A stretch of DNA of 64,000 bases from Streptomyces griseoviridis (GTDB taxonomy: Bacteria; Actinomycetota; Actinomycetes; Streptomycetales; Streptomycetaceae): positions 124,001 through 188,000 of the forward strand of contig NZ_CP029078.1 of NCBI RefSeq assembly GCF_005222485.1, given 5' to 3'. A program made the translations under genes and the position numbers. Below, in pieces: positions 1 through 64,000 of the stretch. Position 1 is the first letter of the stretch. Each line of letters begins with the position of its first letter. Under the pieces are notes generated by a model. That model was not told the DNA's origin and did no database searches. It was given only the letters and a program-made list of their open reading frames with translations.

Positions 1-851
1 GGCACCCCTGGCACTCCGTTCAGCTCCAGCTTGGTGCCGAAGCGGACCTGCATGCGGCCCGGTCCCGTGGGGGTCGCGTGGAGCATCACGTAGAGGTTCC
101 CGACGCCCGCGGGCAGGACCGTCCGGGCGGCGATGGTGGCCAGCCCGATCACGGTGAGCGTGTAGGACTGGTGGAAGCCGCGCATCATCGTGTTGCGGGC
201 GGTCGCGGTGACCGTGCTGACGGGTTCCCCGGTGACCGGCTGGCCCTCTATGTCGACCTCCTTCAGCCCGTGCAGGGCCGGCAGGTGTCCCCAGTCGAAG
301 GCGTTCTCCATGACGTCCTGCGGGTGGCCCGCGATGTCGAACGTGCCGTGGCTGAACGGCTGCCGGTCGTCCATCGGGAAGGTCGGGACGTCCCAGTGCG
401 GGGGTGCGCCGAGGGCGTGCCACCAGACGTAGATCGAGCCGTTGACCTCGCAGACCGGGTACTGGGTGAGCGACGCCTTCGGGGGCGGCTGGTCGTAGCC
501 GGTGCGGACGCAGCTGCCCGACGGGTCGAACGCGAAGCGGTGGAAGGGGCAGACGATGTCCTCGCCCTCGATCGATCCGCCGACGCCCAGATGGGCCCCG
601 AGGTGCGGGCACTGGGGCCTGACCGCGCGCAGCACGCCCTTGGCGGTGCGGTAGACGACGACCTCGGCGCCCGCGAGCCGCCGGGTGGTGAGGGCGCCGG
701 CCCGCAGCTCGTCGCTGAAGGCCACGCAGAACCAACCGTTGGGGTAGGGGCGGGTGGGCGCGTGCAGGGAGTCGGCCGGCTCCGCGGTGTGCAGGCTGAT
801 CTCCCGGGCGCCGAGGAGCTGCTTGACCAGGGGTTTGATGTGCGGCTTCAT
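1..851 (-). CDS. Rieske [2Fe-2S] non-heme iron oxygenase, 3' end beyond window
   Basis: About 283 residues are visible; the C-terminus lies beyond base 1. The N-terminal Rieske domain carries C81-x-H83 and C101-x2-H104, the ligands of a [2Fe-2S] cluster. Further on, an N-x2-D-x2-H-x4-H segment (ENAFDWGHLPALH) supplies the mononuclear iron ligands of a KshA/DAF-36-like oxygenase. The ATG at 851 follows GGGGAG and lies 4 bases after the P450 stop, so translation is probably coupled. Family knowledge says such enzymes hydroxylate or desaturate a substrate with O2 and an external reductase. Here, next to a PKS and P450, I infer a tailoring role on the polyketide product. No reductase or ferredoxin is visible on this side of the edge. 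Confidence 0.9.
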   Translation of the reverse strand, partial: MKPHIKPLVKQLLGAREISLHTAEPADSLHAPTRPYPNGWFCVAFSDELRAGALTTRRLAGAEVVVYRTAKGVLRAVRPQCPHLGAHLGVGGSIEGEDIVCPFHRFAFDPSGSCVRTGYDQPPPKASLTQYPVCEVNGSIYVWWHALGAPPHWDVPTFPMDDRQPFSHGTFDIAGHPQDVMENAFDWGHLPALHGLKEVDIEGQPVTGEPVSTVTATARNTMMRGFHQSYTLTVIGLATIAARTVLPAGVGNLYVMLHATPTGPGRMQVRFGTKLELNGVPGV

Positions 852-855
852 GCGG

Positions 856-2313
856 TCACTCCCCGTGCTTCACCGGGCAGGCGGCGCCCGGCCGGGTCGG
901 CGGCTCGACGGCGGACTGCGGCTGCGCGACGTCGGTGCGCGCGCCGTCGTCGCCCGCGTCGCGGCGCCGCGCGGTGAGGCGCAGCCGCAGGCCCCGTGAG
1001 CTGAGGCTGGTCTCGACCTTGGGGCGGAAGGGCTGGTCGCCGACCGGGGAGAGGTCCCAGCGGTCGACGATGGCGGTCAGCGCGAGGATGGCCTCGGAGA
1101 GGGCGAACTGGTCGCCGATGCACTTGCGGGCGCCCGCGCCGAACGGGATGTAGGTGGCGCGGTCGGGCTGGCCGTCCAGCCAGCGGTCCGGGTCGAAGCG
1201 GTCCGGGTCGGTGTAGAGGTCGGGCCTGCGGTGCAGCAGGTAGGGGCTGAGCACGATGGTGCTGCCGCCCTTGAAGCGGACGCCGCCCAGTTCGGCGTCC
1301 TCGCGGACGACGCGGGTCATCATCCAGGCGGGCGGGTACAGCCGCAGCGTCTCGGTGACGACCCGGGAGGCCAGGCCGAGGGAGGGCAGGTGGGCGGGGT
1401 CGAGTCGGCCGCCCGCGAGGACCTGGTCGGTCTCGGCCTTCAGCCGGTGCTGGACGTCCGGGTCGGTGGCGAGCAGGTGCATCGCCCAGGCCAGGGTGAT
1501 GGCCGTGGTCTCCATGCCGCCGAGGAAGAACGTCAGGGCCTCGTCGGCGAGTTCGGCGTCGGTGAGCTGCCGCTTGCCCTCCTCGCTCTCCTCGTCGACC
1601 GCCGCGACCAGGGTGGAGAGCAGGTCGGCGTGGTCGGTCGGGTCGGCCCGCCGCTCGGCGATGATCTCGGCGATGGTGGCGGCGAGCCGGGTGCGGGCGG
1701 CGTCGTAACGGCGCTTCTGCGGGGTCGGCAGCCGGCGCAGCAGGGCCGGGGTCATCATGCGGCGGAAGAACGCGCTGACGATGACGGCGGTGTCGGCCAG
1801 GGAGCGGCGCATGGTCTCCGCGGGCAGGGCACCGCTGAACATCGTCTCCATGGTGGCGCGGGTGGTGAGGGTCATCATCTCCTGGGTGACGTCGAGGACG
1901 TCGCCGTCCTGCCAGGAGGCCGCCTTCGCCTCCGCGGCCCGCGCGAACACCGCGCCGTACCCGGCGAGCCTGGCCGGGTGGAACGAGGGCTGGCAGAGCC
2001 GTCGCTGACGGCGGTGCAGGGGGTAGGCGCAGGTGGAGAGGCCGTCGCCGATGACCTCGCGGATCCGGTCGTAGATCGGGCCGCCCTTGTCGAAGGTGCG
2101 GTCGTTGAGGAACACCTGCCGGGTCAGGTCCGGGTCGCAGATCATCACGGCGGAGCTCGGGCCGAGCCGGAGGCGGACCATCTCGCGGTACCCGGACAGC
2201 GACATGATGAACGCCAGCGGGTCGCGGAGCAGGGGCAGCGCGTGGCCCAGCAGCGGCCACGCGCGCGGGGCGAGCGGGACCGACCCGGCGAGGGGCGTGG
2301 TCGTGTCTGTCAT
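856..2313 (-). CDS. Cytochrome P450, polyketide tailoring
   Basis: A 485-aa P450 of normal length. The I-helix FFLGGMETTAIT holds the oxygen-activating Thr, the K-helix has E-T-L-R, and the heme loop FGAGARKCIGDQFA carries the thiolate Cys. The heme loop resembles E-class (fatty-acid/CYP4-like) enzymes more than typical Streptomyces CYP105/107 proteins. ATG at 2313 is chosen because MTDTTTPLAG precedes the proline-rich hinge by the usual distance and lies 8 bases after the KAS III stop. Upstream in-frame codons belong to the overlapping gene. Expected role: hydroxylation or another oxidation of the product made by the downstream-numbered PKS. No dedicated redox partner is seen next to it. Confidence 0.92.
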   Translation of the reverse strand: MTDTTTPLAGSVPLAPRAWPLLGHALPLLRDPLAFIMSLSGYREMVRLRLGPSSAVMICDPDLTRQVFLNDRTFDKGGPIYDRIREVIGDGLSTCAYPLHRRQRRLCQPSFHPARLAGYGAVFARAAEAKAASWQDGDVLDVTQEMMTLTTRATMETMFSGALPAETMRRSLADTAVIVSAFFRRMMTPALLRRLPTPQKRRYDAARTRLAATIAEIIAERRADPTDHADLLSTLVAAVDEESEEGKRQLTDAELADEALTFFLGGMETTAITLAWAMHLLATDPDVQHRLKAETDQVLAGGRLDPAHLPSLGLASRVVTETLRLYPPAWMMTRVVREDAELGGVRFKGGSTIVLSPYLLHRRPDLYTDPDRFDPDRWLDGQPDRATYIPFGAGARKCIGDQFALSEAILALTAIVDRWDLSPVGDQPFRPKVETSLSSRGLRLRLTARRRDAGDDGARTDVAQPQSAVEPPTRPGAACPVKHGE

Positions 2314-2321
2314 GGGGAACC

Positions 2322-3362
2322 TCACTTCTGCGTTGAGCGGCCGGACGGCCCGTCGGTGACCAGATCGCGGGTGATCTCCAGCAGCGCGGTGGTCCAGCGG
2401 AAGCCGACGCCGAAACTGACGACGAGGACGTGTTGTCCGGCGCGCAGCGTGCCGGAGCGGAACTCCCGGTCGAGGCCGACGAGGACGTCGCACGGTCCGG
2501 CGTGGCCGAGGTGGCGGCCGGAGGTCCAGGTGGTGTCGGCGGCCCGCAGGCGCAGCGGCGCGGCTCCGAGGAGCAGGTCGATCACCTCGGCGCCGATCGC
2601 GATGGGCACCACGCGCGCGATGTCCTCGGGCCGGACGCCGGTCTCGTCGAGGACGGTCTCGACGCAGCGGCGCGTGGATCGCGTCAGCACGTCGATGTAG
2701 GGCATGAACCCGGTCTCCTGGACCAGGAGCGGCCGGCCGCTGCCGTCGGGCATCCTGCGGGCCCGGGTGAGCAGTTCGAGCTGCGGGTGGGTGGCCTGGG
2801 CGGTCGCGAGGAGCCGTGCGAAGCCCGTTCCCCTGGTGAGGACGGCGGCGGCTCCGGCGTCTCCGGCCAGGTGGCCCATGTCCTCGACGTGCTGCCACCG
2901 TTCGGGCAGGAAGCGGACGCCCGCGGTCACCAGCGCGGCTTTGGCGGCCGGGCGGGCGGTGAGGTGTTCGGCCGCGGCGACCAGGGCCGCTCCCCCGCCG
3001 TCGCTCGCGGCGCCCACCTCCAGGGCGGTGGTGTCGGGGCCGCCGAGGACCCGCAGCAGATAGGTGGCGGGCGTGAAGTGGTCGTCGTCCTGGAAGTTGG
3101 CGTGCGCCACCAGGCTGAGGTCGGCGCCGGTGACACCGGCGTGGCGCAGGGCCTTCAGACCGGCGCGGGCGGCCATCTGGGACGCGGTGCTGTCCACGGA
3201 GGCGGCGATCGAGGTGAAGCCGTTGAGGGTGGCCATGGAGGGGGCCCGGGTGTCCACGGGTTTGTCCCAGGGCTCGTGTTTCTGCCGGATCGGCGGTATC
3301 CACGCGCCGGTTCCGGCGATGGTGATGTCCTGCCACAACACTGCTGTCTCCTCGGCTGTCAC
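2322..3362 (-). CDS. KAS III-like acyltransferase with Ser replacing active-site Cys (DpsC/CerJ type)
   Basis: A 346-aa thiolase-fold protein. Where FabH has its nucleophilic Cys this protein has Ser120 (GAASDGGGAAL). The FabH His site reads VPIAIGAEV, with no His, and the FabH Asn site reads GHAGPCD (His287, Asp292). Established knowledge: DpsC of daunorubicin biosynthesis uses a Ser, and CerJ-type KAS III proteins transfer acyl groups instead of condensing. I therefore infer an acyltransferase that selects a starter unit or acylates the product, not a condensing enzyme. The GTG start at 3362 overlaps the PKS stop as GTGA, indicating translational coupling with the 2112-aa synthase. Confidence 0.85.
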   Translation of the reverse strand: MTAEETAVLWQDITIAGTGAWIPPIRQKHEPWDKPVDTRAPSMATLNGFTSIAASVDSTASQMAARAGLKALRHAGVTGADLSLVAHANFQDDDHFTPATYLLRVLGGPDTTALEVGAASDGGGAALVAAAEHLTARPAAKAALVTAGVRFLPERWQHVEDMGHLAGDAGAAAVLTRGTGFARLLATAQATHPQLELLTRARRMPDGSGRPLLVQETGFMPYIDVLTRSTRRCVETVLDETGVRPEDIARVVPIAIGAEVIDLLLGAAPLRLRAADTTWTSGRHLGHAGPCDVLVGLDREFRSGTLRAGQHVLVVSFGVGFRWTTALLEITRDLVTDGPSGRSTQK

Positions 3363-6300
3363 GAACGGACCGGTTGTGGCGCGTCGCCGCGCGGCCGGAC
3401 GAGTTCCCCGCTGTGGTCAAGGGCGTGCGCGCTGACTCCGGATATCCGGGCGAGCACCTGCCCTTCGCCGCTCAGCGCGGTCAGTTCCCCGGTGGCGAAG
3501 TCGCCGTGCAGCCGGATGACCGGGTGCCGTGCGCTGAGCCGGCAGTCGTCGCCCGGTCCGCCGAGGTCGACCTCGTCGAGGCCGGCCATCGGTCCGACCA
3601 GGGGCGGGAGGTCGCCGCGCGGCGGCAGCAGCAACAGGTGGACCATCGCGTCGAGGAGGATCGCCGGCACGGTCGTCCCGGCGAGGACCGGGGCCCAGGC
3701 GGTGTGGTCGAACCGGAACCGGGCGCTGTTGCCGTCCGGGCCGCGGGCGTAGTCCCCGGTGCCCGCGAAGGGTCCGGTGAGGGAGATCGGCGGGTTCGGG
3801 GAGTAGAAGGGCATCGCGAAGTCGGGTTCGGGTTCGTGGCCGGAGAAGTCGGGCGGTCCTGGCAGCGCCGGGTAGCGGTCGGCGAGCAGCACCCGGGTCT
3901 CGCAGAGCAGGTCGTTGAAGCGCAGCACCTTGCCGTTCTTGCCGATGCGGTGCGCGGTGATCCGCACGGCCACCTCGGCGCGGTCGCCGTCGCGGCTGAC
4001 GACGCGGGCCTCGACGGACACCGTGCGCAGCGGTCCCGCGAGCCTGACGGTGATCGACGAGCGGCAGACGAGGGAGCGGAACCCGGTGACGCGCAGCCCG
4101 GGGCAGAGGGTGGCGGCGGCGGCCGCGGCGGCTTCCAGGGTGAACGTTCCCGCCAGGGTGTACTCGCCGTTGACCTGGTGGTGGCGCATCCAGCGGCCGT
4201 CGCGCTCGGCGAGGGTGCGCGGGTCCCAGGTCTTGGTGAACACCGCCCAGTCGTCGCCCCGGTAGAGCACGCCGTCCAGGAGCGGTGAGGTCAGCGCCGG
4301 GTCCGGTGGAGCGGGGTCGGGGGTGTCGGGGGCCTCGGCCCGCGGCACGGCGCGGTCGCCGTGGGTGCGGATGCCGCGCCGGGCGAGCAGGACGCGTTCC
4401 TCCTCGCGGATGAAGAACGCCACGCCGCCCGCGGGGGGCCTGGTCACCGCGGAGAGGAACTGGGCGCGGCCCTGCGCGGTGCTGATGTAGGCGTCCATCT
4501 TGTTGCGTTTGAGGGTCTCGCGCATGGTGACGCTGCTGGCGACGCCGACCTCGCGCCAGCCGCTCCACAGGACCGCGACCTCGTGCCGGTCGGCGGGTCC
4601 GCGCCGCTGCGCCCTGGCGCTCGCGTACGCGAGGTACTCGTTGACGGCGCAGTAGTCGATGTCGCCGGGCGCGGGGGCGAGCGTGGCCAGGGTGCTGAAG
4701 GTGCACCAGACGAGGGGCGGGTGTCCGGCCAGGGCCCGCTTCAGGTTGCGGTAGCCGGTTGCCTTGGTGGCGCGGACGGCCCGGAAGTCCGTGAGGGTCT
4801 TGGCGTGCAGGGCGCGGGAGCGCAGGTCGAGGACGGTGTTGATGAGCAGGTCGATCCGCCCGTGCCGGTCGAGGATCTCGTGGAGGACGGCGGTGGTGCG
4901 GGCGGCGTCCAGGACGTCGCCCACCCGGTGGTGGACCCGGTCCTGGCCGCACAGCGCGGTCAGCCGCTCCACGGTGCGGCGCACTTCGAGGCGTGCCTGG
5001 GCCTTCTCGTAGGCGAGGCGCAGGTCGCGGACGGAGGCGTCGGGGCGTCGTCGGCGTTCGGCGGCGATGAACTCGGCCTGCGGCGGCAGCGGTTCGCCGC
5101 TCTCCGGCAGCGGGGTGCGGCCGATGACGTACACGTGGGGGCGGTCGGTGCGCAGCGCCACCTCGTGGAGGAGTTCGGGGGTGATGCCGCGGGCGCCGCC
5201 GAAGGCGACCACGACCGCGCCGGGTGGCAGGGTGACCGGCGGGGACGACGACGGCGGGTCGTCGACCACGGCGAGGGCGAGCCAGTCGGAGCCGCGGCAG
5301 GCGAGGGTGTGGGTCGGTTCCTGGGCGCCGGCGGCGCGGGCGAGCTGGTCGAGCGCGGTCGCGGGGTCCGCGGCGTCGCTGAGCAGGGTCACCCCGCCGC
5401 ACTGCGGGACCTCCGCGCGCACGGAGCGGACCAGGCCGGTGAAGAGGCCGCTCAGCGGGGGCGGCAGCTCGTCGGGCAGCGCGCCGATCAGGAGCGCGGC
5501 GAGCGAGCCGCCGTTGCGCAGCGCGGGCAGCGCCGCCTGGAGCGTGGTGAACGCGAGGTCCTGGAGGTCCTCGGCGCGCGCCGCCTCCGTCTCGTCGCAC
5601 CCGTCGTCGTCGGCGGCGAGCCGGGACAGCACCCGGATGTGCCGGGGGACGAACGGCAGCCCGGCCAGCGCGTCCCGGGCGTCCTCGGGCCGGACGTGGG
5701 CGGCGCCCGCGATGCCGGGCCGCGGTGACCAGACGGCGGTGTCCTGGCCGGTGACGGCGGCGGCGAGGTCGGGGGCGTCGGTGAGGACGACGGTGCCCGG
5801 CGGGACGGACGGGGTGCCCCGGGTGGGCGGCGGCGGTGAGGTCGGGACCAGCCGGAAGGTCTGGCGGCGGCCGGTGAACGCCTCGCCGGGACCGGGGAGT
5901 TCGGACGTGGCCGGGGCCGCGGTCGCGACGGTGGCGTCGAGGGAGGCGGGTTCGGCGGTGGTGGGCGTCTGTTCCCTCGGTGTCTCCCGGTGGGTCGCGT
6001 CGGCGGCGTCGGTCTGTCGGTCCGTCGGTGGGGTGAAGCGGATCACCGGTGAGCCGGTGGCGGCCGGGCCCACCACGGTGTCCGTCTCCGTGACGACCGC
6101 GTTGAGGACCGTCAGCAGGGCGTCGAGGGAGAGGTAGGTGTGTCCGCTGCCGGCCAGCACCGGCAGCGCGTGCGAGGCCGCGGCCGGACGCCGCGGGTCG
6201 GGGGCGGCGGCCTCGGTGGAGAGCGTGCCCAGGATGGGGAACCCGTGTTCCAGCGCGGTCGAGCGGCGGGCGACGGCGAGGACCGCCGCGCCCTCCGCGA

Positions 6301-9300
6301 TGGACCTGCCCTCCGGCACCAGCCGGTCGAGGTGCCGGTCCCAGCCGCTGATCGGCCGCAGGCACACCGCGCCGACCAGCGCGATGTCGCAGGCCCGGTG
6401 GCGGAGTTGGCGCAGCGCCAGGTCGACGGCGGTGTGCGCGGAGTCGCGCTGGGAGTAGACGCTGGTCCCCAGGGCCTGGAAGTCGTAGTAGTTGGCGGCC
6501 CGGCCGGAGAGGATGCAGGAGACCGCGCCGGTGAAGTCGTCCTCGTTCAGGTCGCCGGGGATCACTCCCTCGGCCTCCGCCATGCCCTTCGCGAGGTACT
6601 CCCTGAGCACCCGGGCCTGCTCCGGGTCGGGCAGCAGGTCGAAGGTGGTGGCGCACTCGGCGGCGTGCACCCGCAGCGCCGCCTGGGTGTTGTGCGTGGT
6701 GGGGAGGGTCGAGCCGATCACGATCGCGGTGGTGGGCCGCAGGCTCCTGCCGGGCTCGCCGAGCTGTTCGAGGAGCGGGCCGAGCGCCTGGAGCACCATC
6801 AGGTGGGCGGCGTCCATGTGCCGCATCGTCAGCGGCGGGATCCGCACGTCACGCGGGGACGGCAGGGGGTAGGGCGTCCCGAAGCCCGGCTCCGGGAGCG
6901 GTCCCTCACCGCGCAGCCAGGCGGGTACCTGGTCGGGCTCCATCCCGGGCAGGTGGGTGTTCCAGCCCACCACGACCAGGTCCTCCCGGTCGTCGCGGAC
7001 GTCGACACCCCGCCGCCGCGGGGGCACCGAGCGGGGCGCGTGGTCGGAGAGGACGACGTGCGCGTCGGCGCCGCCGAGCCCGAACGACGACACTCCGACG
7101 ACCCGGGGGCGTGCCGCGTCGGCCGGCCAGGGGGCGTCCGACACCGGCACGGTCAGTCGCCTGCCGTCGCCCAGCAGCGGATGCGGGTCGGTCACCACGG
7201 GCTGCCCGGGGACCGCTCCGCGGTCGAGGGCGACCAGCGCGTGCGCGACGGAGACCAGGCCGGCCAGCACTCCGGTGTGTCCGAAGACCTGTTTGTTCGA
7301 CGTCAGCAGGCAGGTCCGGTCGCTCTCGCCGAGCCGCGACAGCAGCGAGCGGAGTTCGATCTCGTCGCCGACGGGTGTGCCGGTGCCGTGCGCCACGATC
7401 CAGTCGACGTCGTCGGAGCCGACGCCCGCGTCGTCCCAGGCGCGGGCGATGGCCAGTTCCTGGCCGCGGGTCGCGGGGGCGTGGATGCCCTTGCCGCGGC
7501 CGTCGGCGGCGAGTCCCGTGCCGCGGATGACGCCGAGCACCCGGTCGCCGTCGGCGACGGCCCGCGCGTAGGGCTTGAGGACGAGCGCGATGGCGCCCTC
7601 GCCGATCAGCGTGCCGTCGGCGGCGCGGTCGAAGGGCCGCACCCTGCCGCTCATGGAGATGCCCTGGGCGCGGCAGAACAGGGTGAACCCGATCGGTTCG
7701 ATCACCGAGGTGCCGCCGGCCAGCGCGAGGTCGCAGGAGCCCTCGCGCAGCGCCTTGACCGCCGCGTCCAGGGCGAACAGACCGCTGGCGCAGGCCGCGT
7801 CGAGGGTCAGGTGCTGGGTGTCGACGGGGATCAGGCCGCGCAGCGCGTTGCGGACGACGGACGCGGGCAGGTAGGACTGCGGGTCACCGCCGTCACCGCC
7901 GTAGTGCGCGCTGATGGCGTGGTCGGCCAGTTCCGCGAGCCACTCGCCGTCCCGGTCGGCCGGGATCGCCTCGCGCACCATGCGCCGGTACTCGTCGCCG
8001 AGGACGACGCCCTGGGGGCCGAGGCCGGTCTGGTCGTGGATGCCGGTGGTCGCGGTGAGCCAGCGGTCGGTGGGGCGGCGGCGCACCCCGGCCAGGGCCT
8101 GGACGGCGCAGTGCCGCAGCCAGCGGGTGGTGCGCGGCCAGCCGGGGTGGCCGACGTTGCCGTCCGGCTCGGTGAGGGAGGCGGGGTCGGGCACGAAGTC
8201 GTGGAGGTATCCGGCCTCGCGGACGTAGAAGGCGTCGGTCTCCTCGCGGGTGGGCGCCCAGAAGTGCGCGAGGTCGAAGGAGGACGGCTCGCTGGAGAGC
8301 GGGGCGCCTTCGCGCAGCCGGTCCCAGAACTCGGCCGCGTCGTTGGCCCCTGGCAGGGCGAGGCCCAGTCCGACGACCGCAACGGCGCCGGGGTCGGCGG
8401 CGGCGTCCACCGTCACGTCCAGGTCCACCTGCGGCTCCACGTCCTCGTTCGCCTCCACGGCCTTGGCCTCCGACCGGTGCGGTGTCTCGTGCCGTGTCTC
8501 GTCCCGTGCCGGGTCCCGGTCGTGCGCGGCTGACGGCGTGTCCTGTGTGCCGTTCAGGGCCGTGTTCAGGGCCTCCCTCAGCGCCTCGTCCGGCGGTCGG
8601 GCCGCCGGCGGTTCGGGGCGGGGAGCCGGGGGCGGGGCGGCCGGCGCGGGGGGTGCGGCGGGCTCCGGGGCCTGGGCCGACGCGGACACCGACGTCCGGG
8701 GGGACGGGACGGACACCGACGGCGAGGACGACGGTGCCGGTGCCGGTGCCGACGGCGCCGGTCGCGCCGAGGCCGGCGCCGACACTGCTGACGCTGACGC
8801 CGATGTCGCTGACGCCGATGGCGCTGTCGCCGATGTCGCTGTCGCCGATGTCGCCGATGTCGCCGACAGGACCGGGACGCGGGACGGCTTGGTCACCCGG
8901 TCGGCCAGTTTGCTGTGCAGGCGCAGCCCCTGCATGCCGCCGATGCTGATCCCGCCGTCCGCGACGAGGGTCTGTCCGGTGATGAACCCGGCGTCCTCGT
9001 GCAGGAGGTGCACGATCAGCCTGGCCGCCTCCGGGGTGGAGAGCGTGCGGTTCATCAGGTCGTCGACCGCGTCGGCGCGGCCGACCGTCGCCGGGCCGTC
9101 GAGGTTGACGACGATCTCGCTGGCGATGGACCCCAGCAGCACGGTGTTGACGCGGATGCCCTCACCGGCCAGTTCCAGGGCGAGGTAGCGGACCAGGGAC
9201 TCCAGTGCCGCCTTGGTGACTCCCCCGGGTCCGTAGCCGGGAACCGGCTGGTGCGCGCCGACGCTGGACAGGCAGAGGATGCTCGCGCCGTCGCGTCCCT

Positions 9301-9697
9301 TCATCAGCTCGGTCGCCCGGCGGGCGCAGTGGTAGACCGCCATCACGTTGGTGGACCACGCCCGCTGCCAGTAGGTGTCGTCGATGTCGAACAGCGGCAG
9401 GAACGCTCCGCCGGCCGCGTTGTTGATCAGGATGTCCAGGCCGCCGTGGCGCTCCTCGATCAGGTCGAACATGCGGTCGATCTCGCTGGGCTTGGCCACC
9501 GAGGCGCGGATGAACTCGCAGCTGTGTCCCGCCTGTTCCAGTTCCTCCTGGAGCAGCTTCGCGCGGTCGACCGAGTGGAAGTAGTTCACGATCACATGGG
9601 CGCCGCCCTCGGCCAGGCGGCGCACGATGTCCGCGCCGAGGCTCTTCGCGGCGCCCGTGACGAGGGCGACCTTGCCCCGCAGGCTGTCGTCGGTCAC
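3359..9697 (-). CDS. Iterative-type PKS: FabL-like ER - linker - KS - degenerate KS - KR - DH
   Basis: 2112 aa from GTG 9697, which overlaps the AT-ACP stop as GTGA. Residues 1-255 form an SDR with a Rossmann TGAAKSLG motif and Y155-x6-K162, the spacing of FabL/InhA-class enoyl reductases, not the Y-x3-K of FabG. Residues about 275-430 are a Ser/Ala/Thr/Pro linker. The KS at about 438-890 has the triad C636 (DAACASG), H770 (HGTGT) and H807. A second KS-fold at about 905-1220 has Arg1084 at the Cys position and no HGTGT, so it looks like a chain-length-factor or docking domain. KR spans about 1495-1760 (GGARGIT; Y1682-x3-N1686). The C-terminal hot-dog region has H1840-x3-G and D2016-x3-H2020, a DH-type pair. 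There is no AT or ACP inside; both are in the preceding gene. The layout resembles PfaA/PfaC-type synthases but is rearranged. Confidence 0.88.
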   Translation of the reverse strand: MTDDSLRGKVALVTGAAKSLGADIVRRLAEGGAHVIVNYFHSVDRAKLLQEELEQAGHSCEFIRASVAKPSEIDRMFDLIEERHGGLDILINNAAGGAFLPLFDIDDTYWQRAWSTNVMAVYHCARRATELMKGRDGASILCLSSVGAHQPVPGYGPGGVTKAALESLVRYLALELAGEGIRVNTVLLGSIASEIVVNLDGPATVGRADAVDDLMNRTLSTPEAARLIVHLLHEDAGFITGQTLVADGGISIGGMQGLRLHSKLADRVTKPSRVPVLSATSATSATATSATAPSASATSASASAVSAPASARPAPSAPAPAPSSSPSVSVPSPRTSVSASAQAPEPAAPPAPAAPPPAPRPEPPAARPPDEALREALNTALNGTQDTPSAAHDRDPARDETRHETPHRSEAKAVEANEDVEPQVDLDVTVDAAADPGAVAVVGLGLALPGANDAAEFWDRLREGAPLSSEPSSFDLAHFWAPTREETDAFYVREAGYLHDFVPDPASLTEPDGNVGHPGWPRTTRWLRHCAVQALAGVRRRPTDRWLTATTGIHDQTGLGPQGVVLGDEYRRMVREAIPADRDGEWLAELADHAISAHYGGDGGDPQSYLPASVVRNALRGLIPVDTQHLTLDAACASGLFALDAAVKALREGSCDLALAGGTSVIEPIGFTLFCRAQGISMSGRVRPFDRAADGTLIGEGAIALVLKPYARAVADGDRVLGVIRGTGLAADGRGKGIHAPATRGQELAIARAWDDAGVGSDDVDWIVAHGTGTPVGDEIELRSLLSRLGESDRTCLLTSNKQVFGHTGVLAGLVSVAHALVALDRGAVPGQPVVTDPHPLLGDGRRLTVPVSDAPWPADAARPRVVGVSSFGLGGADAHVVLSDHAPRSVPPRRRGVDVRDDREDLVVVGWNTHLPGMEPDQVPAWLRGEGPLPEPGFGTPYPLPSPRDVRIPPLTMRHMDAAHLMVLQALGPLLEQLGEPGRSLRPTTAIVIGSTLPTTHNTQAALRVHAAECATTFDLLPDPEQARVLREYLAKGMAEAEGVIPGDLNEDDFTGAVSCILSGRAANYYDFQALGTSVYSQRDSAHTAVDLALRQLRHRACDIALVGAVCLRPISGWDRHLDRLVPEGRSIAEGAAVLAVARRSTALEHGFPILGTLSTEAAAPDPRRPAAASHALPVLAGSGHTYLSLDALLTVLNAVVTETDTVVGPAATGSPVIRFTPPTDRQTDAADATHRETPREQTPTTAEPASLDATVATAAPATSELPGPGEAFTGRRQTFRLVPTSPPPPTRGTPSVPPGTVVLTDAPDLAAAVTGQDTAVWSPRPGIAGAAHVRPEDARDALAGLPFVPRHIRVLSRLAADDDGCDETEAARAEDLQDLAFTTLQAALPALRNGGSLAALLIGALPDELPPPLSGLFTGLVRSVRAEVPQCGGVTLLSDAADPATALDQLARAAGAQEPTHTLACRGSDWLALAVVDDPPSSSPPVTLPPGAVVVAFGGARGITPELLHEVALRTDRPHVYVIGRTPLPESGEPLPPQAEFIAAERRRRPDASVRDLRLAYEKAQARLEVRRTVERLTALCGQDRVHHRVGDVLDAARTTAVLHEILDRHGRIDLLINTVLDLRSRALHAKTLTDFRAVRATKATGYRNLKRALAGHPPLVWCTFSTLATLAPAPGDIDYCAVNEYLAYASARAQRRGPADRHEVAVLWSGWREVGVASSVTMRETLKRNKMDAYISTAQGRAQFLSAVTRPPAGGVAFFIREEERVLLARRGIRTHGDRAVPRAEAPDTPDPAPPDPALTSPLLDGVLYRGDDWAVFTKTWDPRTLAERDGRWMRHHQVNGEYTLAGTFTLEAAAAAAATLCPGLRVTGFRSLVCRSSITVRLAGPLRTVSVEARVVSRDGDRAEVAVRITAHRIGKNGKVLRFNDLLCETRVLLADRYPALPGPPDFSGHEPEPDFAMPFYSPNPPISLTGPFAGTGDYARGPDGNSARFRFDHTAWAPVLAGTTVPAILLDAMVHLLLLPPRGDLPPLVGPMAGLDEVDLGGPGDDCRLSARHPVIRLHGDFATGELTALSGEGQVLARISGVSAHALDHSGELVRPRGDAPQPVRS

Positions 9698-11148
9698 CCG
9701 GAGGCCTCCGCCCGGCGCTGGACGACGCTCTCCGCGATCCGGCGCAGCGTGCCGGCGGTCAGCAGCGAGGAGTCCGACCTGAGATCGGGCAGGTCGTAGC
9801 GGTCGGAGACCCGGCCGAGCAGGGTGACCTGCTTGAGCGACTCCACGCCCAGTTCGGACTCCAGGCCGTCGTCCTCGCCGAGCAGGTCGGGCGGGTAGCC
9901 GAGGAAGTCGCCGTAGAGCGTGCGCAGTTCGGCCAGCACGGTCTCGTAGTCCGGCCCGGCGGAGGACGGCGCGGCCGGCTCCGGCAGGGCGGTCGGCACG
10001 GTCACGACGGCCTGTGCGACGGGAGCGGGCGCGGGCGCGGCGGCGGGTTCCGGGTACGCCACCGGCGCGGTCACGGACACGGTGACCCGGGGTGGTGCCT
10101 CGACGACGGCGACCGGTGGTCCGGTGCGCTCCGGTTCGCTCGATCGCGGGGAGGGCAGGACGCGGTCGCTCGGCCGGGGCTGGGGGCGCGGGCGGATCGG
10201 GCCGAACGTCTGCGGGTCGTCGGCCAGCGCGCGGACGGCCGCGACCGGGTCGCTCTCGCTGAGCGGGACGACACACCGCACGCCGGGGATCGACGCCTCG
10301 ACGAACTTGGTGACGACGGGCCACTCGCCGCACTCCACGAAGGCGTCGGCGCCCGCGGCGTGCAGGTCGCGGACGGTGTGCAGCATCCGGACCCGGGCGG
10401 TGAGGGCGCCCGCGACCAGGTCGACCGGGTCGTCGTCGCCGACGTCGCGGCCGAGCCAGGGGGAGACCACCCGCCACTGCCCCGAGCCGTAGGGGCCCCT
10501 GGGGGCGGACTCGCGGAGGTCGCGGGCGGCCCGTGCCATGGCCGGGGTGTGCGTGGGGTGCGGGACGTCCAGCGGGAGGCTCGGCCAGCCGAGCGCGTCG
10601 GCCACCCGCTCCACGTGCCGGATCAGCTCCTCCGGGCCGCTGATGACGCTCTGTCGGGGGGCGTTCTCGCAGGCGAGCACCAGGTGGGGGTGGTCGATCA
10701 GACCGGCCAGGGACTCCGCCCTGCGGCCGTCGACGCCGACCGCGAGCATCTTCCCCTTCCAGCTGTGCCGGGTCAGCGCCTGGGACCGGGCGACGGCCAG
10801 GCGCGCGGCGTCCTCGACCGGGAGGTGGCCCGCGGCGGCGAGGGCCCACAGCTCTCCGATGCTCTGGCCGACGATCGCGACGGGCTCGACGCCCTCGGCG
10901 ACCAGCATGTGGTGCGTCGCGAGGCTGACGGCGAAGATCTCCAGGTACTGGACCTCGGGGCCGAGGCGCTCGCTGTCGGCGTCGGCCTCGATCAGCCGGG
11001 TGCTGATGTCGGGCAGTCCCAGGCCCCTTGCCGCCTTGTCGATGCGTGACAGCGCGTCGCGGACTGTCTCGTAGCGGTTGTGGAGGTCGCGGAGCACACC
11101 CCCGCGCGGGGCGGCGACAGTTCCGGGCATGACGAAGACAGCATCCAC
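9694..11148 (-). CDS. Discrete acyltransferase-acyl carrier protein didomain (AT-ACP)
   Basis: 484 aa. The AT domain (about 1-290) has the nucleophile Ser96 in GQSIGE, with Gln where most ATs have His, and His200 in HPTHTP. A Pro/Ala/Val-rich linker (about 310-405) leads to an ACP at about 408-484 with phosphopantetheine Ser437 in LGVESLKQ, Glu replacing the usual Asp before Ser. The GTG at 11148 is preferred because AVFVMPGT is the first AT strand, and GAGGG lies about 10 bases upstream. The downstream synthase lacks both activities, so this protein should load the extender unit and carry the growing chain. Extender specificity cannot be read with confidence. First gene of the visible PKS transcript. 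Confidence 0.88.
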   Translation of the reverse strand: MDAVFVMPGTVAAPRGGVLRDLHNRYETVRDALSRIDKAARGLGLPDISTRLIEADADSERLGPEVQYLEIFAVSLATHHMLVAEGVEPVAIVGQSIGELWALAAAGHLPVEDAARLAVARSQALTRHSWKGKMLAVGVDGRRAESLAGLIDHPHLVLACENAPRQSVISGPEELIRHVERVADALGWPSLPLDVPHPTHTPAMARAARDLRESAPRGPYGSGQWRVVSPWLGRDVGDDDPVDLVAGALTARVRMLHTVRDLHAAGADAFVECGEWPVVTKFVEASIPGVRCVVPLSESDPVAAVRALADDPQTFGPIRPRPQPRPSDRVLPSPRSSEPERTGPPVAVVEAPPRVTVSVTAPVAYPEPAAAPAPAPVAQAVVTVPTALPEPAAPSSAGPDYETVLAELRTLYGDFLGYPPDLLGEDDGLESELGVESLKQVTLLGRVSDRYDLPDLRSDSSLLTAGTLRRIAESVVQRRAEASG

Positions 11149-12136
11149 CTGTGCATCACCCTCATTTCCGTCCCGGCCGCCGGCGTTGTCTCATCGGCGG
11201 GCCGGGATCCGCGACGCCATGACGGCGCAACGAAACCGACGACACATGTTCACTTGCCGCGCTATACCTGAGTGGGAGATCCGGCGAAATAGACCTTCGG
11301 CAGAAAGTTGTTTCCTGCTTGTTTCATGCCGAACGAGGTCCGCATTAACGGTATCCGGGCGTCTTCCGCGTGAGCAATGATATTTGGGCACCTAGTTTCA
11401 GCCTAAACGGATCATGTATTTCAATTGGCCAATCACACTCAGGCGCCCTTGCCGCGGCCCACGACGCGTGTTAGCCCTGGTCCCCCGAGCCCGCACGACG
11501 GCCACACCATGACCGTTTCCTCATGTTTTATTCTCGGACATTCGAACGTAATTCGACGGCACAGGTGCCCTTATTCCGATAAGCAGACCTGACCGGGACC
11601 GATCGCGCGCCGGATGTCGGTCACCTCCGCCGGCCCGCTCGATCCGCCCCGTCCGGCGCCTTCACCGATTCGCGAATCAGCCAATCCGGCCCACCGGCCG
11701 AAAGATGAGCAGGTGTCACGTTCTCCCGCCAAAATCGCCGACGGCACCGGAGCCCCGGCCTTTCCGCGTCCACACCTCCGCGGCGACACTGACCTGATTC
11801 CGACGGCGCGGACAAGCCGCTTCCCGCGGGGCCGCACGGACTGTTCGCCTGTGCGACGCGACGGCGGCGCGGGCGGCTGCGCACACGAGCGGACTGTCCC
11901 TCTCCGCACCCTTGACACGGTCGAGCCGCCCGCTTGTATGGTCTAGTCCAACAGAACTCACCGCTTCGCATGGGGAGTTGCTCAGGCGAACCCCACTCTC
12001 CTCACTCCCCGCGTGGACGGTGAGTGCGCGTCACCTTCGCGCCTCTTGGCCCCACCCACGAGTGGCCGCGCCCGCTCGTACGGTCCCCCACACGACCGTG
12101 CGCGCACCGGGGCGGCCTGGAGTGAAGGAGTTCCGC
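11149..12136. other. Long divergent non-coding region between PKS locus and LPMO gene
   Basis: About 990 bases without a convincing gene. Roughly 11385-11580 is noticeably richer in A+T than the surroundings, with runs such as tgatatttgggc and gttttattctcgg. Open frames at 11571-11971 exist on both strands but have Arg/Pro-rich compositions without domain features and no ribosome binding site, so I treat them as chance frames. The left end should hold the PKS promoter; the right end holds the DasR-like operator and LPMO promoter listed separately. Confidence 0.6.
11912..11950 (+). promoter_or_regulatory. LPMO promoter with DasR-like operator (dre)
   Basis: TTGACA at 11912-11917 is a good -35 box; the TGTATG/TATGGT stretch about 17-19 bases later can serve as -10. 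TGGTCTAGTCCA at 11939-11950 matches the dre core bound by the GntR regulator DasR (TGGTCTAGACCA) at 11 of 12 positions. DasR sites occur upstream of many Streptomyces chitinase and LPMO genes. The operator overlaps the probable -10 region, as expected for repression relieved by glucosamine phosphates. DasR itself is not in the window. Confidence 0.7.
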
Positions 12137-12655
12137 ATGCACCAGGGACGCAAGACCGCCGTGCTCATCGGCGCGGCCCTCGCCCCCGTCATCGCCGTCA
12201 GCCTGCCCGCCGCGTCGGCGAGCGCGCACGGCTACATCTCCGACCCGCCCAGCCGGCAGGCGCAGTGCGCCGCCTCCACGGTCTCCTGCGGGGACATCAC
12301 CTATGAGCCGCAGAGCGTCGAGGGCCCCAAGGGGCTGACCAGTTGCAGCGGCGGCAACAGCCGGTTCGCCGACCTCGACGACGACAGCAAGGGCTGGACC
12401 GTCACCCCGGTGGCGAAGAGCACCACGTTCTCCTGGCAGCTCACCGCGCGCCACTCCACGAGCACCTGGGAGTACTACGTGGCCGGTCAGCGCATCGCCC
12501 TCTTCGACGACGGGGGCGCCCAGCCGGGCGCGCGGGTCGACCACCAGGTCGACTTCGGCGCCCTGAGCGGCAAGCAGAAGGTCCTCGCCGTCTGGAACGT
12601 GGCCGACACCGACAACGCGTTCTACGCCTGCATCGACGTCAACGTCGGCGGCTGA
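12137..12655 (+). CDS. AA10 lytic polysaccharide monooxygenase (chitin-binding protein), secreted
   Basis: 172 aa. A signal peptide ends at ...SASA, exposing His31 of HGYISDPPSR as the mature N-terminus. His31 and His106 (LTARHSTSTW) form the copper histidine brace, and the C-terminal NAFYACID segment supplies the axial aromatic residue. Four Cys can form two disulfides. There is no extra carbohydrate-binding module, so this is the small single-domain AA10 type that oxidises crystalline chitin (or cellulose). ATG 12137 follows AAGGAG at a standard distance; upstream in-frame codons are promoter DNA. The GH19 chitinase 74 bases downstream is probably co-transcribed, giving an oxidase/hydrolase pair under the DasR-like site. 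Confidence 0.93.
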   Translation: MHQGRKTAVLIGAALAPVIAVSLPAASASAHGYISDPPSRQAQCAASTVSCGDITYEPQSVEGPKGLTSCSGGNSRFADLDDDSKGWTVTPVAKSTTFSWQLTARHSTSTWEYYVAGQRIALFDDGGAQPGARVDHQVDFGALSGKQKVLAVWNVADTDNAFYACIDVNVGG

Positions 12656-12729
12656 CCGCCGGGTCGGGGCCGCGCGTCCCGTCCTCCCCGCTCACTCCCC
12701 CCACGCGCCGATCGACAGGAGTCATCCTC

Positions 12730-13464
12730 GTGCACGTCCACAGAATCGGCCTGCTGGCCGCCACCGGTGCCGCCGCCGCGCTCGGTACGCTGACGCTCGC
12801 TCCGGCCGCCGTCGCCCAGAAAGCCGAATCCTCCACCGCCGCCGCCGAATTCGTGGTGAGCGAGGCGCAGTTCAACCAGATGTTCCCGGGCCGGAACTCC
12901 TTCTACACCTACAGCGGACTCACCGACGCGCTCGGCGCGTATCCCGGATTCAGCAACACCGGCAGCGACACGGTGAAGAAGCAGGAGGCCGCGGCCTTCC
13001 TCGCCAACGTCGGCCACGAGACCGGCGGGCTCGTCTACGTCGTCGAGCAGAACACCGCCAACTACCCTCATTACTGCGACACTTCACAGCCGTACGGCTG
13101 CCCGGCCGGTACCGACAAGTACTACGGGCGCGGGCCGATCCAGCTCAGCTGGAACTTCAACTACAAGAGCGCGGGGGACGCGCTCGGCATCGATCTGCTC
13201 AACAATCCGGACCTGGTGCAGAACGACGCGTCCGTGGCCTGGAAAACGGGCCTGTGGTACTGGAACACGCAGAACGGGCCCGGCACGATGACCGCGCACA
13301 ACGCGATGGTCAACAGCGCGGGGTTCGGGCAGACCATCCGGTCCATCAACGGCAGCCTGGAGTGCGACGGCGGCAATCCGACGCAGGTCCAGAGCCGGAT
13401 CGACAACTACCAGCGCTTCACGCAGATCCTGGGTGTCGACCCGGGCGGCAACCTCAGCTGCTGA
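12730..13464 (+). CDS. GH19 chitinase, secreted, catalytic domain only
   Basis: 244 aa starting at GTG 12730 behind AGGAG. Residues 1-29 are a signal peptide ending AVA. The remainder is a single GH19 domain: Glu97 in GHETGG is the proton donor and Glu106, nine residues later, matches the second catalytic Glu of Streptomyces ChiC-type enzymes. The YYGRGPIQLSWNFNY substrate-cleft motif follows. There is no chitin-binding module, so it probably acts on LPMO-opened or soluble chitin and may be antifungal. It shares the LPMO promoter, and a strong hairpin follows the stop codon. Confidence 0.95.
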   Translation: MHVHRIGLLAATGAAAALGTLTLAPAAVAQKAESSTAAAEFVVSEAQFNQMFPGRNSFYTYSGLTDALGAYPGFSNTGSDTVKKQEAAAFLANVGHETGGLVYVVEQNTANYPHYCDTSQPYGCPAGTDKYYGRGPIQLSWNFNYKSAGDALGIDLLNNPDLVQNDASVAWKTGLWYWNTQNGPGTMTAHNAMVNSAGFGQTIRSINGSLECDGGNPTQVQSRIDNYQRFTQILGVDPGGNLSC

Positions 13465-13484
13465 CGCGCACCCTCTCCACGTTC

Positions 13485-13513
13485 GGGCCGTCCCGGTTCT
13501 GCCGGGACGGCCC
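13485..13513 (+). terminator. Rho-independent-type hairpin after GH19 chitinase
   Basis: GGGCCGTCCCGG (13485-13496) and CCGGGACGGCCC (13502-13513) form a perfect 12-bp stem with a 5-base loop, 20 bases after the chitinase stop. There is no U-tract, as is usual in Streptomyces. Confidence 0.8.
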
Positions 13514-13804
13514 GTCCGCGTCCGGCGAGTCACGGACGACGCCGCGGAAGGCGCGGCGGAGGACGGCGCAGTCCCGGAAGACGCCGTGGAGGTACCCGCC
13601 TCCGTGCGCATCGCCGTCACCTCGCGCATGCCGCCCCCCCCTGACATCCCCTGCGCCCCCGCGAAGGCGCCGAGGGCGGCGTCCGCCGTCCCTCCCACGC
13701 GCCGCGTGGCGGTCGCGCTCGTCGCCCCGGCCGCGTGGTCAGCTGGCCTGCCGTTGTCCGAAAGTCTGCCGTCGACGGCCTGAAAAACACTTCCTGCACA
13801 CCCG

Positions 13805-13856
13805 TTGACTATGGACATCCCTGTACCTACGCTCTCGCTTGTCCATGGTTGTCCAT
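13805..13856 (+). promoter_or_regulatory. Promoter and operator of the pentose operon
   Basis: TTGACT (13805-13810) and TACGCT (13828-13833) are spaced 17 bases, a good housekeeping-type promoter. Three copies of one half-site surround it: ATGGACA at 13811-13817 and, inverted, TGTCCAT at 13840-13846 and 13850-13856. One copy abuts the -35 and two lie just after the -10, a typical arrangement for a looping or tandem-dimer repressor. The GntR protein at the end of the operon is the obvious candidate, by inference. The rest of 13514-13804 shows no gene. Confidence 0.6.
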
Positions 13857-13874
13857 ACACAAAGTGGTGTGTCG

Positions 13875-14792
13875 ATGAAGATCGCGGTTGTCGGAAGTTA
13901 TGGCGCCGGCCTGACCATGCGGGTCCCCAAGGCGCCCGCCGCGGGCGAGACCGTCTCCGGCGGTACCTTCGCTCCCGGCCCCGGTGGCAAGGGCAGCAAC
14001 CAGGCCGTCGCCGCCGCCCGGCTGGGCGCCGAGGTCGCGCTCCTCACCGCGGTCGGTGACGACGACTTCGGCCGCGCGGCACACGAGCTGTGGCGGGCGG
14101 AAGGGGTCGACGCCTCGCGGGTGCTGACCGCCGGGGCACCCACCATGGTCGGGTTCATCCTGGTCGAGCCGTCCGGGGAGAACCGCATCGCCATCGCCCC
14201 CGGCGCCCTCGACGAGCTGGACGCCGCCGCCGTCGAGGGCTTCCGCGCCGAGATCGCCGCCGCCGACATCCTGATCGTCTCGATGGAGATCCCCGAGGAC
14301 GCCGTCGTCGCCGCGCTCCGTGCCGGCCGTGAGAACGGCACCCGCACCCTGCTCAATCCGGCGCCCGCCCGGCCGCTGCCCGACGCGTGCTGGCCGCTGA
14401 TCGACGTGATCACCCCGAACCAGACGGAGGCACCCGTCCTCCTCGGCCTCGACGCGGAGCACCGGCTCGACGACGAGGAACTGGTCAGCGCCCTGCGCGA
14501 GCGCACCGGCGGGGTCGCCCTGCTCACCCGGGGCGGTCAGGGGGCGCTCGTCGCCGAGGCGTCGGGCGTCACCGCCGTGCCGCCGCTGCGGGCGAGGTCC
14601 GTCGTCGACACCACGGGTGCGGGCGACTCCTTCACCGCCGCCCTGGCCGTCGCCCTGGCCGAGGGCCGACCCGTCGCCGAGGCGGCCGGGTTCGCCGCCG
14701 CGGCCGGCGCCCACACCGTCTCCGTCGCGGGCGTCATCCCCGCCCTTCCCACCAGAGACCAGCTGAACGCCCGGATTGGAAACGCCTCGTGA
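13875..14792 (+). CDS. rbsK: Ribokinase-family (PfkB) pentose kinase
   Basis: 305 aa, PfkB fold. GPGGKGSNQA near residue 40 is the substrate/lid glycine motif and DTTGAGDSF the ATP-site motif with the catalytic Asp. The N-terminal strand reads VGSYGAGLTM, where E. coli RbsK has G-S-x-N-x-D; the Asn14/Asp16 pair that contacts ribose hydroxyls is absent. Combined with a DeoC aldolase downstream, this suggests deoxyribose or another unusual pentose as substrate. ATG 13875 is chosen because MKIAVVG is the first strand; the Shine-Dalgarno is weak (GTGGTGT). First gene of the operon; its stop overlaps the permease start as GTGA. Confidence 0.85.
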   Translation: MKIAVVGSYGAGLTMRVPKAPAAGETVSGGTFAPGPGGKGSNQAVAAARLGAEVALLTAVGDDDFGRAAHELWRAEGVDASRVLTAGAPTMVGFILVEPSGENRIAIAPGALDELDAAAVEGFRAEIAAADILIVSMEIPEDAVVAALRAGRENGTRTLLNPAPARPLPDACWPLIDVITPNQTEAPVLLGLDAEHRLDDEELVSALRERTGGVALLTRGGQGALVAEASGVTAVPPLRARSVVDTTGAGDSFTAALAVALAEGRPVAEAAGFAAAAGAHTVSVAGVIPALPTRDQLNARIGNAS

Positions 14793-15826
14793 CTCTGACC
14801 ACGTCCACCTCACCCGCACCGGCGGCGTCGCCGGGCCCCGACTCCGCCCGGCAGCTCCCGTCGGCGCTGCGCCGGCTGCTGCACGCCCGCGAGGCGGGGG
14901 TGTTCGCCGCGCTGGTACTGCTGTTCCTGCTGGGCACCGTGCTCTCGCCGACCTTCGCCCAGTCCGACAACCTGCTCTCGGTGGGCCAGCAGATCGCGCA
15001 GATCGGCATCATGGCCGTCGGCGTGACCTTCGTGATCCTCAACGGCGAGATCGACCTCTCGGTCGGCTCCACCTACGCGCTCTCCGCCATCTCCACCGGC
15101 ATGCTGATCTCGGACGGCTGGAGCTGGCCCGCGGCGATGCTCGTCGGACTGGCCGTCGGCGTCCTGGCCGGGCTCGTCAACGGGCTGGCCGTGGTGGTCC
15201 TCGGCGTCCCCTCCTTCATCGTCACCCTGGGCACCCTCAGCGTCTTCCGGGGTGTCGCCCTGCTCATCTCCGACGGCGCCCCGATCTCGCTGAGTTCGTC
15301 CAAGCCGGGCGTCGCCGAGTTCAACCTGCTCGGTCAGGGGCGGCTGTTCGGCGTCGTGCCCATGCAGTTCGTGTTCTTCGCCGCCGTCGCCGCCGTCGGC
15401 GTGGTGCTCCTGGCCCGCTCCCGCTTCGGCTTCAACACCTACGCGGTGGGCGGCAATCAGGAGGCGGCCCGGCTGGTCGGCGTCAACGTCAAGCGGGTCA
15501 AGCTCGCCGCGTTCGTGCTCTCCGGGTTCACCGCCGCTCTCGCGGGCGTCCTCGGGCTGTCCTTCCTCTCCTATGTGCAGGGGGTGACCGGCCAGGGCCT
15601 CGAACTCACCGTCATCTCGGCCGTCATCATCGGCGGCGCCGCGCTGTTCGGCGGCTCGGGCACGATGTGGGGCACCGTCATCGGCGTCGCCTTCATCGGC
15701 CTGCTGCAGAACATCCTCAACATCAAGGGCATCTCGTCCTTCTGGCAGACCGTGGTCACCGGTCTCGTGATCGTCGCCGCCGTCGCGGCCGACACCTGGC
15801 AGCGCAGGCGCAAGAGCCGCGCCTGA
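14789..15826 (+). CDS. rbsC: Pentose ABC transporter permease (RbsC family)
   Basis: 345 aa with about nine to ten hydrophobic segments after a 35-residue Ala/Pro/Ser-rich cytoplasmic N-terminus. The conserved family sequences LNGEIDLSVGS, VGGNQEAARLVGVNV and GGAALFGGSG are present, the last being the EAA-like loop that meets the ATPase. GTG 14789 overlaps the kinase stop. It should form the homodimeric membrane channel used with the RbsA-type ATPase and RbsB-type lipoprotein downstream. There is only one permease gene, as in ribose importers, in contrast to the two-permease importer at 61213-63049. Confidence 0.92.
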   Translation: MTLTTSTSPAPAASPGPDSARQLPSALRRLLHAREAGVFAALVLLFLLGTVLSPTFAQSDNLLSVGQQIAQIGIMAVGVTFVILNGEIDLSVGSTYALSAISTGMLISDGWSWPAAMLVGLAVGVLAGLVNGLAVVVLGVPSFIVTLGTLSVFRGVALLISDGAPISLSSSKPGVAEFNLLGQGRLFGVVPMQFVFFAAVAAVGVVLLARSRFGFNTYAVGGNQEAARLVGVNVKRVKLAAFVLSGFTAALAGVLGLSFLSYVQGVTGQGLELTVISAVIIGGAALFGGSGTMWGTVIGVAFIGLLQNILNIKGISSFWQTVVTGLVIVAAVAADTWQRRRKSRA

Positions 15827-15973
15827 CCGGCCCGCACCGCCGGCGCCCGGCACCGCCCGGGTCCCGCCCCACCCCTTTGCCCCACCCGCCCCACGCCTCA
15901 CGCCTCACATCGTTCTGCCCTGCCCTGCCCCTCACCACACCGCACCGCCGTCGGACACGACAAAGGAGTCACC

Positions 15974-17008
15974 ATGTCCCCGCGTACGCTCCTCAGATCA
16001 CTCGCCGCCGTCACGGCCGCCACCGCGGCCCTCGCCCTGACCGGATGCGGTGCCGTCACCGCCGCCGACTCGGGCAGCTCGAACGGTTCGAAGGACGGTT
16101 CCTTCAAGCTCGCCGACTACATCCAGCAGCGGATCGACGACCACAAGCCGATGCGCGTCAAGCTGAGCTACCACGACCCCTCCCTGGCCTTCGCCACGCC
16201 GATCTCCGTGGGCATGAAGCGGGCCGGCAAGGAGCTGGGCGCCGATGTCGCGCTCATCGGCCCCACCGGCGGTGACGCCGCCAAGCAGGTCTCCGAGATA
16301 CAGACCCTCATCCAGCAGAAGGCCGTGGACGGCCTCGCCGTCTCCTCCGCGTCGAGCGACGCCCTCAAGCCGGTCATCGGCCAGGCGTACAAGGCCGGCA
16401 TCCCGATCATCTCCTTCAACACCGACAACCCCGACTCCGAGCAGATGGGCTTCGTCGGCCAGGACCTCAAGGGCTCGGGCAAGGCGCAGGCCGAGGAGCT
16501 GCGCAAGCAGCTCAAGGGCGACGTCGCCGGCAAGTCCGTCGTGGTGTTCTCCGTGGACACCGGCGCCGGCTGGTCGCACGACCGCTTCTCCGGGTTCGAG
16601 GAGGGCATGAAGGGCAGCGGGCTGAAGATCGTCGGCCCCGTCAACGTCGGCAACGAGCCCAACGCCGCCTACAACACCGTCGAGTCGACGATGTCCGGGC
16701 AGTCCAAGGTCGTCGCCGTCGCGGGTCTCGACTGCTGCTCCACCACCGCGGCCGCCAAGTGGGTGTCCCGGTCGGGGCACGCGGACGGCATCGCCATGGG
16801 CGGCTTCGACCTCCTGACCCAGACCGCCGAGTACGTCGACCGCGGGGTCCTCGACTTCACCATCAGCCAGAACCCGACCGAGCAGGGCTACCAGGCCGTC
16901 AAGGTGCTCAACGACTTCCTCACCAAGGGCACGAAGATCACCGGAGTGGACACCGGCGCCCAGTTCATCACCCGCGCCAACCTCTCCGACGCCACGGTGG
17001 AGGACTGA
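15974..17008 (+). CDS. rbsB: Pentose-binding lipoprotein (RbsB family)
   Basis: 344 aa. A lipoprotein signal ends in LALTGC with Cys25 as the lipidation site, followed by a Ser/Gly/Asn linker. The body is a periplasmic-binding-protein type 1 fold: the IQQKAVDGLAVSSA and GIPIISFNTDNP segments are typical sugar-contact loops of ribose-type binding proteins. ATG 15974 lies behind AAAGGAG. The protein captures the sugar outside the membrane and delivers it to the permease. The stop overlaps the ATPase start by one base (TGATG). Confidence 0.9.
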   Translation: MSPRTLLRSLAAVTAATAALALTGCGAVTAADSGSSNGSKDGSFKLADYIQQRIDDHKPMRVKLSYHDPSLAFATPISVGMKRAGKELGADVALIGPTGGDAAKQVSEIQTLIQQKAVDGLAVSSASSDALKPVIGQAYKAGIPIISFNTDNPDSEQMGFVGQDLKGSGKAQAEELRKQLKGDVAGKSVVVFSVDTGAGWSHDRFSGFEEGMKGSGLKIVGPVNVGNEPNAAYNTVESTMSGQSKVVAVAGLDCCSTTAAAKWVSRSGHADGIAMGGFDLLTQTAEYVDRGVLDFTISQNPTEQGYQAVKVLNDFLTKGTKITGVDTGAQFITRANLSDATVED

Positions 17009-18519
17009 TGCCGGCCGACCCCGCCATCCAGGTACGTGGTCTGTCCCGCAGCTTCGGGCCGGTGCGTGCCCTGCGCGACGTCTCCTTCGACGTGCCCGCC
17101 GGGGAGATCACCGCGCTGCTCGGGGAGAACGGCGCGGGCAAGTCGACCCTCCTGAAGATCCTCGCCGGACTCCAGCCGCCCAGCGAGGGCGGGGTGAGCG
17201 TCTTCGGCGAGGAGGTCACCTCCTTCGACCCGAGCACGATGCTGGGCCGCCACGGTGTCGCGATCGTCCCGCAGGAACTGTCCCTGCTGCCCGACCGCAG
17301 CGTGGCGGAGAACGTGCTCAGCGGGGTGGAGCCGGGCAGCCGCTGGTTCCCCTCGCGGCGCCGCATGGTGGAGCGCACCGCCGAACTCCTCGACGAACTC
17401 GACCTCGCGCTCGACCCGGGCGCCTCCGTGCGGAGCCTGGACCTCGCCACCCAGCAGCTCATCGTGGTGGCCAGGTCGGTCGCCAGGGGCTGCCGGGTGC
17501 TGATCCTGGACGAGCCGACCGCGATGCTCACCCCCGCCGAGGCCGACCGCCTCTTCGCCCTGATGGACCGGCTCAAGGCGGCCGGTACCACCATGCTCTA
17601 CGTCTCGCACCGCATGCCCGAGGTCTTCCGCCTCGCCGACCACATCCAGGTGCTGCGCGACGGCGGTCACGTCGCCTCCTGGCGCAGCGCCGACACCACG
17701 CCCGAGCGGGCGGTCGCCGCCATGGTCGGCCGCGAGCTCGGCCAGTTCACCCGCCGGGAGCCGTCCGCCGACCGGAGCGCGGCCGAACCCGTGCTCAAGG
17801 TCCGGGAGTTGAGCGGGCGCCGGCACGCCGGTGTCTCCTTCGACCTGCGTCCCGGTGAGATCCTCGGGGTGGCGGGGCTGCCCGACTCCGGGCGGGTGGA
17901 GCTGCTGCACAACCTCTTCGGCGGTGAGCGCGGCAGCGGCGGCACGGTGGAGCTGCTGGGCCGGGCCTACGAGCGGCGCAACCCGATCGCCAGTGTCGAG
18001 CGCCGGCTCGCGTTCGTCCCCGGCGAGCGGCGCGCGCAGGGGCTGCTGACCACGATGAGCGTCGGTGAGAACGTCGGCGCACTCACCACGAGGACGTTCA
18101 GCCGGCTCGGTCTGCTGCGCCGTCGCGCCTTCGACTCCGCAGCCGCGGAACAGGCGGAGCGGCTGCGGGTGAAGACGGCCACCATGGGCCAGCCCATCAC
18201 CAGCCTGTCGGGCGGCAACCAGCAGAAGGCGGTGCTGGGCCGCTGGCTGGCCATCGACCCCGGGGTGCTGATCCTCGACGAACCCACCCGGGGCGTGGAC
18301 ATCGGCGCCAAGGCGGAGATCTACGCGCGGCTCTTCGGGCTCGCCGAGGAGGGGCTCGCGATCCTCTGCTCCTCCTCCGACCTGCCCGAACTCCTCACCC
18401 TCACCGACCGGATCGCCGTCATGAGCGAGGGCCGCCTGGTGGCGGTCGTCGACACCGCGGACGCCACCGAGGAGTCCGTGATGGCGCTGGCCACCGGGAC
18501 GAAGCGGGCCGCCGCCTGA
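17008..18519 (+). CDS. rbsA: Pentose ABC transporter ATPase, two nucleotide-binding domains (RbsA family)
   Basis: 503 aa with tandem ABC domains. The N-terminal half has an intact Walker A (GENGAGKST), Walker B (LILDEPTAML) and switch His (VSHRM). The C-terminal half has a degenerate Walker A (GLPDSGRVE) but an intact signature (LSGGNQQKAVLGRW) and Walker B (LILDEPTRGVD), the normal asymmetry of RbsA/MglA proteins. It energises import by the RbsC-type permease. Start ATG 17008 overlaps the previous stop. Confidence 0.95.
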   Translation: MPADPAIQVRGLSRSFGPVRALRDVSFDVPAGEITALLGENGAGKSTLLKILAGLQPPSEGGVSVFGEEVTSFDPSTMLGRHGVAIVPQELSLLPDRSVAENVLSGVEPGSRWFPSRRRMVERTAELLDELDLALDPGASVRSLDLATQQLIVVARSVARGCRVLILDEPTAMLTPAEADRLFALMDRLKAAGTTMLYVSHRMPEVFRLADHIQVLRDGGHVASWRSADTTPERAVAAMVGRELGQFTRREPSADRSAAEPVLKVRELSGRRHAGVSFDLRPGEILGVAGLPDSGRVELLHNLFGGERGSGGTVELLGRAYERRNPIASVERRLAFVPGERRAQGLLTTMSVGENVGALTTRTFSRLGLLRRRAFDSAAAEQAERLRVKTATMGQPITSLSGGNQQKAVLGRWLAIDPGVLILDEPTRGVDIGAKAEIYARLFGLAEEGLAILCSSSDLPELLTLTDRIAVMSEGRLVAVVDTADATEESVMALATGTKRAAA

Positions 18520-18609
18520 CCGCCGACAGCCGCCGCCCCTCCCCCGTCGTCCCCCGGCACGACCCCGTGACCTCACGAACCGCATGACCCCACGAAAGGA
18601 AACCGACCG

Positions 18610-19065
18610 ATGAAGCGCTCCGGCATCCTCAACGCCGAACTGAGCGGGGCCCTCGCCACTCTCGGCCACACCGATCTGCTGCTGGTCGTCGACGCGGGCT
18701 TCCCCGTGCCGCGCGACGCGCACCGCGTCGATCTCGCGCTCGCCGAGAACCTGCCCGACCTGCGGACCGTGCTCGGTCTGATCGCCGACGAACTGGTCGT
18801 GGAGGGCGTGGTGCGGGCCGAGGACGTCCCCACCCACAACCCGCGGCTGGACGCGTGGCTGCGCGAGCGGTTCACCGGCGCCGAGTTCACCACCCGCCCG
18901 CACGCCGAGGTGCTCGGCGGCCTCGCCCGGCAGGCCAAGGTCGTCGTGCGCACCGGGGCCTTCGAGCCCTGGGGCAACATCGGCCTGTTCTGCGGGGTCG
19001 ACGCGCCGCGCTGGTTCGGCGGCGAGGGCGTCGTCGTCCCCGAGCAGTACGCGTCCAAGGTCTGA
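18610..19065 (+). CDS. rbsD: D-ribose pyranase / RbsD-FucU mutarotase family
   Basis: 151 aa, the full length of RbsD. MKRSGILNAELSGALATLGHTD is the family N-terminus, with the catalytic His in the LGHTD turn; the C-terminal EPWGNIGLFCGV segment is also characteristic, and VVPEQYASKV ends the protein. It interconverts ring forms of the imported sugar so that the kinase receives the correct form. ATG 18610 follows GAAAGGAAA. It lies 90 bases after the ATPase gene and 181 before deoC in the same direction. Confidence 0.93.
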   Translation: MKRSGILNAELSGALATLGHTDLLLVVDAGFPVPRDAHRVDLALAENLPDLRTVLGLIADELVVEGVVRAEDVPTHNPRLDAWLRERFTGAEFTTRPHAEVLGGLARQAKVVVRTGAFEPWGNIGLFCGVDAPRWFGGEGVVVPEQYASKV

Positions 19066-19246
19066 GCGACCTCACCCGTCGCCGGCTGCGCACCACCCGC
19101 CCGACGGCCCGCGCGGCCCGCGCCGCGCACCACCCGCCACCGGCTCCGCCGCACCGGCGGACGTCACCACGCGGCGGCCCCGACCGAGCGGACCGGCCTC
19201 TGCCGGCCGGCCGCCCCGCCGCATTCGATCCCAGGGAGAACACCCC

Positions 19247-19960
19247 ATGTCCGAAACCACCGTCACCGCCTCCGAACTCACGCTGACCCCGGCCGAGTTG
19301 GCGCCCTACATCCAGCACACCAAGATCGACCCGGACGCGTCGCGCGACGAGATGATCGCCCACGCCAGGGAGGCCGTCACGCACGGCTTCAACGCGGCCA
19401 TGGTGCCCGCCTCCTGGCTGCCCGTCGTCGTCGCCGAACTGCGCGGCACCGGCGTCGAGGTCGCCTCCGCGCTCGACTTCCCCACCGTCGGCGTGATGAC
19501 CAGCGCGGGCAAGGCGGCCGAGGCCGCCGAGATAGCCAGGCTCGGCGCCGACCAGCTCGACATGGGCGTGCAGATCGGCTGGCTCAAGAGCGGTCGCTTC
19601 GACGACTTCCGCGAGGACATCGCCGGGGTCGTCCGCGCGAGCGGACTGCCCGTCAAGGTCATGCTCGAACTGCCCCTGCTGACCGACGCGGAGAAGGAGG
19701 CCGCCGTCGAACTGTCCATGGAGGCGGGCGCCGCCTTCCTGAAGAACGCCAGCAGCGGACAGATCGAGACGGCGAACCCGGCGAGCGTGGGCTACCTTGT
19801 CGAGCGGGCGCGCGACGGGGTCCGGGTCAAGGCGTCCGGCTCCATCAAGAGCTACCGGCAGGGCCTGGCCCTGCTGCGGGCGGGAGCCTCGCTGCTCGGC
19901 ACCAGCGCCGGTCTGTCGATCATCACCGACACCGGGGACGAGTCGACGGCCAGCTACTGA
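19247..19960 (+). CDS. deoC: DeoC-family aldolase (deoxyribose-phosphate aldolase-like)
   Basis: 237 aa, TIM barrel. The Schiff-base Lys lies in AAFLKNASSG, where E. coli DeoC has KTSTG, and the second Lys/Gly motif is VKASGSIKS. DQLDMGVQIGWLKSG corresponds to the strand with the catalytic Asp. The Cys of the usual CIYP motif is replaced (AAMVPASW). The Schiff-base lysine is therefore intact while pocket residues differ, so the family call is firm and the exact substrate less so. With a PfkB kinase in the same operon the simplest pathway is deoxypentose phosphorylation, then cleavage to glyceraldehyde 3-phosphate and acetaldehyde. ATG 19247 is preceded by AGGGAG. Confidence 0.88.
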   Translation: MSETTVTASELTLTPAELAPYIQHTKIDPDASRDEMIAHAREAVTHGFNAAMVPASWLPVVVAELRGTGVEVASALDFPTVGVMTSAGKAAEAAEIARLGADQLDMGVQIGWLKSGRFDDFREDIAGVVRASGLPVKVMLELPLLTDAEKEAAVELSMEAGAAFLKNASSGQIETANPASVGYLVERARDGVRVKASGSIKSYRQGLALLRAGASLLGTSAGLSIITDTGDESTASY

Positions 19961-19974
19961 CCTGCCCTCACCAC

Positions 19975-20007
19975 CGTGCCCCGGCCGCCGCCCGCGGCCG
20001 GGGCACG
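19975..20007 (+). terminator. Hairpin between deoC and the GntR gene
   Basis: CGTGCCCCGGCCG (19975-19987) and CGGCCGGGGCACG (19995-20007) make a perfect 13-bp stem with a 7-base loop, 14 bases after the deoC stop. It probably ends or attenuates the operon so that the regulator gene is expressed at a lower level or from its own promoter. Confidence 0.8.
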
Positions 20008-20070
20008 GCCCACCCGAGGCCGGAGCCGTCCGACTCCTCCGGCCCGACGCGAGAAGGAGATGCGACGACT

Positions 20071-20829
20071 GTGACGGCCGACGAACGGGGACTTCCGGGC
20101 ATCCAGCGGGATGTCCCCACGGCGATCCATGTCCAGATCTCGGAACACATCCGGCTGCGGATCGCCGGCGGCGAGTGGCCGGCGCACTATCGCCTCAAGA
20201 GCGAACCCGAACTGGCCCAGGAGTTCGGCGTCAGCCGCGGCACCCTGCGCCGGGCCCTGACCACCCTGATCGAGGAGGGGCTGCTGCGGCAGGTGCGCGG
20301 GCGCGGCACCTTCGTCACCTCGACGACGATCGAACCGGCCATCGCCCAGAAGCTGAGCACCCTCTCCGAGGACTTCGCCAGCCAGGGCGTCGTCACCACG
20401 ACCACGGTCCGCGAGTGCTCGCTGATCGTCCCGCCCCGGCCCGTCGCCGCGCTGCTGGATCTCGCGCCCGGCACGCCGGTGCTGAGCCTGACCCGGGTGC
20501 GCGCCACCGACGAGGGCCCGGTGGCGCTGCTCTCCAACTTCGTGCGCACCGACCTCGCCCCGGGCATCGAGGAGGTCGACTTCACGGCGTCCAGCCTCTT
20601 CGGCGTCCTGGAGGGCACCTACGGTCTGAAGATCGCCACGGCCCGCCGGACGTTCGGCGCGGAGGCCGCCACGGCGGAGGTCGCCGAGGCGCTCGCGCTC
20701 GACGAGGGCGCGCCCGTGCAGTACCTCCAGCAGGTCACCTATCTCGCCGACGACCGCCCGGTGGAGTACTCGGACGTGTGGATCCACAGCGGCCGGCTGC
20801 GCGTCACCTCGCTTCTGGTGCGCCGGTAG
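20071..20829 (+). CDS. GntR/HutC-family transcriptional regulator of the pentose operon
   Basis: 252 aa. Residues about 20-85 are a GntR winged helix with YRLKSEPELAQEFGVSRGTLRRAL (helix-turn-helix) and GLLRQVRGRGTFV (wing). Residues about 95-250 are the UTRA ligand domain of the HutC subfamily, which often binds phosphorylated sugars. GTG 20071 lies 10 bases after GAAGGAGA; an ATG at 20060 is followed by a stop within four codons. Being last in the pentose cluster, it is the natural repressor for the TGTCCAT half-sites upstream of the kinase. This is inferred from position. Confidence 0.9.
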   Translation: MTADERGLPGIQRDVPTAIHVQISEHIRLRIAGGEWPAHYRLKSEPELAQEFGVSRGTLRRALTTLIEEGLLRQVRGRGTFVTSTTIEPAIAQKLSTLSEDFASQGVVTTTTVRECSLIVPPRPVAALLDLAPGTPVLSLTRVRATDEGPVALLSNFVRTDLAPGIEEVDFTASSLFGVLEGTYGLKIATARRTFGAEAATAEVAEALALDEGAPVQYLQQVTYLADDRPVEYSDVWIHSGRLRVTSLLVRR

Positions 20830-20848
20830 GAACCGGTTGCCGCGCGGG

Positions 20849-21775
20849 TCAGCGGGCCGGCCCGCGCTCCTGTGCGCGGGCGCGCAGGAGCAGCCCGACC
20901 CAGCTGCGGAACGGGCGCCAGCCGTCGGCGATCCCGGCCAGTGCGGCGGGGTCGCCGGCGGCGGCCGCGTCGAGGCCGTACTCGGTGGCCATGGCCCGGT
21001 GCAGCCGGGATTCGGTGACGGGGAAGACGTCCGGGTGCCCGGCGCCGCGGATCAGGACGAGTTCCGCCGAGAACGGGCCGATGCCGGGCAGCCGTCGCAG
21101 GGTGCGCAGGGCCTCGTCGGCGGGCAGCGCGCGCAGGGCCCCGGCGTCCAGCTCGCCGTCCAGGGCCGCCTCGGCGATCGCGTGCAGGCGGGCCACCTTG
21201 ACGTCGGTCAGGCCGGGGACGTCGCGCAGGCGGCGCAGCGCCTCGGGGGTGGGGAAGGCGTGCAGTCGCCGGCCCGCCACGTCGACGGCGCGGCCGTGGT
21301 CGCGGGCGATCCTGGCCTTGACGGCGGCTGCCTGGGTCATGCGGACGCGGTGGCCGATGACGGCCCAGGCGGCGGCCTCGTAGGGGGAGCAGAAGAGGAC
21401 CGGGCGCAGTCCCGGGTACTGGGCCAGCAGGCTCGCGACGACCGGGTCGTGCTCGCCGACGGCCGCGAAGCCCGAGCCGTCGACGTCCAGCGAGACGATG
21501 CGGGCGATCTGGGCGCGCGCGGCGCCTGCCGGGGTGGCGTCGGGGCCGGGGTGGACGGTGAACTCGGCGCGCACCGGGGCGGGGGGCCCGCCGGCCGCCG
21601 CCTCCTTCTGGCGCAGGGCGCAGCCGATCACGCCGTGGGCGTCGTCGGCGGGGAAGGCCAGGCGCAGGACCCGGTCGTGATCCTGGTCGTGGGCGGCGGG
21701 GGTGAAGCCTTCCAGGAACCGGATCGACGCGGCCAGGGAGAACGGCCCCGCGGGGGTGAGGGAGGCGGCGGGCAC
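20849..21775 (-). CDS. DNA-3-methyladenine glycosylase II family (AlkA-like, HhH-GPD)
   Basis: 308 aa. The helix-hairpin-helix LRRLPGIGPFSAELVL followed by RGAGHPDVFP is the HhH-GPD DNA-binding and catalytic region. The residue aligning with the catalytic Asp of E. coli AlkA (in its DVFLPDDY segment) is Glu255 in DVFPVTESRL by my reading, so the base-activating acid may be Glu. The N-terminal 110 residues form the AlkA-type beta domain. It excises alkylated bases from DNA. It converges with the GntR gene 19 bases away and overlaps nothing. The VOC gene upstream ends only 3 bases before its start, so the two are probably co-transcribed. Confidence 0.85.
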   Translation of the reverse strand: MPAASLTPAGPFSLAASIRFLEGFTPAAHDQDHDRVLRLAFPADDAHGVIGCALRQKEAAAGGPPAPVRAEFTVHPGPDATPAGAARAQIARIVSLDVDGSGFAAVGEHDPVVASLLAQYPGLRPVLFCSPYEAAAWAVIGHRVRMTQAAAVKARIARDHGRAVDVAGRRLHAFPTPEALRRLRDVPGLTDVKVARLHAIAEAALDGELDAGALRALPADEALRTLRRLPGIGPFSAELVLIRGAGHPDVFPVTESRLHRAMATEYGLDAAAAGDPAALAGIADGWRPFRSWVGLLLRARAQERGPAR

Positions 21776-21778
21776 CGG

Positions 21779-22147
21779 TCAGGCTCCGTGGGCCGTCAGG
21801 ACGTAGCCCTCCGGGCCGGTGAAGGAGAACATCGGGCCGAACGGGCTGTCGGTGACCGGGGTGAGGATCTCGACGCCTGACGTGGTGAGCCGGTCGTGCA
21901 GGGCGTGGGCGTCGGAGGTGGCGAACCAGAGGGCCACGCCGAGGCCGGGGCGGCCGGCGTCCAGGTCAGTGCCGGGCAGCGGCTGCCTGACGGCCATCGG
22001 GATGGGCTTGGTGTCGAAGACGACGGCGCCGGGCGGCGAGGCGGGGGCGCGCCGCAGGCCGAGGTGGTGCTCGCAGAACGCGGCGGCGGCTTCCACGTCG
22101 CGGACCTGGAGGGCCACGAAGTCGGGTCCTTCGATGCGGACGGTCAT
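21779..22147 (-). CDS. VOC-family (glyoxalase/bleomycin-resistance fold) protein
   Basis: 122 aa, one VOC domain with two beta-alpha-beta-beta-beta repeats: FVALQVRDVEAAAAFCEHHLG in the first and LGVALWFATSDAHALHDRL in the second, closing with FSFTGPEGYVLTAHG. Metal-ligand candidates are the Gln/Glu of each half; the substrate cannot be predicted. ATG 22147 has GGAGTCC just upstream. It is divergent from the MarR gene, with one palindrome between them, so it is probably the MarR target, and it precedes alkA by 3 bases. Confidence 0.85.
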   Translation of the reverse strand: MTVRIEGPDFVALQVRDVEAAAAFCEHHLGLRRAPASPPGAVVFDTKPIPMAVRQPLPGTDLDAGRPGLGVALWFATSDAHALHDRLTTSGVEILTPVTDSPFGPMFSFTGPEGYVLTAHGA

Positions 22148-22164
22148 GGTGGACTCCTCGAATC

Positions 22165-22184
22165 AATGTCAGGACTTTGACATT
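22165..22184. promoter_or_regulatory. Palindromic operator between VOC and MarR genes
   Basis: AATGTCA (22165-22171) and TGACATT (22178-22184) form a perfect inverted repeat with a 6-base spacer in the 79-base divergent region. MarR dimers typically bind such 18-20-base palindromes, so autoregulation plus control of the VOC/alkA transcript is the likely function. Confidence 0.65.
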
Positions 22185-22226
22185 CATGACGCTAGGGCAC
22201 GCCCCGGCGGGTGTCAAAATACGAAC

Positions 22227-22688
22227 ATGACGGAGAGAGCTCAGGTGGAACCGCCGCACCCGGCCGACAGCGTCCTCGACCATGTGGGCTACCGGCTCAA
22301 GAAGGCGCACGCGGCGCTGCGCGGCGCCATGGACCAGGCGCTGCGCGCGCACGGTCTGACCGTGCCCCAGTACGCGTGCCTCGAGGTGCTCGCCGCCCGC
22401 CCCGGTCTCTCCAACGCCGAGCTGGCGCGTGCCACCTTCGTCACCCGCCAGTCCATGAACGTCGTCCTGCGGGGGCTCCAGGACAGCGGCCTGCTCACCC
22501 GCCCGGACGTCGCCGAGACCGGCCGCGCCCGCCCGGCGACCCTCACCGACGAGGGTGAGGGTCGGCTGCGGGCCGCGCAGGCGGACGTCTACGCGATCGA
22601 GGCCCGCATGATCCGGACGGTCCCGGACGGCCGGCTGGCCGCGCTCCTCGACGACCTCGACCGGATAGCGGGTGCGCTGAACCCCTGA
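22227..22688 (+). CDS. MarR-family transcriptional regulator
   Basis: 153 aa with the winged-helix core GLSNAELARATFVTRQSMNVVLRGL and a wing GLLTRPDVAETGRARPATLT. The YACLE segment before it is usual for MarR. ATG 22227 starts MTERAQVEPP; the longer open frame upstream is the promoter region. It is divergent from the VOC gene with the palindrome between. MarR proteins often respond to phenolic or oxidative signals, but there is no direct evidence of the ligand here. Confidence 0.9.
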   Translation: MTERAQVEPPHPADSVLDHVGYRLKKAHAALRGAMDQALRAHGLTVPQYACLEVLAARPGLSNAELARATFVTRQSMNVVLRGLQDSGLLTRPDVAETGRARPATLTDEGEGRLRAAQADVYAIEARMIRTVPDGRLAALLDDLDRIAGALNP

Positions 22689-22698
22689 CGCCGTCGGC

Positions 22699-23097
22699 TC
22701 AGTGGCCCGGGGGCAGCAGGCCCTGCACGGACCTGGTGAGTTCGCCGACGGCGACGACGAGCGGGGTGACGGGCTGGACGAAGTCGTTGAGGCGGGTCAA
22801 GGCGCGCTGGATCACGGTGGGTTGGGGCTGCGGCTCTCCGAGTTCCTCGCGCAGGCGCCGCAGTTCACGGGTGGTGGACGCGGGGTCGGCGAGTTCGGCC
22901 AGGTGGGCCTGGAGCAACCGCTCGACCCGCACGAGGAGTTCGGTGGTCCGCTCGGGGTCCTGGAGCTGGAAGGAGACCGGTCCCGAGATCGCCTGGGCAC
23001 CGGGGCCGACGGCCTGGTTGCCCACGTAGTGGGTGCCGCCGCTGATCATGAGCCCGTTGTTGACCGGGGGGTCCTGCCGTCGGTCGTCGTCACGCAT
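22699..23097 (-). CDS. Small soluble protein with NQAVGP motif, unknown function
   Basis: 132 aa. Residues 1-40 contain NNGLMISGGTHYVGNQAVGP, a short Gly/Asn-rich strand repeat; residues 45-90 are a charged amphipathic helix (LLVRVERLLQAHLAEL), followed by a Pro/Gln linker and a hydrophobic C-terminal helix. It resembles actinobacterial DUF5955-like proteins, although I could not verify this. The same NQAVGP motif occurs at the C-terminus of the membrane protein immediately upstream, only 13 bases away and transcribed in the same direction, so the two probably work together. ATG 23097 is used; the upstream extension is Arg/Pro-rich and lacks a ribosome binding site. Confidence 0.7.
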   Translation of the reverse strand: MRDDDRRQDPPVNNGLMISGGTHYVGNQAVGPGAQAISGPVSFQLQDPERTTELLVRVERLLQAHLAELADPASTTRELRRLREELGEPQPQPTVIQRALTRLNDFVQPVTPLVVAVGELTRSVQGLLPPGH

Positions 23098-23110
23098 GGT
23101 GGAGCCCCTT

Positions 23111-24901
23111 CTACTGGGTGGGACGGGCCGTCGGGCCGGGGGCGCCCGCACCGCCCTGCCGGGGGAGGTGCTGGGTGGCGGTCGCGTCGGGGCCGACCGC
23201 CTGGTTGCCGACGATGCTGAGCCCGCCCTGCTGGATGACGCCCTGGTTGAGGATGGTCTGCTGCTGGTCGCGGAGGTCGGTGGTGTCCCAGCCGCGGGCG
23301 TCGAGGAACTCTCGGACGGCCAGCAGGGTGTGGCGCTGCACCAGGGAGAGGATCTGTTGGGCGTCCACGAGTTGGAAGTAGTCGTGGTACTCGGGGCTGA
23401 GCGCCAGCGCCCTGATGCTCGTGCGGGCGCCGAAGTCGTACTCGGGGTCCTGCTCCATGGCCTTGATCTCGTCCGCCATCCACTGGTCGTGGTGGGCGTC
23501 GAAGCGTGACTGCCGGTCGGCGCGCCGCGGCGCGGCGATGAGCTTGGCGCCGGTGTGGCGGAGGGCGTCGACGAACAGGGCCCGTCGCGCGTCCTCGGCG
23601 AGGGGCCCGCGCAGCCGGTCGACGGCGTGGTACTCGGCGCGCACCGGGCCGAGCAGGTGGTTGACGACCCGCAGATGGAGCGTCCTTCCCACGGTGGCGA
23701 AGTGCAGGAAGACGGTCGGGACGATGTCGCCGCCCCACAGCGGCAGGTGGATCGCGAGCTGGTGGCGGAGCGTGCCGGTGGGGCTGAGCATGATCTGCTC
23801 GACCGCGTCGGCGGGCAGCCGGGCCGCCGGGGAGAGCGCCTCCTCCCGGAGGAACCGCTCGTCGTCGCCGATCGTCGTGCCCTTCACGAAGATCCGGTCC
23901 TCGACGACGAGGGAGCCGAGGGAGCCGAGGAAGCCGAGGAAGTCGGCCTGGTCGGGGGTGTCCTGGGGCCGGCCGCCGGTCGTGGCCGCCCCGGGGGTGG
24001 CGTCGTGGTGGCCGGCGATCTCGTGGAGCTGTGCGCGGACGTGGGCGACGAGGTCGGGGACGGTGAACGGCCGCGGTCCCCCGGCGCCGTCCTTCCTGCC
24101 GAGGGCGTCCTCGGCGGGCAGCAGCGGGACGGTCAGCGGCCACTCGGAGAGTGCCTCGGGGTAGCCGACCCACGGGGAGTAGCCGCTGTACACGGTGACG
24201 TTGCCGTCGCGCGCCTCGGCGAGGGCGGTGAGCCGCCCGGCGATCCACTCCTGCGGGGGCGGGGCGGGCGCGTCCGCCGGGTCGAACGCCTCGCGGGTCA
24301 GCCCGGTGCGCAGCAGCAGGTCGACGTCGAGATCGTGGTCGACGACGGTGGCGTACGCGTAGGTCACCGCGGCGAGGAAGGCGAGGGCGGCCGGGACGCC
24401 GTGCAGATAGGCGCCGAGCAGCCAGCCGGTGAATCCGGACAGCGGCAGCGACGAGGCGGTGAGGCCGGCGCAGAGCGTGATGACCACCAGGAGCCCGGCC
24501 GCGGTCCCGATGCTCGTCAACAAACTGCCTGCGGACAGGCGTTGGCCGCGGGCGGCACGATCGCGGACGGCACGGTCGCGGCCGGTCGCCGGGCGCCGGG
24601 GGATTCTGAAGACCAGTGCCACCAGGGCGAGCCACAGCGGGGCGGTGACCGCCACCAGGAGGAAGGAGACGGTCAGGCGCAGATCGCGGCGGTTGTGGAG
24701 CGTTTGGGCCGCCAGGCTGTGTCGGACGACGGCCACCAGGTCGACGCCGGGCGCGGGGACGGCGGCGCTCGCCTCGTCGGCGAGGACGTCCTCCACGACG
24801 CGGTCGGCGAAGGCGTCGTCGAGGTAGGCCGCCGCGCAGAGGTAGCGGGTGACGTCACCCGGCGCTCTCCCGACCGGTAAGTACCCCCGTGCCGTGTTCA
24901 T
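23111..24901 (-). CDS. Large multi-pass membrane protein with C-terminal NQAVGP motif, unknown function
   Basis: 596 aa. Three or four hydrophobic segments fall at roughly 75-100, 140-165 and 180-205; the remaining 390 residues are soluble and probably cytoplasmic. The end reads ILNQGVIQQGG...VGNQAVGP (566-571), matching the motif at residues 27-32 of the next gene product. The soluble part includes PLWGGDIVPTVFLHF and RTLHLRVVNHLLGP segments, which I do not recognise. ATG 24901 is followed by MNTARGYLPVGR; upstream codons are promoter. No enzymatic motif was found. The pair may be a membrane receptor/effector module; this is inference from the shared motif and spacing. Confidence 0.75.
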   Translation of the reverse strand: MNTARGYLPVGRAPGDVTRYLCAAAYLDDAFADRVVEDVLADEASAAVPAPGVDLVAVVRHSLAAQTLHNRRDLRLTVSFLLVAVTAPLWLALVALVFRIPRRPATGRDRAVRDRAARGQRLSAGSLLTSIGTAAGLLVVITLCAGLTASSLPLSGFTGWLLGAYLHGVPAALAFLAAVTYAYATVVDHDLDVDLLLRTGLTREAFDPADAPAPPPQEWIAGRLTALAEARDGNVTVYSGYSPWVGYPEALSEWPLTVPLLPAEDALGRKDGAGGPRPFTVPDLVAHVRAQLHEIAGHHDATPGAATTGGRPQDTPDQADFLGFLGSLGSLVVEDRIFVKGTTIGDDERFLREEALSPAARLPADAVEQIMLSPTGTLRHQLAIHLPLWGGDIVPTVFLHFATVGRTLHLRVVNHLLGPVRAEYHAVDRLRGPLAEDARRALFVDALRHTGAKLIAAPRRADRQSRFDAHHDQWMADEIKAMEQDPEYDFGARTSIRALALSPEYHDYFQLVDAQQILSLVQRHTLLAVREFLDARGWDTTDLRDQQQTILNQGVIQQGGLSIVGNQAVGPDATATQHLPRQGGAGAPGPTARPTQ

Positions 24902-25245
24902 ACCGAACCCCTCCCGTTGTCGCCGAGCGCGAAGCGTCCGGGGGCGCGGACGGGTGAGGGTGGGGCGCGGTGCGGCCGATTCGCGCGGTGCGCGGCGCGT
25001 ACGGTTCGGCGCCTGACGACCGCGCGAGGGCGTCGACGTGCCCTGTTCCCCCGCGACGACTTCCCTGGTGCCCCCGGTCCCCACCCCCGAGATCAGTGGC
25101 CGCACTCTATGGCATCCCCGGTCCCGCCGGGCCCGAATCCCCTTATGTCCACCGCCTGTTGCCCGTCAGCGGCGGATCGGCGACGGATCGGCGGCGGCCC
25201 GCCTCGGGTGCCCGCGCGGGTCGCGCGGGCCCGGAGGGGGACGGT
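24902..25245. other. Non-coding gap with MFS terminator
   Basis: 344 bases between the start of the membrane-protein gene and the stop of the MFS gene, both on the minus strand. It must contain the promoter of the NQAVGP gene pair, although no consensus boxes stand out. CCCGCGCG (25211-25218) and CGCGCGGG (25222-25229) form a stem with a GGT loop 16 bases beyond the MFS stop, a probable terminator. Confidence 0.55.
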
Positions 25246-26454
25246 TCAGTTCAGGTTCGGCTCGGTGGCGTCCGCCGTCGGCCTCGACGACGTGATCACC
25301 TCGGAGGGGCGGCCGCCCCGGTCCATCAGGCCGCCGGTGACGGCGAGCCCGAGTCCCGCGACGGCGAGGGCCGCGCCGACCAGGGTGGGGGCGGCCCAGC
25401 CCCAGCCCGCCGTGATGACGAGACCGCCGAGCCAGGCTCCGGCCGCGTTGGCGAGGTTGAAGGCCGAGTGGTTGGAGGCCGCCGCCATGGTGGGGGCGTT
25501 CTTCGCGTTGACCATGAGCAGCATCTGGACGGGCGTGGTGATGAGGGAGCCCATCGCGCCGATGAACGTGACCGTCACGAGGGCGGGCCAGGTGCTGTGG
25601 ATCGTGAAGTAGAGCGTCACCAGCGCGGCGGCGAGCAGCGCGATCCCGGCGTACAGCGTGGGGCGCAGCGCGCGGTCGGTGAGGGGTCCCGCGACCAGGG
25701 TGCCCAGGGTCATGCCGACGCCGTAGAGCGCGAGGACCAGGGTGGTGGAGGAGTCGGAGATGCCCGTCAGGTGCGTGAGCATGGGGACGAGGTAGCTGTA
25801 GACGGCGAAGAACCCGCCGAAGCCGACCACGGCCGTGGCCAGGCCGATGGCGACCTGCCGGTTGCCCATGGCGCGCAGTTCGTGGCGGATGCCGGACTGC
25901 TCTCCCCTGGGCTGGTGGGGCACGAAGGCGGCGAGCCCGGCGAGGGCGACGAGGCCGATGACGGCGACCGCGCAGTACGCCCACCGCCAGCCCAGTTGCT
26001 GGCCGAGCGCGGTGCCGGCCGGGACGCCGACGATGTTGGCGATGGTCAGCCCGAGGAAGACGCGGGAGACGGCGCGGGCCGCGCGGTCGGGGGCGACCAG
26101 CCGGGAGGCGACGACGGCGCCCACGCCGAACAGGGCTCCGTGCGGGAGTCCGGCGAGGAAGCGGGCGGCGAACATCAGGCCGAAGGTGGGGGCGACGGCG
26201 GAGGCGGCGTTGCCGATCACGAACAGGCCGGACAGCAGGAGCAGGAGGCGCTTGTGCGGGATCCGCGCGCCGATGCCGGTCAGCACGGGGGCGCCGATGA
26301 CGACGCCGAGGGCGTAGGCGGAGACGAGGTTGCCCGCTTGGGGGACGGAGACGCCGAGGCCGTCGGCTATCTGGGGCAGCAGGCCCATGGTGGTGAATTC
26401 GGTCGTGCCGATGCCGAACGCGACGACAGCCAGGGCCAGGAGAGCCAGTGGCAT
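25246..26454 (-). CDS. MFS efflux transporter, DHA1 family (AraJ/NepI-like)
   Basis: 402 aa with twelve hydrophobic helices. FGIGTTEFTTMGLLPQIA in TM1 is typical of the AraJ/YdhP/NepI efflux group. The TM2-TM3 loop motif A is GARIPHKRLLLL, and motif C-like GVPAGTALGQQLGWRWAY follows in TM5. ATG 26454 begins MPLALLALAV directly in TM1, with a GAAAGGTCC sequence upstream. Likely a proton-driven exporter of sugars, nucleosides or drugs; the substrate is not predictable. Confidence 0.9.
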   Translation of the reverse strand: MPLALLALAVVAFGIGTTEFTTMGLLPQIADGLGVSVPQAGNLVSAYALGVVIGAPVLTGIGARIPHKRLLLLLSGLFVIGNAASAVAPTFGLMFAARFLAGLPHGALFGVGAVVASRLVAPDRAARAVSRVFLGLTIANIVGVPAGTALGQQLGWRWAYCAVAVIGLVALAGLAAFVPHQPRGEQSGIRHELRAMGNRQVAIGLATAVVGFGGFFAVYSYLVPMLTHLTGISDSSTTLVLALYGVGMTLGTLVAGPLTDRALRPTLYAGIALLAAALVTLYFTIHSTWPALVTVTFIGAMGSLITTPVQMLLMVNAKNAPTMAAASNHSAFNLANAAGAWLGGLVITAGWGWAAPTLVGAALAVAGLGLAVTGGLMDRGGRPSEVITSSRPTADATEPNLN

Positions 26455-26697
26455 GGTGCAGGTGGACCTTTCGGGGACAGCGGCGGGGAGACGAGGGAGC
26501 GGAGCGGGGATGCGGGGAGCAGGGGCGGACGGGGAGTGTCCGCCGACTGCGACCCCCGTGACCGTTTCTGTCCAGCGTCCTTGCCGGCAAAGCCCCGGAG
26601 CGTGCAGCAATGTGGTGCGGTCGCGCATTCCATGGTCGGGGTGTGTCGTTCAGTGATCCATGTCACGGGCGGGCGCGCGGCGCCGGTGAGGCGGGGG

Positions 26698-26737
26698 CGC
26701 CCCGGCCGCCGTCGTCTCCCTGACGGTGGCCGGGGCG
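26698..26737 (-). terminator. Terminator hairpin of the spherulin-4-like gene
   Basis: CGCCCCGGCCGCCGTC (26698-26713) pairs with GACGGTGGCCGGGGCG (26722-26737) over 16 positions with one G-T pair and an 8-base loop, 19 bases past the stop of the gene at 26757. The rest of the 302-base gap 26455-26756 contains the MFS promoter region and no gene. Confidence 0.75.
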
Positions 26738-26756
26738 TTCCGCGCGGTCCCGCGGT

Positions 26757-27626
26757 TCAGCCGGTGGAGCGGGCCAGGGTCAGTTCGGTGTTCCAGTAGC
26801 TCTCCGGCGGCAGCGAGTCCCAGGGGTTGTTCGCGAGGGTGTCCGGGGTGACGTAGACATGTCCGGCGTTGCGCTTGCGGCTCAGCGCCATCGTCTCGCG
26901 CAGGCTCGTCTCGTCCGGGCTGTCGTAGACGAGGTGCCAGATCTTGTCGGCGGCAGCCCCCGCCTCCCACGCCTGCGGCTGGAAGGTGCGGTAGGAGGCC
27001 GCGCTGCCCTCGAAGGTGACGAGGGTGTCGGCGGCGGCCGAGTAGCACTGGGCGGCGCCGGTGCCGGGGTTGTCGACGACCACGGCGGAGGCGCCGTAGC
27101 GGCTCTCGACGTAGTCGCGCAGCTCGGTGTACCGGTTCACATGGGTGTTGGACGGGCCGCAGTCCGCCTGTCCCTCGTCGAAGAAGATGCCGCCGAGTCC
27201 CGCGGTGCCGTAGAGCCGGTACCAGACGTCGACCTCAGCCTTGATCTGGCGCATCCACTCCGCGGGGTCGGTGGAGCCCGACGTGGTGGTGATCCCCGTC
27301 GAGCCGAAGTAGCCGGTGCGGACATAGCCGATGACGGTGACCCCGGCGGCGTGGGCGGCCTTGATCGCCGTGGTGTACTGCGCGTCGCCTCCGCCGGGTC
27401 CGCTGCTCGGGTTCGCGACGGCGAGGCCGACGGTGCCCGCGCCGCCGTTGAGGCGGTCCCAGGTGGCGCCGGGCGCGAAGTAGGCGGGTACGGAGACCTT
27501 CTGGGCGCCGGCCGACGCGCTGTCCGACATGGGGGCCGCGGCGTCGGCGGGAGCCGCGGTGACCGCCAGGGCGGCGGTGAGCGCCAGCGCGGCACAGGCC
27601 AGGGCGGACCGGGAGGTTCGGGTCAT
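26757..27626 (-). CDS. Secreted spherulation-specific family 4 (spherulin-4/Sph3-like) glycosidase
   Basis: 289 aa. A signal peptide (MTRTSRSALACAALALTAAL...PADA) precedes a TIM-barrel domain. Motifs: VSVPAYFAPGATWDRL, VIGYVRTGYFG, and GIFFDEGQADCG, where the Asp/Glu pair on the barrel strand is the probable catalytic site; a Cys pair likely forms a disulfide. Fungal Sph3 of this family (GH135) hydrolyses galactosaminogalactan. By analogy the Streptomyces protein may attack GalNAc-rich polymers, possibly of fungal competitors; this is inference. ATG 27626 has GGGAACACG upstream. Two TTCAACTG copies at 27706 and 27720 lie in its promoter region. Confidence 0.85.
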   Translation of the reverse strand: MTRTSRSALACAALALTAALAVTAAPADAAAPMSDSASAGAQKVSVPAYFAPGATWDRLNGGAGTVGLAVANPSSGPGGGDAQYTTAIKAAHAAGVTVIGYVRTGYFGSTGITTTSGSTDPAEWMRQIKAEVDVWYRLYGTAGLGGIFFDEGQADCGPSNTHVNRYTELRDYVESRYGASAVVVDNPGTGAAQCYSAAADTLVTFEGSAASYRTFQPQAWEAGAAADKIWHLVYDSPDETSLRETMALSRKRNAGHVYVTPDTLANNPWDSLPPESYWNTELTLARSTG

Positions 27627-27879
27627 GCGTGTTCCCTTGCGTGTGGGGGGAGGTGGGGGTCCTTCGGTGCTGCCCTCGCGGTGGGCGGTTCTCCGACTGC
27701 GGTTGTTCAACTGAGGTTCTTCAACTGCCCCTGGGGCGCGAGGTGTTGACGTCGGGCGATGGGTCCGGGTGGTGCGTCCCGGAGGACGTCGTCACCCTAG
27801 ATCCGGTTCGGGTGGGAGTCGAGGGGTCGATGGTTTCGGAGGGTGAACTACTCACCATGGGTGTGCGGTTGGGTTCCGG

Positions 27880-28164
27880 TCAGGGCGGGCAGGCGGGGCA
27901 GTACTCGTGGGGTGCCTGGTCGTGGGCGCCCCGGTGGTGTTCGTCGGCCAGGTCGGAACAGGCCACGCAGACGGTCGCGCCGCCCTCGCCGTGCCGCAGC
28001 AGGAACCGGCCGCCGCAGCGGCGGCTGGGGCAGGTGCCCGGAGGCGGGGCCGCTCCTCGCGCCGGTGCGGCCCCGCCGTTCCTCGGTCCGGGGAGCGCGT
28101 CCAGGGTGCCCGGGGCCGGGTGGCGGTCGAGGATGTCGAGGGTGAGGTCGATGAAGGGCTGCAC
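27880..28164 (-). CDS. Small Cys-rich protein, probable zinc binding
   Basis: 94 aa from GTG 28164, which has an ideal AGGAGG nine bases upstream; this supports a real gene. The first 25 residues are helical (MQPFIDLTLDILDRHP). The rest has Cys pairs in CPSRRCG, CVACSD and YCPACPP plus several His, a treble-clef/zinc-ribbon-like pattern. No function can be named. It lies 45 bases downstream of the start side of the ATPase gene's 3' end and in the same orientation, so it may be co-transcribed with that signalling protein. Confidence 0.65.
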   Translation of the reverse strand: MQPFIDLTLDILDRHPAPGTLDALPGPRNGGAAPARGAAPPPGTCPSRRCGGRFLLRHGEGGATVCVACSDLADEHHRGAHDQAPHEYCPACPP

Positions 28165-28209
28165 GGAGCGACGCCTCCTGTCGGCTCGGGGCCGCTGGGC
28201 CCGGTGGGC

Positions 28210-29898
28210 TCACCGGTGGGGGGCGGGAGCCGCGTCCTGCCCGGCGTCGCCGGGTGGCGCGAGAGGGAGCACGGACGCGCCGTCGGCTTCCGCGTCCGTG
28301 GCGCGGAGGTCTCTCCTGAACGCCGCCGCCAGATCCTTGCGCCCCGGGTTCCCGACCGACCGCGCTCCGTCGACCGGCCGCGAGGGTGTGCGGCGCGGCA
28401 ACGGCACGTCGGCGGGGGCGGGCGGGGGCTGCGGGGCCGGGTGGTGGGACGACCGGAGCGGTCGCGGGAGGACGGGCGGGACCGTACGCCCCGACCGGCC
28501 GGACAGCAGGTCGGGCCCTGGTCCGACCGACCTGAGCGGCAGGGGGATGCGGACGGGGGCGGGCGGCTGGGCGTCGACGAGCAGGGCGGCGGGGACGGTC
28601 ACCAGGGCCGTCGTGCCGTCCGACGCGTTCGCGAGGAGGTGGACGCGGACGCCGTGCCTGCGGGCGATCCTCGCCACCGTGAGCAGCCCGAGCTGTCCCT
28701 TGCGGACCTGCTCGCCCGCGTCGGGCCCCTCGGGCTCCCGCAGGAGCGCGTTCAGCCGCGCCCGGCGTTGCGGGCTCATCGGTGCGGCCCGGTCCTCGAC
28801 CTCGATCGCCAGACCGCCCTCGACCCGCCTGGCCCGTAGGTGGACCAGCGTGGCCGGGTCGGAGTTGTCGCAGGCGTTGTCGACCAACTCGGCGAGCAGA
28901 TGGGCCAGATCGGGGCCCACATGCCCGGGGAGGGCCAGGTCGGTGCCGTCAGGACCGCCCTCGACGATCGCCCGCGGATACTGCGTGGCCTCGGAGACCG
29001 CGCCGCGCAGCACCGTGGTCACGTCGACCGGCCGGCGCCCTCGGCGCAGCGGCTCGGCGCTGAGCACCGCCCTGCTCTCCACCAGCCGCCGCATCCGGGT
29101 GACCAGGTGGTCGACGCGGTAGATCTCGTCCAGCAGCACGGGTTCGTCGGTGAGCCACTGCACGGCGGAGAGCGCGTGCAATGCCCTCCCAATAGTGCTG
29201 AGTCGACGCTGCGTCACATGGCGTTGGAGGTGGCGCACGATTTCGTTCGGCGCGTCGTCGCGCACACGGGCCAGGGCGGTGGTGGCGTCGTCCCGGAGGC
29301 CGTCGAGGAGCCGGACCACCCCCTCGGCGGGGTCGCCCGACCGGGACGGAGCGGCGCCATCGGGGGCGGAGGCAGCGGCGTTCCGGGGGACGGGCGGGCC
29401 GGCGTTCTCGGGGACGGCCGGGGCCGCGTTGCCGGGGACGGGCGGGGCGGGGTGTTCGGAGGCGGGCTGGCCGTGACGTTCGGGGGTGGGTGCTCCGGGC
29501 CCCTCGGTGGCGGGCGGCTGGTCCCGCTCGCAGAGGTCGCGCACCGCTCGGCGCACGGATCTGTCGAGCGTGTGGGCGGCCTCGGTGATCGTGTCGAGAT
29601 CGGCCTCCCTGAGGTCGTCGAACGTCCGCCGCAGGGACGTCACCGCGGTCCGCGCCCGGTGGGCCGCCGTCAGGGCGGCGAGGAACCCGCCGACCGCGAC
29701 CGCCGCGAGCAGCGTGGCCGCCGGGAGCCGGGTGGTCGTCGAGGCGATCACGGCCGCCACCAGCAGGACGGCCTGGGCGACGACGGGGATCACGACCGGC
29801 GCGTGGACCTGGTGGCGCAGCGTCCGCTCCAGTGACGTCGTACGGCGGGGGGCGCGGTGGAGGGCGGCCGGGCGGGCGGGAGACACACGAGCTGGCAT
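28210..29898 (-). CDS. Membrane histidine-kinase-like ATPase (conservon CvnA/NarX-like)
   Basis: 562 aa. Two N-terminal membrane helices (about 33-55 and 58-80) are followed by a helical region, a Pro/Ala repeat linker (PGNAAPAVPENAGPPVPRNAA) and a HATPase_c domain: N-box LAELVDNACDNS, and GQLGLLTVARIARRHG in place of the usual G2 box. The IYRVDHLVTRMRRLVES segment resembles the CvnA proteins of Streptomyces conservons, which have degenerate H-boxes. The C-terminal 130 residues are Pro/Arg-rich and disordered. The roadblock, DUF742 and GTPase genes that normally follow CvnA are absent. ATG 29898 follows GAGGAAG. Confidence 0.8.
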   Translation of the reverse strand: MPARVSPARPAALHRAPRRTTSLERTLRHQVHAPVVIPVVAQAVLLVAAVIASTTTRLPAATLLAAVAVGGFLAALTAAHRARTAVTSLRRTFDDLREADLDTITEAAHTLDRSVRRAVRDLCERDQPPATEGPGAPTPERHGQPASEHPAPPVPGNAAPAVPENAGPPVPRNAAASAPDGAAPSRSGDPAEGVVRLLDGLRDDATTALARVRDDAPNEIVRHLQRHVTQRRLSTIGRALHALSAVQWLTDEPVLLDEIYRVDHLVTRMRRLVESRAVLSAEPLRRGRRPVDVTTVLRGAVSEATQYPRAIVEGGPDGTDLALPGHVGPDLAHLLAELVDNACDNSDPATLVHLRARRVEGGLAIEVEDRAAPMSPQRRARLNALLREPEGPDAGEQVRKGQLGLLTVARIARRHGVRVHLLANASDGTTALVTVPAALLVDAQPPAPVRIPLPLRSVGPGPDLLSGRSGRTVPPVLPRPLRSSHHPAPQPPPAPADVPLPRRTPSRPVDGARSVGNPGRKDLAAAFRRDLRATDAEADGASVLPLAPPGDAGQDAAPAPHR

Positions 29899-30581
29899 GA
29901 CTTCCTCGGAGAACGGGCCTGGAGTGACGGGGAGGGACAAGGAGAGGGATGAGGCGAGAAGCGAGAGGGGGGGTGAGGGGGGCATCGGGCGGGAGCGGGG
30001 CGGCAGCTTCGAGGGGGAGTTCCGCTGACGCGCCGACGCATTCCCGGCCCGACGCCCCGGTCTGTGACGCGCGGGACCGCCGACGGGGAGGGCGTTGTCC
30101 CCGCGGGGTGGTGATTCCCGTGGCGCTGTCAGTCGTGAACTGTACAACTGCGTACCGCTGCTTTCCGCCCTGTTGACAGCGCCCCGTTATTGAACGGTTG
30201 ACCGGTTTACGCGCCGGGTGGCGCTGCCGACTTCTGTGGGTGATTCCGTTCCGGCAGTCCCCTTTTCGGCTCGGCCCGCGTTTCCACCTGAACCCGCCGC
30301 AGGTCAGCGTGTGGAGTTGAGCGACGGTGGTTATTCTTCAGGTTTTTCCGTCGCGACCGGAAAGGCTGCCCGAGTGGAAAGGGACGCGCCTTCGGGGATG
30401 GCCCGCGGGGCATTTTTCGGCCGTGCCTGGCAGGCGATTGTTCAGGCCGGGTGAGCAGTTCGGAATGGCGCGGACAAACGGATGCCCGTGGCGTCGCACC
30501 GCCCCTGTCGGACGCGCGCGGGAACGACGTTCGCGACACGCCGGATGGCCGGGTGAGGTGTTGGTGGGCGGGGCGGTCGGC
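29899..30581. other. Non-coding region upstream of the conservon-like ATPase gene
   Basis: 683 bases between a minus-strand start (29898) and a minus-strand stop (30582). Base composition dips around 30130-30210 and 30230-30350 (for example ttattgaacggttgaccggttt), suitable for a promoter. The 110-codon frame at 30207-30539 has no ribosome binding site and a non-protein-like Arg/Pro composition. I see no gene. Confidence 0.5.
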
Positions 30582-32054
30582 TCAGCCGGTCGCCAGGTGG
30601 AAGGAGAACAGTTCGGCGCATGAACCGGCGCCCGCGCAGCGGGCCGTGACCCGCAGATCGTGGCGTCCTGTCAGAGGGCGGACCCCCGCCGCCACCGCGT
30701 GCGGTCGCTGTCCGGCCGACAGGGCCATGGTGGTCCAGAGTTCGTCGCGCGGGCCGCCGCCGAGCCGGAACTCCAGGCGTGCCGGGCGCCGGGTGACCCG
30801 GGCGACCTCGGCGATCAGCCGGTCCAGGTCCCGCCCGCCGAAGCGCACCCGCTCGTAGACGAGCGAGGCGCCGTCGGGGAGCCGTCGGGCGCCGGGGGCG
30901 TCGGTGGGGAACTCCAGGGTCCCCTGCGCGGAGGCGAACCGGTCGGCGGCGATGGGCCGGTCGGCCCGCAGCGGCGCGCGCGGGTCCTGAGCGGGCGCGG
31001 TGGCACCCCCTCCCCCGGCGGACCACCGGTCCGTGGTGTGCTCGGCCAGCAGCCCCCCGACGACCGCGCCCGCGACGAGCACCAGCACCACCGCCCGCCA
31101 CGCCATTCTGCGCACGGTGCGCAGGACGAGCGCGCACCATCTCCCGCACCGCGCGCGCCGGTGCCGGGCGGCCGGGGTGGCACCGGAACGGGTGCCGGTC
31201 CGCGCGGACGCCCTGGGCGCGAGGGGCGTCACCGTCGCCAGGGGCCCCGGGGCGCGTCGGCGGGCCTTGGCGCGGGCGTACTCCTCGCTCGGCCACCAGC
31301 CCAGCAGACGCGGCGGCAGATGGCGGGCGGCGCGGGCGGGCAGTTCGCCGAGTTCCTCGTGCACGGCACGGCACCGCCGGCATCTGCGCAGATGTTCGAC
31401 GACCGGGGGCGACAGGGGTGCGTCAGGGCGCCGGGTGAGGTGGTCGAGGAAGGGCGCGCAGTCGGCGCCGTCGAGTCGCTCGGTGTGCAGTGCGGAGCGG
31501 GAGTGGCGCAGCGCTTGTTCCGCGCGCCGCAGCGCGATGGTCAGATCGGCGGGTGCCAGGCCGCTGATCGCGGCGAGTGCCGGGGTGTCGTCGCGTTCGA
31601 CGAGGGAGTGCCAGAGCAGGCAGCGCGGTCCGGCGGGCAGCGTCTCGTAGGCGAGGGTCCAGCGGTCGTCCTGGGCCAGCGGCCACACGGCGCCGTCCCG
31701 GAGCCAGTCGACGAAGGGCCGGTGGAAGGAGCCGGGTGCCCTGACCGCCGCCGTCACCGCGTCGAGCCGTACGGATTCGAGCAGTTGGAGCCGGACGCAG
31801 CCGGCGTGCCGTCCCTCGTCGAGGCGGCGCGGGGAGGCGACCCGGTCGCGCAGCCGGGTGAAGGCGCCGGTCACCAGGGAGTCCGCGAGGTCGGGTGAGG
31901 GGGTGCAGGTCGACGCGTAGGCGAGGGCCGCGCCGCGGTGGCGCTGGTGGAGCAGGGCGAGGAGGGAGCCGTGGCCGCCGCGCAGGTCGCGCAGGATCTC
32001 GGCGTCCCCTGGCGGCAGGGCGCGGCCGTGGGGTGCGAAGCCGGTCGGTGACAT
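30582..32054 (-). CDS. Membrane-tethered sigma-factor-like protein with zinc finger, TM helix and extracellular CBM6-like domain
   Basis: 490 aa from ATG 32054 (start uncertain; GTG 32066 is possible; 32055-32347 looks non-coding). Residues about 18-70 resemble sigma-70 region 2 (DAEILRDLRGGHGSLLALL) and 130-185 region 4 (LPAGPRCLLWHSLVE ... ALRRAEQALRHS). H221-x3-C225-x2-C228 is a zf-HC2 anti-sigma-type motif. One TM helix spans 319-338. The outer part (about 370-488) fits a CBM6 beta-sandwich: LVYERVRFGG near the start and LTGRHDLRVTA ... ELFSFHL at the end. I infer a sensor that couples polysaccharide binding outside to transcription inside, conceptually like clostridial RsgI proteins but with the sigma-like part fused. 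Compare the gene at 39501. Confidence 0.72.
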   Translation of the reverse strand: MSPTGFAPHGRALPPGDAEILRDLRGGHGSLLALLHQRHRGAALAYASTCTPSPDLADSLVTGAFTRLRDRVASPRRLDEGRHAGCVRLQLLESVRLDAVTAAVRAPGSFHRPFVDWLRDGAVWPLAQDDRWTLAYETLPAGPRCLLWHSLVERDDTPALAAISGLAPADLTIALRRAEQALRHSRSALHTERLDGADCAPFLDHLTRRPDAPLSPPVVEHLRRCRRCRAVHEELGELPARAARHLPPRLLGWWPSEEYARAKARRRAPGPLATVTPLAPRASARTGTRSGATPAARHRRARCGRWCALVLRTVRRMAWRAVVLVLVAGAVVGGLLAEHTTDRWSAGGGGATAPAQDPRAPLRADRPIAADRFASAQGTLEFPTDAPGARRLPDGASLVYERVRFGGRDLDRLIAEVARVTRRPARLEFRLGGGPRDELWTTMALSAGQRPHAVAAGVRPLTGRHDLRVTARCAGAGSCAELFSFHLATG

Positions 32055-32347
32055 GCGGGGCGTCACCGCGCCGGACGCGGGCCGGGTGACGCTGTGGTCG
32101 CCATGCTCATGGTGGGGGCTCTCCCTGGCTGTGGAACCGGGCGTCCGGGCGTCCCGGAGCGTCGTCGAGAACCGCCGCGCGGAATCGCGCGGCGTGCAAG
32201 CGGGCGGACGGTCGTGGGGCGGCGGCGGGTGCGGGGTGCCGGCCCTGCGAGGTGGAGGCCGCGGGTCTCGACGCCCGCACCCGCGGTGGTGGAACCCTGG
32301 ATGGTGGCACGCGGCCCGCCGCAACCCGGCCCACGAGAGCCGCGCGG

Positions 32348-33142
32348 TCATTTCCTGGCGCTGGGCGGCACCACGACCAGGGTCACGGCCAGGCCGATCC
32401 TGCGGAGCGCGGCGACGAGGGCGGGATCGGCGTGCGAGTCCGTCACGATCGCCTGCACGGTGTCCAGGTCGGCGATCTTCGCCGCGTGCGCTCTGCCCAG
32501 CTTGGAGCTGTCGGCGACGACGATCCGGTGATCGGCCTGCTCCATCATGATCCGGTCGATGCTCGCGCCGCTGCCGCTGTGCCGGGTGATGCCGGTCTCC
32601 AGGCTGACGCCGTCCGCGCCGACGATCGCGTAGTCGAAGCGGTGGGAGCGCAGCGACTTCTCGGCCGCCTTCCCGACCAGGTCGTTGGAGAGCGGGCGCG
32701 CGTGGCCGCCGGTCACGACCACCTCGACCGCCTGCCGGGACAGCAGCGAGGCCGCGGTGTCCAGGCTGTTGGTCACCACCGTCAGATCCGCCCGGCCCGC
32801 GAGGTTCCTGGCGACCGAGCGGACGGTGCTGCCGCCGCTGAGGGCCAGGGTGAGCGGCCGGTAGGGGATCAGCGACGACGCGAGGGCGCCGATGCGGCGC
32901 TTGGCCTCGATGTTCAGCGAGTGCCGCAGGCTGACCGGGAGTTCGGCGCTGCTGCGGGCCGCGGTGACCTTGCCGTACGAGCGTCTGATGAGGCCCTTCT
33001 CCTCCATGACGGCGAGGTCCCTGCGGACCGTGGCACCGGAGGCGCCCAGGATCGCGGGCAGCGAGCAGACCTTCAGCTCCCCTCGCTGCGAGAGGAGTTT
33101 GAGCAGGATCGAGATGCGCTCGTCGCGCGTGCGCTCGCTCAT
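32348..33142 (-). CDS. DeoR-family transcriptional regulator
   Basis: 264 aa. The N-terminal DeoR helix-turn-helix (LSQRGELKVCSLPAILGASGATVRRDL) is followed by DeoRC with the sugar-phosphate isomerase-like phosphate loop LALSGGSTVRSVARNL, then VVTNSLDTAA and VGADGVSLETGI. ATG 33142 (MSERTRDERI) fits the family N-terminus; no good Shine-Dalgarno is visible. DeoR proteins normally bind sugar phosphates and control adjacent catabolic genes, but none is adjacent. It is divergent from a second DeoR gene across about 950 bases. Confidence 0.88.
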   Translation of the reverse strand: MSERTRDERISILLKLLSQRGELKVCSLPAILGASGATVRRDLAVMEEKGLIRRSYGKVTAARSSAELPVSLRHSLNIEAKRRIGALASSLIPYRPLTLALSGGSTVRSVARNLAGRADLTVVTNSLDTAASLLSRQAVEVVVTGGHARPLSNDLVGKAAEKSLRSHRFDYAIVGADGVSLETGITRHSGSGASIDRIMMEQADHRIVVADSSKLGRAHAAKIADLDTVQAIVTDSHADPALVAALRRIGLAVTLVVVPPSARK

Positions 33143-34098
33143 GGACAGGCCCGCCGGTTCCACGGCCGGCAGCCGCGCGGGACCAGGGGACCGGACGTCC
33201 CCGCGGTCCGCCCGCGGCCGGGGGCGGCCGTCCCCGTCCCCGATCCCGGGACCGGGGGCCACGAAGCGTCGGGATGACCGCACCCCACCATCGGCAGACC
33301 TTTCGCTCCAGCGACCACTCCGGTGCCGCGCCTCCGGCCTTCCGTCACTTTCCCGTGACGGTGCCTCAAAGGACGGCAATAATCACCCAACTGTAATGCC
33401 GTATTCACGTTCGGCCGTCCACATCCTGTTGAAGTGATCAACGGGACTGAGTATTTCGATGCCTTACAGGGGCCGGGTTCCGAAAAACAGGACATAAGGC
33501 GCTCGGCATCGAAGTGGGGCGCTTCGGAGTGACGGTGGCGGACGAAAGCGTTTTCTCACCGGAACGCCATATCGATGCAGCGGCCAAGGAGCATCTGAGC
33601 GTCTGTTAAATCGCTATCCGGCGCCACCCGTAAAAGAGGCGGCGGGGACTCTCGACGGACGGCGGGAGACCTGGCGGCCCCGACCGCCGCGCCGACGAAC
33701 GCGTACCAGGCTCATGGGCCGAGCTCCCTCGTGCGCGGATGCATCCCCGCCTCAGCCGCCGTGGGCGGCCTGGCGACTCGGTCCGGGCTCGCGTCGCCGA
33801 GCGGCGCCTACCGGCTGGGTGCACCTCTGGACCGGGTTTTTGCTCCCCGGTGTGCAAGGGAGTAAACAGAGCAGAATCGATCACGTCAAGTGCTTGAAAC
33901 TGTTCACACGGTGATGAGACTGCGCAGATTCGCGCGTGACCTGGTCGACAGGGGCCTCCTGCCCCTCCCCTGGCCGCCGTTCGCGCTCGGCGGCGTCCGA
34001 TAGCTCGAACAGGTACAGTCCAACCCGCCAGAGGCCTGAACACCCGTTTCACGCGGGCGAGTTCCCGCTGTGTCCGTGCGAGGGAAGGGGGCGGTCCG
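33143..34098. other. Divergent non-coding region between two DeoR genes, with inverted repeats
   Basis: 956 bases, relatively A+T-rich at 33360-33620 and 33835-33930. Inverted repeats seen: ACGGCA 33373-33378 with TGCCGT 33397-33402; GTTGA-AGTGA-TCAAC 33428-33442; and TTCGATGCC 33455-33463 with GGCATCGAA 33505-33513, between which CCTTA/TAAGG also pair. These are candidate operators or a structured RNA. Longer open frames here (for example on the minus strand from 34955) are antisense shadows. A 30-codon frame at 33913 cannot be supported. Confidence 0.5.
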
Positions 34099-34911
34099 GT
34101 GTCGCTGGGTGTGACCGGGGCCATCGACGAGGACGGGCGCCGCATGCTGAGAACCGAGCGCCATTCGCGCATAGTCGAGCACGTGGTGGCCCAAGGCGGC
34201 GCGAACGTCGTGGAGTTGTCCGATCTGCTGCACGTCTCCCCCGCCACCGTGCGACGCGACCTCCAGTACCTGGACGACCAGCGGGTGCTGCGGCGCACCC
34301 ACGGCGGAGCGGTCGCCGGTGAGGAGTACGACGAGACGCCCCCGGTGCGCAGGGCGGGCAGGGCGCGCGCGCAGAAGCGGGCGATAGCCGAGGCGGCCGT
34401 CGAACTGATCCCGAGGGGCGCGGTCGTCGGACTGACCGGCGGCACCACGACGGCGGAGGTGGCCCGGCTGCTCGCCGAGCGCGGTCCGCTCACCATCGTC
34501 ACCAACGCCCTGGACATCGCCGCCCAGTTGGTGCCGCACACCGAGGTGTCGCTCGTCGTGGTCGGCGGCCACGCGCGCAGCAGGACCTGGGAACTGGTGG
34601 GACCGGCGGCCGAGAAGGCGCTCGCCGAGTACCACACCGACGTCACGGTGCTCGGGGTGGACGGTGTCAGCGCGGCGCACGGCTGCACCACCCACGACCA
34701 GTTGGAGGCGTCGACCAACCGGGCCTTCGTCACCAGCGGCGAGACGGTCCTGGTGGTCGCGGACGGCAGCAAGGTCGGCCGGGCCACCTTCGCCCGCATC
34801 TGCCCGGCCGGCGATGTCGACCATCTGATCACGGACGAGGGCGCGCGCGGTGGTGGCCTCGACGCCATCGCCGCGGCCGGGGTCCACGTCACCACCGTGC
34901 CCGTGCCGTGA
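34099..34911 (+). CDS. DeoR-family transcriptional regulator
   Basis: 270 aa from GTG 34099, seven bases after GGAAGGGGG; the internal ATG 34144 (MLRTERHSRI) would also give a complete domain. The HTH is VVAQGGANVVELSDLLHVSPATVRRDL with the wing HGGAV. The DeoRC domain has GLTGGTTTAEVARLL as phosphate loop, IVTNALDIAAQL and VLGVDGVSAAHGCTTHD. It shares the domain plan of the regulator at 32348 but differs in sequence. No sugar-catabolic operon follows; the next gene is a LysR regulator. Confidence 0.9.
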   Translation: MSLGVTGAIDEDGRRMLRTERHSRIVEHVVAQGGANVVELSDLLHVSPATVRRDLQYLDDQRVLRRTHGGAVAGEEYDETPPVRRAGRARAQKRAIAEAAVELIPRGAVVGLTGGTTTAEVARLLAERGPLTIVTNALDIAAQLVPHTEVSLVVVGGHARSRTWELVGPAAEKALAEYHTDVTVLGVDGVSAAHGCTTHDQLEASTNRAFVTSGETVLVVADGSKVGRATFARICPAGDVDHLITDEGARGGGLDAIAAAGVHVTTVPVP

Positions 34912-35319
34912 CCCGGCCGGTGCGGCCCTCCGCCCCGGTCCCGCGCCCCTGACACTCCGTCGCCGCCCGGCCGGTGGAACGCTCATGAACGGTGATCGAA
35001 TGGGCCCGCACCCGGCACCGCCAGGTGCCGCCCGCCGAGGGACCGCGCCGCTCCCGCCCCCGGCTCCCTCCACCCTCGCCCTCCGTGCGGTCATGACCGT
35101 TCCGACCTGCGGATTCGCCGTACCGACGAGGTCCGATGACCGTCGCGACCCGGGTGGGCGACCGGCCCGCGCGGACGCGTTCGCGGCCCGGTTCAGCGGC
35201 CTTTCGTGCCGATCGGGCACCCCGGTGTCCGAACGCGCGGTCCCGCGCGGGTGAGCGAGCACTCCCGAGCACCCGTACCGACGGGCGAAGCACCATCCGC
35301 ACCCAGCCGAGGGAGAAGC
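34912..35319 (+). other. Non-coding gap before the LysR gene
   Basis: 408 bases with no supported gene. Open frames across it are Pro/Arg/Ala-rich and lack ribosome binding sites apart from the one used by the LysR gene itself (GGGAGAAG at 35311-35318). No hairpin of note was found. Confidence 0.45.
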
Positions 35320-36312
35320 ATGACCGGCGGGACACCAGGCACCGACCTGATCGACATGCGTCTGCTGAGAACGTTCATGGTGGTCGCCCAGGAACTCAAC
35401 TTCACCCGGGCCGGCACCCTGCTCCATCTCACCCAGCAGACGGTGTCCTCCCAGGTAAGGACATTGGAGACGGGTCTGGGCGTGGAACTGTTCCGGCGCA
35501 CCACCCGCCATGTCCGGCTGACCGAGGCGGGCATGCTGCTGCGGCAGCGGATGCAGCCCATCCTCGACGCGATGGACGAAGCGGTCGTCGAGGCGCGGGA
35601 GTTGGCCCGTCGCGACGGGGTCGTCTTCGTCGTCGGACACACCGCGTCGGCGGCCCACCGGCTGCTGCCGCGCGCCGCCGGGCTGCTGGAGCGCATCGCG
35701 CCAGGACTGCGGCTGCGGTGCGAGCAGCGGACGGAACTCGGTCTGCGGGCCGCCGTCGCCGAGGGCAGCGTCCATCTGGGCGTCGGTCTCGAGGTCGCCT
35801 TCCCTGCCGCCAGGATCGCCAGTCACCAGTTGGGCCCCGAGCCGTGGTGCGTGGTGGTCGGGTCGCAGCATCCGCTGGCCGGCCGGGGCCGGCTGGCGCT
35901 CGCCGATCTGGTCGGCCACGAGTGGCTGAGCTGGCCGCGCTCCAGCCATCCCGGGCACTGGCGTGCCGTGCACCGGCTCGCCGCCCTTGCGCCGCCTGAG
36001 CGGGCCGTGCGGGAGACCTGGCTCAGCGTCGCGCACAGCCGGCTCGCCGGCACGGACGCGGTGATGCTCCAGCCGCTCTCCTACGCGGCGCACTGCGCCC
36101 GCGGACTGGTCGTGCTCGAACTGGTCGACGCCCCGGCGGCCCACTTCACGGCGGTGTGGAGCACGTTGATGACACCTCCTTGTCTGAACCAGGTGCTGGC
36201 GGCGCTGTCCAAGGCGGCGGAGTATCCGCCGGACCGCACGCACGGCCGACTGTCACCGCAGGGGTCGGGAACCGCCCTCGAAGGCACGGCGCCGGACGTC
36301 GGACGGCACTGA
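35320..36312 (+). CDS. LysR-family transcriptional regulator
   Basis: 330 aa starting at ATG 35320 behind GGGAGAAG. The HTH is FMVVAQELNFTRAGTLLHLTQQTVSSQVRTLE, the LysR signature region, continuing GVELFRRTTRHVRLTEAG. Residues about 95-300 form the two-lobed inducer-binding domain; the C-terminal 30 residues are low-complexity. The gene converges on the secreted aerolysin-like operon and has no obvious divergent target, since its upstream neighbour runs in the same direction. The target is unknown. Confidence 0.9.
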   Translation: MTGGTPGTDLIDMRLLRTFMVVAQELNFTRAGTLLHLTQQTVSSQVRTLETGLGVELFRRTTRHVRLTEAGMLLRQRMQPILDAMDEAVVEARELARRDGVVFVVGHTASAAHRLLPRAAGLLERIAPGLRLRCEQRTELGLRAAVAEGSVHLGVGLEVAFPAARIASHQLGPEPWCVVVGSQHPLAGRGRLALADLVGHEWLSWPRSSHPGHWRAVHRLAALAPPERAVRETWLSVAHSRLAGTDAVMLQPLSYAAHCARGLVVLELVDAPAAHFTAVWSTLMTPPCLNQVLAALSKAAEYPPDRTHGRLSPQGSGTALEGTAPDVGRH

Positions 36313-36357
36313 AGGACGTCGGTGGGCCGGCCGGGTGCGGTGGGGGCGGGGGCGTGG

Positions 36358-36510
36358 TCCGCGGACCGGATGCGGGACGGACCCGGAGCGCGGTCTGCGG
36401 GCCCGGCACGGTACGGACCGGGACATGATCCGCGGACCGGATGCGGGACGGACCCGGAGCGCGGTCTGCGGGCCCGGCACAGTACGGACCGGGACATGAT
36501 CCGCGGGCCC
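36358..36510. repeat. 71-bp tandem repeat, two full copies and a partial third
   Basis: Copy 1 is 36358-36428 and copy 2 is 36429-36499; both begin TCCGCGGACCGGATGCGGG and differ at one position (cacggtacgg versus cacagtacgg). A third begins TCCGCGG at 36500 and soon diverges, resuming at GCCCGGCACGGT. It sits in the convergent gap between the LysR gene and the aerolysin-like gene (36313-36682), which otherwise holds no gene. 71 is not a multiple of three, and no frame across it looks protein-like. Confidence 0.85.
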
Positions 36511-36682
36511 GGCACGGTGCGGATCGAACCGGGCTCGACCCGCCGGGGAAGGTCCGGTCCGGACAGGGCCCGGACCCGCAACGGCCCGGCTCACGAACGG
36601 AGTTGGTGGGCCATGGCTCGGGCCGGGCATGCCGCGGACCGCGCCCGGTGTCGGCCGGGCGCGGCCTGCGGGACGGGGCGGC

Positions 36683-37321
36683 CTATCCGCAGTACATGCC
36701 GCGTTCCGCGGCCGTCATCGCGCGGGAGTGCTGCGTCTTGACGCTGGTCTCGCCGTCGGCGGGGCCGGTGGCCTCGAACGGCACGTACCAGTAGCGGTGG
36801 CCGCGGAACCGGTCCTTGAAGATCAGCTCGTAGGTGCCCTTCGCCTTCTGGAGCTTGGGGGCTCTGGTGATCCAACCGACCTCGCCCGCGGGCACGTTGA
36901 GGATCGTGGTCTGGCTCTCGGTGTGCGACGAGGACCAGGTGTGCCGGTAGGACTGCTCGAAGGCCAGCTTGAAGACCGGCCCGAAGGGGAATTTGCGCTC
37001 GAACTCCTCCCGCAGCGACACCCCCATCGAGTTGGACTCGCCCGTGGTGTCCTCCCAGGTCCGCGACGAGGTCTGCGGGTCGTCCGTGCAGTTGTAGACG
37101 GCGTCACCGACCTGGTGGGCCGCGCCGGGGAAGACCGTCAGGTCGCCCGACGGGTGGAAGAGGCACTTGCGGGTGCCGTTGTCGCACCGGCCGAGGAGTT
37201 CGGCGTCCGACGGCGTGCCGTCGTCCGCCCTCGCCGACGGCACGGCGAGGAGGGCGCCGCTCGCCACCATCAGGGCGGCCAGGGTGCTCGCCCGTCGAGC
37301 GCGGTCGCGCGTTCGCAGCAT
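36683..37321 (-). CDS. Secreted aerolysin/ETX-MTX2-like protein, copy A
   Basis: 212 aa with a signal peptide ending near SARA. The N-terminal domain has RCDNGTRKC and YNCT Cys residues. The middle is a long Ser/Thr-alternating beta region (ESNSMGVSLREEF, FEQSYRHTWSSSHTESQTT) followed by VPAGEVGWITR and GTYELIF. This pattern of amphipathic strands, then a VPxG turn, is typical of ETX/MTX2 aerolysin-type beta-pore formers; that assignment is by eye. The C-terminal RGHRYWYVPFEATGP motif is shared with copy B (37363-38040), and the mature protein ends with a Cys. ATG 37321. Third gene of a minus-strand operon, 41 bases after copy B. Confidence 0.7.
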   Translation of the reverse strand: MLRTRDRARRASTLAALMVASGALLAVPSARADDGTPSDAELLGRCDNGTRKCLFHPSGDLTVFPGAAHQVGDAVYNCTDDPQTSSRTWEDTTGESNSMGVSLREEFERKFPFGPVFKLAFEQSYRHTWSSSHTESQTTILNVPAGEVGWITRAPKLQKAKGTYELIFKDRFRGHRYWYVPFEATGPADGETSVKTQHSRAMTAAERGMYCG

Positions 37322-37362
37322 GATGTGTGTTCCCTTCTGCGGGACGCCGGTGGCGCCCGCCG

Positions 37363-38040
37363 TCAGCAGTGCTCGGCCTGCTCCGCGCCGGTCATGGGCC
37401 GGGTCCGCTGGGCCATGGTGCTGGTGTCCAGCGGACCCGTGACCTCGAAGGGGACGTACCAGTAGCGGTGCCCGTGGAACCGGTTCTTGAAGATCAGCTC
37501 GTAGGTTCCGCTGACGCGTTGCAGGTCGGGCGTGCGGGTGACCCAGCCGACGTGACCGGGACGGATGTCCACGAAGGTGGTGGAGCTCTCCGTCACCGCG
37601 TGCTTCCAGGAGTGCTCGAAGCTCGTGGTGACGCTCGCGCTGAAGACGCCCTCCCACCCCACGCCGACGGTCATGGAGAGGCCGAGGCTGTTGGACTCCT
37701 CGGTGGTGTCCGACCATCCGATGCCCGAACGCTGGGCCAGGGCCGTGCAGTTGTAGTCCTCGTCGCCGACCTTCCGGGTGGGGCCCGCCACCTTCACGGG
37801 CGGCCCGTCGGGGTGGAAGACGCACTTACGGGTGCCGTTGTCGCACCGGGCGAGCAGCTCGGCGGGGGTGGGCGGGGCGTCGTCGGCCCACGCGGTGGGG
37901 ACGGTCAGCGCGCCGCCGACGACGAGGGACGCGACGAGGACGCCGGTCAGGCGCAGCCGCCGTCGCGACCTGCCGGCGCGGCTCGGTCCCGGGGTGCGGG
38001 ACGCGGCGGGTGGGTGCGGGCGCACCGGCTCCCCCGTCAC
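37363..38040 (-). CDS. Secreted aerolysin/ETX-MTX2-like protein, copy B
   Basis: 225 aa. GTG 38040 overlaps the stop of the crystallin-like gene as GTGA. The first 60 residues are an Arg-rich n-region, a hydrophobic helix (LTGVLVASLVVGGALTVPTA) and a cleavage site at WA. It shares ELLxRCDNGTRKCxFHPxG, YNCT, ESNSxGxS and GTYELIFKxRFxGHRYWYVPFE with copy A; the central strands differ more (SASVTTSFEHSWKHAVTESS), as expected of a diverged pair. The putative membrane-insertion region is the Ser/Thr-rich stretch in the middle. Duplicated adjacent copies suggest a two-component assembly. The function is inferred; it could instead be a non-toxic adhesin or inhibitor. Confidence 0.7.
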   Translation of the reverse strand: MTGEPVRPHPPAASRTPGPSRAGRSRRRLRLTGVLVASLVVGGALTVPTAWADDAPPTPAELLARCDNGTRKCVFHPDGPPVKVAGPTRKVGDEDYNCTALAQRSGIGWSDTTEESNSLGLSMTVGVGWEGVFSASVTTSFEHSWKHAVTESSTTFVDIRPGHVGWVTRTPDLQRVSGTYELIFKNRFHGHRYWYVPFEVTGPLDTSTMAQRTRPMTGAEQAEHC

Positions 38041-38573
38041 CGGAACTCGATGGACTGCGCGAGGTCGTTGAACGGTCCGTCGATGACGGGCGTCAGCTCC
38101 TTGAGCGGTGCGGAGGCGGCGCCCTCCAGGTAGGGCCGGGAGTGCAGCACGAGGTCGCACTCGGCCCAGCCCTGCACGGAGGAGACCCGGCCCTTCCACT
38201 CCTCGGGGAGGTTGAAGTAGAAGTCGGCCTTGCCGTCGCTGTGGCAGGGGTGGCTGCCCCAGAGGGTGATCGACCTGCCGCCGTAGCGCCAGTGCTCGAA
38301 CAGGGTGCCGATCACCACGTCGCTGGGCTGCTGGACCCCGGTCTGGGCGCTGGCGGCGTTGTCCTTGATCTGCTGGGTGGCGAAAGCCCGCGCCTCGGTC
38401 TCGGTGCCGAAGCACTCCTTTTCCTTGCTGCCGACATTGTAGGCGCAGTGGGAGCCGTCGCCGGGGGTGTCGGCATCCGCGGTGCCTGCCATCAGGGAGG
38501 CAAGGAAGACGAATCCGAGGACGCCGGCGCCCGAGGCGACCGCGACCCTGGTCCTTCTCGTCGTGAACTGCAT
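38037..38573 (-). CDS. Secreted beta/gamma-crystallin-like protein
   Basis: 178 aa. The signal peptide MQFTTRRTRVAVASGAGVLG... ends near ADA. The mature part starts with a Cys pair (CAYNVGSKEKEC) and a helix, then TLFEHWRYGGRSITLWGS, a Greek-key beta/gamma-crystallin motif, then LPEEWKGRVSSVQGWAECDLVLHS, the second Greek-key strand set with its W-x2-R-x-S-S core. Such folds occur in secreted Ca2+-binding proteins, Streptomyces killer-toxin-like proteins and metalloprotease inhibitors. ATG 38573 follows AGAGGAAA. First gene of the operon with the two aerolysin-like proteins, translationally coupled to copy B. Confidence 0.72.
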   Translation of the reverse strand: MQFTTRRTRVAVASGAGVLGFVFLASLMAGTADADTPGDGSHCAYNVGSKEKECFGTETEARAFATQQIKDNAASAQTGVQQPSDVVIGTLFEHWRYGGRSITLWGSHPCHSDGKADFYFNLPEEWKGRVSSVQGWAECDLVLHSRPYLEGAASAPLKELTPVIDGPFNDLAQSIEFR

Positions 38574-39500
38574 GGGGACGAATTTCCTCTCTCTGCGGTG
38601 ACCGCGTTCTCCGGGCTCGCTCGCCGGGAGCGGTCTCTCCGTAACTCGCTCCAGGGGTGGGGGAATTGCGTCCGTTCTTTCCCTGGATCGCATCGGAGGC
38701 GTTCGCCATCCTGCGACCACACACCGGGCCGCCACCACTCGAATCCGCGCGTGCGGCGAACTCTTTGTGGATGACCTGGGCGCGGGCATGTTCTGCTCGC
38801 ATAGGTCCGCTTTATTAGGGGATCGGGGGCTGTGAACGTGACGGGAGGCGCGAGGCGGGTCGCACCGCGCCGTGCGGGAGGGCGCCGAGCGGCAGGGTCA
38901 ACTGATCGTGGCTCATGAGCAGTTGGCCTGCGACAACAGGCCCGACCGAGGGCTGCCCGCGTCCCCGTGTCGCAGGCTCCCGCCACCGTCGCCGAGGACC
39001 AGCGCGCCTGCCCACCGGACCGTCCCGCCGGCCGACTGATCGGCCTCCGCCACTCCAGCCGCCCTCAACCCGCCTACAGTAGGTAGCCATTCGCCGGTCG
39101 CGCCTCCTACTGAATCCCGCGCAATTCGGTGAACGTCTCGCGGGACGCGCCCCGGAGCGACTACCGCCCGTAGGCGGGCAGTTGAACAGACGTCAGGGGA
39201 ACCGCGTATTCAGCCGTGGAAAAGAACCGTGCAGGGACCACGGGTCGCGTCACGGAGAAGTCCGCCGGGCGGCAAGGGAACGGCTCTCGCGGCCAACTCC
39301 CTTTCCTCACGCGGCCGTTACGGAACTGAAATGCGGGCGGTCAGCCGGTTTTGCCTGGGTCGAAGGGTCGTGCCAAGGTGCGTCGCGGCGCACGAGGTGC
39401 CCGCCGTCACGGAATTCCGGGTGCGGCGGTACATCTTTCGACCTTCTTCTCCGGCCTGCCGACTGCCGTGCGTTCCCGGGCTGTCCATGAAAGAGGAACC
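38574..39500. other. Divergent non-coding region between secreted operon and CBM2 sensor gene
   Basis: 927 bases without a supported gene. An A+T-richer island lies at 38760-38825 (gcataggtccgctttatta). CCTAC-A-GTAGG at 39073-39083 is a perfect palindrome, and CTCCTACTGAA appears again at 39105, possible regulator sites. The open frame at 38815-39090 has no ribosome binding site. Promoters for both flanking genes must be here. Confidence 0.5.
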
Positions 39501-41270
39501 TTGTCGAACTGGCTTCCTTCCCGTCCGCCGGAGCGGCACTCCGTCATCGAGAGCGCGCCGCGCGATCCCGTCATCGGACTGCGGCTCTGGGAGGACCGGC
39601 GCGGCCCGGTCCTCGCCTACGCGGGCCTGTGCACCCGTGACCGGGCGGCGGCCGTCGAACTCGCCGACCAGGTCGTACGGTTCGGCGGTTGCGCGCCGCG
39701 TGGGGACCGCTCGTGGCTCGACGGCCTGCCGAGCGTTCCGGTCGCCGTCCAGACGGTCCTGGACACGGCGGCGGGGTGGGCCGCGACCCCGGCGGGGCAG
39801 CGGCTCCTCGCCCCGGATCTGCTGACCTGGTTCGACACGGAGGGCGCCGACCGGGGCGGGTGGGCCGACCCGCAGCCGCTCGCGGTGCGGGGGCTGCGGG
39901 CGATGGGCGCGGACGACGCCGAACTCCTCTGGTGGAGCGGCGTGGAAGGCGTGCCCGTCGACGAACTCGCGCGCCGCCTCGGCCGGCGGAGCGTCGAGGT
40001 CGCCACGGAAGTCGACCGGGTGCGCGAGGAGTTCAGGGAGCGCTGCCGGCTGGCCCACGGACTCCACCTCGCCGACCCGGTCTGCCGCTCGTACGCCGGG
40101 CTCCTGGACGCCACCGCGCGGGAGAGCGCGCCGTCCACCCCCGTCGGTCTCCTCCAGCACCTCGACACCTGCGCGGAGTGCCGTACCGCCTTCACCTGTC
40201 TCAGCCTCGACGGCGCCCCGCTCTCGCCGGTGATCGCGGCGGCGGCGCTGCGCTGGAAGGGCCGTACGTATGTGGCGCGACGGCGCCGGCAGCTCGCGGC
40301 GGCGCCCACGGTCGCGGTGCCGTCGCCGTCGCCCGTCCCCGCGGGCCGGCGTCGGGCCGGGGCCCCCGTCGACCGGGGGGACCGGCCGCTCCTGGTGGCC
40401 GGCACCGCCGTCGCCCTGGTGCTGGTGGTGACCGGGGCCTGCGTGTGGTGCGACAGCCCACGCGACGGCGGTTCGACGCCGAAGGCCGGTGTCGGCGCCG
40501 AGTTCCACGGCGGCGGGCTCACGGCCTCGCCCTCGGCCGATCCCTCTGGCCCGGAGAGGCCCGGTCACGGGCCGGGGCGGGAGACGGGACGCGGGTCGTC
40601 CGTGCGGCCCGCGGGCGACAACACCCCTGTCCCGGCCGGCGACGACTCGGCACGGCCCGCTCCCCCGCCGCCGGCCGACGCGGTCTGCCGCGCCCTGTTC
40701 GGTGTGCGGGACCCCTGGGCGGACCCCGTCGAGGCGGCGCTCGTACTGCGGGCGGGGCGGGCCCTCGAAGGGGGCTGGTCCGTGACCTTCGTGCTGGCGC
40801 GCGGGGTGGAGATCCACGGCGTCCGGGGCGGCCGTGCGGTCCGGGACGGGCGCGTGGTCCGGGTGACCGCGGGACCGGACGCAGCCGCCGTGGCTGCGGA
40901 CGCCGCGCTCGACCTCGGCCTCGCGCTGAGCGGCTCCCCCGACGGCGGGTGGCTCTCCGGGGTCCGGGTCGACGGCAGGCCCTGCTCACTCACCACGACC
41001 ACGCCCCCGCAGACCGAGGAACCCCCGCGCGGGGGCGGCGACGGCGGCCGGGAGGGGGACGACGACGGTGACGGAGAGGGCCGCGGCGGAGAGGACGGTC
41101 GAGGGTCGGGCTCCGGGCACGGTTCCGGTTCCGGTGAAGGACACGGCGACGGCGGACGAGGGGGCGGGGACGGCGGCGGAGGCGGCGGCCGGGACGGAGG
41201 TGACGGAGGCGACGGCCGAGGCGGAGGTGACGGGGGCGGAGGCGGAGGCGGAGGCGGCGGAGGCTGGTGA
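39501..41270 (+). CDS. Membrane-tethered sigma-factor-like protein with zinc finger, TM helix, CBM2-like domain and Gly-rich tail
   Basis: 589 aa if TTG 39501 is used (AAAGAGG just upstream); the start is uncertain. Residues 25-62 resemble a shortened sigma region 2 (LRLWEDRRGPVLAYAGLC) and 125-180 region 4 (LRAMGADDAELLWWSGVEG, RVREEFRERC). H220-x3-C224-x2-C227 is zf-HC2-like. A TM helix spans about 297-314. The outer domain 396-497 matches CBM2: Cys396 and Cys495 as its disulfide, GGWSVTFVLARGVEI, the DGRVVRVTAG strand and VDGRPC at the end. Residues 505-589 are almost only Gly/Asp/Glu/Arg/Ser. Same plan as the protein at 30582 but with another CBM family, pointing to cellulose-type ligands. 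Sensing of polysaccharide and release or modulation of transcription is inferred. Confidence 0.72.
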   Translation: MSNWLPSRPPERHSVIESAPRDPVIGLRLWEDRRGPVLAYAGLCTRDRAAAVELADQVVRFGGCAPRGDRSWLDGLPSVPVAVQTVLDTAAGWAATPAGQRLLAPDLLTWFDTEGADRGGWADPQPLAVRGLRAMGADDAELLWWSGVEGVPVDELARRLGRRSVEVATEVDRVREEFRERCRLAHGLHLADPVCRSYAGLLDATARESAPSTPVGLLQHLDTCAECRTAFTCLSLDGAPLSPVIAAAALRWKGRTYVARRRRQLAAAPTVAVPSPSPVPAGRRRAGAPVDRGDRPLLVAGTAVALVLVVTGACVWCDSPRDGGSTPKAGVGAEFHGGGLTASPSADPSGPERPGHGPGRETGRGSSVRPAGDNTPVPAGDDSARPAPPPPADAVCRALFGVRDPWADPVEAALVLRAGRALEGGWSVTFVLARGVEIHGVRGGRAVRDGRVVRVTAGPDAAAVAADAALDLGLALSGSPDGGWLSGVRVDGRPCSLTTTTPPQTEEPPRGGGDGGREGDDDGDGEGRGGEDGRGSGSGHGSGSGEGHGDGGRGGGDGGGGGGRDGGDGGDGRGGGDGGGGGGGGGGGW

Positions 41271-41437
41271 CGGGGTGGGGACGGCGGCGGGCGTGCCTGG
41301 CCCGGACTGACGGATCGGCAGAGGGCGATGGAACGTGGAGAGGGGGGCGGTTCCCGCCCCATGGGAAGCTCCTTCGCGTGCCCGTCCGAGTGGTCGGCGA
41401 GGCGCGACGGGACCGGCACGAGGGCCTTGGGGCGCTC

Positions 41438-41465
41438 GCGGACGGATCGGTGACGATCCGTCCGC
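41438..41465. terminator. Bidirectional hairpin between convergent genes
   Basis: GCGGACGGATCG (41438-41449) and CGATCCGTCCGC (41454-41465) form a perfect 12-bp stem with a GTGA loop, in the 300-base convergent gap 41271-41570. It can serve both the CBM2 sensor gene and the small secreted-peptide gene. Nothing else is seen in that gap. Confidence 0.75.
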
Positions 41466-41570
41466 TCCCCCGGACGAGCCCGGGGTGCGAGTCCCCGGTG
41501 TCCGCTCCGGGCCGCGTCCGTCAGGAAGTCGGCCCGGGTGGCGCCGGCCGTGGCCGGCCGGAACGTCGGA

Positions 41571-41756
41571 TCAGCCGCACGCCACCTCGACCTTGATCCA
41601 CTTTCCCTCGTAGTAGGCCTCGGCGAAGCACTTCTTGGCGGCGTCCGTCGTCGCCGACGCCGTCACGGCGGTCCCAGCGGTCAGGCCGATCACTGCTACG
41701 AGTACGCCGATCGCGGAGGCCGTTCGGCGCTTGCGGGCCCGTGTCGTGTGCGTCAC
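41571..41756 (-). CDS. Small secreted peptide, unknown function
   Basis: 61 aa from GTG 41756, with AAAGGA eight to nine bases upstream. A clear signal peptide (TARKRR then ASAIGVLVAVIGLTAGTAV, cleavage near ASA) leaves a mature peptide of about 27 residues, TTDAAKKCFAEAYYEGKWIKVEVACG, with two Cys that probably form one disulfide. I do not recognise the family. The longer frame upstream is Arg/Pro-rich promoter DNA. It is divergent from the XRE gene, which may control it. Confidence 0.65.
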   Translation of the reverse strand: MTHTTRARKRRTASAIGVLVAVIGLTAGTAVTASATTDAAKKCFAEAYYEGKWIKVEVACG

Positions 41757-41945
41757 CTGCTGCGTCCTTTCGACAGGGCGTCCCCGGACCGGCCGGCGGC
41801 GCCATGGGTGCCCCCGGTGGCGGAGGCGCACTCCGAGGATGGGGCGGACGGGGCGCCGCAGGGAGGTCACACCGTGCCCTGGACGAGGCGCACGGGGTGG
41901 GTGGTGTACTGGCGGGTTCGGAGATCGACGGCCAGCATGCGGGGC

Positions 41946-42830
41946 ATGGACACCTCCGACGCGTTACGCGACTTCCTGATCTCCCGCCGGGCCCGGCTCC
42001 GCCCCGGGGACGTGGGGCTGCCCGACCACGGGGTCAGACGGGTGAGCGGGCTGCGCCGTGAGGAGATAGCGGCGCTCGCGGCGGTCAGCGTCGAGCACTA
42101 CATCCGCCTCGAACGCGGACAGGCGTCCAGGGTGTCGGACGCCGTCCTGGACGCGGTGGCCGACGCGCTGCGGCTGAGCACGGGCGAGCGGCGCTATCTG
42201 CGGAGTCTGGCGCGACCTGCCGCCGGAGCCGACGGCGCCGACAGAGCTGACGCAACTGGCAGAAACGGTGCGGTCAGTGGCGGGCGGGGCGTGCGGCCGA
42301 GCGTGCAGCGCGTCCTGGACTCGATGACCGACACGCCCGCCTACCTGGTGGGCCGGGGAGGCGCGGTGCTGGCGTGGAACCGGCCGGCGGCGAGGGTGTT
42401 CGTCGACTTCGGGCGGGTCCCCGTCGCGGAGCGGACCGTCGGGCGGCTCATCTTCGTCGATCCGTACGCCCGTTGGCTGTACGTCGACTGGGAGGCGAAG
42501 GCCAGGGAGGCGGTGTCGTATCTGCGGACCGAGACCGGCAAACGGCCCCAAGACCGCGAGCTGGCCAGGGAGATCGGTGATCTCGCCGCTCACAGCGCCG
42601 ACTTCAGGCGGCTCTGGTCCGAGCAGCACGTCCTGGAGACCACGCACGCGACGGTCGTCCTGCGCTGCGGGCCGCCGCACGACCGGCTGGAGTTCTCCTG
42701 GGAGGCGCTCCAGATGACCGGCGACCCGGACGAGGTGGTCCTCGTCTACACCGCCGCCCCCGGCACCCCGACGGCGTCCGCGCTGCGGGAGCTGTGCGGC
42801 GCGCACCGGGGCGGCCGGGCGCCCCGGTGA
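41946..42830 (+). CDS. XRE-family regulator with MmyB-like ligand-binding domain
   Basis: 294 aa. The N-terminal helix-turn-helix reads RRVSGLRREEIAALAAVSVEHYIRLERG, typical of the MmyB-like group, followed by LSTGERRYLRSLAR. The C-terminal domain (about 115-290) has TDTPAYLVGRGGAVLAWNRPA and FSWEALQMTGDPDEVVLVY, the PAS-like MmyB ligand-binding fold that binds fatty-acid-like molecules in homologues. ATG 41946 (or 41937, MRGMDTSD) is used. Such regulators usually control a divergent gene; here that is the small secreted peptide. Confidence 0.9.
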   Translation: MDTSDALRDFLISRRARLRPGDVGLPDHGVRRVSGLRREEIAALAAVSVEHYIRLERGQASRVSDAVLDAVADALRLSTGERRYLRSLARPAAGADGADRADATGRNGAVSGGRGVRPSVQRVLDSMTDTPAYLVGRGGAVLAWNRPAARVFVDFGRVPVAERTVGRLIFVDPYARWLYVDWEAKAREAVSYLRTETGKRPQDRELAREIGDLAAHSADFRRLWSEQHVLETTHATVVLRCGPPHDRLEFSWEALQMTGDPDEVVLVYTAAPGTPTASALRELCGAHRGGRAPR

Positions 42831-43269
42831 CGGACGTCGACTCGCGGCGCGGTCGGGACGTCGCCCGGCGTCCGCGGAACGGCTCAGCCGGGGAATCGGT
42901 AAGCACCCCTGCCCGCGGTTCGCCGAGATCAGCGCGGCGGTTCGCGCTGGGTGGTGGCCGACGGCGTCCCAGCCGTGCCCGGCCAGCCGGCCCACCGGGT
43001 CGTCGGGCATCTCCGCCACCCGCAGGGACGCCGCCGACCCGGGCGGGCGGCAGTTCCACCGCGTCATCGGGCCGATGGATCAGCAGTCCTTCGGCGTTCC
43101 CCACGGTCGGCGCCGCCGGGTCGTGCCCGGCGGTCGCCGGCGCGTCCGGCCACTCGTCGCGCAGATCGACCGCGACGGCGATCCGCTCGCGGCGTGCGAC
43201 GGCCCGCTCCTCGCGACCTGCCCGACCCCGGACGCGGACGCCTGCCGCAGCAGGTCGCGGCGCGTCGGC
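42831..43269. other. Convergent non-coding gap
   Basis: 439 bases between the XRE gene stop and the MHS transporter stop. Minus-strand frames give short stretches that look weakly protein-like (for example at 43067-42960) but no start with a ribosome binding site, no domain, and frequent frame changes; it may contain a decayed gene. No strong terminator was found. Confidence 0.4.
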
Positions 43270-44673
43270 TCAGCGGGGCGCGGAGGCCGGGGAAGCCGCT
43301 TCCGGGGCGGCGGGGTCGCCGTCGTCCAGGGAGACGTCCTTGGTCTCCTTGCCGAGCACGAGCGCGGTCAGCGTGAGCAGGCCCATCGCGGACAGGTAGA
43401 CGCCGACCAGCCAGGGCGAGCCGTCGCCCGCCTCCCAGAGGGCGACCGCGATGAAGGGGGCGACGGCCGCGCCGAGGATGGAGCTGACGTTGTAGGAGAT
43501 GCCGGAGCCCGTGTAGCGGACGCTCGTCGGGAAGAGCTCGGGCAGCAGCGCGCCCATCGGCCCGAACGTCATGCCCATCAGGGTGAAGCCGAGCACGAGC
43601 CACAGCACCACGCCGAGGGTGCCGAGGCCGATCAGGGGCACCCAGACCAGTCCGAAGACGACGATGGCCGCGGTGACCCAGAGCAGGGTGGTGCGCCGTC
43701 CGTACCGGTCGGCGAGCGGTCCGGAGACGAGCGTGAACACGGCGAAGAACAGCACCCCGAAGATCATCATCAGGACGAACGTGGTGTAGCTGTAGCCGAG
43801 GCCCGGGACCGCCGCGTCCTTCGCGGTACGCCCGTAGCTGAGCGAGAACGTCGTCATCAGGTAGAACAGCACGTACGTCGCCAGCATGATGAAGGTGCCC
43901 AGGACGAGCTGCCTCCAGTGGCCGCGGACCACGGTGGCGAACGGCAGCTTCTGGACCTTCCCGCTCTCGCGGGTCCTGGCGAACACCGCCGACTCGACGA
44001 GCCGCGAGCGCACCCACAGGCCGATCGCGACCATCACGGCGGAGAACAGGAACGGGATGCGCCAGCCCCAGTCGACGAAGGCGTCGGAGGGCTGGGTGGG
44101 GTCGGCGCCGGCCGTGGACGGCAGCAGCGCCCCGATGGCGAGGAACAGGCCGTTGCCGATGATGAAGCCGAGCGGGGCACCCAGTTGGGGGAACGTGCCG
44201 TACAGGGCGCGCTTGCCGCGCGGGGCGTTCTCGGTGGCGACCAGCGCGGCGCCGCTCCACTCGCCGCCGAGCGCGAAGCCCTGCGCGAGCCGCATCACCA
44301 CCAGCAGGGCGGTGGCGATCCAGCCGGCCTGCGCGTAGGTGGGCAGGACGCCGATGAGGAACGTGGCGATGCCCATGGTCAGCAGGGACACCACGAGGGT
44401 CTTCTTGCGGCCGAGCCGGTCGCCGAGGTGCCCGAAGAAGACGGCGCCGATCGGGCGGGCGACCATCGCGGCGCCGAAGACCGCGAACGACGACAGCAGG
44501 GCCGTCGTCGGGTCACTGCCGGGGAAGAAGAGGGAGGGGAAGACCAGGACCGCGGCGGTCGCGTAGATGTAGAAGTCGTAGAACTCGATCGTCGTGCCGA
44601 TGAGGCTGGCGACGAGGACACGGGACCGCGGGTTGACGGGCGTCGCGGCTGATCCGGTGTTCGGTGCGGGCAT
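43270..44673 (-). CDS. MFS transporter, metabolite:H+ symporter (MHS, ProP/ShiA-like) family
   Basis: 467 aa, twelve TM helices. TM1 carries GTTIEFYDFYIYATAA, the MHS hallmark. GHLGDRLGRKKTLV is motif A between TM2 and TM3, RLAQGFALGGEWSGA lies in TM4 and LPELFPTSVRYTGSGISYN in TM10; all match proline/betaine, shikimate or alpha-ketoglutarate symporters. ATG 44673 is used; the upstream extension is Arg-rich non-coding. The substrate is not predictable. It is divergent from the DMT transporter across 272 bases. Confidence 0.92.
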   Translation of the reverse strand: MPAPNTGSAATPVNPRSRVLVASLIGTTIEFYDFYIYATAAVLVFPSLFFPGSDPTTALLSSFAVFGAAMVARPIGAVFFGHLGDRLGRKKTLVVSLLTMGIATFLIGVLPTYAQAGWIATALLVVMRLAQGFALGGEWSGAALVATENAPRGKRALYGTFPQLGAPLGFIIGNGLFLAIGALLPSTAGADPTQPSDAFVDWGWRIPFLFSAVMVAIGLWVRSRLVESAVFARTRESGKVQKLPFATVVRGHWRQLVLGTFIMLATYVLFYLMTTFSLSYGRTAKDAAVPGLGYSYTTFVLMMIFGVLFFAVFTLVSGPLADRYGRRTTLLWVTAAIVVFGLVWVPLIGLGTLGVVLWLVLGFTLMGMTFGPMGALLPELFPTSVRYTGSGISYNVSSILGAAVAPFIAVALWEAGDGSPWLVGVYLSAMGLLTLTALVLGKETKDVSLDDGDPAAPEAASPASAPR

Positions 44674-44945
44674 TGCTGGGTCTTTCGCGCGAGGTGCAGA
44701 TCGGTTGCCGGGGGCCCGGGGCTCCGCGCGCGTCCCCCTCGCCGAAAGACCGTGCGCTCCGTGCGGGCAGGGCAACGATCTCAGGCATCTTACGTTCCGG
44801 AAACCGCATCTCACCATGTGATACGCCAGGGTTCTGCCGCACCCCCTCCGACCTGCCCGCCTCAGCCCCCGGCCCGGCCCCCGGTCGGCGCCGGGCGGGC
44901 GCGGCTCGAACTGAGCGGACCGCCCGGAGAGGGCATGGTGGAGTC

Positions 44946-45800
44946 ATGTTGGTGATCGCCGTGGTCTTCGCCGTCCTGGGCGCCGTGAGCAACGCGGTGG
45001 GCACGGCCTTCCAGCGCAAGGCCGCCGCCACCGTGCCCCGGGGCGGCGGGGTACGGCTGCTGCTCACCCTCGCGCGCCGGCCCGCCTGGGCGATCGGCAT
45101 CGCCGGTGTGGCGTGCGCCGCGCTGTTCCAGGCGCTCGCGCTGATCAACGGCCCGATGGCGCTCGTGCAGCCGCTGTTCGTCCTGGAGCTGCCGTTCGCG
45201 CTGCTGATCGCGGCCCCGCTGCTGCACCGCAGGCTGAGCACCGAGGGCTGGTGGGCGATCGCGGGCGTGGTCGGCGGGCTCGCCCTGCTGCTCGCCTCGG
45301 CGGCTCCGTCGGGGGACAACGAACAGGCGTCCATGGCCCGCTGGGTCCCGGTGCTGATCGTCGGCCTCGGCTCCATCGCCGCCCTGGTGATTCTCACCCG
45401 GTCCTCGTCGTCGCCGCTGTTCCGGGCCGCCGCGCTCGCGACCGGCGCGGCGATCGGCAACGCGCTGACCGCCGCGCTCATGAAGTCGGCCACGAGCCGG
45501 CTCGCCGACCAGGGCGTGTCGGCCTTCCTCAGCAGCTGGCAGACGTACGGGTTCGCGCTCACCGGGGTGGCGTCGCTGCTGCTGCTGGAGAACGCGCTCC
45601 AGGCGGGCCCGCTGGCCGCGTCGCAGCCGGCGCTCACGGTCGGCGACGCGGCGGTCAGCCTGCTGCTGGGGATCGTCCTGTTCGAGGAGACGGTCAGGAC
45701 CGGCTGGTGGCTGCTGCCCGAGGCGATCGGCACCGCCCTGATCGTGTGGGGCGTCGTCCGGCTCACCCACGTGGTGCCGCACGCGGTCAAGGTGCGCTGA
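44946..45800 (+). CDS. DMT-superfamily (EamA-like) membrane transporter
   Basis: 284 aa with nine to ten short hydrophobic helices beginning at the start codon (MLVIAVVFAVLGAVSNAVGTAFQRKAA). The QPLFVLELPFALLIAAP and GPLAASQPALTVGDAAVSLLLG segments mark the two internally repeated halves of the drug/metabolite superfamily, and the VLFEET motif near the end of the second repeat is typical. ATG 44946 lies after GGTGGAG. The substrate is unknown. It runs towards the TetR gene, separated by 235 bases. Confidence 0.88.
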   Translation: MLVIAVVFAVLGAVSNAVGTAFQRKAAATVPRGGGVRLLLTLARRPAWAIGIAGVACAALFQALALINGPMALVQPLFVLELPFALLIAAPLLHRRLSTEGWWAIAGVVGGLALLLASAAPSGDNEQASMARWVPVLIVGLGSIAALVILTRSSSSPLFRAAALATGAAIGNALTAALMKSATSRLADQGVSAFLSSWQTYGFALTGVASLLLLENALQAGPLAASQPALTVGDAAVSLLLGIVLFEETVRTGWWLLPEAIGTALIVWGVVRLTHVVPHAVKVR

Positions 45801-46035
45801 GGACCCGTGGTCGAGGTGCGCCGAGCAGCCGCCCTCGGGAACCCGGCGGCGCGGCGGGACCTGAGCGGACCGGGGAGGAGCCACCGCGCCCGCCCCGGGC
45901 CGGCGCCATGACGGCCGGCGGCGACGTCACGCGGCTCATGAGGACGCCGCTTTTGTCGACCGCCGTCCGTGAGGGCTTCCCGAACGAATCCGGCCACAAT
46001 CGGTGGGGGTTCACCAGGTGTCAGGAGGGGTCGGA

Positions 46036-46836
46036 ATGACCGAGGGGTTCACACGCCGTACGCCCAGCCGTCGGGGCGAGGGGCTCGCGCTGCGGGGGGA
46101 GATCCTCACGGCCGCCGCCGCGATGCTCACCGAGTCGGGGCGGGAGGGTGACCTGTCGCTGCGCGCGGTCGCCCGGGAGGTCGGCATCTCGGCCCCCAGC
46201 GTCTATCTGCACTTCAAGGACCGGGCCGAGCTGGTGGCCGCCGTCAACCGGCAGGCCTACGAGCGGCTGGTCGCCGAGTTGCGGGAGGCCAGGGACCGCG
46301 CCGGCGCGGCCGGGCCGCGGGCCGCGCTGCGCGCGATGGCGCAGCACTACTGCCGGTTCGCGGTGGACAACCCGGGGCTGTACCGGCTGATGTTCGGGAT
46401 CGAGCGGATGCCGCTCTCCCGCGACGAACTCCCGGGCCACCCGCTGTGGCTGCTCCACGGGGCCTGGACCGAGGCCGTGTCCGCCTGCCGCGCCACCCCA
46501 CAGGACCCGCCCGGCCTCAGCCCCGACGCAACCGGCGCGCCCGACCCCGGCCCGAGCGACCCCGACCCGAGCGGGCCCGACCCGAAAGGAACCGGCCCGA
46601 CCGGACCGCACCCGACCGGCGACCGCCCGACCGGCGACCGCCCGACCGGCAACCGTCCGACCGGCAACCGTCCGTCCGGACACCTCGGCCCGGCGGACGA
46701 CGCGCGTGTGGTCAGGCTGCTGTGGTTCTCGCTGCACGGGGTGGTCGCGATGGCCGTGGCGATGCCGTTCGCCGCCGACCGGCAGGGCTTGGAGGAGATG
46801 GCCGACGACCTCCTCGACCTGGCGCTGACCAAATAG
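46036..46836 (+). CDS. TetR-family regulator with Pro/Thr/Gly repeat insertion
   Basis: 266 aa from ATG 46036 behind AGGAGGGG. The TetR N-terminal domain has LSLRAVAREVGISAPSVYLHFKDRAELV as helix-turn-helix. The C-terminal ligand domain begins normally (PGLYRLMFGIERMP) but is interrupted at about residues 155-215 by a Pro/Asp/Gly-rich segment including DRPTG/NRPTG pentapeptides, then resumes with VVRLLWFSLHGVVAMAVAMPF. The insertion is probably a disordered loop made by repeat expansion. It is followed in the same direction by the P450 with a palindrome between; control of the P450 is inferred. Confidence 0.88.
   Translation: MTEGFTRRTPSRRGEGLALRGEILTAAAAMLTESGREGDLSLRAVAREVGISAPSVYLHFKDRAELVAAVNRQAYERLVAELREARDRAGAAGPRAALRAMAQHYCRFAVDNPGLYRLMFGIERMPLSRDELPGHPLWLLHGAWTEAVSACRATPQDPPGLSPDATGAPDPGPSDPDPSGPDPKGTGPTGPHPTGDRPTGDRPTGNRPTGNRPSGHLGPADDARVVRLLWFSLHGVVAMAVAMPFAADRQGLEEMADDLLDLALTK
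46621..46680 (+). repeat. 15-bp in-frame tandem repeat inside the TetR gene
   Basis: Four consecutive 15-base units, GACCGCCCGACCGGC twice, AACCGTCCGACCGGC and AACCGTCCGTCCGGA, encode (D/N)RP(T/S)G pentapeptides. The unit length is a multiple of three, so copy-number change would keep the reading frame. Confidence 0.9.
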
Positions 46837-46882
46837 CGCGGGGCGGGCGGTCACCCACGGTCACTTTGATTGCCTCAGTCTA

Positions 46883-46895
46883 CTAACGGTGTTAG
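46883..46895 (+). promoter_or_regulatory. Palindromic operator upstream of the P450 gene
   Basis: CTAAC (46883-46887) and GTTAG (46891-46895) form an inverted repeat with a GGT spacer, 48 bases before the P450 ATG and just downstream of TTGATT (46866-46871), a possible -35. It is a candidate binding site for the TetR regulator encoded immediately upstream. Confidence 0.55.
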
Positions 46896-46942
46896 GACAG
46901 GGGTCGGACGTCACCCGGACTTCTCCCCCACGGAGGCACCCC

Positions 46943-48175
46943 ATGGCCCAGCCGCAGGCGGACACGGCGGTCGAACTGCCGCACCACCCGAGCCCCCGCG
47001 CCGCCGGATGCCCCTTCGATCCGCCGCCCGCGCTGCGGAGTCTCCCGTCGGACCAGCCCCTGTCCCGGGTACGGATCTGGGACGGCAGCAGCCCGTGGCT
47101 GGTCACGCGCTACGAGCAGCTGCGCCGGCTGCTCGGCGACCCGCGTGTCAGCGCGGACGCGACCCTGCCCGGCTATCCGCACCGCACGCCCGCGACCAAG
47201 GCGAGCGACGAGACCCGCCGCACCTTCCTCACCATGGACGACCCGGACCACGCCCGGCTGCGCCGGATGGTGACGGCCCCCTTCGCCGTCCGGAAGATGG
47301 AGGCGCTGCGCCCGGCCGTCCAGAGGATCGTCGACGACCTGATCGACGCGATGCTCGCCGGCCCCAAACCGGTCGACCTGGTGCAGGAGTTCGCGCTGCC
47401 GGTCCCCAGCCTGGTCATCTGCGAGCTGCTCGGCGTCCCCTACGCGGACCACGACTTCTTCCAGCGCAACACCAAGGTCGTCGTCGACCGGACGTCGACG
47501 CCCGAGCAGGTCCTCGACTGCCTCGGCACCCTCACCGACTACCTGGAGGAGCTGCTGTCGGAGAAGGCGGCGAGGCCGGCCGACGACCTGCTCTCGGTGC
47601 TCGCCACCGAGCCCGTCGCGACCGGTGAGATGACCCGGCGCCGGGCCGCCGAGACGGGCGTGCTGCTGCTCGGCGCGGGCCACGAGACCACCGCGAACAT
47701 GATCGCGCTCGGCACCCTCGCCCTGCTCCTCAACCCGGACCAGCTCGCCCTGCTCCGCGACGCCGAGAACCCGGGGACGGCCGCGGGAGCCGTCGAGGAA
47801 CTGCTGCGCTACCTCACGATCGCCCACTCGGGGCGGCGGCGGGTGGCGCTGGAGGACATCGAGCTCGACGGGCAGACCATCCGGGCCGGGGAGGGCCTGA
47901 TCTTCGCCAACGACATCGCCAACCGCGACCCGGAGGCGTTCGCGGGCGACGCGGACCGGCTCGACCTCACCCGGGACTCCCGGCGCCATGTCGCGTTCGG
48001 CTTCGGCGTCCACCAGTGCCTCGGCCAGCCGCTGGCCCGGGTCGAGCTCCAGGTCGTGTACGGCACCCTGTACTCCCGCATCCCCACGCTGGCCCTGGCG
48101 ACCGACGTCGACCGGCTGGAGTTCAAGCACCAGGGACTCGTCTACGGCGTCCACGAACTCCCCGTCACCTGGTGA
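46943..48175 (+). CDS. Cytochrome P450, CYP105-like
   Basis: 410 aa, typical bacterial class I P450. The I-helix LLLGAGHETTANMIALG, K-helix EELLRYL and heme loop FGFGVHQCLGQPLARVEL are all intact; RVSADATLPGYPH and FLTMDDPDHARLRRMV are typical of CYP105/107 N-terminal halves. ATG 46943 lies behind GGAGGCACC. A 3Fe-4S ferredoxin follows 41 bases downstream, the usual CYP105 partner arrangement. CYP105 enzymes oxidise xenobiotics or antibiotics; the substrate is unknown here, and TetR control suggests induction by it. Confidence 0.93.
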   Translation: MAQPQADTAVELPHHPSPRAAGCPFDPPPALRSLPSDQPLSRVRIWDGSSPWLVTRYEQLRRLLGDPRVSADATLPGYPHRTPATKASDETRRTFLTMDDPDHARLRRMVTAPFAVRKMEALRPAVQRIVDDLIDAMLAGPKPVDLVQEFALPVPSLVICELLGVPYADHDFFQRNTKVVVDRTSTPEQVLDCLGTLTDYLEELLSEKAARPADDLLSVLATEPVATGEMTRRRAAETGVLLLGAGHETTANMIALGTLALLLNPDQLALLRDAENPGTAAGAVEELLRYLTIAHSGRRRVALEDIELDGQTIRAGEGLIFANDIANRDPEAFAGDADRLDLTRDSRRHVAFGFGVHQCLGQPLARVELQVVYGTLYSRIPTLALATDVDRLEFKHQGLVYGVHELPVTW

Positions 48176-48216
48176 CCGCGCACATCGACCCGAACGAACG
48201 GAACGAGGAGACCACC

Positions 48217-48411
48217 ATGCGTGTGGAAGTCGACCAGCCGCGCTGCGTCGCCTCCGGGCAGTGCGTCCTGCTGGCCCCCGAGGTCTTCGACCAGGACGAC
48301 GACGGCATCGTCGAGCTGCTGGAGTCCGACCCGGAGCCGCGCCACCACGACGACGTCAGGGAGTCGGCGGCCGTCTGCCCGGCGGCGGCGATCCGTCTGA
48401 CGGAGCGGTAG
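48217..48411 (+). CDS. 3Fe-4S ferredoxin, P450 redox partner
   Basis: 64 aa. Cys10, Cys16 and Cys54-Pro form the three-Cys pattern of a [3Fe-4S] cluster, with Ala13 where a fourth Cys would be in 4Fe-4S proteins. Asp/Glu-rich surface segments (DQDDDG) suit docking to a P450. ATG 48217 follows GAGGAG. It transfers electrons from a ferredoxin reductase encoded elsewhere to the preceding P450. Confidence 0.93.
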   Translation: MRVEVDQPRCVASGQCVLLAPEVFDQDDDGIVELLESDPEPRHHDDVRESAAVCPAAAIRLTER

Positions 48412-48483
48412 CGACGCCCGGCCCGCGATCCCGGCCGCGGTGCCGCGGCGCCCTGACGCGCGGCCTCGCCCTTCTCACGCGGG

Positions 48484-49029
48484 TCACTTCCTGATGAGCA
48501 GGGTGAGGCAGCCGACGACCGCGGCGAGGGCGACCGCGGCGGCGCCGTGGCCGAGGCGGTGGGCGCGCAGCACGGGCAGCCGGCGGTCGACGGCGATCCG
48601 GCCTGGTCCGGTGAGGGCCACTCCCGCGGCGGTGGCGGCGAGCAGGAGTTCGTACTCGATGCCGTCGGGGGCGAAGAATCCGCCGCCCCACTTCACGGCC
48701 ATGGCGTTGATCATCGTGCCGAGGACGGCGGCTCCGGCCAGCGGGGTGAACAGGCCGAGGACGAGGCCGAGTCCGCCGAGGGTCTCGCTGAGTCCGGCGA
48801 TCACGGCCATGGTCCGCCCGGCGGGGTAGCCGCTCGCGGCGAAGAACTGTCCGGTGCCGTCGAGGCCGCCCCCGCCGAACCAGCCGAAGAGTTTCTGGGC
48901 GCCGTGCGCCGCCGCGGTGAGGCCGAGGGCCAGGCGCACGATCAGCAGGCCGGTGTCGTAGGCGTGGACGGGCGCGGCGGGGTGGGCGGGCGCGGCGTCG
49001 GGGCGTGGGGTGTCGAGGGTGGATGTCAT
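48484..49029 (-). CDS. DoxX-family membrane protein
   Basis: 181 aa with four hydrophobic helices after a 30-residue N-terminal tail. LLIVRLALGLTAAAHGAQKLFGWFGG is the DoxX hallmark, followed by ETLGGLGLVLGLFTPLAGAAVLG. DoxX proteins accompany redox stress systems (SodA/thiol homeostasis in mycobacteria) or quinone-linked enzymes. ATG 49029 follows AGGAGGG. It converges with the ferredoxin gene. An unusual TTGAAGTTTCAA palindrome lies 35 bases upstream of its start. Confidence 0.88.
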   Translation of the reverse strand: MTSTLDTPRPDAAPAHPAAPVHAYDTGLLIVRLALGLTAAAHGAQKLFGWFGGGGLDGTGQFFAASGYPAGRTMAVIAGLSETLGGLGLVLGLFTPLAGAAVLGTMINAMAVKWGGGFFAPDGIEYELLLAATAAGVALTGPGRIAVDRRLPVLRAHRLGHGAAAVALAAVVGCLTLLIRK

Positions 49030-49063
49030 GGGGGGCCCTCCTGGCACGGCTGGTCATTGACGG

Positions 49064-49117
49064 TTGAAGTTTCAAGAACGGACCCGGACGACCGTAGCCG
49101 ATGCGTGAGACTTCAAC
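49064..49117. promoter_or_regulatory. Inverted repeats upstream of doxX
   Basis: TTGAAGTTTCAA (49064-49075) has 5-base palindromic arms, and GTTGAAG (49063-49069) pairs with CTTCAAC (49111-49117). This is a candidate operator pair in the 109-base gap upstream of the DoxX gene; no regulator gene is adjacent. Confidence 0.45.
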
Positions 49118-49138
49118 AAATGAGGTGTGCCGTTCAGG

Positions 49139-50098
49139 TCAGACGGAGTCCCCGAACCAGTGGACCGCGCCGGGCGCCGTCACCGTCGCGCGGACCCGCG
49201 CGCGGGAGGCGAGCAGCGGTCGGGCCATGCCGGTGTGCGCGGCGGCTGCGCTCGCGTCGGGGAACACGGCCTCGACGGCGGCGCGGACGGCCGGGACGTC
49301 GGGGGCGCGGACGGTGAGACGGCGGTGGCCCGCGGCCCGCGCACGGACGGCGATCCCGGTGAGCAGGGCGCGGGCCTGGGCGGCGGGGTCGGGTCCGGCG
49401 AGGGCGAGTTCCAGGACCTCGGCGGCTCCGGGGCCGAGCCTGGCCACCGCGTAGCCGCCGGGCCGTGCGGGGTCGGCGCCGGGCGCGGCGGCCGTCGTCG
49501 GGTCGGTGAGCAGGGTGACGGTGGTGCGGTCGTACCAGTGCGGGACGCGCAGCCGCCAGTCGGCCGCGGTCCTGACGGTGGTGAGGGGCCTGGCGGCGTC
49601 GAAGCGGTCGTGCAGCGCGGCCAGCCGGGCGGTGTCCGCTGCTCCCGCGGTGCGCGGCAGGGCGGTGTCCGGCGGCGGCGCGGGCCGGGCGGGGAGTCCG
49701 GCGTGCCAGAGGGGGGTGGGGAAGGTCTCCCAGCCGGCCGAGCGGTAGACGTCCGGGGTGCCGGTGCACAGCAGCGACCAGGCGCACCGGTCGGCGGTCA
49801 TCGCGTCGACGGCGTCCGCGAGGAGCCGGGTGACCAGGCCCCGGCCCCTGGCCTCGGGCCGGGTGGCGACCCCGCCGAGGCAGCCGACCCGGTCGGTGGC
49901 CCCGTCGGCCGAGCGGATCGGCCGGGGCGTCCAGTGCAGGGCGGACAGGACACGGCCGTCCTCGACGGCGACGACGGTGCGCGGGTGGCGTCCTGGGTCG
50001 GTAAGCCACAGCGCGCCGACGGGCGCGTCTCCGAACGCCGTGCGCCACAGGGCGGTCAGCGACGGTTCGTCGGCGGGCGCCGCGCTCCTGAACTCCAT
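49139..50098 (-). CDS. GNAT-family N-acetyltransferase (Eis-like two-domain)
   Basis: 319 aa. The acetyl-CoA loop is ATRPEARGRGLVTRLL in the N-terminal half, preceded by VGCLGGV and followed by CTGTPDVYRSAGW, the end of a GNAT fold. The C-terminal 150 residues form a second GNAT-like or sterol-carrier-like half, as in Eis-related proteins. ATG 50098 is used. It lies 35 bases after the SDR gene and appears to be the last gene of the IclR-controlled operon, so a role in acetylating or detoxifying an amine intermediate is possible, by inference only. Confidence 0.8.
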   Translation of the reverse strand: MEFRSAAPADEPSLTALWRTAFGDAPVGALWLTDPGRHPRTVVAVEDGRVLSALHWTPRPIRSADGATDRVGCLGGVATRPEARGRGLVTRLLADAVDAMTADRCAWSLLCTGTPDVYRSAGWETFPTPLWHAGLPARPAPPPDTALPRTAGAADTARLAALHDRFDAARPLTTVRTAADWRLRVPHWYDRTTVTLLTDPTTAAAPGADPARPGGYAVARLGPGAAEVLELALAGPDPAAQARALLTGIAVRARAAGHRRLTVRAPDVPAVRAAVEAVFPDASAAAAHTGMARPLLASRARVRATVTAPGAVHWFGDSV

Positions 50099-50133
50099 GT
50101 CGAGTCCTGCTTTCCGGAAGGGAGCCGCCGTGG

Positions 50134-50967
50134 TCAGGGGGTGCGGGGCGGGCGGGTGAGGGTGGGGCGGTAGGGCGGCATGAAGCGGGTGCGGGGCATC
50201 TGGTCGGCCAGCACTCCGCCGTCGACGACGATCCGGGTGCCGGTGAGGTAGGCGCCCGCGTCGGAGGCGAGCAGCAGCAGGGCGCCCGCGCACTCCTGCG
50301 GTTCGGCGTACCGGCCGAGCGGGATGCGCTCGCGGTAGGCCGCCTCGAACGCCTCGCGGTCGAAGGGGAACGCGTCGTCGATGGGGGTGGCGACCATGCC
50401 GGGCGCGATGCTGTTGACGGTGATGCCGTGCGGGGCGAGTTCCACGGCGAGGGTCTGGGTGAGCAGGTCGACGGCGGCCTTGGAGGCGTTGTAGTGGGCC
50501 AGGCCCGCCTCGGCGACCAGGGCGTTCTTGGAGGTGATGGTGATGATCCGGCCCTCGACCCGGTCGGCGATCATGTGTTCGGCGAGGCGCTGGCTGAGGA
50601 AGAACACGGCGTCCAGGTTGACCCGCATCACCCGGTACCAGCTCTCGGTGGTGATCTCGTTGAAGCGTTCGAGGGCGGCCGTGCCCGCGTTGTTGACCAG
50701 GATGTGCAGGGGTCCCGCCGTCTCGTGGACCCGGTCGGCGAAGGCGTGCAGTTCGTCGGTGCGGCTGAGGTCCTGCGGGACGACGTGGACGGTGCGGCCC
50801 AGTTCCTCGATCCGGGACGCGGTGTCCGCGAGGTCGGGGGTGTCGGGCAGGTCGGTGAGGACCAGGTCGGCGCCCGCCTCGGCCAGGGCGGTGGCGAAGG
50901 CCCGGCCGAGGCCCCGGGCGGCGCCGGTGACCAGCGCGGTGCGGCCGGTCAGGTCGAAGCGGTCCAT
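50134..50967 (-). CDS. Short-chain dehydrogenase/reductase
   Basis: 277 aa, classical SDR: TGAARGLGRAF nucleotide loop, NNAGTA, Ser in ITITSKNAL, catalytic YNASK (Y-x3-K), and the C-terminal VDGGVLADQ. A 25-residue Pro/Arg tail follows. ATG 50967 lies after CAGGAG. It is the fourth gene of the operon with aminotransferase, dehydratase and amidohydrolase, so it probably reduces or oxidises a carbonyl intermediate of that pathway. Confidence 0.9.
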   Translation of the reverse strand: MDRFDLTGRTALVTGAARGLGRAFATALAEAGADLVLTDLPDTPDLADTASRIEELGRTVHVVPQDLSRTDELHAFADRVHETAGPLHILVNNAGTAALERFNEITTESWYRVMRVNLDAVFFLSQRLAEHMIADRVEGRIITITSKNALVAEAGLAHYNASKAAVDLLTQTLAVELAPHGITVNSIAPGMVATPIDDAFPFDREAFEAAYRERIPLGRYAEPQECAGALLLLASDAGAYLTGTRIVVDGGVLADQMPRTRFMPPYRPTLTRPPRTP

Positions 50968-51044
50968 CGGGACTCCTGTCGTGCGGAGGGACGCCGGGCG
51001 CCGCCTTGGCGGAGAGGGGCGGCGCCGGGCGGTCGTCGGGAGGG

Positions 51045-51887
51045 TCAGGACAGGCCGAGCAGGTCGAGCGACGGGCGGTGCAGGAGGGCCTCCACCGCGT
51101 CCTGGTCCAGCGGGTCGAGCCCGGGGATGCCGGGGATCCGGGCGATCCGGCGCAGCCCCTCGACGGAGTCGTCGACGGTGGTGAAGGGGTAGTCGCTGCC
51201 GAACAGGAGCTTGTCCCACACCCCGTAGTCCTGGACGAGGCGCAGGCTGTGCCAGAGCTGGAACGGGCGGTAGTGCAGGGCGCTCACGTCGGCGTAGACG
51301 TGCCGGTGCTTGCGGATCACCGCGATGCACTCGCCCTCGAAGGGGTGGCCGAGGTGGGCGAGGACCATCCGCAGTCCTGGGTGGCGGATGGCGACCTCGT
51401 CGAGGTGGCGCGGCATCGCGTACTCCAGGCGGGCCTGGGAGACGAACGTGGTGCCGGTGTGCACGAGCAGCGGCAGTCCGTGCTGTTCGGCGTAGGCGTA
51501 GAGCGGGTCGTACGCGGGGTCGGCGGGGTCGAACCCGGCGTACATCGGCATGAGTTTGATGCCGCGCAGGCCCAGCTCCTGGTGGCCGTGGCGGAGTTCG
51601 TCCTGCCAGCCGGGCTGGGTGGGGTCGAGCGCGAGGTAGCCGATGAGCTGCTCGGGCCGCCGCGCGACATAGGCGGCGACGGCCGCGTCGTCCACCCACA
51701 GGCCGCTGCGTCTGGCCTTGCCGCCGACCACGATGGTGCGGGTGCCGGGCGGTGCGGTCGCCGCGTACTCCTCGTAGCGCACGGTCAGGTCGACCTCGCC
51801 CGCGTGGGCGCGGGCGGACTCGGCGCGGAAGGTGTCGTCGAAGTCGTGAGCGTGCCGGAAGAGATGCGAGTGGACGTCGGTGATCAC
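51045..51887 (-). CDS. Amidohydrolase-2 family metal-dependent hydrolase/decarboxylase
   Basis: 280 aa. N-terminal TDVHSHLF supplies the H-x-H metal ligands, LLVHTGT a further His, VLAHLGHP another, and FGSDYPF the catalytic Asp, all in the order of the ACMSD/amidohydrolase-2 TIM barrel. GTG 51887 overlaps the dehydratase stop as GTGA. Members hydrolyse lactones or decarboxylate; in a sugar-acid pathway lactone hydrolysis would fit. The precise reaction is not determined. Confidence 0.88.
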   Translation of the reverse strand: MITDVHSHLFRHAHDFDDTFRAESARAHAGEVDLTVRYEEYAATAPPGTRTIVVGGKARRSGLWVDDAAVAAYVARRPEQLIGYLALDPTQPGWQDELRHGHQELGLRGIKLMPMYAGFDPADPAYDPLYAYAEQHGLPLLVHTGTTFVSQARLEYAMPRHLDEVAIRHPGLRMVLAHLGHPFEGECIAVIRKHRHVYADVSALHYRPFQLWHSLRLVQDYGVWDKLLFGSDYPFTTVDDSVEGLRRIARIPGIPGLDPLDQDAVEALLHRPSLDLLGLS

Positions 51888-53071
51888 GTGCGGTTCCTCT
51901 TCTCCCAGCCCTCGGCGAACATGTTCCAGAACCGGTGGGTGGGCGGGTGCTCGGCGAACACCTCGTCGGCCAACTCGATGCCCAGTCCCGGGCGTTCGGG
52001 GAGGGCGATGTGGCCGTCCTCGATCGGCAGGGCGCCCTTGACCGCGTCGAAGACGTACGGCTCCAGCAGTCCGTCGAAGGTCTCCAGGACGGTGAGGTTG
52101 GTCAGGCCGAGGCAGGCGTGGACCGAAGCGGTCGTGCACAGCGGGGAGTTGGAGTTGTGCGGGGCGACGGTCATGCCGTGCGCGTCGGCCTGGGCGGCGA
52201 TCTTGCGCAGTTCGGTGAAGCCGCCGGCCATCGACAGGTCGGGCTGGACGATGTCGACGGCGTCGGTGGCGAACAGCGGCTTGTACTCGTAGCGGTTGTG
52301 GAAGTGCTCGCCGCCGGAGATCGGGAACGGGGCGAGGGCGCGCAGTTCGGCGTAGCGCTCGATGTGCGTCCACGGCAGGGGTTCCTCGAACCAGCCGATG
52401 TCGTAGGGCGCGAGTTCGTGGACGAGGCGGCGGGCGGTGGCCATCGCGAACCGGGCGTGGCCCTCGATGTAGAGGTCGACGTCGGGTCCCACGGCCTCCC
52501 GGACGGCCTCCACCAGGGCGAGGGAGCGGCGCAGTTCGACGCGGTCGAGTTCGTGCAGTCCCGCGCCGAAGGGGTCGACCTTGAGGCCGGTGTAGCCCTT
52601 GGCGACGGTGGCCTTCGCCTTGGCGGCGAACACCTCGGGTTCCCGCTCGCCGGTGTACCAGCCGTTGGCGTAGACGCGGACCCGGTCGCGGGTGGCGCCG
52701 CCGGTGAGGCGGTAGACGGGGACGCCGAGCGCCTTGCCCATGAGGTCGTGCAGGGCCTGGTCGACGCCGGAGACGACGATGCCTCCGATGTCCCCGCCGC
52801 GCAGGAAGTCCCCCTGGTACATGCGCAGCCAGATCTCCTCCACGTCGAAGGGGTCGGCGCCGATCAGATGGCGGCGGCCCATCGCCTCGGTGAGGGCGCA
52901 GGTCTCGGCGACCCGGTAGGGGTGGGTGATCTCGCCGACGCCGGTGAGCCCCTGGTCGGTGTGGAGACGGACGTATCCGAAGTCGCGCCAGGCGGTGCCG
53001 AGGGCGAGGGTCTCCACCCGGGTGATGCGTCCCGCCGGTCCGGCCGGCCTCTTCGTGTCGACGCTCAGCAT
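51884..53071 (-). CDS. Mandelate racemase/enolase-superfamily sugar-acid dehydratase
   Basis: 395 aa. The barrel shows Lys164 in GLKVDP, Glu203-x-His205 (YIEGHAR), Glu229/230 (WFEEPL), Glu255 (GGEHFHNR) and His305 (APHNSNSP). The x-x-H at the first metal ligand and the HNSNSP loop match galactonate/mannonate-dehydratase-like enzymes, although the first ligand is Glu, not Asp. Such enzymes remove water from aldonic acids to give 2-keto-3-deoxy acids. ATG 53071 overlaps the aminotransferase stop by one base (TGATG). The substrate is not assignable from sequence alone. Confidence 0.9.
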   Translation of the reverse strand: MLSVDTKRPAGPAGRITRVETLALGTAWRDFGYVRLHTDQGLTGVGEITHPYRVAETCALTEAMGRRHLIGADPFDVEEIWLRMYQGDFLRGGDIGGIVVSGVDQALHDLMGKALGVPVYRLTGGATRDRVRVYANGWYTGEREPEVFAAKAKATVAKGYTGLKVDPFGAGLHELDRVELRRSLALVEAVREAVGPDVDLYIEGHARFAMATARRLVHELAPYDIGWFEEPLPWTHIERYAELRALAPFPISGGEHFHNRYEYKPLFATDAVDIVQPDLSMAGGFTELRKIAAQADAHGMTVAPHNSNSPLCTTASVHACLGLTNLTVLETFDGLLEPYVFDAVKGALPIEDGHIALPERPGLGIELADEVFAEHPPTHRFWNMFAEGWEKRNRT

Positions 53072-54408
53072 CAGTGCCGCGCTCCGCCCATGGTCGAGGT
53101 GTGTCGCAGGTCGTCGGCGCCGCCGTCGGCGAGCATCGCGCCCACCGCTCTCTCGGTGGCCTCCAGGAGCCGGTCGACGTCCGCGTCGGTGTGGGCGTAG
53201 GAGAGGTGGCTGCGCTTGAGGTTCAACGGCAGTTCGAAGACGCCCTGTTCGACGAGGTGGCGTCGGTAGCCGACGAAGCGGGACGCGTCGTTGGCGAGCA
53301 GGTCGTCGTAACTGCGGGGCGCGGGGCCCGGCATGAAGTAGGTGACGAAGACCGAGCCGAAGCCGGTCACGACCGCCGGGACGTCCAACCTGCGGTAGAG
53401 GGCGTCCAGTTCGCGGCGGACCCGGTCGCCGAGCCGGAAGACGTGCTCGTGCACGGGTTCCTCGCGCAGCTTGCGGACGGTGGCCGAGGCGGCGGCGACG
53501 ACGTCGGGGTGGCCGTTGTAGGTGCCGGCGAAGAAGACGGGGCCGCCGGGGCGGGAGCTGAAGTGCTCCATCAGGTCGGCCCGGCCGCCGAGGGCGCCCA
53601 CGGGTGCGCCGTTGGCGATGGCCTTGCCGAGGGTGGTGAGGTCGGGGACGATCCCGGCCACCTCCTGGTAGCCGCCGAGGGCGTGCCGGAAGCCGGTGAT
53701 GACCTCGTCGAAGACCAGGACGCTGCCGGCCCGGGTGCACTCCTCGCGCAGGGTGCGCAGGAAGTCGTCGGTGGGCAGCAGGGCGCCGACGTTGTGCGGC
53801 ACGGGTTCGAGGATGACGGCGGCGATGTCGTCACCGTGGTCGGCGAAGGCGCGGCGGACCGCCTCGACGTCGTTGAAGCGCAGGACGAGGGTGGCGTCGA
53901 GGACCTCGGGGAGGATGCCGGTCGAGGTGGGGTCGGGGCGGCCGATCCGGTCCGGCGCGGAGATGACGTTGAGGCTCACCGCGTCGTGCCAGCCGTGGTA
54001 GCAGCCCTGGAACTTCACCACCAGGCGGCGCCCGGTGACCGCGCGGGCCAGCCGCAGGGCGTGGAAGGTGGCCTCGCTGCCGGTGCTGGTGAGCAGCACC
54101 TTCTCGATCGACGGGACCAGCTCGGCGAGCTGTTCGGCGAGCAGCACCTCGCCCTCGGTGACGGCGACGCCGGTCAGCGAGAGGGAGGCGCGGGCGGCGG
54201 CCACCGCCGCTGCCACATCGGGGTCGTTGTGCCCGAGCAGCGGGGGGCCGAAGGCGGCGTGGTAGTCGGTGAACTCGCGTCCTGTGGAGTCCCAGAAGCG
54301 GGAGCCCTGGGTGCGGGTGATCACCAGGTCGGTGAGGCCCGGGATGCTGCGCTGGCCGCTGTTGACCCCTCCGGGGATGACCCGGCGGGCGCGCTCGGCG
54401 AGCGTCAT
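53071..54408 (-). CDS. Class III PLP aminotransferase (glutamate-1-semialdehyde aminomutase-like)
   Basis: 445 aa. IPGGVNSGQR is the HemL-like N-terminus; TSTGSEATFHALRLAR binds the PLP phosphate, FQGCYHGWHD stacks on the ring, FDEVITGFR holds the PLP Asp and LGKAIANG the Schiff-base Lys. ATG 54408 follows AGAGGAG. As first gene of the IclR-controlled operon it is not the housekeeping heme enzyme; it probably transaminates or isomerises an amino-sugar-acid or beta-amino-acid intermediate. Confidence 0.9.
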   Translation of the reverse strand: MTLAERARRVIPGGVNSGQRSIPGLTDLVITRTQGSRFWDSTGREFTDYHAAFGPPLLGHNDPDVAAAVAAARASLSLTGVAVTEGEVLLAEQLAELVPSIEKVLLTSTGSEATFHALRLARAVTGRRLVVKFQGCYHGWHDAVSLNVISAPDRIGRPDPTSTGILPEVLDATLVLRFNDVEAVRRAFADHGDDIAAVILEPVPHNVGALLPTDDFLRTLREECTRAGSVLVFDEVITGFRHALGGYQEVAGIVPDLTTLGKAIANGAPVGALGGRADLMEHFSSRPGGPVFFAGTYNGHPDVVAAASATVRKLREEPVHEHVFRLGDRVRRELDALYRRLDVPAVVTGFGSVFVTYFMPGPAPRSYDDLLANDASRFVGYRRHLVEQGVFELPLNLKRSHLSYAHTDADVDRLLEATERAVGAMLADGGADDLRHTSTMGGARH

Positions 54409-54550
54409 TCGCTGCTCCTCTGCGTGGATTGCGGGTGGGGTGGGGCAGGGCCCTGTCCGGCCGCTGTTCCCGGTGCGCCATCCGCCCGGCAAGTCATCGC
54501 AGGGTGTTCGGTCGTGCTGGGGGTCGTGCTCGTGCTCTGGGTCGAGCTGG

Positions 54551-54599
54551 GGTGGTGCGGGTGTGTCTGGAGTGGTGCGGGTGTGTCTGGGGTAGTGCG
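54551..54599. repeat. 20-bp tandem repeat in the divergent IclR promoter region
   Basis: Units 54551-54570 and 54571-54590 (GTGGTGCGGGTGTGTCTGG core) are identical except for the first base, and a degenerate partial third (ggtagtgcg) follows. It lies in the 5' leader of the aminotransferase transcript, upstream of its ribosome binding site. Confidence 0.85.
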
Positions 54600-54620
54600 T
54601 TGTCGCGCTCTGCGGTTTTT

Positions 54621-54639
54621 CAGAACGCTGTTCTGTATA
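54621..54639 (-). promoter_or_regulatory. IclR operator 1 with adjacent -10 box of the catabolic operon
   Basis: CAGAAC-GCT-GTTCTG (54621-54635) is a perfect palindrome. Read on the minus strand, TATACA (54639-54634) lies directly next to it as a probable -10 for the aminotransferase operon. A repressor here would block initiation. Confidence 0.75.
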
Positions 54640-54703
54640 GCGAAACAAGCAGGATCGTAGATCGCGGGATTCGGGGGCGTCAAGGGTCGTCGACGGATAG
54701 ACT

Positions 54704-54720
54704 GTTCTGTCATGCAGAAC
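54704..54720 (+). promoter_or_regulatory. IclR operator 2, spanning the IclR start codon
   Basis: GTTCTG-TCATG-CAGAAC (54704-54720) has the same half-sites as operator 1 in inverted order, and the ATG of the IclR gene (54712) lies in its spacer. This suits negative autoregulation. There is no Shine-Dalgarno before this ATG, so the transcript may be leaderless. Confidence 0.75.
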
Positions 54721-55566
54721 AATGTGGGTGAGGGCCTCGCCGACGAGGCGTCCCACCAGCCGAAGTACTGGGTGAAGACCGTGGGCCGCGCGGCGGAGAT
54801 CCTTCAGGTCCTGGCCTCGGGAGGACCAGGTCAGGGGCTCAGCGTCACCGAGATCGGCAACCGCTGCGGCATCTCCAAGAGCGCGGCCTTCGGGATCCTC
54901 CAGACCCTGCGCCACTACGGCCTGGTCGCCGACGAGGGCGAGGGCATGAACCGCCGCTACCGCCTGGGCATGGGCCTGGCCAGGCTCGGCGAGCGCGCCC
55001 AGGACCAGGTCTCGCTGCGCGACGTCGCCCGGCCGGTGCTGCGCCGGCTGAGCGCCGAGTGCGCGCTCGCCTCCCGGGTCGCGGTCCCGGAGAGCGGCCA
55101 CGCCGTCGTCATCGACCAGGTCGACCTGGACACGGGACCCCGGCTCGACCTGCGGATGGGCACCCGTGAGCTGGCGCACTGCTCGGGTCTCGGCAAGGCG
55201 CTGCTCGCCGCGCTGCCCGAGGACGAGGCCCGCGCGCTGATCGCCCGCGCCGGGCTGCCCCGCCGCACCTCGCGGACCATCACCGACGAGGAGACCCTCT
55301 TCGCCCACCTGCGCGACATCCGCGCCGCCGGGTACGCGCTGGACGACGAGGAGGACGCCGACGGGATCTTCTGCATCGGCAGCGTCGTGCGCGACCACGC
55401 GGGACGCACGGTCGGCGCGATCAGCGTCACCGGGCTCAAGCTCGACCTGCCGGGCTGGCGCTTCCAGGAGCTGGGCCGTCAGGTGCGCGCGGCGGCCGGT
55501 GACATCAGCAGGGAACTGGGCGCGCAGGAGGAGAAGCCGCAGGCGGCGGCCGGTCAGGCGGTCTAG
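54712..55566 (+). CDS. IclR-family transcriptional regulator
   Basis: 284 aa. The N-terminal winged helix reads LSVTEIGNRCGISKSAAFGILQTLRHYGLV and the C-terminal GAF-like effector domain has LAHCSGLGKALLAALPEDEA and GYALDDEEDADGIFCIGSVVRD, the IclR signature. It is divergent from the aminotransferase operon with two matching palindromes between, so it is very probably the operon repressor, with a pathway substrate or intermediate as effector. ATG 54712 is chosen because translation fits the family; it lacks a Shine-Dalgarno. Confidence 0.93.
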   Translation: MQNNVGEGLADEASHQPKYWVKTVGRAAEILQVLASGGPGQGLSVTEIGNRCGISKSAAFGILQTLRHYGLVADEGEGMNRRYRLGMGLARLGERAQDQVSLRDVARPVLRRLSAECALASRVAVPESGHAVVIDQVDLDTGPRLDLRMGTRELAHCSGLGKALLAALPEDEARALIARAGLPRRTSRTITDEETLFAHLRDIRAAGYALDDEEDADGIFCIGSVVRDHAGRTVGAISVTGLKLDLPGWRFQELGRQVRAAAGDISRELGAQEEKPQAAAGQAV

Positions 55567-55583
55567 GGGCGGTCGCCCGGATC

Positions 55584-55713
55584 GTGCGGTGACGTGGTGC
55601 CGTCACGTGGTGCGGTGATGCCGTGCGGTGACGTGGTGGCGTCACGTGGAGCGGTGACGTGGTGCGGTGATGCCGTGCCGTCACCTGGTGCGGTGATGTC
55701 GTGCGGTTCGTGC
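55584..55713. repeat. 13-bp tandem repeat array, ten units
   Basis: Units begin at 55584, 55597, 55610, 55623, 55636, 55649, 55662, 55675, 55688 and 55701. The consensus is GTGCGGTGACGTG, with alternative forms GTGCCGTCACGTG and GTGCGGTGATGCC. Units with GGTGACG and CCGTCACG are partly self-complementary, so the array can fold into hairpins. The first is 17 bases after the IclR stop. 13 is not divisible by three and no frame is coding-like. The rest of 55567-56103 holds no supported gene. Confidence 0.88.
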
Positions 55714-56103
55714 GGCGGGGCGCGGGCCGGCCGGCTCGCGCCCTGGGCCGCCGGGGCGGGGCCGAGAGGCCGGGCCAGGTGTCGTTTTTCGGCCAGCCGG
55801 CCCGGGTTCCGGCGCTCGACGGCCGGTTAACTCCTTGTATCTCCCACCGATTTCTTCCGCCGACCGTCTTGACGGGGTCCCACCGAGCACCTAACTTCCT
55901 CGAACAGGCCCGGTGGTCCACACCACCGGGCACAGGTCGCCGCCTCCCTGTCCCGGGGCGCGCTCTCCCCACGGCCGCACACCAGCCATCCGCCCGACGC
56001 ACGGCACCACGCTCGTGCGGGAACGGCCCGGTCGCCTCCGGCGCCGCTCCACGTCATCGCGGGAACCCTCACCCATCGCCCTCGCACGAAGGCCCGAGGT
56101 CCC

Positions 56104-58336
56104 GTGAGCGCATCCCGCCGTCCTCGTACGGAATCCTGTCCCGCCTCCCTTCCCACCGCGCAGGCCCCCGACTCCCCGGCGGCCGACGCCTCCCCCTCGA
56201 CCGCGCGCCGCGCCCTGCTGCGGGCCGGCGGCGTGACCGGTCTGCTGGCCGCCGTCACCGCCGCCGGGACGCCCGCCGCGTCCGCCGCCGACCGCTCCCC
56301 CGCCGAGCGGGACATCCGCGCCGTCGACACCACCGCCCGGCTGCGCGCCCTGCGCCCCGCCGCGCTCGACGACGGCGATCTCGCCGTGGTCGCCGGCTAC
56401 CGCGCCCCGGGTGACGGCGGCGGCAAGCTGGTGCGCTGGTCGGCTTCCTCGACGGCCGCGCACAACGGTGGCACCGTCCTCGCCCCCGACCGGGCAGGCC
56501 GCAGGGGCCGCTGGCTCCAGGTGCACGACGGCGTCCTCGACTTCCGCGGGTTCGGCCACTTCGACGACTCCCGCCCCGCCGACGCCGCGCTGGACGCGAT
56601 GGTCACCGACGCCTCGGTGCACCGCGTCGAGGCCCACACCGACCTGCTGTTCACCCGTCGCCACACCTTCGGCCGCTCCCACGTCGAACTCGACTTCGGC
56701 GGCCACCGGGTGAGCACCGAGGGCATCGAAGAACAGCCACGACAACCCGTTCGGCGCGGTGCTGTACTTCCGCGGCGAGGTCACCGGCACGGTCGTCACC
56801 TCCCGGCTCTCGGCGCCCATGCCCGACCTCGCCGACGTCTTCGAGGTGCCCGACTCCGCGGCCTTCGCGGTCGGCCAGTGGTGGGCGGTGGAGATCGACG
56901 CCGTCTCCGGCGCCGGCAGCTACGAGAAGGAGGTGCAGAAACTCGTCCAGGTGACACAGCTCGTCGACGGCACCCACATCCGCGTCAACTACAAGATCGG
57001 CTGGGACCTGGCGGCGGGCCGCACCTTCACCTGGACCAAGGTGAACCCGGTCCAGCGCGCCCACGTCCGCGACATGGTCTTCCAGGGCGTCGCGGACGGC
57101 GACACCTCCACAGGCTCGCACCCCGTCGCCTACGAATACGCGGTCTCCTGCGACGTCTCCGGCATCGACGCCACCGGCACCTTCTGGCCGGTGGTGATGC
57201 GCCGCTGGTGCACCCACTTCCACACCTACGGCTGCCGGTTGAAGAACCCGGCGTCGGTGACGTACGGCGGCGCGGGCTACCTCACCCAGCAGATCTACTG
57301 CCTGTACGGGCACGTCGAGGACTGCCATGTCGCCAACTCCCGCCATCTGAACGACTGGACGGCCTCCGCCTACGGCTACGTCACCAACTGCCACGGCGAC
57401 GGCGACGACCAGGGTCCGTTCGTCACCCACGGACAGTTCGAGCACGACCTCGTCTACACCGGCAACTCCGGCCTGATGACGTTCGCCAACTCCGGTGCCG
57501 CGTGGGGCTCAGCCGCCAAGCGGATCACCGTGCGCAAACATGTGTGCTCCTGGTTCGTGGCCCGGGTGAAGGTCACCGACCTCACCCTCGAGGACATGCA
57601 TGTCATCGGCAACGCGCAGGCCGGGTCCGGGATGCTGTGGGTCAACGCCGACGGCGTGCAGATCCGCGGCTGCACCGCCTCGGGGCCGCTGGTCGTCAGC
57701 CAGACCTCCAGCCGCTCCCGGCGCCCCAACGTCATCGCCGACTCCGACTTCACCCAGTCCACCGCCTACGCCGTCACCGCCGCCAACGTCACCTCCGCGC
57801 TGCATCTGACGCGGGTGCGGCTCGCGGGCCTTGACGGCGCCGCCTTCAGCGGCACCGGACGGCTGGTCCTGGAGGACTGCGAGCTGATCGGCTCCGCCGG
57901 CGCCGCCGCAGGCCCGGTGGCGCACAGCGACGTGACCGTCAGGGGCGGAACCCTCACCGACACCGGGTTCACACTGTCGTCCGAGAAGGACCAGCGGCTG
58001 CGGATCGGCGCCGGCACCCGCGTCACCGGCACCAACGCGAGCGGCGCCTTCCTGAGCCGCACCGGCGGGGACCGCACGGTGACCTGGCAGTTGGACGGCG
58101 TGACCGCCGAGGCCGCCGACGCCGCCACCGCCCATCTGCTGCTCACCTCGGGCCCCAACCGCTATGCGGCGAGCGGCTGTTCGTTCCGCGGCGGCCGACT
58201 GGAGCTGACCCAGGGCGCGTTCGGCGCCAAAAGCCATCTGCTGCACAGCGGCTGCGTCGAGGAAGGCACCGCGCGCACGGCGATGCCCGCCGAGGGCGAC
58301 CGGATCCGGCACACCGCCGGGAACCTGCTGCTCTGA
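56104..58336 (+). pseudogene. Tat-exported right-handed beta-helix protein, frameshifted near 56728-56733
   Basis: GTG 56104 opens a frame with a Tat-like signal (ARRALLRAGGVTGLLAAVTAAG) and continues to GHRVSTEGIE. The protein-like reading then moves to another frame, NSHDNPFGAVLYFRGE, which runs to TGA 58336; together they would encode about 743 residues. The run GGCATCGAAGAACAGC contains one base too many (GAG AAC AGC would restore the frame). The second part has parallel beta-helix repeats (CTHFHTYGCRLKN, VEDCHVANSRHL, ADGVQIRGCTASG), as in polysaccharide lyases and glycosidases. Either a recent pseudogene or a sequencing error; the second half is not decayed. Located upstream of a sugar importer, it may release its substrate. 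Confidence 0.8.
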
Positions 58337-58393
58337 ACCGCGGACGCCACCCCCGGCCCCCGAGGACGCCCCGACCCGACCCTGGACGACACC

Positions 58394-59701
58394 ATGCCCG
58401 AAACCCCCTCAGCCGCCGCCCGCGCGCCGCATCCGCGCGCCGACCGCCCGGTGCGCATCGCGCTCGTCGGCGCGGGCAACCGCGGCCTGACCTACGCCAG
58501 TTGGATCCACCAGAACCCCGACCGGGCCCGCCTGGTCGCCGTCGCCGACCCCGACGAAGGGGCGCGGGCCGCGTCCCGGGCCGAGACCGCGTTCGCCGGC
58601 TGGCGGGAGTTCCTGGCCGCCACCGCACGCGACGGCAGGCTCGCCGACGGCGTGATCGTCGCCACCCAGGACCGCGACCACGTGGAACCGGTGCTGGCCC
58701 TCGCCCGCGCCGGGTACGCCGTCATGACGGAGAAGCCCCTCGCGCCCACCGAGGAGGAGTGCAGGACCCTCGTCACCGGGGTGCAGGCGACGGGTGTGCC
58801 GTTCGCCGTCTGCCATGTCCTGCGCTACACCCCGTACACCGACCTGGTGCGCGAGGTGGTCGGCAGCGGTGTGCTCGGCACCCTCACCGGGGTGGAGCAC
58901 CTGGAACCCGTCGGCTGGTGGCACTTCGCGCACAGCTACGTCCGCGGGCCGTGGCGGCGCGAGGACCTCTCGTCGCCGATGATCCTGGCCAAGTCGAGCC
59001 ACGACCTGGACTGGATCGCGTATGTGACGGGGCGCCGGATCGAGACCGTCGTCAGCTTCGGCGGGCTGACCCACTTCCGGCCGGAGAACGCCCCGGCCGG
59101 CTCCACCGACTCCTGTCTGACCTGCCCCGTCGAGAAGGGCTGCCCGTACTCGGCGGCCAAGCTGTACTACCCGGCGCTGCGCACCGGCGGCGGCGCCTGG
59201 CCGGTCAGCCATGTCACCTCCGCCGCGCACGGGCCCGGCGACGAGCCGGTCCTCACCGAGGCGCTGCGCACCGGCCGTTACGGGCGCTGCGTGTACCGCT
59301 CCGACAACGACGTGGCCGACCACCAGGTCGTCGCGATGCGGCTGGCCGGCGGACCCACCGCGACCCTGACCATGTCGGCGTTCACCGAGCAGACCCACCG
59401 GCAGACCCGGCTGTTCGGCAGCCACGGCTGGCTGCGCGGGGACGGCGAGCGGGTCACCGTGCACGACTTCCGCGACGACAGCGTCACCGTGCGCGGCACC
59501 GGGCCGAGCGGATCGAACGCGGCCGACGGCCACGGCGGCGGCGACACCGCGCTGACCGAGGCGTTCGTCACCGCCCTCGCCACCGGGGACCGGCGGTACA
59601 TCCGCTCGGGTCCCGCCGAGTCGCTGGGCAGCCACCTGGCCGCGTTCGCGGCCGAACGCTCCCGGCGCGACGGCACCGTCGAGACGGTGCCGCTCCGCTG
59701 A
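58394..59701 (+). CDS. Gfo/Idh/MocA-family sugar dehydrogenase with Cys motif
   Basis: 435 aa. GAGNRGLTYASW is the N-terminal NAD(P) loop, TEKPLAPTEEEC holds the conserved EKP of the family, and KSSHDLDWIAY the catalytic-region His. An insertion DSCLTCPVEKGCPYSA has three Cys (C-x2-C-x5-C) in a metal-site-like arrangement not found in basic family members. ATG 58394 is used. It lies 57 bases after the beta-helix gene in the same direction, so it should oxidise a sugar released by it or imported by the following transporter. Confidence 0.9.
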   Translation: MPETPSAAARAPHPRADRPVRIALVGAGNRGLTYASWIHQNPDRARLVAVADPDEGARAASRAETAFAGWREFLAATARDGRLADGVIVATQDRDHVEPVLALARAGYAVMTEKPLAPTEEECRTLVTGVQATGVPFAVCHVLRYTPYTDLVREVVGSGVLGTLTGVEHLEPVGWWHFAHSYVRGPWRREDLSSPMILAKSSHDLDWIAYVTGRRIETVVSFGGLTHFRPENAPAGSTDSCLTCPVEKGCPYSAAKLYYPALRTGGGAWPVSHVTSAAHGPGDEPVLTEALRTGRYGRCVYRSDNDVADHQVVAMRLAGGPTATLTMSAFTEQTHRQTRLFGSHGWLRGDGERVTVHDFRDDSVTVRGTGPSGSNAADGHGGGDTALTEAFVTALATGDRRYIRSGPAESLGSHLAAFAAERSRRDGTVETVPLR

Positions 59702-59833
59702 CCCGGGCCGCCCCGCACGGCGTCCCCGCACTCCCCCACCGTCCGGGCCCCGGGCCCGTCGGCACCGCCCGCGCGTCTCCTCGCCCCGCCGAGAACGCGA
59801 CCCTTCCGTTCACCTCCGTCCGAGGAGTCCTCC

Positions 59834-61084
59834 GTGAGAATCCGAACCGCGCGGCTCACCGCCGCGACGACCGCCGCCGCCTCCGTCCTGGCCCTCGCGG
59901 GCTGCGGCGCGGGCAGCGACGCGGCCGGCGGCAAGACCACCGTCACCACCTGGGTCTACCCCGTGATCTTCGACGAGAAGAAGAACGCGGCCTACTGGAG
60001 CGGCCTGGAGAAGGCGTTCGAGAAGGCCAACCCGGACATCGACGTCAAGGTGTCGACGTATCCGTGGGCCGACCGCGACACCAAGCTGGCCACCGCGCTC
60101 GCCGCGGGCAAGGGGCCCGACGTGGCCTATCTGATCCCGGACCAGCTCGCCGCCTACCGGCGCAACCTGACCCCCGCCGACGACTACCTGTCCGCGAAGG
60201 ACCAGGCGGCCTACCGCGACAGCGCCCTCAAGGCCGTCACCGTCGACGGGAAGGCGATGGCCGCCCCGGTGCTGATGTCGGCCTACCCGCTGATGTGCAA
60301 CAAGAAGGTCCTCGACGCGATCGGCACGGACACCGTCCCCACCACCTGGGAGGAGCTGGCGGCGCTCGGCGCGGCGGCGAAGAAGAAGGGCTACTACGGC
60401 ATCACCTACAGCGGCGACACCACCGCCACGCTCAACATGACGTACTACCCGCTGCTGTGGCAGGCCGGCGGTGACGTCTTCTCCGACGACGGCAGGAAGG
60501 CCGCCTTCAACAGCGCGGCCGGGGTGTCGGCGCTGACCTGGCTGAAGCGGTTCGTCGACCAGGGCTGGACGCCGAAGGACCTCATCACCAAGACGCCGTC
60601 GATCGAACAGACCGACCTCGCCCGGGGCAAGGTGGCCTGCACCTGGCAGAACAGCGCGGCCGAGGTGGCCGGTTACTGGGGCGAGGGCAACATCGTGATG
60701 GGCTCCGCGCTGACCGGCGAGCGGGCCGTGGCGTACGGCACCGTCGGCACCCTGGCCATGTTCCGGGGCGCCGACACCGACGCGGCCGGCCAGTGGATCT
60801 CCTTCGTCTCCCGCCCTGAGAACGTCGCCGGGCTGGTCACGCCCGGCGGCTACTTCGCGGCCCGCACCGACGGCGGCGACCTCTACCCGGGCGACACCCT
60901 CCAGCAGGCCACCGAGAAGGTCCTCGACTCCGCCGACGTCGGCCCGCTCAACACCGCGTCCCGTGACGTGATGGGCGCGCTGGCGCCGGAGATCCAGGCG
61001 GCGCTGCTGGGCAAGGAGAGCCCGAAGGCGGCCCTGGACAAGGCGGCGGCCGCCGCCGACCAGATCATCGCCCGCAAGCGCTGA
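59834..61084 (+). CDS. Sugar ABC transporter substrate-binding lipoprotein (family 1)
   Basis: 416 aa from GTG 59834, preceded by GAGGAG. The lipobox LALAGC is followed by a family-1 oligosaccharide-binding fold: TTVTTWVYPVI, LATALAAGKGPDVAYLIPDQ, MSAYPLMCNKKVLD and the GKVACTWQNSA hinge. It binds the sugar outside the cell for the two permeases that follow. No cognate ATPase gene is adjacent, so a shared MsiK-type ATPase is likely, as is common in Streptomyces. Confidence 0.92.
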   Translation: MRIRTARLTAATTAAASVLALAGCGAGSDAAGGKTTVTTWVYPVIFDEKKNAAYWSGLEKAFEKANPDIDVKVSTYPWADRDTKLATALAAGKGPDVAYLIPDQLAAYRRNLTPADDYLSAKDQAAYRDSALKAVTVDGKAMAAPVLMSAYPLMCNKKVLDAIGTDTVPTTWEELAALGAAAKKKGYYGITYSGDTTATLNMTYYPLLWQAGGDVFSDDGRKAAFNSAAGVSALTWLKRFVDQGWTPKDLITKTPSIEQTDLARGKVACTWQNSAAEVAGYWGEGNIVMGSALTGERAVAYGTVGTLAMFRGADTDAAGQWISFVSRPENVAGLVTPGGYFAARTDGGDLYPGDTLQQATEKVLDSADVGPLNTASRDVMGALAPEIQAALLGKESPKAALDKAAAAADQIIARKR

Positions 61085-61212
61085 CCCCGCCCGAGACCCG
61101 GCGGACGGCACGGCCGCGCCCCGTGTCCCCGTGGCCCCGTGCCGTCCGCCGCGCCCCGTCCGATCCGCCCGTGTGCCCTGCCGGCACCGCCCCTGTACCT
61201 GAAGGAGGTCCC

Positions 61213-62121
61213 GTGGCCGCAGTCGCGGAACGCCCCCGACCCGACCGGCCCCTCGGCGGGTCGCTGCGCCGCAAGGAGGCGCGGATCGGGCTGCTGTTCG
61301 TCCTGCCCTGCCTGCTGCTGTTCGTCGTCTTCCGGTTCGGCCCGGGAGTGGCGGGCCTGCTGCTCGCCTTCACCGACTACACGCCGGGCGCCGTCACCCA
61401 TCTCACCGGTCTCGAGAACTTCCGGCGGCTGTGGGACGACCCGCTGTTCTGGTCGTCGCTGCGGGTCACCGTGGTGTACACGGTGCTCGCCGTCCCGGCC
61501 GGGGTCGCGGCCTCGCTCGGACTCGCGCTGCTGACCCGGCGGGCCTTCCGCGGCAGCAAGCTGTTCCGTTCGGTGTTCTTCCTGCCCGTCGTCACCAGCC
61601 TGGTCCTGGCGTCGACCGTCTTCGTGTGGATCTTCTCCACCGACGGCCCGTGGTCCGCCGTGATGGGGTTCCTCGGGCTTCCGTCGCAGAACTGGCTGAG
61701 CGACTCCGTGCTGGTGCTGCCCGCGCTGGCCCTGGTGGGCATCTGGTCGCGGTGCGGCTACGGAATGCTCATCCTGCTGGCCCGGATGCAGGAGCTGCCC
61801 GTCGAGCTGGAGGAGGCGGCCCTGGTCGACGGCGCGGGGCCGGTCAAACGGTTCCGGTACATCGTCGCGCCGCAGCTCAAGCCGGCGTTCTTCTTCCTCG
61901 CCGTCATCGAGACCACCGTCAGCTTCCAGGTCTTCGACGCCGTCTACATGATGACCGGCGGCGGACCGGCCAACGCCAGCTACTCGCTGGTGTTCCAGCT
62001 GTACGACACCGGGTTCAAGTACTTCGACTTCGGCTACGCCAGCGCCATCGGCTGCGCGCTGTTCCTGCTCACCATCGTCGTCGCGCTGGTCCAGCGGGCG
62101 GTCCTCGGAAAGGAGAAGTGA
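61213..62121 (+). CDS. Sugar ABC transporter permease 1 (MalF/LacF-like)
   Basis: 302 aa from GTG 61213 behind AAGGAGG. Six TM helices; the EAA loop is ELEEAALVDGAGPVKRFRYIVAPQLKP. Residues 1-25 are a cytoplasmic Arg/Pro tail. It forms the membrane heterodimer with the next gene product, whose ATG lies one base after this stop, implying strict coupling. Confidence 0.94.
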   Translation: MAAVAERPRPDRPLGGSLRRKEARIGLLFVLPCLLLFVVFRFGPGVAGLLLAFTDYTPGAVTHLTGLENFRRLWDDPLFWSSLRVTVVYTVLAVPAGVAASLGLALLTRRAFRGSKLFRSVFFLPVVTSLVLASTVFVWIFSTDGPWSAVMGFLGLPSQNWLSDSVLVLPALALVGIWSRCGYGMLILLARMQELPVELEEAALVDGAGPVKRFRYIVAPQLKPAFFFLAVIETTVSFQVFDAVYMMTGGGPANASYSLVFQLYDTGFKYFDFGYASAIGCALFLLTIVVALVQRAVLGKEK

Positions 62122-62122
62122 G

Positions 62123-63049
62123 ATGGCGCCCGTGACCCGGGCCCCCGAGGCCCCCGCCGCCGTCCCCACCCCGAAGGAGCCCGCCCGCGCCGGGCGGGCC
62201 CGCACCCCGGACGCCGCCGTGCCGGCCGGGCTGCGGCCGCGCGCACGCGGCCGGGTCCTGCGCGGTGTGCTGCTCACCGCCGCCTCGGTGGCGACCCTCT
62301 TCCCGTTCTACGCGATGATCGTGCTGTCGCTGCATCCGCAGGGTGCGGTCGACCTGCCGGGCAGTCTGCTGCCCTGGCACCTGACCGGCGACGCCTACGG
62401 GGAGGTGCTCGGCTCCCGGGACGTGCCGCGCTGGCTGTTCAACACCGTGGTGTACTCGCTGGTCTCGGTGGTGGGCGTGCTGCTGCTCGCCTCGCTCGCC
62501 GGGTACGCCTTCGCCAAGAAGCGGTTCCCCGGCCGTGAGGGCATGTTCTGGTCGTTCCTGTCGATGGTGATGGTCCCCTACCACGTCACCATGATCCCGA
62601 CGTTCATCCTGATCTCGAAGCTCGGCGGCGTCGACACCTACTGGGGGCTGATCGTCCCCACCCTCGCCAACGCGCAGGCCGTGTTCCTGATGCGGCAGTT
62701 CATCCTCGGGCTGCCCGACGAGATCTTCGAGGCCGCCCGCCTGGACGGCTGCGGCGAGCTGCAGATCTTCTTCCGGATCGTGCTGCCGCTGCTGAAGCCG
62801 ATCCTCGCGACGCTCGGCACCTTCGTCTTCCTGTGGCACTGGAACGACTTCCTGTGGCCGCTGATCGTCGGGCAGAGCACCGAGATGCGCACCCTGACCG
62901 TCGGGATCGCCTCGCTCCAGCAGGAACAGGTGCCGCTCAACCAGGTGCTGGCCGGTTCCGTCGTCGCCTTCGTACCGATCTTCAGCGCCTATCTGGTGGG
63001 CCAGCGGTACTTCACGGAAGGCGTCGTGGGCTCCGCGGTGAAGGGCTGA
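62123..63049 (+). CDS. Sugar ABC transporter permease 2 (MalG/LacG-like)
   Basis: 308 aa. A 45-residue Ala/Pro/Arg N-terminus precedes six TM helices. The EAA loop is DEIFEAARLDGCGELQIFFRIVLPLLKP, and LWHWNDFLWPL is typical of MalG-type permeases. ATG 62123 is one base after the previous stop. It completes the importer. Confidence 0.94.
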   Translation: MAPVTRAPEAPAAVPTPKEPARAGRARTPDAAVPAGLRPRARGRVLRGVLLTAASVATLFPFYAMIVLSLHPQGAVDLPGSLLPWHLTGDAYGEVLGSRDVPRWLFNTVVYSLVSVVGVLLLASLAGYAFAKKRFPGREGMFWSFLSMVMVPYHVTMIPTFILISKLGGVDTYWGLIVPTLANAQAVFLMRQFILGLPDEIFEAARLDGCGELQIFFRIVLPLLKPILATLGTFVFLWHWNDFLWPLIVGQSTEMRTLTVGIASLQQEQVPLNQVLAGSVVAFVPIFSAYLVGQRYFTEGVVGSAVKG

Positions 63050-63120
63050 CCCGACTCCCCTCCCCCACTCTGCCCTCCCTCTTTCCCCTCTCCCCGTTCC
63101 CCCGGTCTTCAAGGAGCCGC

Positions 63121-64000
63121 ATGCACACCGCACCACCGCCCGCCCCCACGTCCGCCGGGCCGTCGCCGACGCGGCCCGTCGACGAGGCGGCCCTGGAGGA
63201 GTCGCTGGCCACGCCGTCGCCCGCGCTCGTCGCCGACCTCGCCGGGCTCGACGGCGATCTGCTGGTCCTCGGCGCCGGCGGCAAGATGGGCCCCAGCCTG
63301 TGCCGGCTGGCCCGCCGCGCCCTGGACGCCGCCGGGCGCACCGACCTCGCCGTGATCGCCGTCTCCCGCTGGTCGGACCCGCGGGCCGCCGCCGCGCTGG
63401 CCGACGACGGGGTGCGGACCGTACCGTTCGACCTGATGGAGGGCGATCCGGCGGAGCTGCCCGACGCGGGCAACGTGGTCTTCATGGTCGGCGCCAAGTT
63501 CGGTTCGGCGAACGATCCCACCACCGCCTGGGCGGTCAACGCCGCCCTGCCCGACCGGATCGCCCGCCGCTACCGGGACGCCAGGATCGCCGCGTTCTCC
63601 ACCGGCAACGTCTACCCGCTGGTCTCCGTCCTCGACGCGGGCAGCGCCGAGGGCGACCCGACGGCACCGGTCGGCGAGTACGCGATGTCATGCCTCGGCC
63701 GTGAGCGGGTCTTCGCCCACCACGCCCGGCGCGCGGGCACCCCGCTGTCGCTGATCCGCCTCAACTACGCCGTGGACCTGCGCTACGGCGTCCTCGCCGA
63801 CATCGCCTCCGCCGTCCACTCCGGCGCCCCGGTGTCGCTGGCCACCGGGCACGTCAACGTGGTCTGGCAGGGGTACGCCAACGAGGTCGCCCTGCGCTCG
63901 CTGACCCGGGCCGCCGCCGAGCCGTTCACCGTCAACGTCACCGGGCCCGAGACCGCGTCGGTGCGGCGCCTCGCGCACCGGTTCGCCGCCGAGTTCGGCA
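63121..64000 (+). CDS. NAD-dependent epimerase/dehydratase, 3' end beyond window
   Basis: 293 residues visible. After a 45-residue Pro/Ala-rich start, LLVLGAGGKMGPSLCRLARRA is a Rossmann nucleotide loop; VVFMVGAKFGSAND, AAFSTGNVYPLV (Ser/Thr) and GEYAMSCLGRERV (catalytic Y-x3-x region, with Cys/Arg in place of the usual Lys at +4) follow the extended-SDR order. The Y-x3-K is therefore not canonical. ATG 63121 lies after AAGGAG. The last gene seen of the sugar locus; it presumably epimerises or dehydrates the imported sugar acid. Confidence 0.85.
   Translation, partial: MHTAPPPAPTSAGPSPTRPVDEAALEESLATPSPALVADLAGLDGDLLVLGAGGKMGPSLCRLARRALDAAGRTDLAVIAVSRWSDPRAAAALADDGVRTVPFDLMEGDPAELPDAGNVVFMVGAKFGSANDPTTAWAVNAALPDRIARRYRDARIAAFSTGNVYPLVSVLDAGSAEGDPTAPVGEYAMSCLGRERVFAHHARRAGTPLSLIRLNYAVDLRYGVLADIASAVHSGAPVSLATGHVNVVWQGYANEVALRSLTRAAAEPFTVNVTGPETASVRRLAHRFAAEFG

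Follow-up and report, generated by a model that had tools for sequence, protein, structure and literature searches.

Gene and domain organization

The window analysed here, a stretch of 64,000 nucleotides from Streptomyces griseoviridis, carries on its reverse strand a single open frame of 490 codons (30582..32054) encoding a 490 amino acid protein with sigma-like, zinc anti-sigma-like, membrane helix, and CBM6-fold parts. The frame has homologues along its full length, and codon-position GC was also taken as evidence that it is a gene. From the N-terminus, the product comprises a sigma2-like domain (31731..32015, residues 14-108), a sigma4-like helix-turn-helix (HTH) domain (31479..31694, residues 121-192), a zinc anti-sigma-type domain (31257..31475, residues 194-266) containing C199/H221/C225/C228 and an LGWW motif, a single membrane helix at about residues 318-337 (31044..31103), and an outer CBM6-type beta-sandwich (30585..30968, residues 363-490), all encoded on the reverse strand.

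The sigma2-sigma4 fold across residues 14-192 was identified from a structure model by structure comparison, and the C-terminal beta-sandwich of CBM6 type from the model and a fold search. The membrane helix has a hydropathy of 2.16 across 19 residues, and the predicted model places it, with low confidence, at residues 306-335; a linker of about 30 residues with four prolines connects it to the CBM6 fold. A Pfam scan of the protein returned no matches, the cut-off of PF03422 (CBM6) thus not being reached, and an NCBIfam scan gave a chance-level match and no sigma match. No receiver domain was found by Pfam up to E 10, the C-terminal part having the CBM6 fold. Sequence and models together show the architecture of a predicted one-pass membrane receptor, in which the sigma-like and zinc parts would be cytoplasmic and the CBM6-type sandwich would lie outside.

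The first-pass annotation had proposed these same elements, namely sigma regions 2 and 4, an HxxxCxxC anti-sigma-type motif, one membrane helix between the zinc domain and the outer part, and a CBM6-like sandwich, and each is borne out by the fold comparisons, the zinc ligand pattern, or the hydropathy given above. The models contain both folds on which it had staked its reading, a sigma fold within residues 1-190 and a CBM fold within residues 370-490. The observation is therefore confirmed, and the interpretation placed on it is partly supported.

Adjacent genes encode a DeoR-type regulator and a histidine-kinase-type ATPase (HATPase) domain protein (28210-30147, reverse strand), the latter being the next gene downstream at 0.4 to 0.7 kb depending on start choice; no separate sigma gene adjoins it in the manner of RsgI systems. 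About 3 kb downstream lies a Spherulin4-family protein (PF12138; 26757-27632, reverse strand), which we take to be possibly a secreted polysaccharide hydrolase. Two further observations were made in the window. One further member of the wider superfamily (39351-41270, forward strand; paralogue at G000:C1:6999682) combines a very divergent sigma-like part with a zinc-type Cys motif, a Gly/Asp-rich tail, and what looks like a single membrane helix, and has no Pfam match. At about 36683-38802 on the reverse strand, adjacent frames encode similar, apparently secreted proteins that share the motif RCDNGTRKC and end like GTYELIFKxRFxGHRYWYVPFE, an apparent tandem family.

Relationship to ECF52 proteins

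A database search with the window protein yielded eight relatives: a near-identical copy (P0002), six full-length relatives with 77 to 40% identity (P0003-P0008), and a shorter one (P0009) with 39% identity across 55% of the query. CBM_6 was detected at the C-terminus above the Pfam cut-off in P0006, P0007, and P0008 and below it in P0004 and P0005. Sigma70_r4_2 was found at its cut-off in P0009, Sigma70_r2 below cut-off in more distant relatives (L013, L079, and L087), and zf-HC2 matches in the relatives were weak.

The same order of parts has been described for SCO4117 of Streptomyces coelicolor, a member of the ECF52 family, which is exclusive to Actinobacteria; it combines a sigma domain, a zinc finger, a membrane region, a proline-rich extension, and a carbohydrate-binding domain (PMC5826349, published in 2018). 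A review gives much the same account (PMC8999054), and both sources propose that the sigma part is released by proteolysis. Attempts to overproduce SCO4117 are reported to have been unsuccessful (PMC5826349). Glycosyl hydrolase and carbohydrate-binding domains are predicted in some ECF52 and ECF53 proteins, a prediction described as lacking experimental validation (PMC10766802). The genome of the window also encodes a protein, P0012, with Sigma70_r2, zf-HC2, and NPCBM all above Pfam cut-offs and a long Pro-rich stretch, which we call SCO4117-like because of these domains and a TetR-type gene upstream that was read by eye as atrA-like. The first-pass annotation was thus right that no separate anti-sigma is seen adjoining the gene, but the fusion of sigma, anti-sigma, and sensor it pointed to is not unprecedented, since ECF52 proteins such as SCO4117 share the order of parts (PMC5826349, PMC8999054) and a SCO4117-like gene is present in the same genome.

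Using SCO4117-like proteins, P0012 among them, as stand-ins for SCO4117, we found that the window protein shares 28% identity with P0012 over residues 11-262 (BLASTP, E 6e-17), a span that runs through the zinc domain to residue 262, and that C199/H221/C225/C228 align with the SCO4117-like zinc finger. In a tree with 11 other ECFs of the genome as outgroup, ECF52 and the window family split off jointly (100/100), and the 14 family genes included formed their own group (98/96). A larger set of 24 family genes likewise formed one group apart from ECF52-type proteins (100/99, midpoint root). Two paralogues from the same genome, P0013 and P0014, have ricin-type lectin domains and no Pfam sigma match. 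The genome's ricin-type paralogues with Arg at the position of sigmaH W81, whose sigma parts are degenerate, lie about 20 kb apart (L002 and L004, at 8.265 and 8.285 Mb).

Loss of sigma signature residues

The sigma2 part was aligned with the full set of 50 sigma2 domains that Pfam detects in this genome. Three of the positions compared are those of sigma70 D403, Q406, and E407, which we take to be residues of region 2.2 involved in core contact. An acid occupies the D403-equivalent position in 49/50 controls and the E407-equivalent in 34/50, and Gln the Q406-equivalent in 41/50, whereas the window protein has Ser, Gly, and Thr, respectively; selection of the controls by a Pfam model favours conserved residues. 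SigmaA and ECFs share conserved residues for contact with the beta' coiled-coil, and W81 of sigmaH forms part of the -10 pocket, with W81A, I85A, and N88A all impairing transcription (PMC6411747). The W81 position is W, Y, or F in every one of the 50 controls; it is Gln in the window protein and in P0003-P0009 (8/8), and Arg in P0013 and P0014. In SCO4117-like proteins, the 403, 406, 407, and W81 positions read D, A, E, and Y in all of the best 120 of 3176 matches, which are close kin of one another, and an aromatic residue is found at the W81 position in 9/11 ECF52-type rows of the family alignment. Across the 24 family genes, the W81 position is never aromatic in this sense (W/Y/F in 0/24; 12 Gln, 4 His, 8 others), Gln is absent at 406 (0/24), and acids are found at 407 in one gene and at 403 in nine.

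These losses bear directly on whether the protein, as the first-pass annotation assumed, is a working sigma factor, an assumption left unsupported now that the -10 pocket and core-contact residues are found to be gone. The main rival to our interpretation nonetheless takes this form: an ECF52-like sigma, tethered at the membrane by its own zinc domain, would be released when an outside signal leads to proteolysis, the mode suggested for SCO4117. In its favour are the ECF52 order of parts and common descent, a sigma fold that is intact in the model, the published proposal of proteolytic release in ECF52 (PMC5826349, PMC8999054), the acid retained at the D403 position in nine family genes, and the finding that promoter contacts differ between ECF groups (PMC6411747). 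It is opposed by the window protein having neither the aromatic nor the D403/Q406/E407 equivalents, set against an aromatic residue throughout the genome controls and the best-listed SCO4117-like proteins and in most ECF52-type rows. We consider it quite possible, if on balance doubtful.

We favour the reading that the sigma part is a conserved pseudo-sigma acting by protein contact rather than by directing RNA polymerase, a proposal that we regard as evenly poised between right and wrong. Several observations weigh against it: the His found at the W81 position in four genes is able to stack, an acid is kept at D403 in some members, Gln at 406 is missing from intact ECF52 proteins too, in which the I85 and N88 positions also vary, and sigmaH R186, a -35 contact, seems by eye to be retained.

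Distribution and selection

A second profile scan of genome contigs gave 20 loci, which were pooled with the earlier loci and the window and freed of duplicates. The resulting family comprises 22 loci holding 24 genes that include a sigma2 part, from Streptomyces, Wenjunlia, and Kitasatospora (Streptomycetaceae); a family match at E <= 1e-20 was found in 6/101 Streptomyces genomes searched, that of the window included. In two genomes, two family genes are present on different contigs (L087 and L088 in Wenjunlia tyrosinilytica; L077 and L082 in Streptomyces coffeae).

Between the window gene and its counterpart in Streptomyces sp. SolWspMP-5a-2 (L075), which is cut by a contig end, dN/dS is 0.21 in sigma2, 0.21 in sigma4, 0.34 in the zinc domain, and 1.07 in 25 linker codons. 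Corresponding values for sigma2, sigma4, zinc domain, linker, and CBM6 part are 0.25, 0.22, 0.25, 0.42, and 0.39 for L076-L077, and 0.27, 0.20, 0.32, 0.72, and 0.30 for L076-L011. By these values, the sigma-like part is kept rather than rotting. A decaying paralogue devoid of function would fit the small share of Streptomyces genomes with a match and the loss of sigma signature residues, but the full-length frame persists across separate species, dN/dS is 0.20-0.39 in the folded domains of all three pairs, and the tree identifies the family as one old group, which makes this explanation very improbable.

Sigma2 ranks with the best-conserved segments (89% identity to P0003), sigma4 is about equally conserved, and all four zinc ligands are retained in 22/24 family genes. 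The conservation of sigma4 and of the zinc ligands would suit an output through the sigma4-like HTH alone, as a tethered DNA-binding regulator, or through the zinc domain alone, as a free anti-sigma acting on an unlinked sigma, with sigma2 as scaffold. We nevertheless judge this improbable: sigma2, by its identity and its low dN/dS, is more conserved than a scaffold would seem to need, and two family genes (L013 3757-4539 and L078 4464-5849) have lost the zinc ligands.

The outer part varies. Among 11 family genes from other loci scanned with Pfam, CBM_6 exceeded the cut-off in three (L011, L087, and L091), fell below it in two (L012 and L079), and was absent in six (L013 5758-6984, L014, L015, L016, L078 5950-7488, and L090). 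In the family proteins of L012, L013, L014, and L015, a Cys directly behind the membrane helix (LTAC, LASC, LAAC, and APSC, respectively) resembles a lipobox, but the helix is internal.

Tandem arrangement with ECF52-type genes

In 7/22 loci (L012, L013, L014, L078, L079, L080, and L090), an ECF52-type gene lies directly upstream of the family gene on the same strand, with a gap of 35 to 317 bases where a Met start could be placed (five loci) and adjoining or overlapping frames in L079 and L080 (L080 being from Streptomyces piniterrae); L078 has two consecutive family genes. The upstream partners have Sigma70_r2 over the cut-off in six of seven cases, L090 being just under (23.4 vs 24 bits), and each of the seven carries Tyr at the W81 position as well as ricin-lectin matches, over cut-off in L012 and L013 and below it in the other five. 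In L086, an intact ECF52-type gene is found nearby on the opposite strand. Two family genes behind intact ECF52 genes, both on the forward strand, are those without zinc ligands noted above; the product of the one in L013 has 261 amino acids and by eye no membrane helix, and is possibly a free-standing pseudo-sigma.

No ECF52-type neighbour was found in the subclade of the window gene (five genes: window, L075, L076, L011, and L077), and the tandem family genes fall mostly within one subclade of the tree, so the pairing bears on the window gene by kinship only. A functional reading of the pairs must also contend with the fact that one old tandem duplication could leave such pairs too.

The outer CBM6-type domain

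In CtGH11-CBM6, Tyr34 and Trp92 stack on xylopentaose, and a natural CBM6 without these two residues is known whose model shows the cleft lost (PMC10284105). With numbering anchored by a profile alignment with 1gmm, the Tyr34 position corresponds to R391 in the window protein and the Trp92 loop is absent from the family; both cleft-A aromatics are missing in 9/9 aligned family rows. Among the genome's own CBM6 modules over the Pfam cut-off, Trp is kept in 3/3, and because only 1/3 has an aromatic residue at the Tyr34 position, the lack of the Trp loop carries more weight, the Tyr34 position being weak evidence. The domain differs from the CBM6 modules of xylanases (CsCBM6-3 and CtGH11-CBM6) in lacking the Trp92 loop and in having Arg at the Tyr34 position. 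Polysaccharide binding, which the first-pass annotation attributed to the outer domain, finds no support in a fold without the Trp loop of canonical cleft A.

Proposed mechanism

The protein shares descent with ECF52-type sigma factors and is best explained as a receptor derived from them. In its sigma part, selection maintains the fold and the family's own motifs, whereas the residues through which ECF sigma factors contact the beta' coiled-coil and the -10 element have been lost. It would thus be a pseudo-sigma, unable to act as a sigma factor and acting through protein contact. An outside signal would cause the protein to be changed or cut, upon which the sigma-like or zinc domain might, in a PhyR-like manner, enter a swap of partners with a sigma/anti-sigma protein of intact ECF52 type. 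Such an exchange would suit a zinc domain that no longer has a functional sigma in cis and, in some loci, has an intact ECF52 adjacent to it.

In its widest form, this proposal envisages a clade of membrane-bound sigma mimics that arose from ECF52 in Streptomycetaceae, in which a transcription-dead sigma domain controls an intact ECF52 and partner exchange at the membrane combines the inputs of two surface sensors. We advance it tentatively, as rather unlikely in this full form. Equally tentative is the assignment of roles that goes with it, whereby the CBM6-type sensor would govern the window protein and the controlled ECF52 would be the product of the upstream gene, with its lectin-type sensor, in a third of loci. 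In ECF52, a sigma is known to share one chain with its presumed inhibitor and with a surface sensor, and a related, conserved clade whose sigma part is crippled, and which is in some loci encoded behind an intact ECF52, offers a natural comparison for the role of a non-transcribing sigma domain. It also bears on whether the actinobacterial membrane has sigma mimicry outside the PhyR system.

Comparison with known systems

RsgI of cellulolytic clostridia is a membrane anti-sigma with an outer CBM-type sensor, separate from its sigma. It resembles the window protein in having such a sensor on a membrane protein tied to sigma control, and differs in that the sigma-like part of the window protein is in the same chain.

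PhyR is a soluble protein, and PhyR entries are among the fold-search matches of the sigma-like part. In Alphaproteobacteria, it titrates the anti-sigma NepR through a sigma-like domain with degenerate core and promoter regions, and it has a receiver domain (PMC8103513). The window protein likewise has a degenerate sigma-like domain, but a membrane helix and a CBM6 fold in place of the receiver. IutY/ECF243 of Pseudomonas putida is a fused, siderophore-responsive sigma/anti-sigma activated by proteolysis (PMC8999054), and shares with the window protein a sigma part and a membrane part in one chain; the account of it in that review mentions no CBM.

The closest resemblance in order of parts is to ECF52. 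Both have sigma2 and sigma4 domains (in the window protein by fold only), a zinc finger behind sigma4, membrane helices (one in the window protein, one or more in ECF52), and an outer domain of carbohydrate-binding type, which in the window protein is CBM6-type instead of NPCBM. The long proline-rich extension ahead of the outer domain is absent from the window protein, the sigma signature residues kept in SCO4117-like proteins are lost, and the family groups with these proteins in the tree, yet on a separate branch. Because the signature residues and the proline-rich extension are missing, we file the window protein as a related variant rather than a member of ECF52. In its architecture the protein follows the known ECF52 pattern and represents no new kind; what differs is the sigma-degenerate clade.
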